NCBI GenBank assembly: GCA_001692895.1
Contig: KV748247.1
Location: forward strand, 496,001-560,000
Source of the DNA: Cenococcum geophilum 1.58
Lineage: Eukaryota; Ascomycota; Dothideomycetes; Gloniales; Gloniaceae
Direction: 5' to 3'
Length of the DNA: 64,000 bases
Shown here: piece by piece, positions 1-64,000 of the stretch
Layout of the letters: each line of letters opens with the position of its first letter
How positions within the stretch are numbered: position 1 is the first letter of the stretch
Position numbers and translations under genes: made by a program
The notes under the pieces: generated by a model
The model's input: the letters and a program-made list of their open reading frames with translations, nothing else
Databases searched by the model: none
What the model was told of the DNA's origin: nothing

Positions 1-530
1 ATAAGTAACTAATAGTTGCTATAGCAAGGTCTTGGTGGTTCTAAACTATACCAGCCAGCTAACGTTTCTATTTATTCTAGGCTTAAGCGTATCTTTATTA
101 ACTATAAGCTTACGCCGTAAGAGCTTTATTAGTATTGGTTTAGACCTAATATTAGTGTTAAGTATTTAAGAGTCTCTGCTCTAGCTACACCTCATTATCC
201 TACCCCTGTTTTTATACCTACTCATACGCCTACTAAGGCATCTAGATCCCATTCTTATTAGCCATCACTTAGTGGCCTAATGGATACTAATCCTACTCCT
301 GATAATAAGGCGTAGTGGCTTTTTAAATTGGGCATTTATGGTTTAGACTTTTAGGATTCGTTCTTATACATAGTAGCAATTAAGGACCTCGATTAGGTGC
401 TTGGGAAGGCCTTATAAGGCTTTTAAAAAGGGCTTAGAAGCCCTAGAAACAATGTTCCTAGTATAGATTAATAAATAGGAATGTAATTCTAGCAAAATGC
501 CCTATTAACTCTATGCTATATACGTAAAAA
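1..530. other. Unresolved RIP-degraded DNA
   Basis: No gene can be called here. Around 180-400 the + strand reads as a Pro/Thr/Ser-rich stretch interrupted only by TAA/TAG, which suggests a mutated coding relic. The minus strand also runs on from the Gypsy-1 chromodomain, so this could be the tail of that polyprotein. I could not find the Gypsy-1 3' LTR here, although its 5' LTR is visible near 12.6 kb, so that element is truncated or its end has decayed. Confidence 0.3.
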
Positions 531-2565
531 GGCTAAGGACCTATCTTGCCTTAGGCCGTAGCCCTATCCCTATAGTTTCTAAAGCCTATCCGTTCTATAT
601 CCAATTTAACCTATTTACTCTTTTTATAAGCTTTCTTTATAGGTCGCGATAACACTATAGTATTAGAGCGCTTTCTGTGACTTACAGATTATAGACCTTA
701 GTCCCAATATTCTTTTAGAATATCTTTATAATAATTAAGGTAATCCTCTGGTTCCTATATAGAGTCCTTAGTGGGCTAGCCTAGCTATTTAACTTTAAAT
801 TAAAGCTTATTCTTAATAGACTTATAGTATAGTATAGCTTTAACCTCGTACCGCTTACCTACTACTTTAGGGTGTTTAATTAGACCTAGACGGAAGTTCT
901 TTTCTGGCGGTAGTCTATACTATAGCTCTAGTAGGTTTATATAAAACACTAAATATATACAGGCCATAAATAGGGGTAGCTAGAGACGATAGGCTAGCTT
1001 ATTAATTTGTTTCTTAACTTAGAAGGGACCTAGGTATCTTATATCGAGCTTCTTTAATAGTCGACGGGTCTTAATATTTGTTAAACGTAATAGAACCTTA
1101 TCGCCTACTCCGAAATGCTTATCCTAGTGCTTACGGTTATACCAAAGTCTTTACTGCTCTTAGGTATCTTATAGGCTCTACTTCGCATACTTCTATTGCT
1201 CCTCCTATTCCTAAAGGTATCCTTATACTCTTTAGTAGATGTTCTTAAACTTCCTAGTAGAATCCTATAACTAATTATGCGGCCTTAGCCAGTAATTGTT
1301 AGGTATACCATTAAACCTAAATAGTTAAACGCTATAGGCAATCTGGATTAGTGTATACTTATATAATATATATTGCTTTAAATTATAAGCGTACTCCGCG
1401 TATGGAAGTAGCTCGCACTAGTTATCTTGCTGGTAGTTTAAATATATCTATAGGTAAGACTCCAGTTTTTAGTTCTGGCGTTCTATTTACCCATCTATTT
1501 ATAAATAGAAAGCCGTACTATACTAGTAGTTTATCTTTAAATAGAAGTATAGATCTAACTAGTACTAACTTATAAAGACGCTGCCCCTATTAGTAATAAT
1601 AGAGTGCGGCTAATCTACTTTAAGAAAGCATTTCTCCTTAATTAGGTTGGCGAGCTCTTATATGTTAATTATCTTATTAATAGGAAGGTATTAGACGTAC
1701 TTTAAAAACCTATTAATAAGTACAAGGACCGAATTATATGTTCGTCCTTGGCTATCTTTAGATAGTGGGAGATCCGTAATAAAGTCTATAGCGTAATATT
1801 ACTATAGCTTACTAGTAGGGGGAACTGATTTAAATAGACCCTATAGCTTGTGCCTGCGGATCTTATATACTTAATACTTCTTGTAATAGCTAATATACTC
1901 CTTTACTTCCTAATTAAGCCTTAGCTAATAGTATTTACGCTAAAGTAATTTTACTATCTTTACTTAACTATAGTGGCCGCCTAAAGGATTATCGTAATTC
2001 TTTATAAGAATCTTCTGTTGTAGATTTACTTCTTATAGCACCTAAACCTTACTACCTCTATATAGTAGGCCCATTGGGTCTAGTTCCTAATAGTAGCACC
2101 TAGTAGCTTCCTTTTTATTACGTTTTCGGTCTACTTCCGTATTAAGAATAGTATAGAAAGCGTCCCTCCGTTACACCTTATAAATAAGATCCGTTAACCC
2201 TTTAGATAGTTCCTAGGTAAAAGCTATTTTGTCCTATACTACTCTAAGTATAAGACTAGATAGTACTATAGATCTTATAACTCTTTAATACGTATATATT
2301 AAGAAGGCCACTACGAAGTTAAAGTCCTTTAGTTATTACAGGGCTCCGAGTTCCGATTGCTCTATAGCTTCGCTATTTATTTAAGGGAATAGCTTAGCAA
2401 TTAGAGATAGTATATTACTAGGTTCTAAGAATATATTAGGGACGTCCTATCTAGGTATATTTAGACCCTTATTGGCAATAAACCGGGTACTAGCCGGAAC
2501 GTTAGTAGAAACTAATAGGGCTTATACTACCTAAGACTCGGTATATAGAGCTATAGGTACTTAAG
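530..2565 (-). pseudogene. Gypsy-1 pol 3' part: integrase and chromodomain
   Basis: Reading the minus strand from 2565 downwards gives the end of RNase H, then a decayed H2C2 zinc domain. Its His-containing NPLGGHYS lies at 1968-1990, and its CxxC pair has become YxxY at 1862-1888. The integrase core starts with DFITDLP at 1767-1788 (first catalytic Asp retained), and the gypsy integrase C-terminal motif KLDIRYLGPF lies near 1030-1060. A chromodomain follows at about 715-870 (YEVKAIL, then WEPEDYL). Such chromodomains direct chromovirus insertion to histone-marked heterochromatin. Many in-frame TAG/TAA codons make it non-functional. The 5' part of the same frame lies beyond Copia-A at 7989 and above. 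Confidence 0.85.
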
Positions 2566-2570
2566 CATCC

Positions 2571-2740
2571 TATTAGGGCACTGAGCAGGCTGATGGAATG
2601 ATATATATAATGCTCTATATGGAAGAATCTTAGGGGCTCGAAGGCCCCAAGAAGGTATCTACACGATGGCCCGCGCGCTGTCACGTAACACGCCGCTGAG
2701 CTTAAAGAGACTGCCCCAAGTACCCCCCCCCCTACTAACA
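2571..2740 (-). repeat. Copia-A 3' LTR (170 bp)
   Basis: In element orientation it begins TGTTAG and ends CTAATA, an inverted pair once the last C>T change is allowed for. It is a near copy of 7814-7983. It contains a C/G homopolymer run just inside the TG end. Confidence 0.92.
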
Positions 2741-2754
2741 CACCCCCCTAGGCT
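2741..2754 (-). other. Copia-A polypurine tract
   Basis: On the minus strand a run of seven to eight purines (CTAGGGGGG) lies directly upstream of the 3' LTR, the expected place for plus-strand primer formation. Confidence 0.7.
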
Positions 2755-3012
2755 CTATAAGCTCTAGCAAATAGGAAACTCCTCTAGGATGACTATACCA
2801 TACTCCATAAGGTTATGGTTAATAGGTAGGGGTAGTATAAGTAGTAAGAAATAAAATTGGGAAAAAATAGAAAATTTTCGAATATCGACAACGCTCGATC
2901 GCCCGTCTCCCATGCTAAAAAGTAGTATTAGTAAGCTTTTAAAATTTGGAACTAAGTCGATTAGCATTAATTCTGAGGTTCTATTAGTTGTAGTATAATT
3001 TCCTAATTAGGC

Positions 3013-6000
3013 CTAGTTAACCCAGGAGACTTTAGTAACTCCAACACCTATCTTAAACGCCTTATAGGCGACCTTTAGTAGAGCCTTCGTTAAGCCGTCT
3101 GCTGGCTGGTCCACGCCTAGTATATAGTGTAGTTCAATCCTACCCTGTTTAATATCATCCTTAATCTTACAGAGCTTAATATCCGCATGGCGCTCTTTCA
3201 GCACCGGTCGTTCGCCCTTAGTAAGTGCTTATACGTTTACACTATCCGTGTAGATCTAAACTAGAGCTAGATCCGTGCCGTTATAGCCAAGGGCTCTTAG
3301 GAAGGTCGTAATCTTAATTACTTCTTATGCTACCGATTTAATTACTAGGTACTCTGCCACCGTAAAGAACATTACTACTATTAATTACTTCTTTAAGGCC
3401 CATTTAATTAGAGCTCTAGTTAGTTTAATAAACCAGCCCTAAGTTAATTTGCGGTTATCTAGGTTATTACCGTAAGCTGCATCAATATACACCTCTAGGT
3501 TAAGTCTCCCGGGGTTATACTAGTTGCCGCCATATATTATTCTATAGTCTTTTATGCCTTAAATATATCCAAATACTCTCTTAACGTGCGCTTAATGTTT
3601 ATTAGGTAGGTTAGCTAAATATTATAATAGCTTTCCTATAGCCGTAGATAGGTCTAGCCTCGTCTAACATAAGAGCCAGGTAAAGGATCTAATGGCTTCC
3701 AAATACCACTTCTTATAGGCCTTATCTATAAGGTCTTCTAAATAGCGCTTTTTTAATTAAAGGCCAGTAGCCATTAGTGTCGCTTTTAGGTTAATTCTAA
3801 TGAGCTTAAAAAACTTAAGGATCCTCGCCATATAGGCGTCCTACACAATCGCGATCTTTTAATTAACTCAATTGCGTATTATACGAATCCCTAAGAAGAA
3901 TCAAAGCTCTCCTAGGTCCTTAATCTTATATCGTTTCCGCAGGAGCTCCTTAAGGGCCTTAATAACCAGTATTATTGCCGCCGTAATTATAATATCATCT
4001 ACGTACAAGCAGAGATAGGCGTCCTAGTATTCGCGGTATCGAAATACGCAAGGATCTTCGTTAATTGGGTCAAATCCTATCATCTTCAGATACTCCGTCA
4101 GGGTGTCGTACCACAGTAGAGGTGCCTATTTAAGGCCATATATCGCCTTTAGTAATAGACAGACTAACGTACAGTCATTATTTTTAAATCCTTTTAGCTA
4201 TTATATATAGATCGAGTGCTTCCTTATAAAACTATTCAGAAAGGCCATAATAACGTCGATCTGGTAAGCCTTAAGGTCATATACCGCGATTAACGCTAGT
4301 AGTATCCTACACGTAGTTAAGGTCACTACCACAGCATACGTACTATCGTAGTCGATATTCGCCACTTAATGGTTACCGCATATAACCCACCTTGCCTTAT
4401 ACCAAATCACCTCTCCAGATATATTATATTTAAGGTTAAAGACGAACTTCAATAGTAGTACTTATACGCCCTTTAGTCTTTTAACCAGTCAATACGTCTT
4501 AGCCTTTTAGTGTTAAGTTATTTTAACCATTAGCGCTTAACACTAATAAGGAGCTTCTGGTAACTATAGAGCCTCCTTTAACGTTTACGGTATCTTAATC
4601 TTATGCGGAGCTTCTAGATAAGGTTCCTAAGGAGCCGGCTGCATCTACATATAGGATAAAAATACAATTACCATATAAGAGACCTTCTTCTTTTAGCCAC
4701 AAGTATTTACTCTAATAGGAAGCTCCTCTGGTTTAAAAGCCTCTATCTCCACACCCCCCTTAAGCTATTAGTTAATTCGGTAGACTCCATTATTATCTAA
4801 GTTAACGTTATCTTAATCGTCATAGTCTTCGTCATCGCTTTTAGCAATTAACGGTATTATACTCTCCCTACCCGCTAGGAGTAAGTTAGCAGTTAACTGC
4901 CAGGCTACCTTCTTAAAGGCTCGCAACGCCTTAGCTACGTCCTTTATAGTAGGTGCATTAGTCATTTAAAATATAGTGGCGTACCATCACATATCTCTAT
5001 ACAGGTCAGTCGCCTTCTTAGAAACTAGCGCTAACGCTAAGGAGTTCCCTAACTCCGTTAATAGGCTCTAACTTAATAACTAATTCGACTAAGTTAACGG
5101 GCCTAATTCTGGTAAAGGAGATAACTATAGTATCGCCCCTCTTAGGCCTAGTTCTCCTAGTACTAAGTTAAAAGTATAGGGTCCTTCTAGTTTATCTATA
5201 CGGTATTCCTTTTCTTCTAGTGCTTTTGCAGCAGGGTAGGTAACTATAGTAACTACAGTAGTAGTCGGACCTTATAGTTTTGGTAGTAGTTCCGGCTCTA
5301 GCTCCCATATAGTAAGCTTATCCTCTAGCGTGGCGATTAGTAGATCTTAAGCTTCATTAAATATCACGTCACGCAATTGTATAATCTTGTTCTCAGCCAG
5401 TATCTAGACACAATAGATATAACCATTATTGCCTTCATAACCAACTAGACGTCCTTTCTTAGCTCATAGAGCCAGCTTCCTTAATTATACGCTCTCTAGT
5501 CCTTTAATATAGACATAGGCAGTCGTACTATAACGTTATAGATATAATATATTTAGTATACGCATTTCAAACGGCTAGTCGTAATATTTAGCGTTAATTT
5601 AAAACGGTAATCTGGTCTCTTTTCCATAAGGTATTCTATTCCAAATTTAAATCGCTATCTTACAAGCTTCGTCCCATAGGTATTCTAGTAGATTAGCCTT
5701 AATCGTCATTAATCTAGCCATACCTAATATAATGCCTCCAATGCGTTCGGGCGTTCCGTTCTGCTCGGAGGTATAGGGAGCCATACGCAGTACGTTCATG
5801 CCTATTAATTTAGCGTATTTGGTAAGCTCTTTAATGCCAAATTCTCTACCGCCGTTAATCACAAGCGAGCCGATATATCGTCCAGTTTGGTTATACACTA
5901 GATTATTAAGCTCTTAAAGCCCTTCTACGGCGATTATCTTCTTAGTTCTAAAGAAGGCGTATATATATCTAGCGTGCGCTTCCACAAAAATTGCCATATA

Positions 6001-7626
6001 CTTATTGCCCCCGACTCCCTCTAGGGTAAGGTAGAAGGTATCAGCATGCACGCGTTCAAATAGCCGCTAAGGTAGTGTAGGTGTAGTACAAGAGACCTAG
6101 CGCTTTACCGTCGCTAGGTAACAGGCTTCGCATTAAGTCAGCTTGCCTATAAGGCTAAAGTCGCCCATTTTAGCCACCTTTTATAGTACATCCTTGCCCA
6201 CATAGCCGAGACGCTAATATAGTATATTAATGTCAAGCTGCTATACGGTAGCGTGCGCAATATATTAAGGCTTTAGAGCCAGTTAAATTACGTATAGGCC
6301 GTTTATACACATTACTCTACCCACAATTAAGTCATCTAAGTACCTCTAAATTGTATAACTACCTGTTTCCTTATTAGGTCCAATATAGAGCTGCTTACGC
6401 TTCTTAAGAGCTAACTCTAAAAGGAGTTTATAAGGTAATTTAGATATAAAGAAGGCCTCAGTAGCTACCGTGCAGGTACTATTATTATCCATTAGTAAGG
6501 GTATATATACCGTTCCCTTGCCGGTCATATAATGGACGGTTCCTCTTAACATCCCTATTGTAATAGGTGTTAATAGAGTCTTATAGTTAATAAACTCGCT
6601 TTAATTATTACTTATTATAATATTAGAACAGGAGTTAAGGAACTAGTCGTCCTAGTTACTATTATCTAAGTTATCAACCATAGCTATGCTGCTAATAAAT
6701 AGGCCTCCTACTAAGCCTCTACCCGTCGTCCCAACTTAAGAAGTTAAATTCAGTGAAGTCGCTTCTAGTTCCTGGGGTAGATCTACGCATAGTATATCCT
6801 TATTAGAAGGCTTCTACGTCTAAAATTAAAGGTCTAAGCGAAGGTAAAAGCACCTATCCTTACTACTACGATATTTTTTACCGCAGTGCGTACAATCTTT
6901 ATACTTCTTATTTAATGCTAATCCTTCTATATTAGATTTTGGTTAATTATCTTTAGATAGCTTCCTACTAATTAAGGACATTGCGGTAAAGGTAGCTGGT
7001 CAAGTATAACTCTCGTCTATAAGGTCGCTCACCAGTTCCTTAATTATAATAAGGTCGTCCTCCTTTATAACTTTCCTAGCTGCCTCTTAACAATTAGCTG
7101 TCCAAATAGGAAACTCCTTCTCTACCGCATAAAGCAGTCGGGCGTGTACTTACTTCCTTAATATCGGCATTAACGCCGCATTTAATTTCCTTATGCCCGA
7201 GATAAAAGCTTCTATATAGGCTTCAAGCGAGGTATAGTCTTTGCGACTAAGATTAAGCCATTAATTCTATATCTGGTAGTTATAAACGAGACCTTACGCG
7301 GTATATAGTAATTAAATCAAATCAAGCAGATCCTTAATGGAGTCGCGCGGCTTACCTAATACAGCAAGTTGATTGCGAATTAATTCCAACACTGCGCCCT
7401 CAATTACCTCAAGTCCCGTTATTTGTTTATAACGCCAATCTCTATACTTATCCGTCTGCTAAGGTGGCTCTACAGCCGTACCTTATATTATTAGTAGGAG
7501 GTCATAAAGCTCAAGTCGTCGTACAATTTGACGATACCATTCTTTATAATTGCTATCCCCTTTTAATATAGGAACAGCCCCAAGAGAGCTCTAGTATTCC
7601 TTCTTCTTTTATACTATATCCGCCAT
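3013..7626 (-). pseudogene. Copia-A gag-pol polyprotein relic
   Basis: One long minus-strand frame of about 1537 codons starts at the ATG at 7624-7626 (MADIV). Gag is in the first kilobase, with a zinc-knuckle-like CTHCGKK near 6880. A protease/GAG-pre-integrase region covers 6550-6100. The integrase core lies around 5650-5900 and keeps GREFGIKELTKYAK and the later TPER glutamate; the second catalytic Asp upstream has become Asn (VINGGREF). Copia-type RT has an intact YVDD at 3994-4005, and RNase H ends at 3013 with ADGLTKALLK and a TAG stop. In-frame TAA/TAG codons, mostly in Gln or Trp positions, inactivate it. Length and domain order fit Ty1/copia. RT and RNase H copy the RNA, and integrase inserts the cDNA. 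Confidence 0.9.
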
Positions 7627-7801
7627 AGTATACAATTAGTCGGTTTAACCGTATCATGCGTGGCGTGTATTTGTATTAGTTTGTTATAAATTTCTATCGC
7701 ACCGTACCAGGGTCCAAATTTGAGGATTTATGGGTTCGTGTTAACTTAGTTAATTAGATAATAATATAGCAGCTAATAAAGCTTTAATTAAAGCTGCAAG
7801 A

Positions 7802-7813
7802 GGGCTTATAACC
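7802..7813 (-). other. Copia-A primer binding site (half initiator tRNA)
   Basis: Immediately inside the 5' LTR the minus strand reads GGTTATAAGCCC. This matches the complement of the anticodon stem-loop of initiator tRNA-Met (GGGCTCATAACC) with one transition, the half-tRNA priming known for copia elements. The same block recurs at 13804-13814 and 53866-53876. Confidence 0.72.
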
Positions 7814-7983
7814 TATTAGGGCACTAAGCAGGCTGATAGAATGATACATATAATGCTCTATATAGAAGAATCTTAGGGGCTTAAAGGCCCCAAGAAGGTA
7901 TCTACACAATAGCCCGCGCGCTATCACGTGACACGCCGCTAAGCTCAAAGAGACTGCCCCAAGTACCCCCCCCCCTACCAACA
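7814..7983 (-). repeat. Copia-A 5' LTR (170 bp)
   Basis: Matches 2571-2740. It starts TGTTGG on the minus strand and abuts the duplicated CATCC at 7984-7988. Confidence 0.92.
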
Positions 7984-7988
7984 CATCC

Positions 7989-10900
7989 TATATCTAGAGC
8001 TTATTCTATAATATAGGGAGTAAGATATCTATTATCTGTTTTCCTTCTCCCGTTTTAAAGCCTTTGGCATAGTCTGGCTGTTATAACAGTTTATTAGCAG
8101 GGTTATTTTTCCCTAGCTTATATTTAATCTTAAAATTAAATCGCGCAAGCTCCTCTGCCTATTTGGCTTATTAAGGTATAAGCTCCTTTATAGTTATAAA
8201 GTAGCGTAAATTATAGTAATCTAAGAGTATATGAGTAGTATAGCTCACGTGCTTAAGGTAGTGTCACCACTATTTAAAGTAGTTAACTATAGCTAGCAGT
8301 TCCTTATTGTGGGTATAATACCTAACTTTAGATCTTTAGAATTTTCTGCTATAAAATGCTACTAGTCTCTAATAGAGCTAAGTAGCGTCCGGATACCTAT
8401 TGGGTTATAATAGGATACCAGCAAGGGCAAAATTTAATATATTAGTAATTATTATTAATAGCTGATCTGGGTTAAAATACCGTAGTAATAGAGCTTCCGT
8501 AAACTTTACGCGAAGTTTCTAAAAGGCCTCCTAAACCTTTCTAGGCCATAACTATAGCTTATACTATTTAGTTAGTCCCTTTTTAGTTTTCTTCCTTGCC
8601 GCCTTTAAACTTTTTACTCCTTAGGTTAGGTCTTAGGAAGCTTCCGTAATATAGTTAGATAGGTATTAAGTAACGTCTAAGTAGTTATAGATAAAGCGCC
8701 TATAGAAATTGGCAAAGCCTAGGAATACTTAAATATCCTAGTAACTCTCTAGCTCCGGCTACTCCTAAATTATCTATACCCGTACTAGGTCCATAACTAC
8801 ACCTATAAGCGTTATAATATAACCTAAGAACTTAACCTACTTAGTATTAAAGATATACTTTAACGCCTTAGCATAGAGGCCCTAATTATTTAAACGTTCC
8901 AGCACTTCGCGGACGTGTTATTTATGTTAATCCTTATCTTTTAAGTAGATTAAGATATTATCTAAATAGATAACATATATGCGGTTAACTAGTCCCCCTA
9001 AGGCTTTATAAATATATAATTAGAATATTATAGGCGTATTAGCTAGCCCAAAAGGCATTACCAGATACTTAAAGTGGCTATATTAGGTCTTAAAAGCGGT
9101 CTTTTACTTATCCCCTTCTTTAATACGGAGCCTATAGTAGGCGTCTTATAGATTTAGCTTTATAAAGATCTTCGCCCTAAATAGTTGATTTAGCATTTTA
9201 CTAACTAGTGGTAGTAGGTAATAGTTCTTAATTATAATCTTATTAAGACCGCGATAGTTTACGTATAGCCTTATAGTTCTATCTAGTTTTGGGACAAAGA
9301 GGATTAATACGCCTAACGGCGACTTATTAGGCCGGATCTACCCCTTTTCTAGTAACCTATTAAGGTACTCTTATAGGATCTTAAGCTCTTTACGCGAGAG
9401 GTTATAGATAAGAAGGTTTAGTGGTTATTTGCCTTCTTTTAGATTAATTATATAATTATACTCTAAGTTCTATAGTAGGACTTTTACTCTCCTACCTGAA
9501 AATACCCTTAATAAGTCCCTTAGGCCTACTAGGATATTTAATAAATTAGGGTCGCGTTTGTCCTTTACGTTATTATTAGGTAGATTCTAAAGCTCCCTTA
9601 GGATGCTTATAGGCAGCGTTATACGCTATGGTGGTTACTTATATATAGTTGCCACTATATATTAAACCGTTTTATATGATAGCTAGTAGAGGGTAGGGAA
9701 CTCCTTAACGCAGCGTTTAAGGTACTGTAGTATACTCTCCGTATATTACTTAAGCTAAAGTAATCCGTAGCGGTTAAAGTATCTTATAAGATCCTTAAGA
9801 TCGCCGCCTCCCTATAATATCTCTGCGACCTATCCGGTAGTTCCCTATAGGGTCTCCATTATAGAGGGGTTATCACCTATACTAGGCTCTATACCCATCT
9901 TGCTACTAAATAGGGGTTAGATTTAATACTCCTTTAGGTATAAAGCGTATACTATTTTGCCTAGGGCTATATTCTCTAGGATGTCCTTTAGGCTTATTAG
10001 TAATATATACCCTTCTAAATCTTTATCGTTCCACTATTTAAAGGCTCTAGTTTTAAAGCGTATCTTAAGATCTACTTTCGCTAGCTAAGGGTATCTAAGG
10101 ATAAAGTCGTAATCTACGAAGTTAGCCGCCTAGAAGGGTTGCGGGCTAACTACCTTAGTGCAGTTATATATATCGGCCACTAACACTATAAGCTTATGGG
10201 CACTATATAGTTTAATCTAATGCTTATTTAGGAAGCCTATAATAGGTTTCCGCCACCTTTATAATAGGATAAGTTTATACTCTTTTACCAAATTATATTA
10301 TATAAGATTAATTTCGGCGCCGCTGTTGTATAGTGCTTAGAACTATTATACCTTACCTATAGGGAGTATTATTTCTAGCTTAATAGCAATATGGAGAGTC
10401 TTTCCTTTTATATCTTGCCCTAGTTGCAGCTAAGAGAGGTCCGCGACTAAGGCTTTTTTTTTTTAGATTATTAGTGCGGTTATTACCCTACTTATTTTTC
10501 TAATAGGATCTACCTCTAGAGTTTTCTCTTAATTTCTTAGAGTGTTTCTATAGAGGTACCGGACGGGTGTCGGGTTGGCCCTAGGAGTCTTTCCCATTAT
10601 TTAAGGTTCCTAACTTTAACCCTTTTAAAGTTCTCTTTAAGAACAGCTTCTTTAAAGGTTAGGTCTGCCCTACGTTATTACTAGAGTACCCGCGCTTTTA
10701 GTAACCCCCTAGCTTCCTACTAGAAGAGGTCTAGTTCCTTACTACATCCTTAGCGTTTAGAACCGCTTATTTAAAATCCGCATATGCGGTAATCCGCGAT
10801 AGGGCTCCTACGCGCTTTATTTTGTTATAAATTACTAGCTTAATTCTAGCCTAGATAAATCTAATCTTTTCCTTCTTATAGACGCTGCTGTCCTTATTTT

Positions 10901-12330
10901 TAAAGGGCTTTAGATCTATCTATTAAGTACGAGTTTCTATAAAGTTTATAAACTAGCGGAAGTCTTAACGGTCCAGCTGCATACTATTCTAGAATTGTTC
11001 TGCATTATCGTATTATATAATATACGGATCTTAGGTCTAACCCTTTAAGAAGGTCTATAGCTATGGCCATATTATAATTTGCTCTTTATTAAGTTAATTA
11101 AGCGCGATCTAGTTTAGCGATTGGTTTTTAATCTTGCTAATAATCTAGCGTATACGCTCTTTGGTATTATCTTATATTATTAGCATCTTAAAGAAGTTAT
11201 CTACCTCGCGAACCTAATCGTCCAGCTATTAGGCGTTAGGTCTATAACGAAGTTCTAAACTGTTAGAGGCCTTAGCCAGTTAATTTATATCCTTTTTCCG
11301 TTTATTATATAGGTGCCTCTCTAAGTCTTCTATACCTTCTTAGGTAGGTACTAGGTAGCCCTTAGGAAGCCCTTAGCCTTAACTAGGTTATAAAAGAATT
11401 TATCTAGCTTAGATTAGACCCTACTAGATCTGGATTTACCCTTAAAGCGTTCTAATATATTTATTAGTGGCTTCCTCCTACATGGCTTCTAAGAGCCTTA
11501 TAATAGCTTCCCAATATCTATCTTAAAGGAGATCGGTATAGGGCTCTTAACCTTCTAAACTTGGGCTTAGGGAGGCTCCTGCTATAGAGGTAGTGTTAGT
11601 ACTAGTAGCTAGTATAGGCTTCCCAACGGGGCTCGGGTCTTAAGTTAGTAGTTAGCTTAGGTTACCTAAAGGGGTAGGCCTACTTAGCTTGTAAGCAGTC
11701 TATATACTACTATTATGCCGATTATAGGCCGGTGGTCTTCTGGGAGGGTTCCAGTTGGTTCCTATTACGGGACTTACGCTCTCACGTCCCTGCGCGTTTT
11801 GACGTTCTTGACCCGTGCTTACGTTCGTCCCGAGACACCTACGCACGTTCCCCTACAACCCCTATTTATACCTAACCTGGTATATAAAGAATCTTCTTCT
11901 TTATCCAAATGTCTTTGTATCAACCACGTATAGTTACGCGTACGTAGCCTTCTTCAATTACTACCCTGTTTAGTACATTGTATTCCAGCTCGTGCCGACT
12001 TCCGTAACAGTTCCCTAGTCGGATATATTAGTATATTCCTCTAGCATTTCTAGCTTAGGGGAAGATCTTAGAGTTACCTCTAGCGCTTAATCTTCTAATT
12101 AGCCTAGGTAGGGCCGGAGGGGTTCTAGCTACTTTCTAGCAGTATTATAACCGTCGTAGAGGGTGTCTATATTTTCCTTAGCGTTGCCGGTAACCGTAGG
12201 TATGCGAGAGTCTTTAAGCTCCTAGAGCATCTGGGTATTGGGGCCTATTTAGCCATCTTACCCAAAGGGTTATATTATCGCAATCTCTTGCTATTAGAGG
12301 GACCTTCCTACCTTTACGCAACGGCTTTCT
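7989..12330 (-). pseudogene. Gypsy-1 gag and pol 5' part
   Basis: The minus-strand frame starts near 12.25 kb with gag (runs such as TNTQML and KENIDTLYDGYNTA, read across stops). It is broken by the solo LTR at 11763-12009 and resumes with NWNPPRRPPAYN. The protease region is unclear. RT shows its catalytic box as YLDN at 8957-8968 (from YLDD by a G>A change), followed by HVREVLERL and KFLGYII. RNase H follows to 7989, where Copia-A cuts the frame. Frequent TAA/TAG codons and the mutated RT box make it inactive. Its integrase half lies at 530-2565. Confidence 0.85.
11763..12009. repeat. Solo LTR (247 bp), TSD GTTCC
   Basis: A 247-bp insert interrupts Gypsy-1 gag and is flanked by GTTCC at 11758-11762 and 12010-12014. 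Its ends are TATTACGG and CCGTAACA, a perfect inverted pair if the second base was originally G. A TATA box (TATATAAA) at about 11880 suits the + orientation. No internal retroelement sequence is attached, so this is the scar left by LTR-LTR recombination. It is less AT-rich than its surroundings, so it is probably young or escaped RIP because it is short. A 72-codon open frame inside it is not a gene. Confidence 0.86.
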
Positions 12331-12358
12331 ATAAGGTATCCGTGGAGTTTCTATTTAG

Positions 12359-12671
12359 GTTATCGTGAGATTTTAAGGGAGGATAGTAGTTATAAACAAA
12401 TAATATAAATAAATAATCTAGTCCTTAAAGCCAACTGCCCTTCTAAAAAAGAGTAGGAAGGATTTGAATATAAGGGGATCTTATAGATAGGGGGCTATAA
12501 GGACATGATTGGAATAAGATAGATTAGTAAGAAAGACGAATCCTTAAGGAGGTAAGGCCTTTAGGATTGTGGAGACCATATACTACGGGCACGTGCCTCT
12601 GGCACGTAACCGGCGACTATCCAAGGGGCGTCCGGGGGTTGTCCTAAGGGCAACCCAAGGTGTCCGTAATA
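12359..12671 (-). repeat. Gypsy-1 5' LTR (approximate)
   Basis: This stretch lies upstream of the gag frame. On the minus strand its outer end reads TATTACGGACACC, comparable to the TGTTACGG start of other LTRs here. The inner end near 12359 is uncertain and I found no second copy, so the boundaries are provisional. Confidence 0.5.
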
Positions 12672-12679
12672 ATATCCCT

Positions 12680-13500
12680 TATACTTTCCCTAGACCTTTA
12701 GTAGTATTAAAGTGATCTATTATAGCTTACTCTATAAAGTCTATATTAAAGGTACTCCCTCTTATAGTAGTATTAGCTTTCTTTAAGGGTATTCTAAGTC
12801 CTTCTTATAGCTCCTTTACTACTCTATAGTATTTGGAAGATCTTAACTTCTAAGGGTTATTTAACTTGGTAGTATACTTTATATAGTAGGCGTTGCTAAA
12901 GGATTAAACAACTTCTACCAATTCTTGTAGCTAGATTCTATTAGACATTTAAGGGATCTTATACTTTTCTCCTAGTACTATTATATATTCCTATTAATCT
13001 AACTACTAATTTAATTTTAATAAGTATTTAAACCCCTTAAGAGCTTCTATATATTAGTGTTATACCTTTTTCCTAATAAATAACGAGGTAGGTTCTGTAT
13101 TCTCCTTTAATTAAAATATTTATTTCTTAACTATAAGAGAAGGGTTAAGTAATAGCTTCTTCTAAATTAATACTATAGATATAATTTAGGTACGAATCTT
13201 TTAAAGGTACTCTTCTTATTTTAGGAAATACTTTATATCTTAATTGTAGTATTATCTGCTATTCTTATACGCCCTCTATTAATTTATTAAGAGATATATA
13301 TATAAGGTTGCATTCTTATTAAAATCTATAACTTCTAAATAGGGTAGTTCTTATAGTAGACCTTATTAAGGTGCTTTCTTATCTAGGTCAATATAGGCCT
13401 AAATTCGTTTATCTATAAGGGCTTATAGTTGCCAGATCTATTGCTCCCAGTCTTCTAGCTTATTGAGGATAATTGTAGTAGACGAACTCGACGTCGGTAG
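12680..13500 (-). pseudogene. Ty1/copia gag relic, 5' part only
   Basis: The minus strand from about 13490 reads LNKLEDWEQ, a stop, IWQL, a stop, ALIDKRI, then YIDLDKKAP and further on RAYKNSR, YYN and KYFLK. This pattern, including W-x-x-x-I-W and an I-D-P-like site, is typical of the N-terminal copia gag (UBN2/DUF4219-like) domain. Stops are TAA/TAG. The frame ends at about 12672, where the Gypsy-1 LTR begins, so Gypsy-1 probably inserted into this element. I did not find the other half. The upstream DNA holds minisatellites and a primer binding site for the same element. Confidence 0.6.
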
Positions 13501-13544
13501 AGTTATTTAACTAATAGGCAGATGGGAATTGAGATGGAATTCGT

Positions 13545-13630
13545 CGTTAGGATCGTCCTTATCGCAGGATCGTCCTTGTCGTCAGGATCGTCCTTATTAT
13601 CAGGATCGTCCTTATCGTCAGGATCATCCT
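13545..13630. repeat. Minisatellite, 17-18 bp unit, about 5 copies
   Basis: Five imperfect tandem copies of CAGGATCGTCCTTATCGT lie in the 5' untranslated region of the copia relic. Confidence 0.85.
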
Positions 13631-13642
13631 TTGACGATTAAG

Positions 13643-13675
13643 GTGGAATCTCGTGGAATCTCGTGGAATCTTGTC
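13643..13675. repeat. 10-bp tandem repeat, 3 copies
   Basis: TGGAATCTCG is repeated three times in tandem, the last copy with a C>T change. Confidence 0.8.
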
Positions 13676-13803
13676 TTGTGACAATTAAGGTAGGATTTCT
13701 ATCAGGGTCGTCTTGTGACGATAAGGTGTCAGTGTTTAACAATAAGGTAGAATTTCTTTAAATGATTAAGTAATAGCTAAATAGCTTCTTGTGTCGGCGG
13801 ACC

Positions 13804-13922
13804 GGGCTTATAACTGTCAGATAGATCATATAGAGCTATTCATTAATAAAATGGGTTGATTGATTAATGATCTTGATGGTGTCCTCGATGGTTGCTTAAC
13901 CTAGGGCCCCTAGGCTTAGACA
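13804..13922 (-). repeat. Primer binding site and possible copia 5' LTR
   Basis: The minus strand reads GTTATAAGCCC (13804-13814), the same initiator-tRNA half site as in Copia-A, just inside a CTGACA end. A TGTC...GACA pair would make a short LTR of about 108 bp (13815-13922). The LTR may be longer and interrupted by the pogo element that follows. Confidence 0.45.
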
Positions 13923-13937
13923 AAGATATTTATAATA

Positions 13938-15462
13938 CACGTGACCAGTGCACGTGACCAGTGCACGTCCTACGCCACCGAGAATACAGATTATCTAACA
14001 ACAGCACTTGACATCGCCATTTCGCATCCCTTAATAAGCTGGCTAAGAGCTTGTCCTGTTGGACTTGGTGGGCTATACGTACGCTCTTTAAGATAGCGCC
14101 TAATAAGAGCTGTCTGCTGTTGCAATTCAGCAATATTATGAGGCGTTTTGGCTGTTTAAGATACATTTAATTGCGGACGACGTTGGGGTGACGGCGTCTG
14201 ATATTCGGTGTGCAGCTGTGTTAGCACGCGATTAGGGCTATATGGAACTAGGCCAGTAGCTGCGAATCCTGCCTGTATATTGTTCTGATGTAGTGCTGCC
14301 TGCCTAGCCTGCCTATATAGTGGCAGGAATTCGCGTTTGTCGATATAGTTAACCCCGCGGCTCATAAGCTGTTTAACGAGGCGTCCGTACAATTACTTAA
14401 GGACTAAGAAACAGCCTACATCTAGCGGCTGCAGTAGATGCAATAAATGCGCTGGCATACAAAGGACGACTATCTGATGATCTAGACAGAACCGATCAAA
14501 TTCAGGTAATACGTGGCTGTTGTGGCCATCTAGCACCAGTAGCCGATACGTGCCAACCGTATGATCCTTTATATGCTTATTAAAGACCTCTATTAGCCAG
14601 GTTAGGCCAATCTCATTTATCGTCCAGCTATTATCGCTGACACCAATTAACCAATTATATGGTATAATATCGTCCTCGCACTAGGCAGCCTAGTGCATTA
14701 CTACCTTAAAGATAATAAGTGGTGGAATTACGGCCCCTAGGGCATTAATACATTCAATAATTGTAACCCATTCTCGATTCCCTGGCTGTGTTATTCTAGG
14801 CCGGCCAGCCCTATTAGTTCCAGTAACGACTTTTACAGTTACAATAACACCTATTTAGTAGCCAGTTTTATTAAAATTCCAGGTATCCTTATTAAGAATT
14901 CTATATTAAATTTTGGTGTTTTAAACGCGTTTAAACCACGCCCGAATAAGCATAGGATCTTCGCATTTAGTACGCTAGTAGTCGTACTTGCGATTCCATT
15001 TAGATTGTAGGTTATTATGGCGTTTAATAAACTCGTATACCTATCGCTCGCCAACTAGTTGCGATTTAGCGTTCTGGGTAGCTAAGAGGCTAGCCATCTG
15101 CCGTATAGTAGCAACCCTAGGTAGCATACCGCGTTGATCTATTAATATAATCCACTGCTTAAGGCTCTCTTCTTGTGCTGGTGTAAGGCGGCGATTTAAG
15201 GCAATAGAACCGCGTTGTGCTTTAATGCCGTTATTACGTCGCCGGGCTGTAGTTCGGGGCATATCGTACGTGCTAGTGGCAGATCGGAAGCTTTGAAATT
15301 GGCCTTGCTTATAGGCATTAATAGCTAGAACAAGTCTGCCCTCTTAAAAAAGGGGGTTTTGTAATTGTGGTGTAGCCATTGAGGTAGTAGTAACGCGTCG
15401 CGATTTTCGTGATTTTCGTGATTTTGATGGGGTGGGCCACTAGCCCGCGGCCACTAGCCCGC
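13938..15462 (-). mobile_element. Fot1/pogo-type DNA transposon relic
   Basis: A transposase relic lies between two short subterminal direct repeats. On the left CACGTGACCAGTG is tandemly doubled (13938-13963). On the right GGCCACTAGCCCGC is doubled (15435-15462). Read from outside in, the two ends are similar but not identical, and I could not fix a TA target duplication, so the true ends may lie slightly further out. Confidence 0.6.
13991..15379 (-). pseudogene. Fot1/pogo DDE transposase, RIP-inactivated
   Basis: A single minus-strand frame of about 462 codons runs from the ATG at 15377-15379 (MATPQLQNPLF) to a TAA at 13991. An N-terminal CENP-B/Tc5-like helix-turn-helix region covers 15260-15040 (LTPAQEESLKQWI and later SLLATQNAK). 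The DDE domain follows. The first catalytic site reads NFNKTGY at 14858-14878, so Asp and Glu have become Asn and Lys. The second, LVLDGHNSH, is intact (LDGH at 14522-14533), as is the third, QPLDVGCF (PLD at 14420-14428). The C-terminus has GFAATGLVPY and AELQQQTALIRRYL. About ten in-frame stops are TAA/TAG. Such transposases cut and paste at TA dinucleotides. Upstream, GATTTTCGT is tandemly repeated at 15402-15428. Confidence 0.88.
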
Positions 15463-15469
15463 AGACTAC

Positions 15470-16011
15470 GTTAAAGCTTCTTTTATACAACGTCCTTCTA
15501 TATTATAAATATATCCTAGACCATTTTATTAACTATAGAATAAGTTATTGTAATATAACCCTTAACCTTTAAATTAAGGACCTAATAGACCGCGTAGAAC
15601 TCTAGCTATTTAATAATTTAAAATGGCAGCCTTTATACGGTTATTAATAAAACAAGTGCTATAGTAATAGCTTTTTAGTTAAGTGCAGATTAAAAGACAA
15701 GCGCATTAATATTATTTGCCTACTCTATATTGCGGAGCTGCATATAGAGATTATAAAGTTAAGTACCCGTTTTTGTATAAATAGGGCCCTCTTACTTTTT
15801 AAAACGGATATTATGCTTAGACCTTAGGTGATATCGAAAATTTATAGTAGACTTTAAGTAATATACTATCTTTATATAATGCTTACAGTACATAAGCCTT
15901 ATTCTCTAGTAGTGTGTAGCCTTATCTTTGTATAGTATGCTTATAGCTTAAAAGTCTTCTTTTATTAGGAGTTTAATAACTCCTCTATATTAAGGGAGTT
16001 TAATATAGGTA
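15470..16011. other. Unresolved AT-rich degenerate DNA
   Basis: No recognisable element. The + strand from about 15570 has a long trace interrupted mainly by TAA/TAG (for example LVKCRLKDKRINIICLLYIA), which suggests an unidentified coding relic. Confidence 0.3.
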
Positions 16012-16013
16012 TA

Positions 16014-16322
16014 TCCCTTAACCCGCTGGCGTGCATAAAGCAGGTAGTCCGTGCGGAACACTAGAATTAAAACTACGCGTGTAGCCTATATAGATTTAAT
16101 CAATGCTTAATTAACATGATCCGTTCGCTATATTCAGTTAATTCTTTACTAGTAAGATTATAGATAAGCTAATAGAGTGGATAAATAAGTACGCAGAGCT
16201 GCACCCGTTGAATGATGCAGATAGGCCCGCCCATATTTCTAATCACGACGATTTTAATGCATTAATCTGATTGGCTAGTTCCTTATCGATAACGTGTGCA
16301 CGAATTTCAGCGGGTTAAGGGA
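16014..16322 (+). mobile_element. piggyBac-derived miniature element, 309 bp
   Basis: The ends are perfect inverted repeats TCCCTTAACCCGCTG / CAGCGGGTTAAGGGA, flanked by TA (16012-16013, 16323-16324). A TTAA lies inside each end, so a piggyBac-style TTAA duplication is the alternative reading. The + strand inside reads HDPFAIFS and FFTSKIIDKLIEWINKYAEL, which I recognise as the N-terminal part of DDE_Tnp_1_7 (piggyBac) transposases. A second, longer copy at 33818-34314 shares both ends and the same downstream deletion point. This copy lacks about 190 bp more. Confidence 0.8.
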
Positions 16323-16417
16323 TAAAGTAATATACCCGCGTTAGAAGCCATTATTATAATAACTATATATACAATATTACAGTATAAGATTTTTTTAAGG
16401 GGTGCTAAGAATATCCG

Positions 16418-16916
16418 TGCCAATATTACAAATACGCCAATATTTGCCAATAACGTATTCGGTAAGCAAGTGGCCACTGCAAGCATGTAGCCACCTCACC
16501 AAAAAACCAAAAAATCGATCTTTAGTATCTCAACAACAACTCAATAATAAATTCTAAAAATTTAGATTTAGACTTTCATATACGCTTTGCAACTCCTATT
16601 AAAGTTGCATAGTAATTAGTTCAGTAGTTTTTAAGATATAGAGATTTTGCTTTATTTTGGCCCCAAAATCATAATACTATAAAAACTACTAGACTAATTA
16701 CTATGCAACTTTAATAGGAGCTGCAGAGTGTATATAAAAGTCTAAATATAAATTATTACAATTTATTATTTAGTTGTTGTTGAGATATTAAGGATCGATT
16801 TTGTGGGTTCTTGGTGAGTTTTTGGAGGTGGCCACATGCTTGCAGTGGCCACTTGCTTACCGAATACATTACGCGCCAATATTGATTAGTAACAATATTG
16901 ATCAATATTATTGGCA
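16418..16916. mobile_element. Foldback MITE (about 499 bp) with long inverted arms
   Basis: Two arms of roughly 200 bp are reverse complements around a centre near 16650-16690. Examples are GTATTCGGTAAGCAAGTGG near 16460 against its complement near 16850, and the AACTCCTATTAAAGTTGCAT block near 16590 against 16710. The outer ends are TGCCAATA...TATTGGCA. No coding capacity. The right end sits inside the zinc-finger gene and supplies its present final codons. No clear target duplication was found. Confidence 0.8.
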
Positions 16917-18274
16917 GTATTGATATTGAAAACCACGCTGCCTGGAGCATTTCCTGCATTTTGCATGGCTGCACACATGACCTGGACCGTCCAGATGAAA
17001 GTATCTATTGCATTTACCGCACCTTCGCTTCTGGCAGCTTTGCTGATGGGTCTGAATATCTGTTGCTGAAATTTCGGACTTTCCACACGCTCCACAATAA
17101 TAGAAGTAGCAAAACTCAACGTGACGGTTCATTTCAGCGCTCTTCACAAGTTTCCCATAACCCTTACATTTCCGGTGCTCTTGACAGGTGAGTATATGGG
17201 CAATGAAATCATTCAATGGAATTTCCGGCAGTGAGTGCATTTGGCATATGCACATATTCTGTGATGTTCTGTAAGATCCAAGATATTGTGGTCGCCACAT
17301 CCGTAACAGACGCAAGCCTGACAATCGGCGTAATGCTTTTCATATTCTCCTTCAGGAATTCGTGTCTTCCGACATTTGCTGCATACTTTGAACGGACAGG
17401 TGCGTTTGTGTTCTTTCAAATCCGTGACAACCAATACGCTAAAGCATTTCCAGCAGGTCCAAGACTTGCAATTGGAGCGATGTGCAGCAACATCCAGGAT
17501 TTGCAATTTACAATGGTTGCATTTTTTGAACGGGCAGCGTTTGTGATGAGAATCCAAGTCTGTGATATGCTGCAACTTGTTGCATTTCCAGCATACTTTG
17601 AATGCAAGTTCGCAGGTTTGTGAATGTGCTTCGCTCTCTGCCACGAGCAGACGTGATTTTCGACATGTATTGCAATAGAAGAATGTCTTTTTACACTCAA
17701 TGATATGCCTACTCTTGAGCTCTCTTGGAAACGAGGAGCCGCACTCACGGCAGTAAATTGGCTTTCGACGTGGTGCCCGTGAAAAGGTGATGTCCATTGG
17801 GAGTTTTTGGCATGTACTAAGATGGTCTTCGATTGACTGTGCTTTTATGCCCACTATTTTTTGGCAATAGTGACATTGACCCCTTTTCCCTTTGAAATTT
17901 GGATCGGTAAAGATGTTGAAATATGAGCGAAGCTCTGCAGCTTGGGCCTGTCGTGACGGGCTCTTCTTGTAGTGTGGCTTTTTGTCTTTTCCGTCTTGAC
18001 GACATTGAGGCAGTCTCAGCGCGAGTGGCCTGGGAAAAGAGGTTCCTTCGGGAATAGAATCACAGATCGAAAGATGGTGTTCTATGGATTCTGGCGTTTT
18101 GACCATTGTGTCGTTACAATATTGACATTGAGCTCTTGGTTGCGAGAAGCTGCGATCAGTGAAGATGGTGAAATGTGATTCGAATTCGGTCTTTTGAGCT
18201 GGTGTTAATCTCTTCTTCTTTTGCTTCCATCCTCTCTGCTTTGTGCTTTAGCTGCTCTGGTTCGCCCTATACAT
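16917..18274 (-). pseudogene. Tandem C2HC zinc-finger gene, broken
   Basis: The minus strand encodes at least 13 consecutive fingers of the form C-x2-C-x(10-13)-H-x(3-4)-C, about 22 residues each (for example CWKCNKLQHITDLDSHHKRC). The spacing recalls TRAF-like or C2HC fingers. The first two are larger, each preceded by a repeated F-x-I-F-T-D block, and look like a duplicated BED-like module. The frame opens at the ATG at 18272-18274 and meets a TAA at codon 9 (18248-18250, CAA>TAA by RIP type). An alternative later start is the ATG at 18106. A one-base frameshift near 17230 splits finger 10. Fingers 11-13 continue in the other frame, finger 11 with one Cys changed to Tyr. The 3' end is cut by the foldback MITE. 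Composition is unlike the flanks, so this is probably a remnant of a host gene or an unrecognised element gene. Function unknown; nucleic-acid or protein binding is only inferred. Confidence 0.8.
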
Positions 18275-18589
18275 GTTTGAATCCTCTGCTCTTGGGGGGA
18301 GGTGGTTAATTGGTTTACTCAAGAAAATATATAAAAAGCTCCGACTTCGAAAATTATAGATCCCAAATTCGTTGTTCAATAGCATATGGAAGTTCTAGGT
18401 GGGCATGACCCCTCTTTTAAAACCTTTCCCTAGAGATACAGCCGAGGTTCAGGTCACGTGGAACGCAATAATCAGATCTAGTAACGGAGAACCTGGCTCA
18501 AATTCTGCAAGCAGTACTAGACTGCCTGTGGTGATTCTTATATATATACTTATATTTAATATAAATACTCTATACTAATATATAGTAAT
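18275..18589. other. Upstream region of the zinc-finger gene
   Basis: Mixed-composition DNA without a gene. The minus strand carries a TATA-like TTTTTATATATTTT at about 18320-18340, some 60 bp upstream of the first ATG. Towards 18540 it becomes AT-rich up to the Copia-B insertion. Confidence 0.35.
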
Positions 18590-18756
18590 TGTCGGGAATA
18601 AGGCATGCGGTCGTCACGTAACGCCGCGGCACTAGCGTGGCGAGGAGTCTTAAGCTCCTCGCCCTTCCTCATTCCAATTAAAAAAGCTTTATTAACCAAC
18701 ATCACTATAACCTACTCGAGTAGTCGTTATTGGTAAGTCACCCTATATAACCAACA
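18590..18756 (+). repeat. Copia-B 5' LTR (167 bp)
   Basis: Runs TGTCGGGAATAAGG to ATAACCAACA. A near-perfect 23-bp palindrome at about 18640-18662 and a GCCGCGGC block are kept in all four LTRs of this family. Confidence 0.92.
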
Positions 18757-18849
18757 CTAATTAGTAGTTAAATATATAGTCAATCACAGAGCAGCTAGGT
18801 TTTTAAATAAAAGAGACAGTCTTATATAGGGGTACTATATACGCTTATA

Positions 18850-21800
18850 TGGAATAGATCCCAGCGATACTATACTACCTTAAACTTACGGAAAATTAGT
18901 AATAGAAGTGTTACTAAGTACTAGGAGATACCAAGTTACGTCTATTATATAGAACAACCGCGTTTATAAAGATTTGGTTAAGTACTTTAGGTCAGAAGTA
19001 TTACTAAACCTAAGGTCCTAAGTCAACGTCTAAAACGCGTTAAATAACTACCTTAATACCCTCCGTATACCTTCGCAGATTCCATTATAGCGTTAACCTA
19101 CCCAAAGAAGTATAAGAAAGACATTAACCTAGAGATATAGAACACCAATATAACTAACCTTAAAGATATTAATTAGCAAGACTTAAACGGATTCCTATTA
19201 TACCATATAGCACACTATAAAGACAGCGAATACAATAACATTATGCTATAGTACTATATAAGGGAGGACTTTATTAAATAGATAAAGGGAATATAGACTC
19301 CTATAAAGAAGGATATTATATAAGACTTATATAACTTCTTACAGGAGTATAAAGTATTTATACTAATAGACGGGGGTACTATTAGAGACAACATTTAGGA
19401 GTAGGTTATTAATATAAAAGAAGAGCATAAATAGACTTAATAAGAAATTAAGCACTAACTACGCACTATAAGGAAGCTTAACTTACGATAGAATCTAAGC
19501 AATATACCTCTAGAGACGAATATACCTCCACCTTTAACTCCTCTATATCCAATTTAACCCATAACCTCAACGTTAAATACTATACCCTAATAAAAGCAGG
19601 CACAGGATCCTATTGCTTTGCGATTTAATAACCTTTAGACTCCACCGACTAGACCTACGTCCCTACTATAGCCTGTAATGCAACTCCTACCTCCTCTATC
19701 TTAATCTTAAATCGGAGGTAGTTTAAAATTGCTTACAGAGCTTATAAAGCTCTACTTAAATTAAAAGAAGAAGTTTAGCGGGGAATTATATAATATTCTT
19801 AATTCGAAACTATATATCTTCTATAACTATTGCTAGAAGGTAAGAATGGAGTCTAATTAATACTATAACGCCTATTCCGTTATGCTTAAGGGCCGAGCTA
19901 ATACCTTCTATTATAATTATTTAGTAGGAAAAGGATATAATTTTAACCGCATAATATATATATTAAGATACTACTTTAAAACAGAAGAGAATAAGTAGTA
20001 GTATATATTAGAATGGAGAGAGACTACCTTTCTAAGAATTATTACTACAAACCTAGGTATCCCTTAGCTTAATTATCTTTAAAAGCTCTTTAATTAACTT
20101 TAGATGATTTAGTGTGGTTTATCCAAATTATATTAAGAGGATTTTAGCCTACGTAATTAAGTTATTAGCGTATATTAAGGCGTTAAAGAATATAACCTTA
20201 CTCTCTTTAATCCTGTAAATACTTATAAAGGAGTATATACTTAATTAAGATCTTCTATTAGCACTACTCTACGCTCTTAAGAAGTATAGTAATTTAACGC
20301 CTAACTTTAATCTACTTTAATCAACCCGCCTAACTAATATAATTATAACTAAACTAATTAAACATATAGTGGCCGGGGTAGATAATATAGTAAAGGGTAC
20401 AATTAATAACTATAAGGTAAAGGTGGAGGCCCTTATAGAGGTTTATTTCGAAATAATTACTAAAAAAAGTGCTACATTTATAAGAAACCAAATTACTAGT
20501 TAACTAGGCATTTTCTTAATAAATAAAAGAAGGCATATAATAAGTTTCGCCAGAGTATAAAAAACGTTAAAAATTATAAGGCTACTATAGCCTACTTCTA
20601 AAGCTTCCTAGTTTAATATAAAGGTGTAGATAATCTTAAGGGTAAGGTTAATAAGGCCAAACAGCTCCTTATAGATATAGAAATTAAGGACTACTTACCT
20701 AACTAATACTTTACTAAGTATAGTAAGGTAGATAGTATATAAACCATCACTATTCTTAATAACCAATCTACGCTCTATTCTATTATAAAGTTAGATATCT
20801 TTAATAAGCCAAAAGAGAGCTCCGCGTTCTCCTTTAACAATAGGTACTCGGCAAATATCTTCTATAGTATTATACTAGATACTAGAGCCGCAGGAGTATC
20901 TATAATAGGAGAACCTTAAATTTAAGCCCTTTAGCAGCTTAATAACTTTATTTAGATTAACTATTTAACGGCAGGCTAATATACAATTTATTTTAGTAAG
21001 GGTACTATAATCTCTCTTAGCACAATTAGGGTCTAAACCCCCTTAGGATACATCACTTTTTATATTATTCCCGCGAACACTCCGTTCCTATTCTATATTA
21101 GGGATATAAATAAATTAGGTATTAAGCTTAATAATCTTAAAAATATGCTCGTGTGGGGAGATAATTAGGTGCCTATTATATATAAGTAGGGTTACCCTTA
21201 GCTGCTCCTTTAATAGCTAGAAAAGAGTATTGCTTAAAGCCATTTAACTAAGTTAGAGTTACGTTAACTATACCATCGTTTTAGCCACCCCTCTATTTAC
21301 TAATTACTTAGAGTTCTTTAGTAAATAGGCTATAAAGTTAAGGTTAAGGCAATTAAGCATCTTATAAAGTACTACTATTACTACTAAATAAACCAGAAGT
21401 CCCCTAGCCGATTTAAGTTTACCCTTAAAGATAACTANAACTTTAACTTTTATATTATNNTTAANNTTATATATCTTAGCGGCAAGCTAGTACTCTAAGT
21501 TATTAACTTCTTAACCTCCTTATAAGCCGCACGTTTCTTAAAGGATATATTAGCTAGAAATGTATAGGATACCCTTTAATTATACTAAATTAATATCTAC
21601 CTAGGACCCCTTAACCAAATCATCTATAATATAGGAAAAAACTTCTTATCTATAGAATTTTAATAATAGATAAAGGCAATAGCAATTAAGGTTAAGGAAG
21701 TCCCTGTTAAGGCATATAATAGTATTAAAAAAGTAAAGCAATATTATATACTATTACGCTACGCATATAAAATTATCTCTTTAAAACTAGAGAACGCTAG

Positions 21801-23238
21801 TAAAAAACTTACTTTATAAATAGCTGTTAAAGCCGTTAATAATTCCGCTAGCCTAGATAAACTTATACCTATATTACTAGTCTTTAGCGCCTACCCTTAA
21901 ATAACTAATAATTCTTTATTATCTCCCTCTATTATATAATAAGCTAAGGCTATTTATAAGGCAATAAAGGAGGTGTAATATCTTTACGCTATATACTAGG
22001 TTAATAACGCACTTAGAATAAGAAATAGCCTAAATACCTTAACTATACTTAATCTGCCACTTTAGTCTAAGGTACGTATATAGTATAAAAAGGGAGGGTA
22101 GTTAAGCCCACATTAACTTATTATAATTAATGGTTAAACTTATACTATTTAGATACCTTATAGACCTACTTAATTCCGTTTAACTATTATTAAGCCTTAC
22201 TATAAAAATAATAGTTTTAAGCCTTTATAGGATGCTATAGAAGATACCCTAAAGAAGAGCTATAATTAACGTACTCTAAAAGGCGACTATAATTCTAATA
22301 TAATTATAGTAGATACGCTATAACTATAACGCGGTAAAGGTCGCCTAAAGGGATTATAAAATTACTAACATTTTATTAATTTTAAAGAGTAATTTATTGC
22401 CGCCATTAAGAATAGTGTTAAGCTATTAATAGCCTTTATAACAGCTAAGGAGAAGGCTAACTTTAAACTCGCAAAATAGCTCTAAAAGGAAGGTTATATT
22501 ATAACTCTAGGAGCTCCTTTCTAAGTATCTAATAAGTAGGAGATTAATGGTCTTATTATAAGAGGAGTCTTTAAATTTAAGAAGTATAGCCCTATTAAAT
22601 TTAATAGAGTTTATATTTTTAAGTTAAGAATAGTTAATAAGATTAAGGGTAAGCTACTAACGCCCTATTTAAGAAATTAAGGCTTATTATCTAAGGCTAT
22701 AATAATAATAGTAAGGAGGTAATTCTTATATAGTCTCCTATAATTTAATAAGCTAGTTAGCAAGTTATTATTACACTAGCTCCCTCTTTAATAAAAAATA
22801 GAATAGTGTTCTATTTGCGAGATATTACTTAAGCCTACACCCAATTAGAGACGCACCTTTAGCGCTTAATATTAGTATACCTTCCGGAGTAAATTCGCCA
22901 CCAGTATCCTAAGGATACGATTATAATTATACTTAAGCCATTATATAGAATTGTAGAGGTAGGAACTTACTAGTAGGCTACCTACAGCAAGCACTATAAA
23001 GAGAAGCTTTTAATAACTACTTCTATATTTAATCCCTGCTTCCTTATTATAAGTATAGGAACTCTATTTAGAATCGTTGGTATATAAACTAATAATATAA
23101 TTATCTTAGGAGACAACTAATTCTTAGCTCTTAAAGAAGATAAGCTAGTAAAGGCAAATCTTATAGCAAAGCTAAAGGAAAAGCTTAATTTAATAATACT
23201 ATTACTTTTTAATAAATGTATCCTCTCCCTAAATAAGG
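18850..23238 (+). pseudogene. Copia-B gag-pol relic, 5' part
   Basis: Gag occupies about 19.0-20.4 kb, with a block read as YSVMLKGRANTFYYNYLVGK near 19.9 kb. A zinc knuckle near 20470 has some of its Cys changed to Tyr (CYIYKKPNY). The protease site reads LDTRAAGVS near 20.88 kb (from DTGAAG). A GAG-pre-integrase segment (LELRQLYHRFSHPS, read across a stop) lies near 21.26 kb. The integrase region follows, with N runs at 21437-21466. Copia-type RT has its catalytic pair changed from DD to NN (TNNIIILGD, about 23085-23115). In-frame TAG/TAA are frequent. The frame is cut at 23239 by Gypsy-2 and resumes at 31235. Confidence 0.85.
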
Positions 23239-23243
23239 ACTCT

Positions 23244-23672
23244 TATAACAAAACCTTGTAGCAAGAACTACGGTAGGTCCTGTTATTGGGCTAGGTGTAT
23301 AGGAAATGCAAGTACAAAAGTCAACAACGTAAATAACAACTGGTAGAGTGGTTGCCTAATAGATTAACTCCAATTATATTCTAAGAATCACTATAAAGGA
23401 AGGAACTATCTAGGTAGGGACTAAGGGTCCTTAAATACACAACTATACTCCTATAAAATCCTTCTTGTACGTAATATACGTATACTCTATCTACTCTATT
23501 ATAGATCCCGCAGATTATACAGATTATATAGATCACCCTACGTGACCTTAGTTACCATTCCTCGTCATATAGCTCTACCGGCTCTATTCTGGACCGTACC
23601 TAAATTAACTAACTAGCTTCTTTCGACTCCTCTCTTAGTAGTCATAATATTGTACTTAAAGCGTCCGTAACA
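23244..23672 (-). repeat. Gypsy-2 3' LTR (429 bp)
   Basis: Near copy of 30801-31229, with differences mostly transitions. The + ends read TATAAC...CCGTAACA. A purine-rich stretch (AAAGAGGAGGAAGATGG on the minus strand, 23673-23690) next to it is the likely polypurine tract. Confidence 0.9.
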
Positions 23673-24395
23673 CCATCTTCCTCCTCTTTATCTTCGTCCT
23701 TAAAGATTTAAAACATCTCTAAGTCGTTTATTAGAGGTATAATGTCCATCTAATTAATTTAGTTAATATCATTACTTATTATACCTAAAGTAATTTCTTC
23801 TTCCTCGACCGCTCGTCGTAGTCGTACTATTGCTGCGATATTATCTCTTAGTAAGATTATACCGTCTCCATATTCTCACTATTTAAAAAAGGGGTTAGTT
23901 TATATTGCGTTAGTAAACCCATCTTCGCGATAACCGTTCTCTTACTTGGAGTGCACTAAAGCGAATATTCATTCGTCCTATAACGTTCGCTCTATCTTTA
24001 ATACTAAATATACGTAACCTATTACTCTTAATAGTCGTCTAGTTCCCTAATTGATTTATCTTAGGGTCTTATATTTAATCTACTACTATACAGCTAGATA
24101 ATAAACTGTCTGTTACTCTAGCGGAACTGCGCCGTTCCTATAATACTAAATAAGAAGTTACCGATACTTAACAACAGGCTCTTAAATCTCGTCTTACGGC
24201 GTCCACTTAGTTAATCCGTCTTAAGAAGGTCCGTAAAAAGGTTTGTTCTAAAAAGTAGAAACTTATAAAATAGGGTTTATAGGAACTTAGTAATAAAAAA
24301 ACAGATTCTCTTCTAATAAAGAAGGAAATAGATCTAAGTAGTTTGGTAACTACTCTTCCTAGGTCCCCCTTAGGTAACTTATTCTTTAGTAATCC

Positions 24396-27300
24396 TTTTT
24401 TTTTTAATACTGCCTGACCTAATCTCTTTTAATACTCCTATACCTTTCCTATAGCGTTCTTTAAATTTTCTAGTAGCTCCTAGGTAGTCTTAGTGTAGCC
24501 TATCTACTTAACCTCGTACTATATTTTATCATTAATGTCCTTATAACTAATAATCTTTAAAACTTACTATTTATTTTCTTCCTATCCTTTATATATATCT
24601 GCCTCGTAAACCAATAGCTTAACATTCCTATATGCTGGCTCTAGCATTGCAATATACTATATAGGGTAAATCTTCATTTTGGCTAGTAGGTTTAACTTAA
24701 ACGTAACTGGTAAAATCCTTTATATAATTTTAAAAGGTCCTAGTCTAACATAGTCTAACTTCTTACTTAGTTATTAACTCTTAAAATTTTTGTATAGTAG
24801 CCATACTTTATCTCCCTCCTTAAGATCTAGTCCTTTAGATCTCTTAGCGTTATAGTACTTTTTTATTCTCTCTTATACCTTTTTTATTAATTCCATAAGG
24901 TCTGTATAAAGATTCATTAACGTCTTCATTCTTTCTTTAGCTATACTACTTGTTTTCTTCGCTTACCGTAATAATAATAATATTCTTAACTTATATCCAT
25001 AATTTGCCTTAAATAGTAATATACCTATTCCCTCTTAAGGTATTACATTATAAGCAAACTGTATAACTAGTAATAGCGATACCCAATTATTCTATACGTG
25101 ATTAATATAGTGCCTTAGATACTGCTCTAGTGTCTAATTTAATCTTTCCGTTTAACCGTCTGTCTGTAAATAATATACAGTAAAAGTTACTACTTAAACT
25201 CCTTACTCCGCTAAGAATGCCTCCTAGAATACTGCTACGAATCTTAGATCTCTGTCTAATATAATCTTACTTAAGGCTCCGTATCTTATAAACACTTCTT
25301 TAATATAGATTCTAGTAATATCTTCCGCTAAGATTTCTTCCGTATATATTATAAAGTATCTCTACTTTATAAGCTTATCTACTATTACTAAGATTATATT
25401 ATAATCTTATCTAGTAATAGGATCTCTTAATTTTGGCAACTTAATAATAAAGTCCCACGATATAACCTCCTATAGTCTCTCTAGTGTTTTAATAGGTTAT
25501 AGCCCTCTATATAGCTTATGCCTTATTAGTTTATTCCTTTAGCAATCTAAACACTCTCTAGTAACCCTTTTGGCTATCCTCTAAATTTTATTAATAATAC
25601 ACTCTTCCTAAAGTCTTAACACTAAGCCCATAGCTTCACTATATCCCTAAGTTAGTCCCTTATAAAAGTCTTCTATAAACTACTCTACTATACTTTTTAG
25701 GATATACTTTACTTCTTAATTCTTATATATATCCGTCTATAAATCTTCTAGCTATACTTCTAAAATTCTTTATACCTAAAAGCTTTCTAATATCTTGTAG
25801 ACTTTTTCTAACTCGTTATTTTCCTAAGTTACTATAATTTTCGGATAATTATACCTAATTAACCCGTCTATATCCTTTCGCAGTAAAGCCCCTAATAGCT
25901 TTTCATTATTCTATAGTTTAGCTTTATAACTTAAAACATCTACCCTTATATTATCTGTGCCCTTAGTATACTAAATCTTAAAATAGTATTCTATAAGCAT
26001 CTCTACTTATCTAACCTGTCTTTAGTTAAGTTCCTTTATTGTTAGGAATCCTATTAGGTTCTTATAATCCGTCTTAACTATAAATAGTTTCTCTATACCT
26101 TATAAGAATGCTCTCTATTCCTTTAATACTATAACTATACCTAACAACTCCTTATTATAGATGTTATAGTTTAACTCTAGTAGTATTATCTTCCGACTAT
26201 AGTATGCTACTAGGTGCTATCCATCCTAATGCCTTTATATAAAGTATGCCCCTAGTACATAGTCTAATACATCTATTTTTATAACTGTCTCTAGACCTAG
26301 TTAATAGATCTTAAGAACTAGCTCCTAGGTAAACAACTCTTTAACTTTCTTAAAGAGCTCTTACTATTCCTTTCCCTATGCCCATAGTTCTTCTTTCTTT
26401 ATTAATCGCGTAAATGGTTTAATGTCCTTTAACCACTATGCTATAAACCTTCTATAGTAATTGCAAAACCCTAAAAATAATCTTAACTATATAACGTTTT
26501 CTAGTTCTTACCAATTTACTATAGCCTCGATCTTCTTTAGATCTATACTAAGTTAGCCTAGTTTAATAATAAATCTAACAAAATCGGTCTTCCTAGTAAA
26601 GAACTTGCATTTCTTAATTGCTACTAGTATTTATTCCTCCTATAGTCTCTTTAAGACCTATTTAACGTGTTCCTTATATTCTTCCTTAGTTATTAAGTAG
26701 ATAATAATATTATTGAGGTATACCATAACAAATTTATCTAAGTGTTCTCCTAATACGTTATTAATACACTTCTAGAACGTTACGAGTACGTTTATAAGCC
26801 CGAATTGCATAACTAATAGTTTATATAGTCCTTTCTTTAACCTAAAGGCTGCCTTCCATTTATCGCCTTCCTTAATTTTAATCTAATAGTACGCCTATCT
26901 CAGATCTATCTTCGTAAAGATTTGCGCATTACCTATCCTATCTTAGATTTCGCTAATTAAGGGTAAAGGATACCTATCCTTTCTAGTAATACTGTTTAAC
27001 TATCTATAGTCAATACATAGCCTTAGTTTGCCATTCTTCTTTAGTATAAATAGTACTAGATAACCCACTAATAACTGCAATAGTCTAATATATCCCTTTT
27101 ATAAGTTTTCTTAGACAAACGCTTTTAGTGCTCTACTTTCTTCTTCGGTAAGCTTATAGATTAGAAAGAACCTTAGACTTATTCCTAGCTCCAATTCTAT
27201 CTTATAGTCCTATACTGTATACTCTAATAGCTTTTCACTTTCTAGTGACTATAGTTTCTTACCATACTTATAGTATCTCTTTAGTACGTAACTTAATCCT

Positions 27301-30300
27301 TTTTCTGTTTCTTTATAGGTTACTCCTACTTAGTACTATACTAACTTAGCTTATTATTGCTGCTTATAACGTTAAGTATCCCTAATATCGACCTAACCTA
27401 TAGTCCAATCGATCTTTAAATTATATTCCTATAACCAAGGCATACCTAATACTGCCTTATCCCGTCCTAATAGTAGGATATTAAAAGACATCTTAATTTA
27501 TCTCCTTTTAATAGTTATTTAAATAGGTCCTATTTTAAGATTAATGATCCCTCCTCCGTAGGCTATTAGATCTCCTAAAATTATAACTAATAGATAAGGT
27601 TGCTCCTTCTATCTATAAGGTAGCCCTATTTTTTTTAACTACTACTAGTAAAATATAGTTTCTTATTACTCTACTATCTATTAGCGCTTCAAACTGCTAA
27701 TCTTACTATTTAACTCGTAAATTTAGGTGCCGTCCTTAAATTCCTTTAAGGGTCTAAGGCTCTACTACTGGCTCCCTTTAGTCCCGTAGGTCTCTACTTT
27801 TCCTAACTACTAACTGCTTAATCCTTATATACTTAGCTTACTCTTCGGCCAATGCCTAGTTCGCTTTTTATCTTTAATATACTATAGACACGTATTTTCT
27901 AGGTATTTCTACTACTATTATCTATCTAAGTATTCTTCCGTAAGGAATCTTCCTAGTTAAAGTACTAAACTTCCTTCCTCTTAGACCTTTACTGGATGCC
28001 ATCCATATATATATTTAGCATTTCTGTATTATCGCTTATCTATTATCTAATATATCCTTATAGAGTATTTCCAATTCTTTTCCTTCGGATTCTTATGCAT
28101 TTTATATATATTGTCCACGCATGCAATCTATAATAACAGATAGTATGCCGGGTGCTTTAGGTTAACTCTTAACTTATCTTTATCTCTAAGTTTAAACCTC
28201 TATTATATTAATCTAAACGTTATAACTTTATTTATAGGTACTAAGATACGTCTCTTACTTCTCTAGTCCTCTAATTATTCCTCTAGATCCTTTAACGTTA
28301 TTATTAAGGCTCCTTTAATATACGTTATAGCCTTCTCTATAATCGGGTGGTCCTAGATAACTTTTTCATCCAACCATATATAGAAATCTTCCCACTTATC
28401 ATTATACCTTTACCTATACCACTTTTGGTATAGCTGCTGAAGTATATACGGCTTATCCGTAAGAAAGTATCTTCTTATTACTGCGTTGTAATAGCCCTTT
28501 ATGTATCGTTCTTTAAACCTAGTTAGGATCCCTAGATCCTCTTCATCTTCTAGTTTAGTAAGCCACTTAGCTCTTAGTATACCCATCCTAGGCCTATTAG
28601 TAATTCTTTATACTAGTACTCTATTCTTTATACGTCCTAATATACTAAATCTCTTATCTAGTTTCTATTCTTACTATACAATAATTCTTTATCTAAACTC
28701 TTCTATAGTTTCTTTTAGTTTACGTCTCGCGCTCTAATCCTTAAAGTTTTCTTACTTCTTAATCCTAGTATTAACATTTTAATCTTTAATCCAAACACCG
28801 TGTTCTACTAGTAAGTCTTCTAGGTTTATATATTCGTCTCCTAGTCTAATTGCTATTTGCGCTACAGATTCTCTAATCTATAAAGAAGCCTCTTACCTCT
28901 TATTTATAGGTGTCTTTATTTATACTCCAAATTCCTAACCCCTTTAGATTCTCGATCCTAAGCTTACTCCTATCTTAAGCTTTACTCCAGCCTTAGTCTA
29001 ACTAGGCTTACTTAGTGTTCTTATCTCGTCTTAAGAGTCTTAAATCTCACTTATCTTATCTTAAGAATCTTATACCTATAGGAAACTTTGTCCTAAGCTT
29101 ATTCGTATATCACTAAACTAAGCCGTTACTCTGCTCTATCGGTTATTATCCGTTATAGGTCCTTAAGCTTACCTTACCTTATCTTAAGAATCTTAGTTAT
29201 CTCTTATCTCACTATAAGAATNTTAAGCCTTTAGCCTTTTACCTTTATTAAGTGCCGAAGTAGTTCGCTATCCTACTTCTCTTACGTCTCGCAAAGCGAT
29301 AGACATCGTGTCTAGTAGGGTTTTAATCCCTACTAATATGCCCTATTCTATAGTAGAATTATCCTCTACCTCTAGTATAACATCTCTAATAGCTATATAT
29401 TCATAGTAAACCGCTCTTATTACCTTATTGTTATAAAATGTTTCGCCTATATTAAATTCGTTATCCTTAATATCCGATCTGCGAACTAGTTCATTAATTC
29501 CTCTACATCCTATAGGTGCTAGCTCTTATAGCCAATAGCTTGCGCCATACTTAGCGTCCTTATAAATTTGGTATACGTTATTATAACAGAACGTAAAACT
29601 TCTAATTAAACACTCTTTTGTTCCTTACAGCACATTATCATCCCTCTATACGTATATATCATCTACTAGTCTCGTACCTTTTACTATATAGTAACTTTAC
29701 CCACTTCTACAGTCTCTAACATAATAACCCTATTTTTCGCAATTTATATAAGCTCCTTCTTTAAACCATTTTTCTTGCTATAGAGTCCGCCTAAACATCT
29801 TCTGCTACTAAGATCCCTAATTTAGCCTTTACTCCTTAAACCTTTAATTACTTAATCCTTGTCCTCTGGGTTTCCACGGTTTCTTACTCCATCTCTTATA
29901 GGCTTCTTTAGTACTACTTAGGTCCATTAGCTCTGCGCCATACCATAGTTTCTAACTTAGCTTTAGTTATTACGTACTCTACGCCTTATACAACTATAAA
30001 ACTCTATTCTAGCCTTTCTTAGCCTACTCCCTTTAGTAGATCTAATTATCAATCTTAATCGCCTAATCTATTAGTTCCCTTAGGGTGTCCGCATCTTCTA
30101 TTAGGATAATTATATCCTAGACTTTAGCCTTAAGTCCTTATTTATACTATGCCATAAGCGCCCTATTATTCTACTCTACTTATATCGCTAACGTCTAGAA
30201 CTATATTATATATTTAATTGCTAAGGTTCATTACGTAATATCTTAGAATTTTCTTTCTACTATGGTCGTTACCTTTAGGTCTCCAAACATTTATATAAGT

Positions 30301-30790
30301 TATTCTACAAATCCATTCCAGCTTAAGAACATAAACCATACCTCTTAGTTAATGGTCGTTATGCCATTTACTTATATCTCTATAAGGTAAGGCTTAAACC
30401 ATTTAAGTGCTCTTCCTATTAAGAATAGTCCTATATAGGCTATTTAATCCATAGGTATTACCAGCTTTGCTCCTTCCTATACTACCTTAAAGTGCATTTA
30501 TATAAGGAATCCTTTAAGCTTTAATCTCTCTCCTAAGTATCTTTTAATTAATGGTAACTTAACCTTTACTACGCCTATCCCATTAATCCTATTTTCTAAT
30601 ATCGCATTATTTTCTGTTAGCTGGTCGACTATCTCTTATAGTTATCCAACCGTTATAGGTTGCTGTGAGTTAGTGTCTACTATACTAGTGTCGTTACCTA
30701 ACCTTAAAGTAGTTGCCGCCGTTAATGGCGTCGTAGTGGCTGCTTTTGGTGGTATATTATTTAACTTTCTATATTTAATACTATAACCAG
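24396..30790 (-). pseudogene. Gypsy-2 gag-pol polyprotein relic
   Basis: Minus-strand frame from about 30790. Gag has LTENNAILENRINGIG near 30.6 kb and further blocks to about 30.0 kb. RT has its box changed from YLDD to YLNN at 26709-26720, followed by KCKFFTRKTDF and YYRRFIA. The RNase H and integrase regions lie between about 26.3 and 24.9 kb, then the C-terminal integrase block KKLDYVRLGPFKII near 24.76 kb. A chromodomain ends the frame at about 24.4-24.57 kb (YEVK, a stop, IGYTKTT). All parts carry many TAA/TAG codons. Chromodomains of this kind tether integration to heterochromatin. Confidence 0.86.
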
Positions 30791-30800
30791 GTAGTGATTA

Positions 30801-31229
30801 TATAACGGAACCTTGTAGTAAGAACTACGGTGGGTCCTGTTATTAGGCTAGGTATATAGGAAATACAAGTACAAAAGTCAATAACGTAAATAATAACTGG
30901 TGGAGTGGTTGCCTAATAGATTAACTCCAATTGTATTCTAAAAATCACTATAAAGGAAAAAACTATCTAGGTAGGGACTAAGGGTCCTTAAATACACAAC
31001 CGTACTCCTATAAAATCCTTCTTATACGTAATATACGTGTGCTCTATCTGCTCTATTATAAATCCCGCAGATCGTACAGATTATATAGATCACCCTACGT
31101 GACTTCGGTTACTATTCCTCGTCACATAGCTCTACCGGCTCCATTCTGGACCGTGCCTAAATTAACTAACTAGCTTCTTCTAACTCCTCTCTTAGTAGTC
31201 GTAACATCGTACTTAAAGCGTCCGTAATA
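30801..31229 (-). repeat. Gypsy-2 5' LTR (429 bp)
   Basis: Matches 23244-23672. Its + end reads CCGTAATA and abuts the duplicated ACTCT. Confidence 0.9.
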
Positions 31230-31234
31230 ACTCT

Positions 31235-32140
31235 ATTGCTTTACGCCAAAAGGGTTAAGGCAAGAAGATTAACATTATTAACGTTAATTCTCTAAAATAA
31301 GGATATATAGAGTAACGCGCCTATAAAGCTTATATTACTTCTATCTATTAACCTAAGGCTTTATTTAATCTCTCTATTACCGCCTAATACTAGGAACTAA
31401 CTAAGGATAACGTTCTTGCCCTAAATAAGCGTCTTTTTTAGTAAATAAACCATCTTAATTGGGGACTACTCTATATGCCTATTAAATTTCCTACCGCTAA
31501 GCTCTTTATATTTATTAATAGATCATTTATAAATAATAAAGATTTTAGCTCTTAGCTAAAATATAAGATTATTATCGCAAATAAATCTACTAGAGAGAAT
31601 AACTTTATAATCTACGGCAACCTTATTTATTAGAGCTTAACTAAGAGTAAATACGTTACTTAAAGCGTTCTAGCGTTAAAGATATATAGAATAGTTAGCA
31701 GAGTTAATATAGCAATTATAATTAGAACTACCCTAAAGATAATTATAGATTAACTTAAACTTTCCGTTATCCTTATAATCTTATATACCGACTTATATTC
31801 CCTTTATAAGTATTTAGTTAAGCTTAGTACTATAAAGAAGAAGCGCCTTATAATTAATATTATAGTACTTTAGCAATCCTCTAAGCGTTAAAAACTCTTT
31901 AAGATTTAATAGATTAATAGCTAAAATAACCTAGTAGATATAATAATAAAGGCGAACCTAAATAAGGCACTAAAGACGTTTATTAACACAAATACTCTAT
32001 ATATATAAGTTAAAGGTTAGGTTAAAAGGGAGTCCCTAGAAATTTCTTAGTTATATAAGGTCTTAAGATATCTAGGAACTTTAACTAGCGGTTAAAGTTA
32101 TTTAATTAGTTAGATTCTCTTGCCAAGACTTTTTAAAGGG
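31235..32140 (+). pseudogene. Copia-B pol 3' part: RNase H
   Basis: Continues the Copia-B frame after Gypsy-2. The + strand reads YGNLIYW-like and TKSKYVT blocks near 31.63 kb, a D-containing YTDLYSLYKYLVKL segment near 31.8 kb, and the end of a copia RNase H. Downstream, a G-run (AGGGGGGAGTATAATATT near 32140) and an untranslated region lead to the 3' LTR. Confidence 0.78.
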
Positions 32141-32424
32141 GGGAGTATAATATTTTGCAGACCTTAACTTAACCTAGCTAATTAGGATTTTCCATCCCCG
32201 GGATAGAAAATCGCTATTAGCTTACTTATAACTAGCGCCTTAGCGGCCCTAGCATAATATCCTCCTACAACTCTAAGTAAGAAATTACTATATACTAAGA
32301 GGCAACTTTTAGAATAGTAAGACTTATATTATAATAGCAATAGTAAGTAAGAAGGATTAATATTTATTACGCTAGTTAAGCAGTATTTATATATAGATAG
32401 TATCTATAAAAGAAGAGTTGCTAG

Positions 32425-32591
32425 TGTTAGGAATAAGGTATATAGTCGTTACGTAACGCCGCGGCACTAGCGTAGCGAGGAGTCTTAAGCTCCTCGCCCT
32501 TCCTCATTCCAATTAAAAAAGCTTTATTAACCAACATTACTATAACCTACTTAAGTAGTCGTTATTGGTGAGTCACCCTATATAACTAACA
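32425..32591 (+). repeat. Copia-B 3' LTR (167 bp)
   Basis: Runs TGTTAGGAATAAGG to ATAACTAACA. Differs from the 5' LTR by transitions. The same 3' untranslated sequence lies next to the Copia-C 3' LTR at 34825-35110 in inverted orientation. Confidence 0.92.
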
Positions 32592-32705
32592 GTAATCGAC
32601 TTTATATATATAATAATATAGTATATATAGAATCTTTATATATAGAGGTATTTACTAAATAAAGTAAGCTAGTATATATATATTGCTTAAGCTACTACCT
32701 CTTAG

Positions 32706-34604
32706 TAAATGATTTCTTAGTAAAATACTAAGAAATATCTTTTATAAAAATAGAGATAAAAACTTAAAGTATTAAAATACTATAGATATAGCTTAATATT
32801 AGATTAACTATAGTATTAAGGTTTACTAGCTTCTATTTATAGGTATCCTATTCTTAATTACTTATTTTATAGTAGTTATTACCTTAAACTTTAATAGTCG
32901 CCTTAATATACTTTAGCACCTTTTTAATCTAGCGCTAGATTCGCTTTTAAAGTATTACTTTCTACTTTTTTATTTATACTTATTTTATAGTTATTTAGTT
33001 TTTAGATAGGCCTTATTTAGTAGTATTTTACTTAAAATAGAGCTAGATAGACTTAATTATATTAAGATCTAGAGAATTACTATACTAAGGTAGGTATAGG
33101 ATATTAGTAGCTTTAAAGATCGAGATTTAATACTTTAAGGCGTAAAAAAGAGCTTTATCTTCTTATACTACTATATTAAGACGATCTACTTTACAGGATT
33201 TTGTAAATAGTATAAGTTTAAGAATAAGAACCTTAGTTTAATAGGTATACTAATTAATACCTCTATATTTATTTCTATATACTAACTTTTCTCTCTCTTT
33301 TATAAACTTCTATATAGTATGCCTACTAGGCTTATTATATAGCTTAAGCCTATTTAGTAAGTATTTTAGCTTCTACTCCTACTTTTTTATTAGCTTAAGC
33401 TTTAAATTTAAGCGATTAAGTATAGCTTAAGCCTCTTTTTTCTTTTTTATATTCTTTTTCTCCTAAATATAATAAAAGCTTCTCTAAAATATAAACTCTT
33501 TAAAGCCTTTTTACTAAAGTCGAATATAGCGTATTTAAACACGCTAATTAGCTTTACGCTAAATACGTACTTAGCTATAGTAATAGCCTAAAACTATAAA
33601 GGTTTCGTTAGTAAAGATTACGTTCTTTTAGTTCTATAAAGTCTAGTACTTTCTAGCTAAATACTAGTTTAATCTTACTGTTTTTATAGTCTATATTAAG
33701 CTAATTTTATAAGTTATCTTTATTTTACAATATTTAAAGCCTTTAAAAGCCTATAGTACTAATATTACTAAAATATTTAACTTAGCGCTAATCTAAATAT
33801 AGGATTTTTCTACTCTATCCCTTAACCTACTGGCGTGCATAAAGCAGGTGGTCCGTGCGGAACACTAGAATTAAAACTACGCGTATAGCCTACATAGATT
33901 TAATCAATTAATTACCATTAACTATGCCTTCTAATTGTACTTCTAATAATATAGATCTTGTTTAACCGATTTAATACAAAGTTCTACCAAGTTGGGTTAC
34001 TAAAAAACCACCCCCTAAGCTATAGGAGCTGCCTAATTTTAAGCCTTTATATATTAACGATTTTGATAATTATAGCACCCTAAATCTACCTCCTACGCTT
34101 AATTAACATAATCCGTTCGCTATATTTAGTTAATTCTTTACTAATAAAATTATAGATAAGCTAGTAGAGTGGATAAATAAGTACGCAGAGCTATACCCGT
34201 TAAATAATATAAATAGGCCCACCCATATTTCTAATCACGACGATTTTAATACATTAATCTAATTGGCTAGTTCCTTATCGATAACGTATATACGAATTTT
34301 AGCGGGTTAAGGGATACTAATATCTTTTAATATACTTTATAATCTCTTCTATACTAAACTAGTACTTTTCTTCCTCTCTACTATTTTATTTAGGATTAAG
34401 CTCTTTAAGTCTAAATTCTAACCTTAATCTTAAGCTATAGCGTAATAGCGTTATTTAGGGGGCTATTTTACTTAAAAGTAAAAACTTAAGCTTTAGTAGC
34501 TACTTTATACTATAGGCCATGTAGAGATATTAAGAGAGTAGAGATATAATACTAAAAATTTATAATATATTAAGATTATATTTAATATTTATAACTTTAC
34601 TTAT
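32706..34604 (-). pseudogene. Tc1/mariner DDE transposase remnant
   Basis: The minus strand near 33061-33073 reads LDLN, from the SPDLN motif that precedes the third acidic residue of Tc1/mariner DDE_3 transposases. It is followed by VKSI (the catalytic Glu has become Lys), LYFK and further Lys/Trp-position stops towards 32.8 kb. The N-terminal half should lie at higher coordinates but is cut by the piggyBac-like insertion at 33818-34314 and too degraded to read. Essentially every potential Trp/Gln/Arg position has become a stop. Confidence 0.55.
33818..34314 (+). mobile_element. piggyBac-derived element, 497 bp
   Basis: Inverted ends TCCCTTAACC...GGTTAAGGGA with TA on both sides (33816-33817, 34315-34316). 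The + strand opens at an ATG (about 33925) with MPSNCTSNNIDLV, continues through PSWVTKKPPPKL and PLYINDFDNYSTLNLPPTL, then the same PFAIFS...WINKYAEL block as the 16-kb copy. This is the N-terminal part of a DDE_Tnp_1_7 transposase. The catalytic region is deleted, with the element end fused downstream at the same point as in the other copy, so both derive from one deletion derivative. Confidence 0.8.
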
Positions 34605-34609
34605 ATAAT

Positions 34610-34824
34610 TGTTGGTTACATAAGGTGATATTACGTAGCTACGGTTCGTAGATAGTATGATAATTGTTCTGTATATCTTTATAGGGGAGGGCGAGGAGCT
34701 TAAGGCTCCTCGCTACGCTAGTGCCGCGGCGATACGTAACGGCAACTTGCCGTATATAACGGCAACTTACTATATATAACGGCAATATGCCTTATATGGT
34801 GACCACTTCCCTTTATTCCCAACA
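34610..34824 (-). repeat. Copia-C 3' LTR (215 bp)
   Basis: TGTTGGTTACATAAGG to TTTATTCCCAACA. Contains three imperfect about 20-bp tandem units starting GGCAACTTGCCGTATATAAC at about 34740-34800, absent from the Copia-B LTR, plus the family palindrome. Confidence 0.9.
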
Positions 34825-35099
34825 CTGGCAACTTTTCTCTTATAGTTGCCATCTATATATATATACCGCTTAACTAGTAAAACAAATATTAATCCTCCTT
34901 ACTTACTATTGCTATTATAATATAAGTCTCACTATCCTAAAATTTGCCTCTTAGTATATGGTGCTTTCTTAATTATAAGTTATAGGTAGGTATCTTATTG
35001 GTAGGGCCGCTAAGGCGCTAGCGGTAAGTAAGCTAATAGCGATTTTCTATCCTAGGGATAGAAAATCCTAATTAGCTAGTTTAAGTTAGGGTCTGCAGA

Positions 35100-38000
35100 A
35101 TATAACTAATTAGACAACTTTAACCGCCAGTTAAAGTTTATAGATATCTTAAGACCTTATATAACTAAGAAATTTCTAAAGACTTCCTTTTAACTTAACC
35201 TTTAACTCGTATATATAGAGTATTTGTGTTAATAAACGTCTCTAGTGCCTTATTTGGGTTTGCCTTTGTTATTATATCTACTGGATTATCTTAGCCATTA
35301 ATTTATTAAATCTTAAAGAGTTTTTAACGCTTATAGGATTGCCGAAGTGCTATAATATTAATTATAAGGCGCTTCTCCTTTATAGTATTAAGCTTAACTA
35401 AGCACTTATAGAGGGAATATAAGTTAGTGTATATAATTATAAGGATAACGGGAAGTTTAAGTCGATCTATAATTATCTTTAGGGTAATTCCAATTGTAAT
35501 TACTATATTAACTCCGCTAACTATTCTATATATCTTTAACGCTAAAATGCTTTAAGTAACGCGCTTACTCTTAGTTAAGCTCTAATAAATAAGATTGCTA
35601 TAGATTGTAAAGTTATTCTCTCTAGTAAATTTATTTGTAATAATAATCTTATATTCTAACTAGGAGCTAAAATCTTTATTATTTATAAACGATTTATTAA
35701 TAAATATAAAGAGCTTAGCGGTAGGAAGATTAATAGGCACGTAGAGTAGTCCCCGATTAAGATGGTTTATTTAGGGTAAGAATATTATCCTTAGTTAGTT
35801 CCTAGTGTTGGGCGGTAATAAAGAAATTAAATAAAGCCTTAGGTTAATAGATAGAAGTAATATAAGCTTTATAAGCGCATTGCTCTACGTATTCTTGCTT
35901 TAGAGAATTAACGTTAATAATGTTAATCTTCTTACCTTAACCCTTCTAGCGTAAAGTAATGGAATCCTTGTTTAGGGAGAGGATTCATTTATTAAAGAGT
36001 AATAGTGTTATTAAATTAAGCTTTTCTTTTAGCTTTGCTATAAGATTTACCTTTACTAGCTCCTCTTCTTTAAGAGCTAAGAATTAGTTGTCTCCTAAGA
36101 TAATTATATTATTAGTTTATATACCGACGATTCCGAATAGAGTTTTTATAGTTATAATAAGGAAGTAGGGATTGAATATAGATATAGTTATTAAAAGCTT
36201 CTCTTTATAGTGCTTGCTATAAGTAGCCTACTAGTAAGTTCTTGCCTCTATGATTCCGTATAATGGCTTAAGCACAATTATAATTATATTCTTAGGATAT
36301 TAGTAGCGAATTTGCTTTAGAAGGTGTGCTAATATTAAGCGCTAAAGGTGCGTCTTTAATTAGGTATAGGCCTAGGTAATATCTTATAAACAGACCGCTA
36401 TTTTATTCTTTATTAAGGAGGGAGCTAATACAATAATAACTTATTAACTAGCTTATTAAATTATAAAAGATTGAGTAAGAATTATCTCCTTACTATTGTT
36501 GTTGTAACCTTAGATAATAAGCCTTAATTTCTTAAATAGGGCGTTTATAGCTTTACCCTTAATCTTATTAACTATCCTTAACTTAAAGATGTGAACTTTA
36601 TTAAACTTAGTAGGGTTATACTTCTTAAATTTAAAGACTCCTCTTATAATAAGACTGTCGATCTCCTACTTATTAGATGCTTGGAAAGGAGCTCCTAGGG
36701 TTATAATATAACCTTCCTTTTAGAGCTATTTTACGAGCTTAAAGTTAGTCTTCTCTTTAGCTGTTATAAAGGCCATCAATAACTTAACTCTATTCTTAAT
36801 GGAGGTAATAAATTGTTCTTTAAAATTAATAAGATGTTAGTGATTTTGTAATCCCTTTAGGCGACCTCTACCGTGTTATAGTTATGGCGTATCTACTATA
36901 ATTATATTAGGATTATAGTCGCCTTCTAGAGCATATTAATTGTGGTTTTTCTTTAGGGTATCTTTTAGGGCATCCTATAAAGGCTTAGAATTATTATCTT
37001 TATAGTAAGGCTTAATAACAGTTAAATGGAATTAAGTGGGTTTATAAGGTATTTAAATAGTATAAGTTTAACTATTAATTATAATAAGTTAGTGTAGGCC
37101 TAACTATCCTCCCTTTTTATGCTATACGCGTACTTTAGACTAGAGTGGCAGATTAATTATAGTTAAGGTATTTAGGCTATTTCTTATTCCTAGTGCGTTA
37201 TTAACCTAGCGTATAGCGTAGAGACGTTATACCTCCTTTATTACCTTATAAATAGCCTTAGCTTATTATATAATAGAGGAAGATAGTAGAGAATTATTAG
37301 TTATTTAAGGGTAGGCGCTAAAGACTAGTAATATAGGTATAAGTCTATCCGGGCTAGCAGAATTATTAATAGCTTTAATAGCTATTTATAAGGTAAGTTC
37401 TTCGCTAGCGTCCTTTAGTTCTAAAGAGATAATCTTATATACGTGGCGTAATAGCGCGTAATATCGCTTTACTTTTTTAATACTATTATATGCCTTAATG
37501 GGGACTTCCTTAACCTTAATTGCTATTACCTTTATCTANTATNANAACTCTATAGATAAGAAGTTCTTTNNTATATTATNGACNATTTAATTAGGGGGTN
37601 NTAAATAGATATTAATCTAGTATAACTAAAGGGTATCCTATACGTTTTTAGCTAATATATCTTTTAAGAAACGCGCGGCTTAGAAGGAGGTTAAGAAGTT
37701 AATAACTTAGAGCACTAGCTTGCCGCTAAGATATATAACGTTAATAATAATATAGAAGTTAAAGTTATAGTTATCCTTAAGGGTAAACTTAAATTGGCTA
37801 GGGGACTTCTAGTTTATTTAGTAGTAATAGTAGTACTTTATAAGATGCTTAATTGCCTTAACCTTAACTTTATAGCCTACTCGCTAAAAAACCCTAAGCA
37901 ATTAATAAACGGATAGGTGGCTAAAATAACGGTATAGTTAGCGTAATTCTAACTTAGTTAAGTGGCTTTAAGTAATACTCTTTTTTAGTTAATAAAGGAG

Positions 38001-40020
38001 TAATTAGGGGTAACCCTATTTGCGTATAATAGGCACCCAATTATCTCCTTAAATAAGTATATTTTTAAGGTTATTAAGCTTAATACCTAATTTATCTATA
38101 TCTTTAATGTAAAATAGAAATAGGGTGTTTATGGGAATAATGTAAAAAGTAATATACCCTAAGGGGGTTTAAACCCTAATTGTGCTAAAAGAGATTGTAA
38201 TACCCTTGCTAAAACGAATTATATATTGGCCTACCATTAAATAGTTAATCTAAATAGAGCTATTAAGCTGCTAAAGGGCTTAAACTTAAGGTTCTCCTAC
38301 TATAGATACTCCTGCGGCTCTAGTGTCTAGTATAATACTATAGAAGATATTCGCCGAGTATCTATTATTAAAGGAGAATGTAGAACTCTTCCTTAGCTCG
38401 TTAAAGATATCTAACTTCGTGATAGAGTGGAGCGTAGATTAGTTATTAAGAACAGCAACGGTTTGTATCCTATTTACCTTACTATACTTAATAAAGTATT
38501 AGTTAGGTAAGTGGTCCTTAATTTCCATATCTATAAGGAGCTATTTGGTCTTATTAACCTTACCCTTAAGATCTTTTACGCCTTTATATTAAACTAAGAA
38601 GCTTTAGAAGTAGGCCGTAGTAACCTTATAATTTCTAATATTTCTTATACTTTAACGGAACTTATTATATGCCTCCTTTTACTTATTAAGAGAGTGTCTA
38701 GTTAACTAGTAATTTGGCTTCTTATAAATATAGCACTTCTTTTAGCGATTACTTTGAAATAAACCTCTATAAGGACCTCTATAATTACCTTATAGTTAAT
38801 ATTAATTATACCCTCTTCCGTATTCCCTACTATGGCTACTATATATTTAATTAGTCTAGTTATAATTATATTAGTTAGGAATACTTAATTGGGTAGGGTT
38901 TTTGGTATAGAACTATTAAGGTTCTTATATTTGCATTGCAGTACCTACAGCAAAGCGTAGTTTAGTATATACTCCTTTAAATATATCCGCAGGTTTATAT
39001 AGCGCTAAATTGCACTTAGGAACGCTATGGCAGGCTAAAATAACCTAGTCCCTTANNCTNTTCTTATTTTAGTAAGTTTTNGTAAGNCNNNNTTAGATTT
39101 TCTAGAGTTTATTAAAGAGTAGTTAAAGGCACTCTAAATAAGTCTTTATTAGGTTAAAAGTAATAACTCTTTAGAATATAGTCTCCCGCCATTTAGATAT
39201 ATAAAGTTAGCAATTTTTATTAGTCTTAAAGTGGGCTCTAGTAAGCTAAAGCATTATATTAAAGTTATAGTTTTTACCCGCAATATAGTTATAATAAAAT
39301 ATTACCATCCGTCCCTTTAATATAATAGAGAAAGCGTAATAGTACTAGTGGCGTTAAATTTTAACCTTATTATAACAGTTATAAAAGACCTGTAGTTTTG
39401 CTCTAAGTATATTATATAGTTCTCCTCTAAACTTCTTTTTTTTGTCTAAATATACCTTTATTAGATTCGTGACTTTTTATAGTAAAGGCTTACCGGTTAG
39501 TTAGAGTAGAGAAGGTAGAGGCGGAGTAACTCTAAGTAGGAGAGCACCTTTAGGTAGGAGAGTAGCTTTAGGTAGGTAATTAGCGTTTTAGGGGTTTTAA
39601 TACGAATTAAAGTTGCCTTCTAAAGAATATAGGTTATTTTTAGGTTTCCGTAGTTAATGTATAATCTTAGCTTCCGTCTATATTAGTTCTTTTATACTAA
39701 TAATAACGGCCTAAATATTGCTAGCAATTGGGTTACCGTTCTTAGTAATATATACCCTATTCCTACGGAGGAAGTCTTAAAAATTCTAAATAATATTAAC
39801 GTTACTAAGTGCCTAGGTATTAGTAGTTTATCCCACGAAATCCTCCCTAAAATACTTCTATAGTTGTAAATCGGCGTAGTATCTATTTTAGTAGAATATA
39901 ATATAGTATAGGAGAAAGCTGTTAACTTATTTTGCGGTATAAGTTATTATATTAAAGGCGAATTCGTCCTAATCTTTATTAATAAGTTTCGCGTACTTAG
40001 CTACCCCTAGTAGTAAGGAG
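35100..40020 (-). pseudogene. Copia-C gag-pol polyprotein relic
   Basis: Minus-strand counterpart of the Copia-B polyprotein. Gag lies around 39.4-38.8 kb, protease near 38.3 kb, integrase around 37.8-37.0 kb (N runs at 37539-37600), RT near 36.1 kb with the same NN in place of DD as Copia-B, and RNase H at about 35.8-35.2 kb. TAA/TAG codons throughout. Further N positions near 39057-39094 and 40027-40114 obscure the 5' end. Confidence 0.8.
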
Positions 40021-40118
40021 TCTTTCNAGTTATTTAAAGTAGGCNTAGCNATGTTTTNNGAGGGAGGGAAGTNTTATTAGTATAGGGATTNTTGTTTGGT
40101 ACGCGTTCGTNATNTATA

Positions 40119-40172
40119 TTTATTATTTAGTACGCGTTTATTATTTAGTACGCGTTTATTATTTAGTACGCG
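40119..40172. repeat. 18-bp tandem repeat, 3 perfect copies
   Basis: TTTATTATTTAGTACGCG occurs three times in tandem in the Copia-C 5' untranslated region. The period is a multiple of three, so it appears as a short Lys/Asn/Val-rich open frame that is not a gene. Nearby, GGACTAGTTCT recurs three times between 40200 and 40370. Confidence 0.85.
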
Positions 40173-40475
40173 TTTATAATATATATTTGCGGTTATAGGG
40201 CTTAGGACTAGTTCTGGCCTTAAATTGTAAAGACTTATAAAGCGTATTATTCTACGTAATAGACGCAAGAATCCGTAATCTTAAAAAGGCTTAGGACTAG
40301 TTCTAGCCTTTAAATCCTTAGATTTATAGAAGAGTTCTATTTAAGGTTTAGGACTAGTTCTAACCTTAAAAGACAGCTTTCTCTAGCACGAGTAGCACTA
40401 GTATAGTGGCTTGTCTCTTTTTAGTGGAATACCTAGCTATTCTGTAGTATAACAGTAAAGTTAACTACTAATTAG

Positions 40476-40690
40476 TGTTGGTTATATAAGGTGATATCAT
40501 ATAGCTATAGTTTGTAGATAATATAATAATTGTTCTATATATCTTTATAGGGGAGGGCGAGGAGCTTAAGGCTCCTCGCTACGCTAGTGCCGCGGCGACA
40601 CGTGACGGCAACTTGCTGTATGTAACGGCAACTTACTATACGTGACGGCAATATACCTTATATAGTAACCACTTCCCTTTATTCCTAACA
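40476..40690 (-). repeat. Copia-C 5' LTR (215 bp)
   Basis: Matches 34610-34824 and ends TTTATTCCTAACA before the duplicated ATAAT. Confidence 0.9.
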
Positions 40691-40763
40691 ATAATATTAC
40701 TAAAGTAAATAGCTTAAGCTATATATATAGACTAGCTTACTTTATTTAATAGATACCTTTATA

Positions 40764-41164
40764 ATAGCTTATATAATAATTAGTAACCTTACCTAATTAA
40801 GTAAAAATATTCTATTTACTTATAACTAATAAAGCTAACCTACTATATATTTATTTTAATAGACTTATTCCACTATTAAAATACATTAGTTTCTTTATTA
40901 ATATACCTCCTAAATTTTAATATTCTAATAATCCCTAGTAGGAGGTAGTTCTTTAAACTACTGGAACTTCTATTACTTATTTATAGCTTTTCTTCTTTAA
41001 CTTATCGCAGCCGTAGCTAACTGGTCCTATGGGTTACTGCTCTATAAAATATCCGTTTACTCTTTAAGCGCCTTCTCTTAATACTTTATAAGTGGGTTAT
41101 TGTCCTTTCCCAGCTCATCGTAAGCTTCTTTTTATAGGTTTTAGCTCTTGTCAATAAGTAAAGA
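40764..41164. other. Unresolved AT-rich DNA
   Basis: Nothing recognisable between the mariner right end and the TRIM-like element. There are short C-rich patches near 41.0 kb but no sustained coding trace. Confidence 0.35.
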
Positions 41165-41347
41165 TATAAGCTTTGTAGTGTGTAGGAATTAAATAAGTAA
41201 CTTAATTGTAAATCTATAGAAATCAAGTGGTATAAATATATGAAAGTAGACCGAGTCGGTAAGCGAGTTAAGGGCTAGGCAACTAAAATAAGGTAGTACG
41301 CTAGTGAGAGAAATAACGTTTTAATATGGTACCGGTAGTTGGTTATA
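41165..41347 (-). repeat. TRIM-like element 3' LTR
   Basis: The + strand runs TATAAGCTTTGTAG to GTTGGTTATA, with a TATAAATATAT box. About 85-90% like 53877-54058, differences mostly transitions. Confidence 0.75.
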
Positions 41348-41640
41348 TATCCCCCCCAGATTTAATGGTGTAGTTAAAGCTGTAGAAAGAAAAATAAAAG
41401 GCAGAAAATTGTATTAAAAATAGGAAATTTAGATATAAGTTAGGTGTGGCAGTATAATGCTAGCGATAGGGTTAGGGTGTCCACAGGCAAATCGGCACGG
41501 AGCTTATTAATTTAGGTAGTTCTAGTAAACTATTTGGCTGGGTAGGAATTGCTTTAATTATATCTAAGATATCGTCTTAAAGTCCTTATAGTAATCCTAG
41601 TAGATCTAGAGGTACCATTCTACAGGAGTTAGTAACTGTT

Positions 41641-41960
41641 CAGCATCCTTTTATAGGAGGCTCTACTAAATCAGGTTTAGTGACTTGATCTATATTTAAG
41701 GCAGTTAATTAATCCGTGCTCGCGGTAGATCTTTTAATCTATAGTCACGGTAGATATTTAGCATCCTTTGTAGGAGGCTCTACTGAATCGTTTAATCCAG
41801 GTGTAGTTTGATCTGCATTTAAGGCAGTTAATCAATCCGTGCTTAAGGTAGACGTTCGATCTATACTTAAGGTAGATATTCGATCTATGTTTAAGGTAGT
41901 CATTTAGGCTGTAGCCATATAAGCTATAGTTGAGGTAGATCTAGAGGTAGTCACTTAGTA
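41641..41960. repeat. Imperfect 118-bp duplication and derived repeats
   Basis: The segment starting AGCATCCTTTTATAGGAGG at about 41641 recurs at about 41758, with shared downstream blocks (AAGGCAGTTAATTAATCCGT). Shorter AAGGTAGATATTCGATCTAT units follow. Confidence 0.7.
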
Positions 41961-42057
41961 ACTCTGGTGACGTTAAGACGTCGGATTTAGTGACGTTGCG
42001 GTTGTCGTAACTGGTGCCGATGAGGCTGGTGCTAATGTAGGCTGGCGTTTCGGAAGG

Positions 42058-42265
42058 GCGTCTACAGCGTAATGGCTGCGACTGGTTGTAGTGTTGGTGT
42101 CTGCAGCGTAATGGCTGCGACTGGTTGTAACGGAAGGCGTATACAGCGTAATAGCTGCGACTAATTGTAGTGTTAGTGTCTACAGCGTAATAGCTGCAAC
42201 TAGTTGTAACAGAAGGCGTCTATAGCGTAATGGCTGCGACTAATTGTAGTGTTAGTGCCTCCCCA
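42058..42265. repeat. Minisatellite, 39-42 bp unit, 5 copies
   Basis: Units share CAGCGTAATGGCTGCGACTG and alternate between a TGTAGTGTTGGTG and a TGTAACGGAAGGCG ending. Later copies carry G>A changes. Confidence 0.85.
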
Positions 42266-42310
42266 GGAGGCCTTGATTTGATTTGGTGACAGGCCTATAT
42301 TAAGGCTCTG

Positions 42311-42520
42311 GTGTTCGCTAGCTGGTCGTTTAAACGGTTGTCTAGTTTTGGCGACGGTTCTCTACTAGCTGCCGTCGGTCTAGTGCCTTCCTTATGTCTT
42401 CCTAGTATCCTTATTTCTTACTATCAGTATATCCAAGCTAGCTTGTGCTCTAGCTCCATGCTCTGGCATCTCGCTCTGGCTCTATGCTCTAGCATCTCGC
42501 TCTGGCTGTGCTCGGGCTAT
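42311..42520. repeat. Repeat block shared with the 61-kb minisatellite, then short tandem units
   Basis: The 32 bp at 42311-42342 are a perfect reverse complement of 61117-61148, followed by a single degenerate copy of the 20-bp unit that is amplified there. At 42457-42512 a 26-bp Ser/Leu-coding unit (GCTCTGGCATCTCGCTCTGG) is doubled. The open frame across this region is a by-product of the repeats. Confidence 0.75.
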
Positions 42521-42795
42521 CGCGCTAGCTAGGCTCTCACTTGGACGCCATATGAGGTCGTTACGCTGTAGTAGATAGGTCGACTGTCGAATAGTTGTGT
42601 ATCTGGGTTAAAGGAGGTTAGGTTTCGTACGGTCGGGTTTATACGGTCAGGTTCGGTTCGGTTTGATCGATATTTAATACAATTGATGTTCGATCATCTG
42701 TCCGTTTGGTAATTATAAGTATAAGAGCGGTACCTGGAAGAAGCTTAAAACACTTACAAAGGTAGAAGAAGTACTGACTTCTTAAACGAGGTAGT

Positions 42796-42925
42796 TTACC
42801 TCAGAAGCTCAGACCAAGAAATCGATTGCGGATATTGGAATATCCGCACCGTCCGCTAAGCTGATTTAGGACGGTAATCGTTTTCTTAGTCTGAGGGACT
42901 TTGGCGAGATTTGTAGGAAAACCTA
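42796..42925 (+). repeat. Left terminal inverted repeat, cloverleaf-forming
   Basis: The outer stem is 42808-42826 paired with 42877-42895 (starting CTCAGAC against GTCTGAG, 17 of 19 positions). Inside are two hairpins: a perfect 9-bp stem at 42827-42848 (TGCGGATAT, loop TGGA, ATATCCGCA) and CCGTCC/GGACGG at 42849-42874. The conserved GGCGAGATTTGT follows at 42903. Confidence 0.8.
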
Positions 42926-43129
42926 AACACCGTTTATATAAGAAGACCTTATTAACTTTAACGAAATTGATCTACCCTCCCACAATACCTATTAATATAA
43001 AAATTACACTAAATTATAGAGAAAAGCCTACTCTATAAGTTATAAGATCTTTAGCTCCTTATACACGCGCGACGTTAAGAGGAATTTGTTGCTGTAGAGG
43101 CTCTAATTCCACCTCTGCACCACTAAGCC

Positions 43130-45743
43130 ACGCAGTAAACACTAACGCTGAACGCCTACGCCGCTAGCCCTCTCTATAACTAGTGGATATTCCACCTACT
43201 AGTCAGATAAAGATATTAAAAAAGAGAAGGTTAATATTGTTAGGGACCTTCTATATTAATAGGGCTGGTCTTTTTATAGGCTGGTCTTTAAGTTCTTAGA
43301 AAGCGAGAACGGGCATAAAGGTAATAGAAAGAAGAAGAAAGTAGGGGACCTGCTTATTACTTTACTAGAGGATGGGGAAGTATAAGAAAAACTTATTAAC
43401 GGGGTTAATATTTATACGACGCTAGTAACCTATACTATCCGCTATATCCGGAAAGAGCTCTGCCAACTATAATTATAACACGGCCCCTTTAACACATAGA
43501 CTCCAGATATAGAGTTTTAGGATATTAATCTTAAGAATGCAGCCAAGTTTATTTAGCAGCATAGTCCGCTGCTGTTTTAGCTTATTAAGGGGATATCTAC
43601 ACTAAATAGAGAGGAACGTAGTTAAGATTTATATAGCGGATATATAGTTATAGTTGCTTCTATATTCCTCCTAGGGTTCGCCTAGAACTCCGTAAACGAT
43701 TTTACCCATCTACTTAGTCTATATCTTTAGGCGCTTAGTATAAAGCGCTATATACTATCTTTCCTATATGGCCTTAGTCTAATTAAGAGTTATATAACTT
43801 TTAATGCTAAAAAGCTTGGGCTAGCTAAACGTTCTAAGAAAGGTCCTATTAATTCTACTAGTACTTCTAGTGTTAATAACCTTTAAGAAACTAATTACGT
43901 CTTTATCTATTTATAATAATGTCTGCATTATCTATAATAACTTTAACTATTGCTAAAAGACTTAATATTAGGTTATTAGTAAGATTAGTAAGTTTAATTC
44001 GCACACTATGGGAAAGATCTTACGCGGAGTATATATGCCTAAAGGGGGCCTTAAGTAGTTAATATTAAATAACACCCGTTAACTTAAGCTAGATAAGGTT
44101 ATTAATGCAGCTAGAAATAAGTTTAATAACCTCTAGAAGCAGATATCTATAAGTTTTATTATAGACGCTATCTAATACGCGTATCCTACTACGGTTAATG
44201 GTATATTTAACTCTAACGCGGATATTAAATATCCACGTATACTAGCAGTTAATATTCTCCCTTATAGAAGGACAGTGTATATAACTCTAGGACCTATTCT
44301 AGACAGCGAGGCTTCTATTAACGGCAATTATCGTATAATAGAGAATATCTTTCTAAACCAACTACAGTATAATCGCGAAACCGCTTTTAATAACCAGCTA
44401 TTCCTAGTATACGGAGATTAGAAGACCGCAAAGCTTATCTAATTATATAAAGAGGGGTAGGTTAAGGCGGAAGGTGCGTATAATAGCTATAAGTAGGTGT
44501 TGCCTATTCCAGGGCTATGGTATATACGATTAAACTTCCTATATATAGTTGTGCGTACGTTCTATAGGGGTAAGTAAGCCGCGTAGTAGTTTTTAGCGCT
44601 CTATACCTATATAAATCACCTAGGTCGGCGTAATATTCCTAGAAAAAAGGCCCTATTTTATTATATAGAAGAGCTAATCCTCTAAAGCTTTAACGCTTGT
44701 GTTATTATATTATTCCTACTCTATATCCACAATAAGTATAATATTAAGGCAGATAGTAAGGCTAAGCAATATATATAAAACCTATCTCCACAGCAATTTC
44801 TGGAGCATATTAAGGATATCCGCATAGTAGCTTTTTTAAAAGATATATACCGTAATGCAAATCAGCGTATATCTAATTATTTAGAGCTACCTGCTAACGC
44901 ACGTTAGCTAGTAGTGACGTCGTCCTCTATAGGTATATTAAGCTCCGCCGCTAATAACCATAATATAGAGTTCTTTAATTATATCCGGTTTCTATATGTT
45001 ATTAATACTTATAAGCTTCTAAAATACGCCATTAAGTATATAGATATCGGACTACTAAAGCGTATAATCTCCTACCTTTGCTTATACTTTACTAGAAGCT
45101 TATTAAAGAACTATATATATAATATACTAATCCTATAGCAACTAGTTAGAACAAGCGCTTATAATCTAGTACTTTAACGGGCTATCTTTACTAATAGTTT
45201 AGTTAACTTTTAAGGGCGGCTAGATAGCTTCTTTAAAACGAATCGCCTTAATAAACTGCTAAATCTTTAACTTAAGGAGTTGCTCTAGACGTGTGGGAAT
45301 TCGATGTTTGGTATAGACGAGCTATTTAAATAGAGTGTTCTTATAATAAGTTACACTAGTACGCTCCGCGATATTTTTAAGTGTATATTTGGTAAACGTA
45401 TAAACAGTAAATATATAACTAAGTCTCTAGCGCTAGATATCCGCTATCTTATAAATTAAATTAAGAAGGATTTAATTGTACAATATAGGTGGCGCTCGGC
45501 GGATTTTAAGGCTCCTTTAATTCTATAGCGCGGATATAAGAAACTTATAAAGGACGGCGTAAATACATTTAACGCCTTCCTATTAACTATAGCCGGTTTA
45601 CTATTTAATCCTCTTATATATAGCTTTGGTGATATTAACAAGAATATAGAGGTACTAGAAGAAGCTGCTGAATATATTTATATAGTTTATTATCCTAATA
45701 TTACACCTATACCTCTGCTAATATATATAATAGTTAGTATATA
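43130..45743 (+). pseudogene. DUF6589-like protein, RIP-degraded
   Basis: A + frame interrupted only by TAA/TAG runs for about 870 codons. It begins with SDKDIKKEKVNIVRDLLY near 43.2 kb and LESENGHKGNRKKKK near 43.3 kb. Later come a GDxKT site at 44.42 kb, LPIPGLWYIRLNFLYIVV near 44.53 kb and HLGRRNIPRKKALFYY near 44.63 kb. The end is LEEAAEYIYIVYY before a TAA at 45741. The GDQ-T-x-R and PG-x-W-H-x-x-x-x-F-L arrangement is what I associate with DUF6589, a fungal and animal domain of unknown biochemical role often found in repeat-rich settings. I infer it may be the mobility protein of this element, but no catalytic residues can be named. The start is not resolved. Confidence 0.62.
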
Positions 45744-45755
45744 ACTTGCTTAATA

Positions 45756-45993
45756 AATGCTAAGAGTAATAGTAATTTATTGTTTTAATTACGGATATAC
45801 TTTTATTATGCGTTAGCGTATACAGGACGTTAGGTTTAAGGCACCTGCTATTCTTTAACTTGGATTAAAGCGGCTCTTATAGGGCGGCATTACTGATTTT
45901 AATATATGGATGTCTTATATTAGCGGTTTACTATATAACCCTTATAAGGACGGATTTAATAAGGCTATAAATAATATACTAGAGGACTTCTAG
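45756..45993 (+). pseudogene. Duplicated C-terminal fragment of the DUF6589-like gene
   Basis: The + strand reads DVRFKAPAIL, a stop, LGLKRLL, then ISGLLYNPYKDGFNKAINNI and a TAG at 45991. It parallels DFKAPLIL, a stop, RGYKKLIKDG and IAGLLFNPLIY at 45495-45625. Hence it is a paralogous C-terminal piece, either a partial duplication or the end of a second gene copy. Confidence 0.6.
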
Positions 45994-46329
45994 ATGCTTG
46001 GGCTTATAGTATGTTTCTATCTTAATATGTTGATCGGGTTCTTTTTGTTGATATTAACTTTAGCCAGCGTATAATTTTCTTAGTGCGTAGTATATAACGT
46101 AGTAGTAGGCTATTTTATAGTGTAGATATATAAATATCTTTATCTTAACTTATATGAATATTGTTATCTTAGCTTATACGGATATTATAATATTAATTAA
46201 GTATATCTATTGAATATAAGGTAGAGACTTAATTTTTATAAATATAGTAGCAAAAAGGTATAAGCTACTATTTTACTACCGTAAACTAGTAACAACGGCC
46301 AACCCGCAGTAATAGCTAACTTATATCTA

Positions 46330-47901
46330 CCTATATTTGATATCCGGTAGCCCAGTATTATATATAAATATAATAACACCACGCCTTAGAAACGTAAGCT
46401 TATCCTTTATCTTATTTAGAGAATCTTTAAACTTATTAAACCGGCGATCTATAGCTTAAACATCTTTCGCTATATTAGTTACCCGTTTACGAACTATATT
46501 AACGCGTATAGAAATAGCAATTACTAAATACACCCTAATAGACCCGGTGCCAGCAGAAGTAGTAGTAATAATAGCAGCACCTAGCGTGCTAGTAATTGCT
46601 AAAAGGGTTAGAGGAGCGGCAGTAGAGCGGGTGCCCCTACGGCTGTGCGTACTGCTATAAGTAGGAGTCTTAATAGGAGGGAAGGTCTTAGTGGGGGGAG
46701 GCGTAATAGCGCGGGCGGGGATAGTACGAGAACAAAGCTATACGGATATTAGTAATATTTATATTATTAAGATGCGGATAGCATACCTTTTTAATAGGTG
46801 TTTTAGCCGGACTACTAGTAGAAGCTAATTATGTATATTTTCTGCCCTAAGGTATAACTAGCTCTGGATTTAGTAAACTTTTTTATACGCGTGTTAGCTG
46901 ACAGAATAATAGTATACTATTAGCACGTACCTTTCCGCACAGCCTATTACCTACACAATATCTTAAGCACGCGCCCCTAAAATGTGGCCTAGAGCCCTTC
47001 TTATAAACGCGATATTTATAGCTATACTTCTTGCATAGAGCATATAGCGGATTGCGTAGCTTACTAAAGCTACCCTTAATATTCTAGACGTGTGTTAATA
47101 TCCGCTAGCGACTTTCCTTTATATTATCCTAAATGCCAGCTTTTAGAGTGTACTATTTATTCGCTAACGGTACTTAGATAGGAAGGCGCTTATTTATATT
47201 AGGAGTACTACGGAGATTATAAGGGCTGCTAAGATTTTGAGGGCTGTGGAGATTATAAGGGCTACGGAGATTGCGAGAGTTAGCGTTATTAAGGTCTTTA
47301 TCTTTGTTGCTATCTAAAGATTCGCTATCTAAAGAAACATTATATATAGTGTTTGGGTCACTATAAGAGGTAAATTAGTAGATAAGACACTAAAACAGTA
47401 TAACTAATATATACGATTTAATAGCTATCTTAAGCTTTATATTTATATTAGCAGCCTTTTTAGCCCACTTTTTAAGAAAAGAAGATAAATAAGCCTTATT
47501 AAGCCTCTTTTTAAAAGCATTAGGCGGCGGCAGTAGAGAGGCGGATAGTAAAGTAGTGGATGGTAAAGTAGCCTATAGTAAAGATGTAGGCAGCGGAAAG
47601 GTATCCAGTAAAAAGGTAAGCGGGTTTTTAGTGGATTTTGCTCTATTTTTATTGTTGTCATCTACTAAATCCTGTAAAGAGCGCCTTGGTATATATTTCC
47701 TAAAATTATATTAGCTATAGGTAAAATTTAGTATTAGAAAGCTTACTCTTTAGGAATAAAGCCTAAAGGCTTAGTAAGAGCAGCTATAGCGTGCTTAATA
47801 GCATTAAACTCCTTATTGTTAACGTCGCGTATATCGAGTTCCTTAACCGCCTAGTTGCTATTATTTGTATTAATATTATTTAGAGGTGTAAATAAAGGCA
47901 T
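46330..47901 (-). pseudogene. Unknown gene, copy 1 of a tandem pair
   Basis: Minus-strand exon 1 starts at the ATG at 47899-47901 (MPLFTPLNN) and carries VKELDIRDVNN and ALTKPLGFIPK. A 47-nt intron at 47700-47746 (GTAAGC, branch-like CTAAT, TTTTAG) joins it to exon 2 (RKYIPRRSLQDLVDDNN, then KNPLT). Downstream are a cysteine/aromatic segment (LYALCKKYSYKYRVYKKGSR, CLRYCVGNRLCGKV), a Ser/Thr-rich low-complexity stretch and a predicted coiled coil (FNKFKDSLNKIKDKL). Several stops are TAA/TAG. It aligns along its length with copy 2 at roughly half identity, including the intron position, so the duplication is old and predates most of the decay. No family recognised. Confidence 0.65.
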
Positions 47902-48299
47902 CGTAGATTGTAGTATTCTAAGGGACAGTATATAAAATAATAATAATAAAGTTTGCGGTGCGGTGCTATAAGGTAAAAGGTTAGTGGAGGAAGAAGAGGT
48001 ACGGAGGTTAATTAAGGTAAATATCCATGCTGCTAATTTTATTAAATTAGCTCACTAACAAATAATTACTGCTATAGTAACTTACCTTAGTAAATATTAA
48101 CGGTGCGTGGATATAAATATTTTTATCTTAGCTTATGCGGATATCATTATTTTAGCTTATATAGATATTATAATATTAATTAAGGATATCTATTAAATAT
48201 AAGGCAGAGACTTAATTCCTACGTATATAGTAGTAGAGAGGTAAGAGTTACTATTTTATTACTCTAAACCTATAATAATAGCCAACCTGCAGTAACAGC

Positions 48300-49796
48300 T
48301 AACCTATATCGACTTAAGTTCTATATCTGGTGACTAAGCGTTATATATAAGTATAATAATACCACGCCTTATAAACGCAAGCTTATCCTTTATCTTACTT
48401 AGAGAACCTTTAAGCTTACTTAACCGGTAGTCTATAGCCTAAACATTTTTTACTACCTTAGCCACCTATTTATAAACTATATTAACGTATACGGAAATAG
48501 CAATTGCTAAATATACCCTAACATTTTCTGTACTAGCAGGAGTAATAGTACTAGAAGCAGTACTAGGCGTGCTAGGAATTAGTAAAAGAGTAAAAGGAGT
48601 AGTAATAGAGTGGGTGCCTTTACGGCTATGTATATTACTACAAGTAGGAGTTTTAGGGGGAGGGGAGGTCTCTAGAGGGGGGATGGTGCGGGTATAAAGC
48701 TATGCGGATATTATACCTTCTTAGTAGGCGTTTTAGCTAGACTACTAGCAGAAGCTAATTGTGTACGTTTTTTACTCTAAGGTATAACCGGCTCTAATAT
48801 TAACAAACTATCCTATATATGTGTTAGCTAACAGGATGGTAGTATACTATTAGTATGTACCTTTTCGCACGACCTGCCACTTAAGCGATATCTTAAGCAT
48901 ATACCTTTAAAATAAGGCCTAGAGTTCTGCTTATAAACGCAACATTTATAGTCTTGCTTAACGCATAGAGCGTATAGTAAATCGCGCAGCATACTAGAGT
49001 TACTCTTAATATTCTAGACGTGGGTATATATCCGCTAATAAGCTTCTTTTATATTTTCCTAAGAACCAGCTTTTAGGGTGTACTATTTATTTACTAACGG
49101 CACTTAAATTGAAAGGCGCTCGTTTATGTTAATATCTAATATTATAGCTTAGGTTATGCGGAGCTTATAAAGGCTACGGAGATTATAAGAGGATAAAGGA
49201 GAGCTTTTGGGAGAGTTGGCGTTATTAAGATTACTCCTTTTATCGTTATTTAAAATCTCTAACATTTCTATTGAGTTACTATAAGAGGTAAATTAATAGA
49301 TAAGATATTAAAATAGTATAGCTAATATATACGATATAAAGGCTATCTTATACTTAACATTTTGCGCAGCAATTCTATTAGCTTGCCTCTTAAGAGAAGC
49401 AGAAGTATAACAATAATTAAACTTTTTAGAGGCAGTAGGCGGAGAAATAAGCGGCTTAAAGGTATGTGGCAAAGAGGTAGGCGGCAAAGAGGTAGGTAGT
49501 AAAGAAGTAAGCGGATTTCTAGCGGATTTCGTAATAGTATTATTATAGTGCTCTGCTATATCCGACAAAGAGTACTTTAGTATATATTTCCTAAAATTAT
49601 ATTAGCTATAGGTATAATTTAATATTAGAAAGCTTACCCTTTAGGTAGAAACCCTAAAGGATTAATAAAAGAAAGAGCGTTCTTAAAAGCGTCCTTAATT
49701 ATTTTATCATTAACGTCGCGTATATTAAGTTCCTTAACTAAATAGCTATTAGACGTATTTAGAAGTATAAATAAAGGTACTATAGATAGTAGCATG
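48300..49796 (-). pseudogene. Unknown gene, copy 2 of a tandem pair
   Basis: Starts near the ATG at 49794-49796 (MLLSIVPLF); the codon matching the copy 1 start is GTA. Exon 1 has VKELNIRDVND and NALSFINPLGFLPK. The intron at 49591-49637 is again 47 nt with GTAAGC, CTAAT and TTTTAG. Exon 2 reads RKYILKYSLSDIAEHYNN and KSARNPLTS, a Pro/Ser/Thr-rich stretch, then LYALCVKQDYKCCVYKQNSR and CLRYRLSGRSCEKV, and a C-terminal coiled coil (LSKLKGSLSKIKDKLAFIRR). The clustered Cys and basic residues could bind metal or nucleic acid, which is inference only. It has fewer stops than copy 1. Confidence 0.65.
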
Positions 49797-50089
49797 CTAA
49801 TAGATAGTAGATAAAACAACAACGGTAAAATTTGCGGTGCGGTGCTGTAAGGTAGAAGGTTAGTAGAAAAAGAGGTGCGGAGGTTAATTAAAGGTGAATA
49901 TCCACGCTGCCGATTTTATTAAATTAGCTCGCTAATAAATAATAGCCGCTATAACTTACCGTAGTAAATATTAACTACCTTATATACGCTTATTTGTAAT
50001 GCGCAAATCCTTTACTATTAAGTTGCTACTAATTAAACTAAGTAGGCGCTGTCTAGTTAACTTGTAAAGTAATATTAATATAGAATTAC

Positions 50090-53000
50090 TGCTTAGCTAA
50101 GGTGCTAGAGAAGGGTTATAAGCGGATATTAGGTTTACTTAGTAAGCGGATTTCTTACTTTTAAAGTGGGTAGATACGTTCTTTTATTTTTTTCTTACTG
50201 CGAGGTAGACCTAATAGCTGCGTTATATCTAAAACCGAGGGCGGAGATTAAGTACTAGGCTATAGGTTCTAAGCTGCGCGTAGCTTAGAGAGCGGAGATC
50301 AAATATTAGGCTGTAAACTCTAAGCCGTATCTAATTTAGAAGGCGGGGATTAAGCATTAGTACGCGAATTCTGAACTGCGCCTAGTTTAAAGGGCGGAGA
50401 TTAAGTATTAGCCTATAAACTCTAGGCCTTAAAGTTTCCTAGAAGTAGAGATTTAGTATTATAACTTAAATCCTAAGCCTTGGGGTTTTCTAGGAGCGGA
50501 GATCTAATACTATATTATAAATTCTAAATTTCCGGATTTCCTACTACCTAGAAACTAGTGCTATACTATAAATCTTAAACCTTGGGATTTTTTGTGATTA
50601 GAGATCTAGTGCTATATTATAAATATTAAACCTTAGGCTTATCTAAAAGTTAAAACTTAGTGTTATACTATAAGCTCTAATACTTAGACTGCCCTAAGGA
50701 TTTAGATTCGATACTGCGCTATAGGCTTTAATATCTGGATTGCTCTAAGGGCTAAATATATAGCTGTTAAAATAACTACAATAGAGCGGCATGCGTAGTT
50801 TAGGACCAGTTCGCCTATAAGTCTTAGGTTAATGTAAGCTGAGATATTTAAGACTTAGTAATATTCATTTACGAGCTAGATGCTAATAATAGCGATAAGG
50901 GCGGTAATACTTTAGTTTATAGCGGTTAATTAAAACTAGCACTCTTTATAGTTAATGCACTAACGGGTCCCCTTTAACCTACTAATGGTAGAGGCGTTTA
51001 TAATAAGCTTCTAAATACAGTAACACGTCTACTAGATTACGACGCAGCCTATAAGACACTGGTACTAGAGTATTACGTTTCTTCCTTATAAGTAAAGCAA
51101 ATAAGCGCGTTTACTTTATCTCCTAGGAAGCTATAATCCTATTTAGGTAATATCCGCTTAAGGCCCTTATAAGTTAGCGGAGGTTAGATATAGAGTATAC
51201 GGATTTAATTATCGGATATAATATAACTAGAAATTAGACTCTAAACTATATCCTAGTATATTATATTAAGCTATCCTTTAATCTACTTCTTAACACTTAT
51301 AAATAGATCCTTTAAGTACTTGCTCTTCGCAATATTCTTAATATATAGTGCGATAATATTATACTCCTTATAAGCCTATAACGAATTATCGTAATTAAAG
51401 CAATAGCGTAGACCTCTAGATAACGGACTCGTCTTCTTATATAGCTTAAGTAGAATATTACGTAGATATCTAGTAGCTTTATTCGCGAGCTTATATAATA
51501 TATCTAGAAGTACCGCCCGTTTCTCTATATTAGTCTTTACCCTCTTCTATTTTTCTATATACTTAATTAGTAGGGCTAATAATATTATATTTTTATTAAG
51601 TATTTAATCCTCCTCCTCCCGGGCAGATACCTATAAAATAATATTACTGTTAATTATAATAAATAAAGCTAGATTACTAGCGAAATCCGCTACCCTATCC
51701 TTTTATATTGCCATTCTAGTAGTAATAAAGTTATGGCTGAGTTAGGTAGATAGAGGGGCTATAGGTTTTTAAGACTTTTGCTTTAGCGGTATAATATTTA
51801 TAAGAGCGTCCTTATACTAGTCTTTAATAAGGATAATTATATATCTGGTAATACTATTACGTTAGGCGGCCCGTTTAAATCGCTGCAGTATTATATTTAG
51901 GCTTTTATTAGGATAATATCTGGAATATCCGCACTATAGGCTAGGGCGTCCGACGTAATAAGAATGCGGGTAGGTAAGTCTTCTGTGCAGAAATTTTAAT
52001 ACTCCCTACTCTTATTATGTTTGGATAATATCGCATAATAACTCCGTACTGCTATTTTAGCCTACTTTATAGTATAGCCCTTAGTTATAAGCTATAAATG
52101 GATTGTGTTTATACACCTACGGATATAATTTTTGGCATAAAGAAAGATAATTGTCTTAGAAATTAATTCGGGACTTAAAACCTTTCGTCCCTTTAGCTGT
52201 GTAGTACCTCCTACCGGATTTTAGATCTGCCTAACTGGTTAATAAATAGAGGTAGCGGATATTTAACTAGAAGATGCGGATATCCTACTAAACGCTATGG
52301 GCGTTTAGCTAGATAATGCGGATATTTTACTAAACCCTGCGGATATCTAGCTAAGGGTCGCGGGTGTATAATCCTCCTCTACTACTACCTCCTTAAATGC
52401 CTCTTTAATAACAAAGAATAGTGCCTTATAATTATTCTTATCCCTCCTTTTAATATAGCCCCTAATAATAGATAGGTTAGGCTAATTAATATTTATTTAT
52501 TTAAGATCCGTTATACTCTAATAAAACCCCACTAGCTTTATTACCTTTATATATATCTCCTTATTAAGTGTTGCAGTATATATAAACCACAACACTATTA
52601 GACTAAGCAGTGATTAGACCTTAAAGAGCTATATATAATAGGGCCGGAAGCTCTTACCCTAGTTAGTAACTAGATAATACTTATTAATTATAACTAAAAA
52701 TATATATAAGCGAAAAGCAGGCTAAGTAAGGATATAGTGGAACCGTTTACTTAATAGTAACTCTAGTAATACTAGAATATGCGTAAGCCAACCCGCCTTA
52801 ATATGTTTTAGAATATCTGTATGTGCTTTTATTACCTTTATATATATAAATATAGGATTTACTCCTAGGATGGCCCGTATCTTTAACAGCTACTCCTCTC
52901 TAATTATGTTTAAAGGTAATATAATAATAGTAATAGAAGCTTAAATTAGTAATAGAATCGCCTACATTATTATACTCTTACCCTATAATGTCTTCGCCGC

Positions 53001-53560
53001 TAGGAACAAGTCCCTCCGCCTATATATTACCCGTCTTAACACCTTAATTTAACTAGGTCGTCCGCTGTACGGATATAAAAGCTTAATAGCTCTATCTATT
53101 ACGCTTAACCATTTATCCTTACTTGCCTCCCGTAAGGCTAGAAGCTCGTCTTACACGTTTTATAACTACCTCTCTACTAGGGATGTAAGATCCTCCCATA
53201 TATAATTATCTAGCTCCTACGAGCTCTATAAGGCCTGCTAGCGTTTTTGTTTAACTATAGGCTTCCAACCCTAACGTCTAGTGGTTTTCTTTAAAGCTAT
53301 AGTAGGTTTTTTATGCGGATATAACGCCTAGTAGTAGTAGAGGCACTTTAGGCTAAGGGAGGATATTTTTAAGGAAGGACCCAACTATAGCGCCTACTAG
53401 GTATTGTAATAACTTTAAGTAGTAGATATCTATATATCTATATAGTTTTATTAATATTAGCAGACTATTTAATAAGATATAATACGTGCTTAGGCTTTTA
53501 ATAACGCGTTTTTTGACTTTAATGAAATTAATATTAGGACTAAGCAATAGCCGTATTATA
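50090..53560 (-). pseudogene. RecQ-like DNA helicase, RIP-degraded
   Basis: The minus strand from about 53.25 kb reads DELLALREASKDKWLSVIDR and LLYPYSGRPS. The Walker A equivalent is AAKTL, a stop, GKS (52974-52996), then ILPLNIIREE. The Walker B/DEAH equivalent is VIINKYYLVTN (52671-52700, from IDEAHLV), followed by GKSFRPYY and a W-F-x-x-T-A-T-L motif III block near 52.56 kb. The C-terminal half includes a long trace at 51.6-51.2 kb (KYIEK, RYLRNILLKLYKKTSPLSRG) and ends in the 17-residue repeats at 50235-50760. Such RecQ-type helicases unwind DNA 3'-5' and are common in fungal repeats and subtelomeres. Frequent TAA/TAG make it inactive. The extreme N-terminus is uncertain. Confidence 0.7.
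50235..50760 (-). repeat. 51-bp repeat (17 residues), about 10 copies, coding
   Basis: Tandem units of about 51 bp encode on the minus strand a 17-residue motif such as SLQPNI, a stop, SPLSKLRAA. The unit is kept in frame over at least ten copies, which argues for selection on a protein before decay. It forms the C-terminal tail of the helicase relic. Confidence 0.75.
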
Positions 53561-53689
53561 AAATTTATACTATTTAGAAGCCCTAAGTCTTAAAAATAAT
53601 GTATGGACTTTTGGTAATAATAACGCGTTATATAAATAAATGAATTAAATATCCGCAATCTCCGTTTTATGGATTTTGCTTAGGATTTT

Positions 53690-53793
53690 AACAAATCTCG
53701 CCAAACCCTCTTAGACGTGATTTTGCAATTCGGAAGACGGCGTAGATTATTCCGATGCTAGCTAAAAAATCGCGTCTAAGCTCGCTGAGGTAA
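53690..53793 (-). repeat. Right terminal inverted repeat, hairpin-forming
   Basis: Stem 53710-53724 pairs with 53766-53780 at 14 of 15 positions (CTTAGACG against CGTCTAAG). An inner stem is TCGGAA (53730-53735) with TTCCGA (53750-53755). The terminal CTGAGGTAA mirrors the left end. Confidence 0.8.
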
Positions 53794-53876
53794 TAAGGTA
53801 GTTAGTGGATTAGTTGCTTAGTAAGCGCTAATTATATAGATTAGATATAGTATAGTAGGCAGGCCGGGCTTATAAC

Positions 53877-54058
53877 TGTAAGCTTTATAGTGTATAGGAA
53901 TTGAATAAGTAACTTAATTGTAAATCTATGGAAATTAAGTAGTATAAATATATAAAAGTAAACCAAGTCGGTAAGCGAGTTAAGGGCTAGGCAACTAAAA
54001 TAGGGTAGTACGCTAGTGAGATAAATAACGTTTTGATATAGTACCATAGTTAGTTATA
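53877..54058 (-). repeat. TRIM-like element 5' LTR
   Basis: Copy of 41165-41347. It begins TGTAAGCTTTATAG on the + strand, next to the primer site GGGCTTATAAC (53866-53876). Confidence 0.75.
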
Positions 54059-55555
54059 GAAGATGAGGCTATTATTATTAAACTTAGAGAATGTAAATTA
54101 CCAGGGGTTCTATGACCTGAGGAAGCGGTAGATCGATTTAACTCTGTAGCCAATTTTGGTCCGCTGCGAATCTAATTATAAGTAGTGTGTAGTTGGTTAT
54201 AGAACTAAGGCTTTTAATCGTTTTTATCAAGTTACCAAAACCATCGTTCGAATGCGTTAACGGGGCTTCTATATCCGATTCAGAAGTTGCTAATACTTTA
54301 ATATCTCCCATTAAACAACATCTCTCGCATTAGAGAACTATCTCTTGCATTGAAAAACCAAATAGTTATTTGCCGTACTAAAATGCTATTTGCCGCATTA
54401 ACAAGCTATCTACAGTATTAAAACGCCATATTCCGAACTATATAGCCTTTAGTGTCATTATATAATAGCTATATCTCGCGTTAGGGATCCTAAGCGTGGA
54501 TTAAGACTTATTGCTTTTAGAGACGCTTTGGCCTCTTTAACAAAGCTACCGCTTAAATTAAAACAAAAACTCGTCTCTTGCTAGAAAGAATATATCGACT
54601 GCATTAAAAGCCCGTCTATAGCAAGATGCTCAGATAATCCGCCGCCGTTTATCGCGTTGAATTTGGCAGCGGCTGCTAAGCCTACAATTCTTATGTGTTA
54701 TATTAGTCTACGTATAGACCCTCTAATAGAACACTGTAAACTAAAAACTTAGATCTAAATTTTAGATTATGTAATTCTTAGAACTTAAAGTACTACTTCT
54801 AAGTATTTTACTTTAGTTTAAAACTATAAATAGGACTTTCCTGTATTGTTGTAGTGGGCCCTTAAGGGATATTAAGGCTAGGTAAGTTGAGTGTAGGTAG
54901 CTTCTAAATACGAGTATATAGCTAAGGCAATAATACTAAGATAACTTTCTGTCTAGATAATATTATTATAAATTCTATTAAACGTCTATACAGCTTCTCT
55001 TTGGGTCTAAGCAGATATATTCTATGTATAGAAAAAATCCTTATTTGTCTATAATGGCCTAAGGCCAACTACTTCCTAAGGTAAAACCTTGTTTTAGCAA
55101 TGATTAGGCGTAAGGCCTAGTATGCTATAATAAATGCTTAACAGTAATAGATTGTCGCTTAATAATTGTTAGAAGTATAATAAGTAGAGAGTGTTACTAT
55201 TGCCTATGTATTAATTGTCCCTCTATGTTATATTATGTGTTTGTATTACCTATAACTTAAAAGCGTACTAAAGGCGTCTAGGCCGCTTTATACTAGTTTA
55301 TTACGAGTCTATCCTTACTAAAGGGTGCTAAGTATTGCTTCTCTCTAGGTCCTTAGTCTAGACTCTTAACTAAATAAGCCCTCTAGCTTAGAGGTAAGGG
55401 ATAACGTCCTATATAGGGGCCTAATCCCTTTAGGGACGTCCTGCGCGATTCTGATTATCAATAGCCGACGGCGGTACTGTGCGGGCAGTACGGCTTAAGT
55501 GCGTGTAGTTATGGAGTGCTATATATATGCGCGAAATATATAAAAGGAGGAGGAA
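54059..55555. other. Unresolved region with a 20-bp tandem repeat
   Basis: No gene is recognised. At 54318-54455 a unit like CTATTTGCCGCATTAACAAG occurs about six times imperfectly. From about 54.75 kb the sequence is AT-rich and featureless. A patch at 55435-55540 has higher GC with a TATATAAAAGG box and may be an LTR or promoter remnant, but no partner copy was found. Confidence 0.4.
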
Positions 55556-55559
55556 GAAG

Positions 55560-58465
55560 CGGGAGCTGGTTATAACGACTATATAATAAATAATAAATGG
55601 GAATGCTTAGAACTAGAGAAAATAGAAGTTAAATAAGCAATTTTCTCTAGCTCTAATAAAAAGGCTCTAGGACCAGATGGGATATCTTTTACAATTTTAT
55701 AAAAGGCCTACCCTATTATAGAAGATCTTCTATATAGAATCTACAGGATTTTGTTTATTTTAGGCTATCAGCTAAAGGTCTAAAGAGAAGTTTAAGGAGG
55801 ACTATTCTTTACTAAAGTCCTATAGACCTATCTCCTTACTAAACTGCTTAGGAAAGACTCTAGAAAAGATCTTTACTACTAAATTAGGATATCTAGCTAG
55901 CACTACTAGCTTACTTTAAGATTCTTAACTAGGAGGAAGAAGATATCGGTCCGTAATAGACGTAGTCTTACTACTTCTAAATAACATTTAATCTAAAAAT
56001 AATAGGAAAAAAGCTAGATAAAGAATAGCTACTACGTTATTCCTAGACGTAAAAGGGGCTTTTAACCATATCTCTAAAAACTAGCTTTTATCTATCTGTA
56101 AGGAACTAGGACTACCTATAGCGTTTATATAATAGGTAGCTACTTTCCTTAGTAATAGAAAGCTACAGCTCTCCTCTAATAGGTAAATATAAGAAAAAGT
56201 AAAACTAGAAATAGGGATACTATAGGGATCGCCTATATCCCCTATTTTATTTCTACTATATATACGCAATATCTGCAGCATATAGATAGAAGGAGCCTAT
56301 TCTCTTAGCTATATGGACGATTTTACAATTACGGTTACTTTAAAGTCAGCTAAATCTAATTGCAAAAAGCTAGAGAGAATAGCGCTAGAGCTAATATCTA
56401 AGGCTAAAGAAGCTGCTATTAGTTTTAACGTTAGCAAAATAGAGCTTATACACTTCTATAGTAAACTCACTACTATAGAAGAAGGGTTAAAGCTAAGAGA
56501 CGTAGAAATATCCCCTAAACCCCTAGTTAGGTAGTTAGTGGTATTTCTAGACTCTAAGCTTACTTTTAAATAATATATAGAAATAAAAATCTCTAAAGCA
56601 AAAAGAGCCTTTTATTTAATTAGAAGACTAGGTAATATACAAAGAGGTCTATCTCTATAAGCCCTACGGCAGCTCTATATAGCTTGCGTTACTACTATAG
56701 CAGACTACGGAGTACAATATTAGTGGAAAAGCAAGTCTAGAGACCACCTACTAAATAGGTACCAATCTCTATAAAATAAGGCCCTAAAACTAGTTCTAGG
56801 AGCGTTTAGAGGATTTCCTAGCCGAGCTATAGAGATTAAAGCCTCTATTCCTCCTCCTAGAATTAGATTTAAAAAGCTTTATAATAGCTACGTATTAAGA
56901 ATCCTAAAATTTAAGAAAAACTACGTAATTAAAAAGGTCTATATAGAAGAGATTAATAAAGATAGGGACGAATTAGTAACTAGTTCTAGCTCTAGTTCTA
57001 GCCCTAAAAACTCTACTATAAAGTACCTCTTATAGCTAAAGATATAGCTACTATCTCTAACCTCTAGAGTTTAGCAGCTAATTTAAAACTAGAAAATAAA
57101 GAGAATCTCTTTAGACTAGCAAAAACCGTAGTCTCTTCCTATTTCTGCATCCTTTTCTATCTTAAGGGGTAGTAAAGAAGAAGCTATATAAGAATATCTA
57201 AGACTAGCAGAAAATCTATAAGAATCCCTAGAGTGGGATTTAGTAGATATATACTATATAGATAGCTTTAAAACAATAAATTAAATATAGTTGCCGTATA
57301 TAAAATAGGGGAGAGAAATAGGATTAAATATGCAATAAATTGGAATTTAGGACCCTATATGGAAATTATAAATATAGAGCTTTACGCAGTCTATAGGGCC
57401 TTAGAATATCTAAAATAATAAAGACTAGAAGAGAAATAAGTCTATATCTTTATAGATAGCCAAGTGGCTATTAAGAGATTACAGCTTAATTCTCTTATAG
57501 GGGGGTAAGAACTAGTCTTTAAAATTACGTAAAGTTGTTCCTATTTAGCTAATAAGGGGATCTCTATTAACTTTTATTGGGTTCCTAGCCATCTAGAAAT
57601 CTATAAAAATAAAATAGTAGATAAGCTAGCTAAAAAGGGCCTTTCTAGAAGAAAACTATAATCTTTTTATACCTCCTTAGCCTATATAGGGAGAGCAGCA
57701 AGAGAAAAGATACTAGAATAGTGGAAAGATAATTAGTAGCAGAATAAGAATAAAGGAAAACACTATATTAGAATCTGTAAAGGAAGCTATTCCTTTTCTC
57801 TTAAAGCCCCTAAGGATAAATATCCTAAAAGGCTATAATTAGCTTTCTTCTAGCTAAAGCTAAGAAAAGGCTATTTTAAATCCTTCTCTAAAGTAATAGG
57901 GGAGGATAAAAAAGGTAGATACTTTAGGGAATATAGAGCACTGTAAACCCCTAGACACCTACTGCTAGACTATAACCTATATAGAGAAAAAAGAAGAGAA
58001 ATATAAAAGAAACTAGGCTCTTCTCTCTCTTTAAAGAATTTTGTATATAAATAGGAGGGGAGGCGCTTTTTCTATTTCTAAGTTGAACAGGGATAGCTAC
58101 TAGAAAGTAGCTAAGAACAGTAGGATCTATAGAAGGAGGTAACTCCTACTAGGCTTTTAGTAAAGAGATATTAGTAAGTAAAAGGACAGAAATAAATTAC
58201 AAAAGGATAGGGATAGGCGTTAGGATTCCTTATTTGTTATAGTTTTCTACCGTTTTCTTATTCCCTAGTAGTTACTTATAACTTGGTATTTTACTAAGGA
58301 ACTATAAACCCCTAGTTTAGGGATTTATAAACTACTAGGACATAGTTACTAGTATATATTATGCTGCCCTAAGGGATTTATATATATAGGACTATAGCGC
58401 TATAGCCTAGAGGCTGCATGCGTAGTATTTTACGTAGTATAATATAATGGATTAAAAAAAAAACT
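55560..58465 (+). mobile_element. Tad-type LINE, 5'-truncated, poly(A) end
   Basis: A non-LTR retrotransposon with RT then RNase H on the + strand, ending in an A-run at 58455-58464. No apurinic endonuclease domain is visible upstream, so the 5' end is truncated. It is inserted in Gypsy-3, whose chromodomain region begins immediately after the A-run. Confidence 0.85.
55590..58140 (+). pseudogene. LINE ORF2 relic: reverse transcriptase and RNase H
   Basis: RT begins with SNKKALGPDGISF at about 55650. It shows DVKGAFNHIS at about 56047, GIL, a stop, GSPISPILFLLYIRNIC near 56220, and an intact YMDDFTIT box (YMDD at 56310-56321). A thumb-like region follows to about 56.9 kb (KALKLVLGAFRGFPSRA). 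RNase H lies at 57.24-57.65 kb, with an FIDSQVAIKRLQ block and a WVPSHLEIYKNKIVDKLAKK block. A C-terminal Cys/His segment near 57.94 kb has lost its first cysteines. The order RT then RNase H fits the Tad1 clade. Compared with its neighbours it has long stop-free stretches (one of 73 codons around YMDD), but several TAA/TAG remain. The frame ends near 58140. Confidence 0.85.
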
Positions 58466-60180
58466 TCCTAACCTAATTTCTTTTAATACTCCTATACCTT
58501 TCTTATAGCGTTCTTTAGGTTATTTAATAGCTTCTAGGTAGTCTTATTATAGCCCATCTACTTTACCTTATACTATATTTTACTATTAATGTCCTTATAA
58601 CTAATAATCTTTAAAACTTCCTATTTATCTTCTTTGTGTCCTTTTTACGTATCTGCCTTATAGATTAGTAGTTTAACGTTTTTATATACTAGTTTTAGTA
58701 TCGCGATATACTATATAGAGTAGATCCTTATTTTCTCTAGTAAGTTAAGCCTATATATAACTTCTAAAATCTTTTCTAAAACTTTTAAATAGTTCTAGTC
58801 TAACGTGGTCTAACGTAGTCTAACTTTTTACTCGGTTGTTAACTCTTAAAATTTTTATATAGTAGCTATACTTTATCCCCCTCCTTAAGATCTAGTTCCT
58901 TAAATCTCCTAGTATTATAGTACCTTTTTATTCTTTCTTATACTAGTTTAGCTATTTTATTAAGGTCTATATAAAGATTTATTAAGTTCTTTATTCTTTC
59001 TTCAGCTATACTACTTATTCTTTTTATTTATCGTAGTATTAATAATATTCTTAACTCGTAGCTATAGTTCGCCTTAAATAGTAATATACCTATTCCTTTT
59101 TATAGTGTCGTATTATATATAAACTATATAATTGGTAATAATAATACCTAATTATTCTATACATAATTAGTATAATGCCTTAGATACTATTTTAACGTTT
59201 AGTTTAGTTTTTTAATTTAACCGTCTGTCTATAGGTAATATGCTATTAACTTTACTGCGCAAACCCTTTATTCCGCTAATAATACTTCCTAAAATACTGC
59301 TATAAATCTCAAATCTTTATCTAATATAATCTTTATTAGTGTTCTATATCTTAAAATGACTTCTTTAATATAGATTCTAGCTATATCTTCTACTAAGATA
59401 TCCTCTATATATGCTATAAAGTAGTCCCACTTAGTTAACTTATCTATTATTACCAGAATTGCGTTATACTCTTATCCGGTAATAGGGTCCTTTAACTTTA
59501 ATAGCTTTATAATAAAGCCCTATAATATAACCTCCTATAGTTTTTTCGGTATTTTAATAAGTTATAGCCCTCTATATAGCTTATACCTTATTAGTTTAGT
59601 TCTTTAGCAATCCGGGCACTTTTTAGTAACTTCTCTTACTAAGCCCTAGATTCTATTAATAATATACTTCTTTTAAAGTCTTAAAACTAGGCCCGTAACT
59701 CTATTATGTCCTTAAGTTATTCCTCTATAAAATTCCTTAATAAACTCTTTTACTATTACCCCCGGAATATATATTACCTCTTTATTTTCGTACTATTCTA
59801 TATCTAGATCCTCTAGCTACGCCTTTAGGATCTTTTATACCTAAAAATTTTCTAGTATTTTATAGACTTTATTTAGCTTATCCTTCTAGGTTAATATAAT
59901 TTTGAGGTAATTATACCTTATTAACTCGTCTTTATCTTTGCGTAGCATCGCTCCTAATAGCTTTTCTTTATTTTATAATTAAGCCTTTCTGCTAAGAGCA
60001 TCTGCTCTTATATTTTAGCACCCTTAATATACTAAATTCTTAAATAATATTCTGTACGCATCTCTACCCATTTAACCTATCTTTAATTAAGTTCCTTTAT
60101 TATTATAAATTCTATTAAATTCTTATAATCTATCTTAACTATAAATGGTTTCTCTATACCTTATAAGAATGCTCTCTATA

Positions 60181-60361
60181 TTAGGAAAAAATTTACCAGC
60201 ATCTGATTTTACTTTTCTGCCATTTTAGCATTTTCAGCATTTTCTAGCATTTAGCCGCCAAATGCCGCATTTATAATTAAGTATTAGCATTTAGCTGCTA
60301 AATGCTAGAAAATGCTAAAATGGCAGAAAAGTAAAATTAGATACTAGTAATTTTTTCCTAA
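60181..60361. repeat. Palindromic foldback unit (181 bp)
   Basis: TTAGGAAAAAATT at the left and AATTTTTTCCTAA at the right bound two arms that are near-perfect reverse complements (for example TTTTCTGCCATTTTAGCATT against 60304-60330). A GCATTTAGC-rich centre is also palindromic. It looks like a MITE sharing its ends with the larger insert. Confidence 0.8.
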
Positions 60362-60740
60362 AGTTCTATATAAAGTTTAAAGTTCTGCACAAAGTTTCGC
60401 ACGAAGCTTTACGCGAAGCTCTACACAAAGCTCTATACGAAGTTCTATACAAAGCTCTATACAAAGCTCTGCATAAAGCTCTGCACGAAGCTCTATATAA
60501 AGCTCTGCACGAAGTTCCGCACAAAGCTTTACGCGAAGCTCTACACGAAGCTCTACACGAAGTTCTACACAAAGCTCTGCACGAAGCTCTACACAAAGCT
60601 CTACACAAAGCTCTACACGAAGCTCTTATATAAAGCTCTGCACGAGGCTCTACACAAGGCTCTATATAAAGCTCTGCGTACAGAGGCTCTACATACAGAG
60701 GCTCTGCGTACGGAGGCTCTATACGAAGCTCCGCATTAGG
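60362..60740. repeat. 12-bp tandem array (GAAGCTCTACAC-type)
   Basis: About thirty degenerate copies of AAAGCTCTACAC/GAAGCTCTGCAC. On the minus strand it gives an open frame of Cys-Arg-Ala-Leu units that is a repeat artefact. The same unit reappears beyond 62.9 kb. Confidence 0.9.
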
Positions 60741-60875
60741 TCCCCGCTATATTCCCAATAGCCTCTACACGTGCCTCTGCTAAGTATACCCCCTATATAC
60801 ACCTAGGTAGCCACCTCATTTTTTACCCTTTCTTATATCCTCCCAACCTAGGAAGACACCAGAATGACAGCTAGT

Positions 60876-61123
60876 AGACGACCGTCGCCGGAGCTAGACG
60901 ACCGTCAGAGCTAGACGACCGTCATTAGAGCTAGACAACCGTCGCTAAAGCCAGATAACCGTCGCCAGAGCTAGACGATCGTCGTTAGCGCCAGACAACC
61001 GTCGCCAGAGCTAGACGACCGTCGTCAGAGCTAGACGACCGTCGCCAGAGCCAGATAACCGTCGCCAGAGCTAGACGACCGTCGTCATCGCCATACAACC
61101 GTCGCCAGAGCCACACGACAACC
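60876..61123. repeat. 20-bp minisatellite, about 12 copies
   Basis: The unit is AGAGCTAGACGACCGTCGCC with C>T and G>A variants. It ends in the 32-bp block shared with 42311-42342. Confidence 0.9.
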
Positions 61124-61183
61124 GTTTAAACGACCAGCTAGCGAACACGATAAACGGTTTAATCGATCGGTTAGATCAAGGTG

Positions 61184-61287
61184 ACATAGACAGGTAAGCA
61201 CAGACAGGTAGGCATAGATAGGTAGGTATAGACGGGTAGGTATAGACAGACAAATAGATAGACAGACAGATAGGTAGGCAGGCAGGT

Positions 61288-61318
<31 letters not shown>

Positions 61319-61349
61319 TAGGTAGGTAGGTCGGTAGGTAGGCGGGTAA
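61184..61349. repeat. Tetranucleotide microsatellite (GTAG/GCAG)
   Basis: A long run of GGTA and GGCA units with interspersed TAGACA. The open frame across it on the minus strand is not a gene. Confidence 0.92.
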
Positions 61350-61439
61350 AGGAGAACCATCGCTCTATTATATTAAATTATCTAAAATAATATAATTTAT
61401 TTTGCACCAACTGCGTAGGAAGAGCAATACTTATTTATT

Positions 61440-61700
61440 ACTTAAAGTAAGTAAGATATATAGAATGTGCGAGAAGGGCATTATATATAGAATACGCGAG
61501 AAGGGCATTATGTACAGAATGTATAAGGAGGGCATTATATACAGAATGCGCAAAATGCGTAATTAGCTGCACTGCATTATTAAATACAGCAGTATACCGC
61601 ACTGCATTATTAAATATAGCAGTATGCCGCACTATATTGTTAAATACAGCAGTATATAGTAGTATGCCGCACTAAATTGTTAAATATAGCAGTATACCGC
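61440..61700. repeat. Two further tandem arrays, about 29-35 bp units
   Basis: First, about four copies of GAATGCGCGAGAAGGGCATT with a variable spacer (61455-61560). Then about four copies of CACTGCATTATTAAATACAG with CAGTATGCCG (61569-61700). Confidence 0.8.
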
Positions 61701-62433
61701 ACCTTAGTTAATACTATACGCTACACGTTATAGTGCGCGGAATGCGCATTTAGCCGCCAAATGCTGCTAAATACTGGTAAATTTTTTCCTGACGTACTCT
61801 TTAAGTGCTATAACTATACCCAATAATTCCTTATTATAGATGTCGTAGTTTAGTTCTAGCGGTATTATCTTCTAACTATAATATGCTACTAAATGCCATA
61901 CGTCCTAATACTTTTATAGTAAATATACTTCTAATATAAAGGTTAAAGCATCTATTTCTACAGCCGATTCTAGCTTTAGTTAGTAGATCTTAAGAATTGG
62001 ACCTTAGGTAAACAACTCCTTAAGTTTCTTAAATAACTTCTTTTACTCATTACCATATATCCACAGTTTATCCTTCTTTATTAATCTTATAAATAGCTTA
62101 ATAATATTTATTTACTGCGCAATAAACCTTATATAGTAGTTATAAACCCCTAAATATAACCTTAACTATATAACGTTCTCTAGTTCTTGCCAACTTACTA
62201 TAGCTTTAACTTTTTTTAAATCTATATAAATCTTGCCTAGTTTAATAATAAAGAACTCGCATTTTTTAATTACTGCTAGCATCTTTTCTTTCTATAGTTT
62301 CTTTAAAACCTATTAAATGTATTCTTTATGTTTCTCCTTACTTATAGAGCAGATAATATTATTAAGGTATATACTATAACAAACTTATTAAGGTATTCTC
62401 CTAATATACTATTAATTTACTTTTAAAATAGGG

Positions 62434-62750
62434 CAGTGCTATTTAGACACCCCCTAATTGCTAGGTAGACACCCCCTAATTGCTAGGTAGACACCCCCCC
62501 CCAAATTTAGTTCAGCGCCTACCTCAATAGGTTAGAATATCACGTGCGTTTGACTTATTTGCGCCTACATCACGAAAATCAAAATGCGCGCCATGACTGC
62601 AACACCACAATTAAGTCTTAATTTTAGTTATAGTATAAGTAGTAAAGTCCAAATCTGGAACGCGCTAAGGGAGCGATTAATTAGACTGCGTAGTGCTTTG
62701 CAAAGCATCGCGCGAACTAATTTAAGTGCTGCCACCTCTACTTAATTAAC
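62434..62750 (+). mobile_element. Pogo-type transposon 5' end fragment
   Basis: It starts GGGCAGTGCTATTTAGACAC after a TA. It carries three tandem copies of a 23-bp unit containing CTAATTGCTAGGTAGACACC (62450-62510), then an ATG at 62593 opening MTATPQLSLNFSYS, which resembles the MATPQLQNP start of the 15-kb pogo transposase. Just upstream, CACGAAAATCAAAAT parallels the pogo leader near 15410. The frame stops at a TAA after 48 codons. The rest of the transposase and the other end are missing. It truncates Gypsy-3. Confidence 0.55.
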
Positions 62751-62890
62751 CCGAGGTACAAGTGGTCTATTATATTCGGGTCCTAGATTTTAAACTCCGC
62801 CAAGCTAGCTTCTAATTGGTTAGAAAGCTAGGTTCTAATTAGTTAGAAACAAAACTGCGCGCGGTAATTTGTGGCAGAATCTACGTGACA
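62751..62890. other. Short unresolved segment
   Basis: Contains a doubled GCTAGCTTCTAATTGGTTAG / GCTAGGTTCTAATTAGTTAG motif (about 62808-62850). No gene is seen. It may be the continuation or the end of the pogo fragment. Confidence 0.3.
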
Positions 62891-62899
62891 AACTTCAAA

Positions 62900-64000
62900 A
62901 CCTTAAATTCTACCAAAGCTCTAGAAAAGCTCTGCACAGAGCTCTACTAAAGCCCTGCAAAACCTCTACACGAAGCTCCATACAAAGCTCTGCAAAGCTC
63001 TACTAAAAGCTCTACTAAAGTCTCTACTAAAGCCTCTGTAAGAGCTCTGCCCACGCAGTAAATAGAGCACTTAGTGCGCAGGGGGGTCCAAGGGGGTCTC
63101 CCCCTTAAAGCTCTGCTCGAAGCTCTACTCGAAGCTTTGCTTAAAGCCCTATACAGAGCTCCAAAGCTCTACTAACTTACAGTACTAATATACTAGGAAG
63201 GTTCTGCAATCGGCCGTATAACCACCTATACGATTAATCGCCGTATAATCGTCTCTACGAACGGCTCTACGAACGGCTCTATAAACGTCTACACGATTGC
63301 CCGTACAAACGCCCGTATAAACGCCCATACAAACAATCAATTAAACGTCCATATGATTAATCAATCAAACGTCTATACAATTGCCTATACGATCGTCTCT
63401 ATAAACGTCTCTATAATTAATCGCCCGTACGAACGTCTGTACGCCTGCATATAGCTCTATAGAAGATCTATACGAAGCTTTATATGAAGTTCTACACGAA
63501 GCTCTGTAAAAGCTCTACTAAACGCTTTACCAAAGCCTCTGCAAGAGCTTTGCCTATGTAGTAAATGGAGTATATAGTGTGTAGGGGGGGTCTAAGGGGG
63601 TCTCCCCCTTAAGCTTAAAGCTCTATTTAAAGCTCTACTAACACGCAGCACTAATATACTAGGAAGGCTCTATAATCGTCTATATAAACGGCTCTATAAA
63701 CGGCTCTACGAACGTCTGCATGATCGCCCGTATAAACGCCCATATAATTAGTCGATTAATCGATTAATTGCCTATATAAACGCCTATATAAACGTCTCTA
63801 CGAACGGTTCTACAAATAGCTCTATATACGGCTTTACTTACAGCTCTATAAACGCCCATACAATTACCTATATAATTGTCTCTACAAATATCTCTGTAAT
63901 TAATCGCCAAAACAAACGGCTGCACGTTTACACGTTTATAGTCTGCACGAAGCTCTACGCAAGGCTCTGTACGAAGCTCCGCATAAGGCTCTACCAAAGC
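62900..64000. repeat. Large compound tandem-repeat array running off the window
   Basis: Degenerate 12-13-bp AAAGCTCTAC units alternate with 12-13-bp ACGAACGGCTCTATAA-type units. On a larger scale a block of about 470-500 bp is repeated twice. The GTAAATAGAG...GGGGGTCTCCCCCTT core at 63057-63105 recurs at 63560-63610, and ACTAATATACTAGGAAGG at 63184 recurs at 63650. Open frames in it are artefacts. Confidence 0.85.

What the first reader, a model, noticed from the sequence alone, without database searches (positions are those of the whole stretch)
42787..53802. An 11-kb TIR element combining a DUF6589-like protein, a spliced paralog pair and a RecQ-like helicase
Seen: ends TTACCTCAG/CTGAGGTAA, a 9-bp duplication CGAGGTAGT/TAAGGTAGT that differs only by RIP-type transitions, and four gene relics filling the interior (one +, three -). 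Known: RecQ-type helicases and DUF6589 proteins occur in fungal repeats, 9-bp duplications are usual for Mutator-like elements, and 8 bp for hAT/KDZ. Inference: this is a self-contained mobile element, not a random pile, with DUF6589 or an unknown gene as the mobility function. I know of no described family with this gene set.
Basis: partly seen in the sequence, partly recalled or inferred. Interest (0 to 1): 0.88.

Follow-up and report, generated by a model that had tools for sequence, protein, structure and literature searches.

The report
Fungal transposon with DUF6589 transposase
An 11-kb jumping gene unit of a fungus, worn down by mutation, whose unnamed protein DUF6589 looks like its cut-and-paste enzyme and which carries a helicase, two likely DNA-binding proteins and some thirty copies of a short DNA motif they might recognise.

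Summary
42796-53793 is one mobile element with short inverted ends and a 9-bp target duplication. A second full copy (11,055 bp, 90% identical) has a perfect 9-bp duplication. In 27 copies the flanking 9-mers agree at 6 or more positions, in 18 at all nine. At 38 places the host repeat runs on without the element. DUF6589 is very probably the transposase: the model of a relative resembles DDE transposases (P element, Hermes, ISCth4, RAG1, Transib). The helicase is RecQ-like. DUF6589 and RecQ lie tail to tail at 44 of 73 DUF6589 rows, seven of them without stops. RecQ plus 9/10-bp duplications is what papers ascribe to Academ/AcademH, so 'no described family' is probably wrong; membership itself was untestable, no Academ sequence being at hand. 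New here: DUF6589 as transposase; two tandem paralogs with a Zn2Cys6-like cysteine pattern; and an octamer, GCGGATAT, about 13-fold denser in the element than around it, on both strands (31 sites over three copies). The bold reading is that the element marks itself for its own CGG-binding proteins.

The parts
42787..42795 (.). left target-site duplication CGAGGTAGT
   Evidence: empty sites
42796..42920 (+). left end: 9-bp perfect TIR TTACCTCAG, imperfect similarity to the right end to about +120 (shared TTTGGCGAGATTTG); hairpin from about 42808 to 42895 holding the inverted pair GCGGATATTGGAATATCCGC
   Evidence: alignment; DNA fold z -5.74; the 20-mer occurs 197 times in the genome at up to 1 mismatch, reversed control 0
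43221..43838 (+). N-terminal part of the DUF6589 protein (broken)
   Evidence: similarity to N-termini of P0014/P0018/P0029/P0041, E 1e-6 to 7e-9 in a 1.1-kb search space, tblastn over 43437-43838, alignment from 43221; control region best E 0.15
43882..45648 (+). DUF6589 core, proposed DDE transposase (broken: 13 TAG, 12 TAA in the matched stretch)
   Evidence: PF20231 E 4.5e-34; P0001/P0002; fold; stops
45805..46023 (+). second copy of part of the DUF6589 C-terminus (P0002 residues 543-615)
46128..48101 (-). paralog unit 2: intron-like stretch 47700-47746, cysteine-rich stretch 46937-47044
   Evidence: weak coiled-coil hit PF09763 E 0.013, below cut-off
48111..49975 (-). paralog unit 1: intron-like stretch 49591-49637, cysteine-rich stretch 48867-48974
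49974..53291 (-). RecQ-like helicase with long repetitive C-terminal tail (broken; frame change near 51915)
   Evidence: tblastn of P0121/P0123; RecQ family in PDB
42828..53656 (.). 20 dispersed GCGGATAT sites, starts 42828, 42840, 43636, 44218, 44816, 45437, 45530, 47098, 48137, 48704, 49028, 50122, 51150, 51925, 52255, 52276, 52318, 52339, 53315, 53649
53679..53793 (-). right end: TIR CTGAGGTAA and subterminal hairpin
   Evidence: DNA fold z -2.41
53794..53802 (.). right target-site duplication TAAGGTAGT

Best explanation
A RIP-degraded copy of an autonomous cut-and-paste DNA transposon that works like AcademH and probably belongs to it. Shown: the ends move as a pair and leave 9-bp (once 10-bp) duplications; the gene set recurs as one unit; a DUF6589 relative is predicted to have a DDE-transposase-like fold; its neighbour is RecQ-like. 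Inferred: DUF6589 binds the ends, makes a staggered target cut and inserts; the RecQ helicase helps open or repair the DNA at the ends; the two cysteine-rich paralogs are DNA-binding accessory proteins, possibly reading the dispersed CGGATAT motif.
Confidence: 0.8

Rival explanations
1. A Mutator-like (MULE) element that picked up a RecQ gene and a DUF6589 gene; 9-bp duplications are its signature.
For: 9-bp duplications.
Against: Unbroken DUF6589 relatives P0001, P0014 and P0018 hit only PF20231 in Pfam at E up to 1; the closest solved folds are P element and hAT; RecQ plus 9/10-bp duplication is reported for Academ.
Confidence: 0.08
2. DUF6589 is a passenger or domesticated DDE relic and another gene moves the element, or the ends are moved by an unrelated element elsewhere.
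For: Twenty short relatives share only the ends; 29 of 73 DUF6589 rows lack a listed helicase partner.
Against: DUF6589 is the only gene of the four with a transposase-like match, recurs with RecQ in a compact second type without room for the paralogs, and eight of 73 rows have no stop.
Confidence: 0.1
3. The GCGGATAT excess is passive: coding bias, tandem duplication or what RIP leaves behind.
For: Four of 20 sites lie in one short tandem repeat; some lie in the duplicated paralogs; DNA fetched outside the family was not checked for RIP level.
Against: Sites lie on both strands and in several reading frames; the mostly RIPed DNA around the element in the window has 3 in 53 kb; it ranks first of 1,680 octamers of the same composition, 20 against a mean of 0.25; at 29 of 31 sites three copies differ, if at all, only by C>T or G>A.
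Confidence: 0.35
4. An accidental pile of unrelated inserts.
For: The region is repeat-rich (RIP-type composition over most of the window; 67 tandem-repeat rows).
Against: Full second copy with its own perfect duplication; collinear loci; uninterrupted host repeats.
Confidence: 0.01

Closest known systems
Academ / AcademH DNA transposons (Kojima 2020, not held; passages in PMC10045372, PMC3627910, PMC10799480)
   Same: transposase plus helicase, called RecQ helicase in Academ by PMC3627910; 9 or 10 bp duplications (PMC10045372); reported from Ascomycota (PMC10799480)
   Different: two tandem cysteine-rich paralogs and a dispersed octamer are not mentioned in the passages seen; PMC10799480 calls AcademH low-copy, here 197 left-end motifs; transposase homology untested
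hAT (Hermes) and P element transposases
   Same: similar predicted fold over 266-287 residues
   Different: duplication length 9, usually 8 in hAT (PMC12730594 passage; 8 recalled for P); 8-10% sequence identity
VANDAL elements with VANC anti-silencing proteins (PMC5735166, passages)
   Same: an element-specific short motif repeated along the element
   Different: there binding is shown and sites are non-coding; here sites lie in genes too and no binding is shown; proteins not compared
Subtelomeric RecQ genes of fungi (PMC4522978, passages)
   Same: repeated, AT-rich RecQ genes
   Different: here the gene sits inside a TIR element; seven of eight identical copies of an 80-bp RecQ piece lie within 4.2 kb of a contig start or end, but no TTAGGG array was found in the assembly

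Membership tests
Academ/AcademH | transposase homologous to known Academ transposases | not testable with these tools
   No Academ sequences at hand; the defining paper is not held
Academ/AcademH | 9 or 10 bp target duplications (PMC10045372) | tested here: met
   18 of 27 copies 9/9, 6 of 27 8/9; C27a shows a 10/10 match at 10 bp, read by eye
Academ/AcademH | encodes a RecQ-type helicase (PMC3627910) | tested here: met
   P0121: best PDB hit RecQ E 3.1e-21; DEAD and Helicase_C above cut-off; the window relic matches it
Mutator/MULE | MULE transposase domain (recalled) | tested here: not met
   The DUF6589 frame of the window and unbroken relatives hit only PF20231
hAT / KDZ | usually 8-bp duplication (PMC12730594 passages) | tested here: not met
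   Window and 20 short copies: at k=8 the flanks are out of register, at k=9 they match
P element | transposase homology by sequence | tested here: inconclusive
KolobokH | TTAA target duplication (recalled) | tested here: not met
   Duplications are varied 9-mers
Zn2Cys6 cluster (paralogs) | C-X2-C-X6-C-X(n)-C-X2-C-X6-C | tested here: inconclusive
   Each of six positions is Cys in at least one copy, the first at one locus only (C48, seen as c48 and L057); no PF00172 hit
VANC-type anti-silencing system | protein binds the dispersed motif and lifts silencing | not testable with these tools
   Motif enrichment only

The most novel reading that the evidence does not exclude
The element carries a self-recognition system: its paired Zn2Cys6-like proteins bind the roughly thirty dispersed GCGGATAT sites, CGG being the triplet such proteins read, including the inverted pair at the left end, to mark, activate or shield the element's own DNA; a fungal counterpart of VANDAL/VANC built on an Academ-type transposon whose transposase is DUF6589.
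Probability: 0.22. Interest if true: 0.82.

Novelty: new variant of a known kind. Interest (0 to 1): 0.6.

Why it matters
DUF6589 is a Pfam family of unknown function; no paper in the held library contains the name. Identifying it as the transposase of a RecQ-carrying transposon would give a function to the 129 proteins found in one search, make it directly testable, and flag host gene models bearing DUF6589 as transposon-derived. The motif array plus CGG-type binding proteins offers a concrete test of whether fungal transposons encode sequence-specific self-recognition.

Tried and rejected
Rfam: 0 matches. Pfam on three window helicase frames: none, put down to RIP damage, as an unbroken relative hits helicase families. 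DUF6589 in IMG/VR contigs: none. NCBIfam on two window frames: none. Telomere pattern: 0 matches, so the contig-end copies cannot be called telomeric. Pfam on six frames of one short element's interior (L071): hits below the cut-offs only, best PF20416 E 4.1e-05; the interiors stay unidentified. Paper searches: DUF6589, 0 papers; Academ and AcademH; RecQ with TIRs; Cenococcum with RIP; VANDAL. AcademH paper not held.

Rows dropped before counts: the duplication count of 27 leaves out C27a (10-bp match), six long copies with one end not in the fetched stretch (C59, C27b, C25, C41, C64, C35), C48 (abnormal right end) and the 17-kb C55 pair (not fetched whole). The 20 short pairs were chosen by me, by eye, from the two top-40 lists because both ends were listed. 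The pairing count used all 73 rows, all 40 but only the first 47 of 60 rows; limits were 15 kb (11-kb types), 12 kb (compact type) and 12 kb (other arrangements).

Full report
What is there. The window is G000:C72:496001-560000 of a 177,193,698-base assembly in 162 contigs, with strong RIP-type composition over most of it. The size resembles Cenococcum geophilum (178 Mb; passage in PMC5023957), but that is a guess from size alone. The element runs from 42796 to 53793 between CGAGGTAGT and TAAGGTAGT. The two ends share a perfect 9-bp tip, then an imperfect similarity to about +120 including TTTGGCGAGATTTG. Each end folds into a subterminal hairpin as single-stranded DNA, z -5.74 on the left (0 of 200 shuffles as good) and -2.41 on the right (3 of 200).

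It moves. The left end has 358 first-look candidates and the right end 346; 40 of each were scored. The left-end inverted pair GCGGATATTGGAATATCCGC occurs 197 times at up to one mismatch, with 0 for the reversed control. Twenty shorter pairs of 1.3-6.3 kb match the 11-kb element over its first 313-406 bp and, in 19 of 20, over its last 390-470 bp (L078 shows two shorter right-end pieces), with no match to its genes. A full copy on C96 is 11,055 bp, 90% identical throughout, with CGCGGTGCC on both sides. Of 12 further long candidates, five have matching 9-mers (9/9 twice, 8/9 three times), one has a 10-bp match, and in six one end was not in the stretch fetched. Over the 27 copies counted, own pairs agree at 6-9 positions (18 at 9), while 702 mismatched pairs never exceed 6. 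The joined flanks of the window copy match without interruption across the junction at 38 of 40 scored places (753 first-look candidates); the other two rows are the two flanks themselves. So the element sits in a dispersed repeat whose other scored copies are empty at this site.

The genes travel together. Leaving out the window's own copy, all 11 helicase loci and all 11 paralog loci fetched are collinear with the element, over at least 1.1 kb and 2.6 kb; some are interrupted or cut short, and two helicase loci stop 40 and 78 bases short of the tip. In the genome 44 of 73 DUF6589 rows have a RecQ row downstream on the opposite strand: 31 with the helicase of the 11-kb types within 15 kb, 13 with the other RecQ piece, 12 of these at 2.6-3.1 kb and one at 8.9 kb. 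Five of 73 have a helicase row within 12 kb in another arrangement, and 29 have no tail-to-tail row. Seen from the other side, 32 of 53 helicase rows over 900 bases have a tail-to-tail DUF6589 row within 20 kb. The searches scored only part of their candidates (72 of 383, 53 of 708, 40 of 49), so partners may be missing from the lists. In the compact type the RecQ piece was read from the 80 bases at the start of contig C43; it translates to PYRGHTEQLEALRVLIFERRDLMLVA, 13 of 26 identical to P0121 at the start of its DEAD domain region, E 4e-7. The gap there seems too short for the two paralogs besides the helicase. Eight of 73 DUF6589 rows have no stop, four of them cut by a contig start. Seven of eight identical copies of the 80-base piece lie within 4.2 kb of a contig start or end, which may mean that recent identical copies broke the assembly.

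The helicase is RecQ-like. The window relic matches RECQ5 and WRN only (20 of 20 rows, E 0.005-0.043). The C96 relic's best match is RecQ at 2e-5, 24 of 26 rows bearing RecQ-family names, one 'ATP-dependent DNA helicase' and one unrelated at 0.41. An unbroken relative, P0121, matches RecQ at 3.1e-21; 34 of its 38 PDB rows bear RecQ-family names, three are called ATP-dependent DNA helicase and one RNA helicase. All 60 and 42 genome rows have stops.

The paralogs. Two tandem units of about 1.9 kb, 73% identical, each have a 47-bp intron-like stretch at the same position. Across copies their middle part shows C-X2-C-X6-C-X14-C-X2-C-X6-C, each position being Cys in at least one copy; the first is Cys at the C48 locus only and Tyr elsewhere, as RIP would make it. 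No Pfam family supports this, so Zn2Cys6-like is an inference. GAL4-type clusters bind CGG triplets (recalled).

The motif. GCGGATAT occurs 20, 24 and 17 times in the window, C96 and C48 copies, against a mean of 0.5 (maximum 3) in 200 first-order and 3.5 (maximum 9) in 200 third-order Markov sequences. The window outside the element has 3 in 53 kb. In the other fetched loci the density is 2.14 per kb in element-like DNA and 0.14 outside, or 1.88 and 0.15 with overlapping stretches counted once; those loci are related copies, not independent samples. Sites lie on both strands and in several frames. The union over three copies is 31 sites; at 29 any differences are C>T or G>A only, and 7 are the same in all three. 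The middles of 19 of 20 short elements have none. Passive causes are not fully excluded.

Comparison. Passages in PMC3627910 report RecQ helicase in Academ; PMC10045372 gives 9 or 10 bp duplications for AcademH; PMC10799480 reports AcademH in Ascomycota. The primary paper is not held, and no Academ protein could be compared. I therefore say it works like AcademH and is probably a variant of it. An analogy for the motif is VANC in VANDAL elements (passages of PMC5735166), where binding is shown and sites are non-coding.

Noticed in passing
42600-42795 and 53803-53990 (host site): The insertion site lies in a dispersed repeat with 38 other scored copies, 80-88% identical.
   Followed up: partly
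L063-L082 middles: Short elements with the same ends have interiors (17 of 20 of 0.46-1.4 kb; 16 of 20 at 52-56% GC) unlike the 11-kb element; many pairs align through them (first 60 rows seen); origin unidentified.
   Followed up: partly
G000 contig ends C9, C41, C42, C43, C70, C74, C149: Identical copies of an 80-base RecQ piece at contig ends, in six of the seven with a stop-free DUF6589 match 2.6 kb away (four cut by the contig start); telomeric or assembly-breaking recent repeats.
   Followed up: partly
17213-18106 (-) and 16908-17324 (-): Overlapping ORFs rich in Cys and His, about the only 2-kb bin with a negative RIP index (16001-18000); possibly a zinc-finger host gene, not searched.
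   Followed up: no
45805-46023: Part of the DUF6589 C-terminus is present twice in the window copy.
   Followed up: no
C48 copy (L085/L086): The right end breaks off 40 bases short and is followed by an inverted right end, as if two elements lie tail to tail.
   Followed up: no
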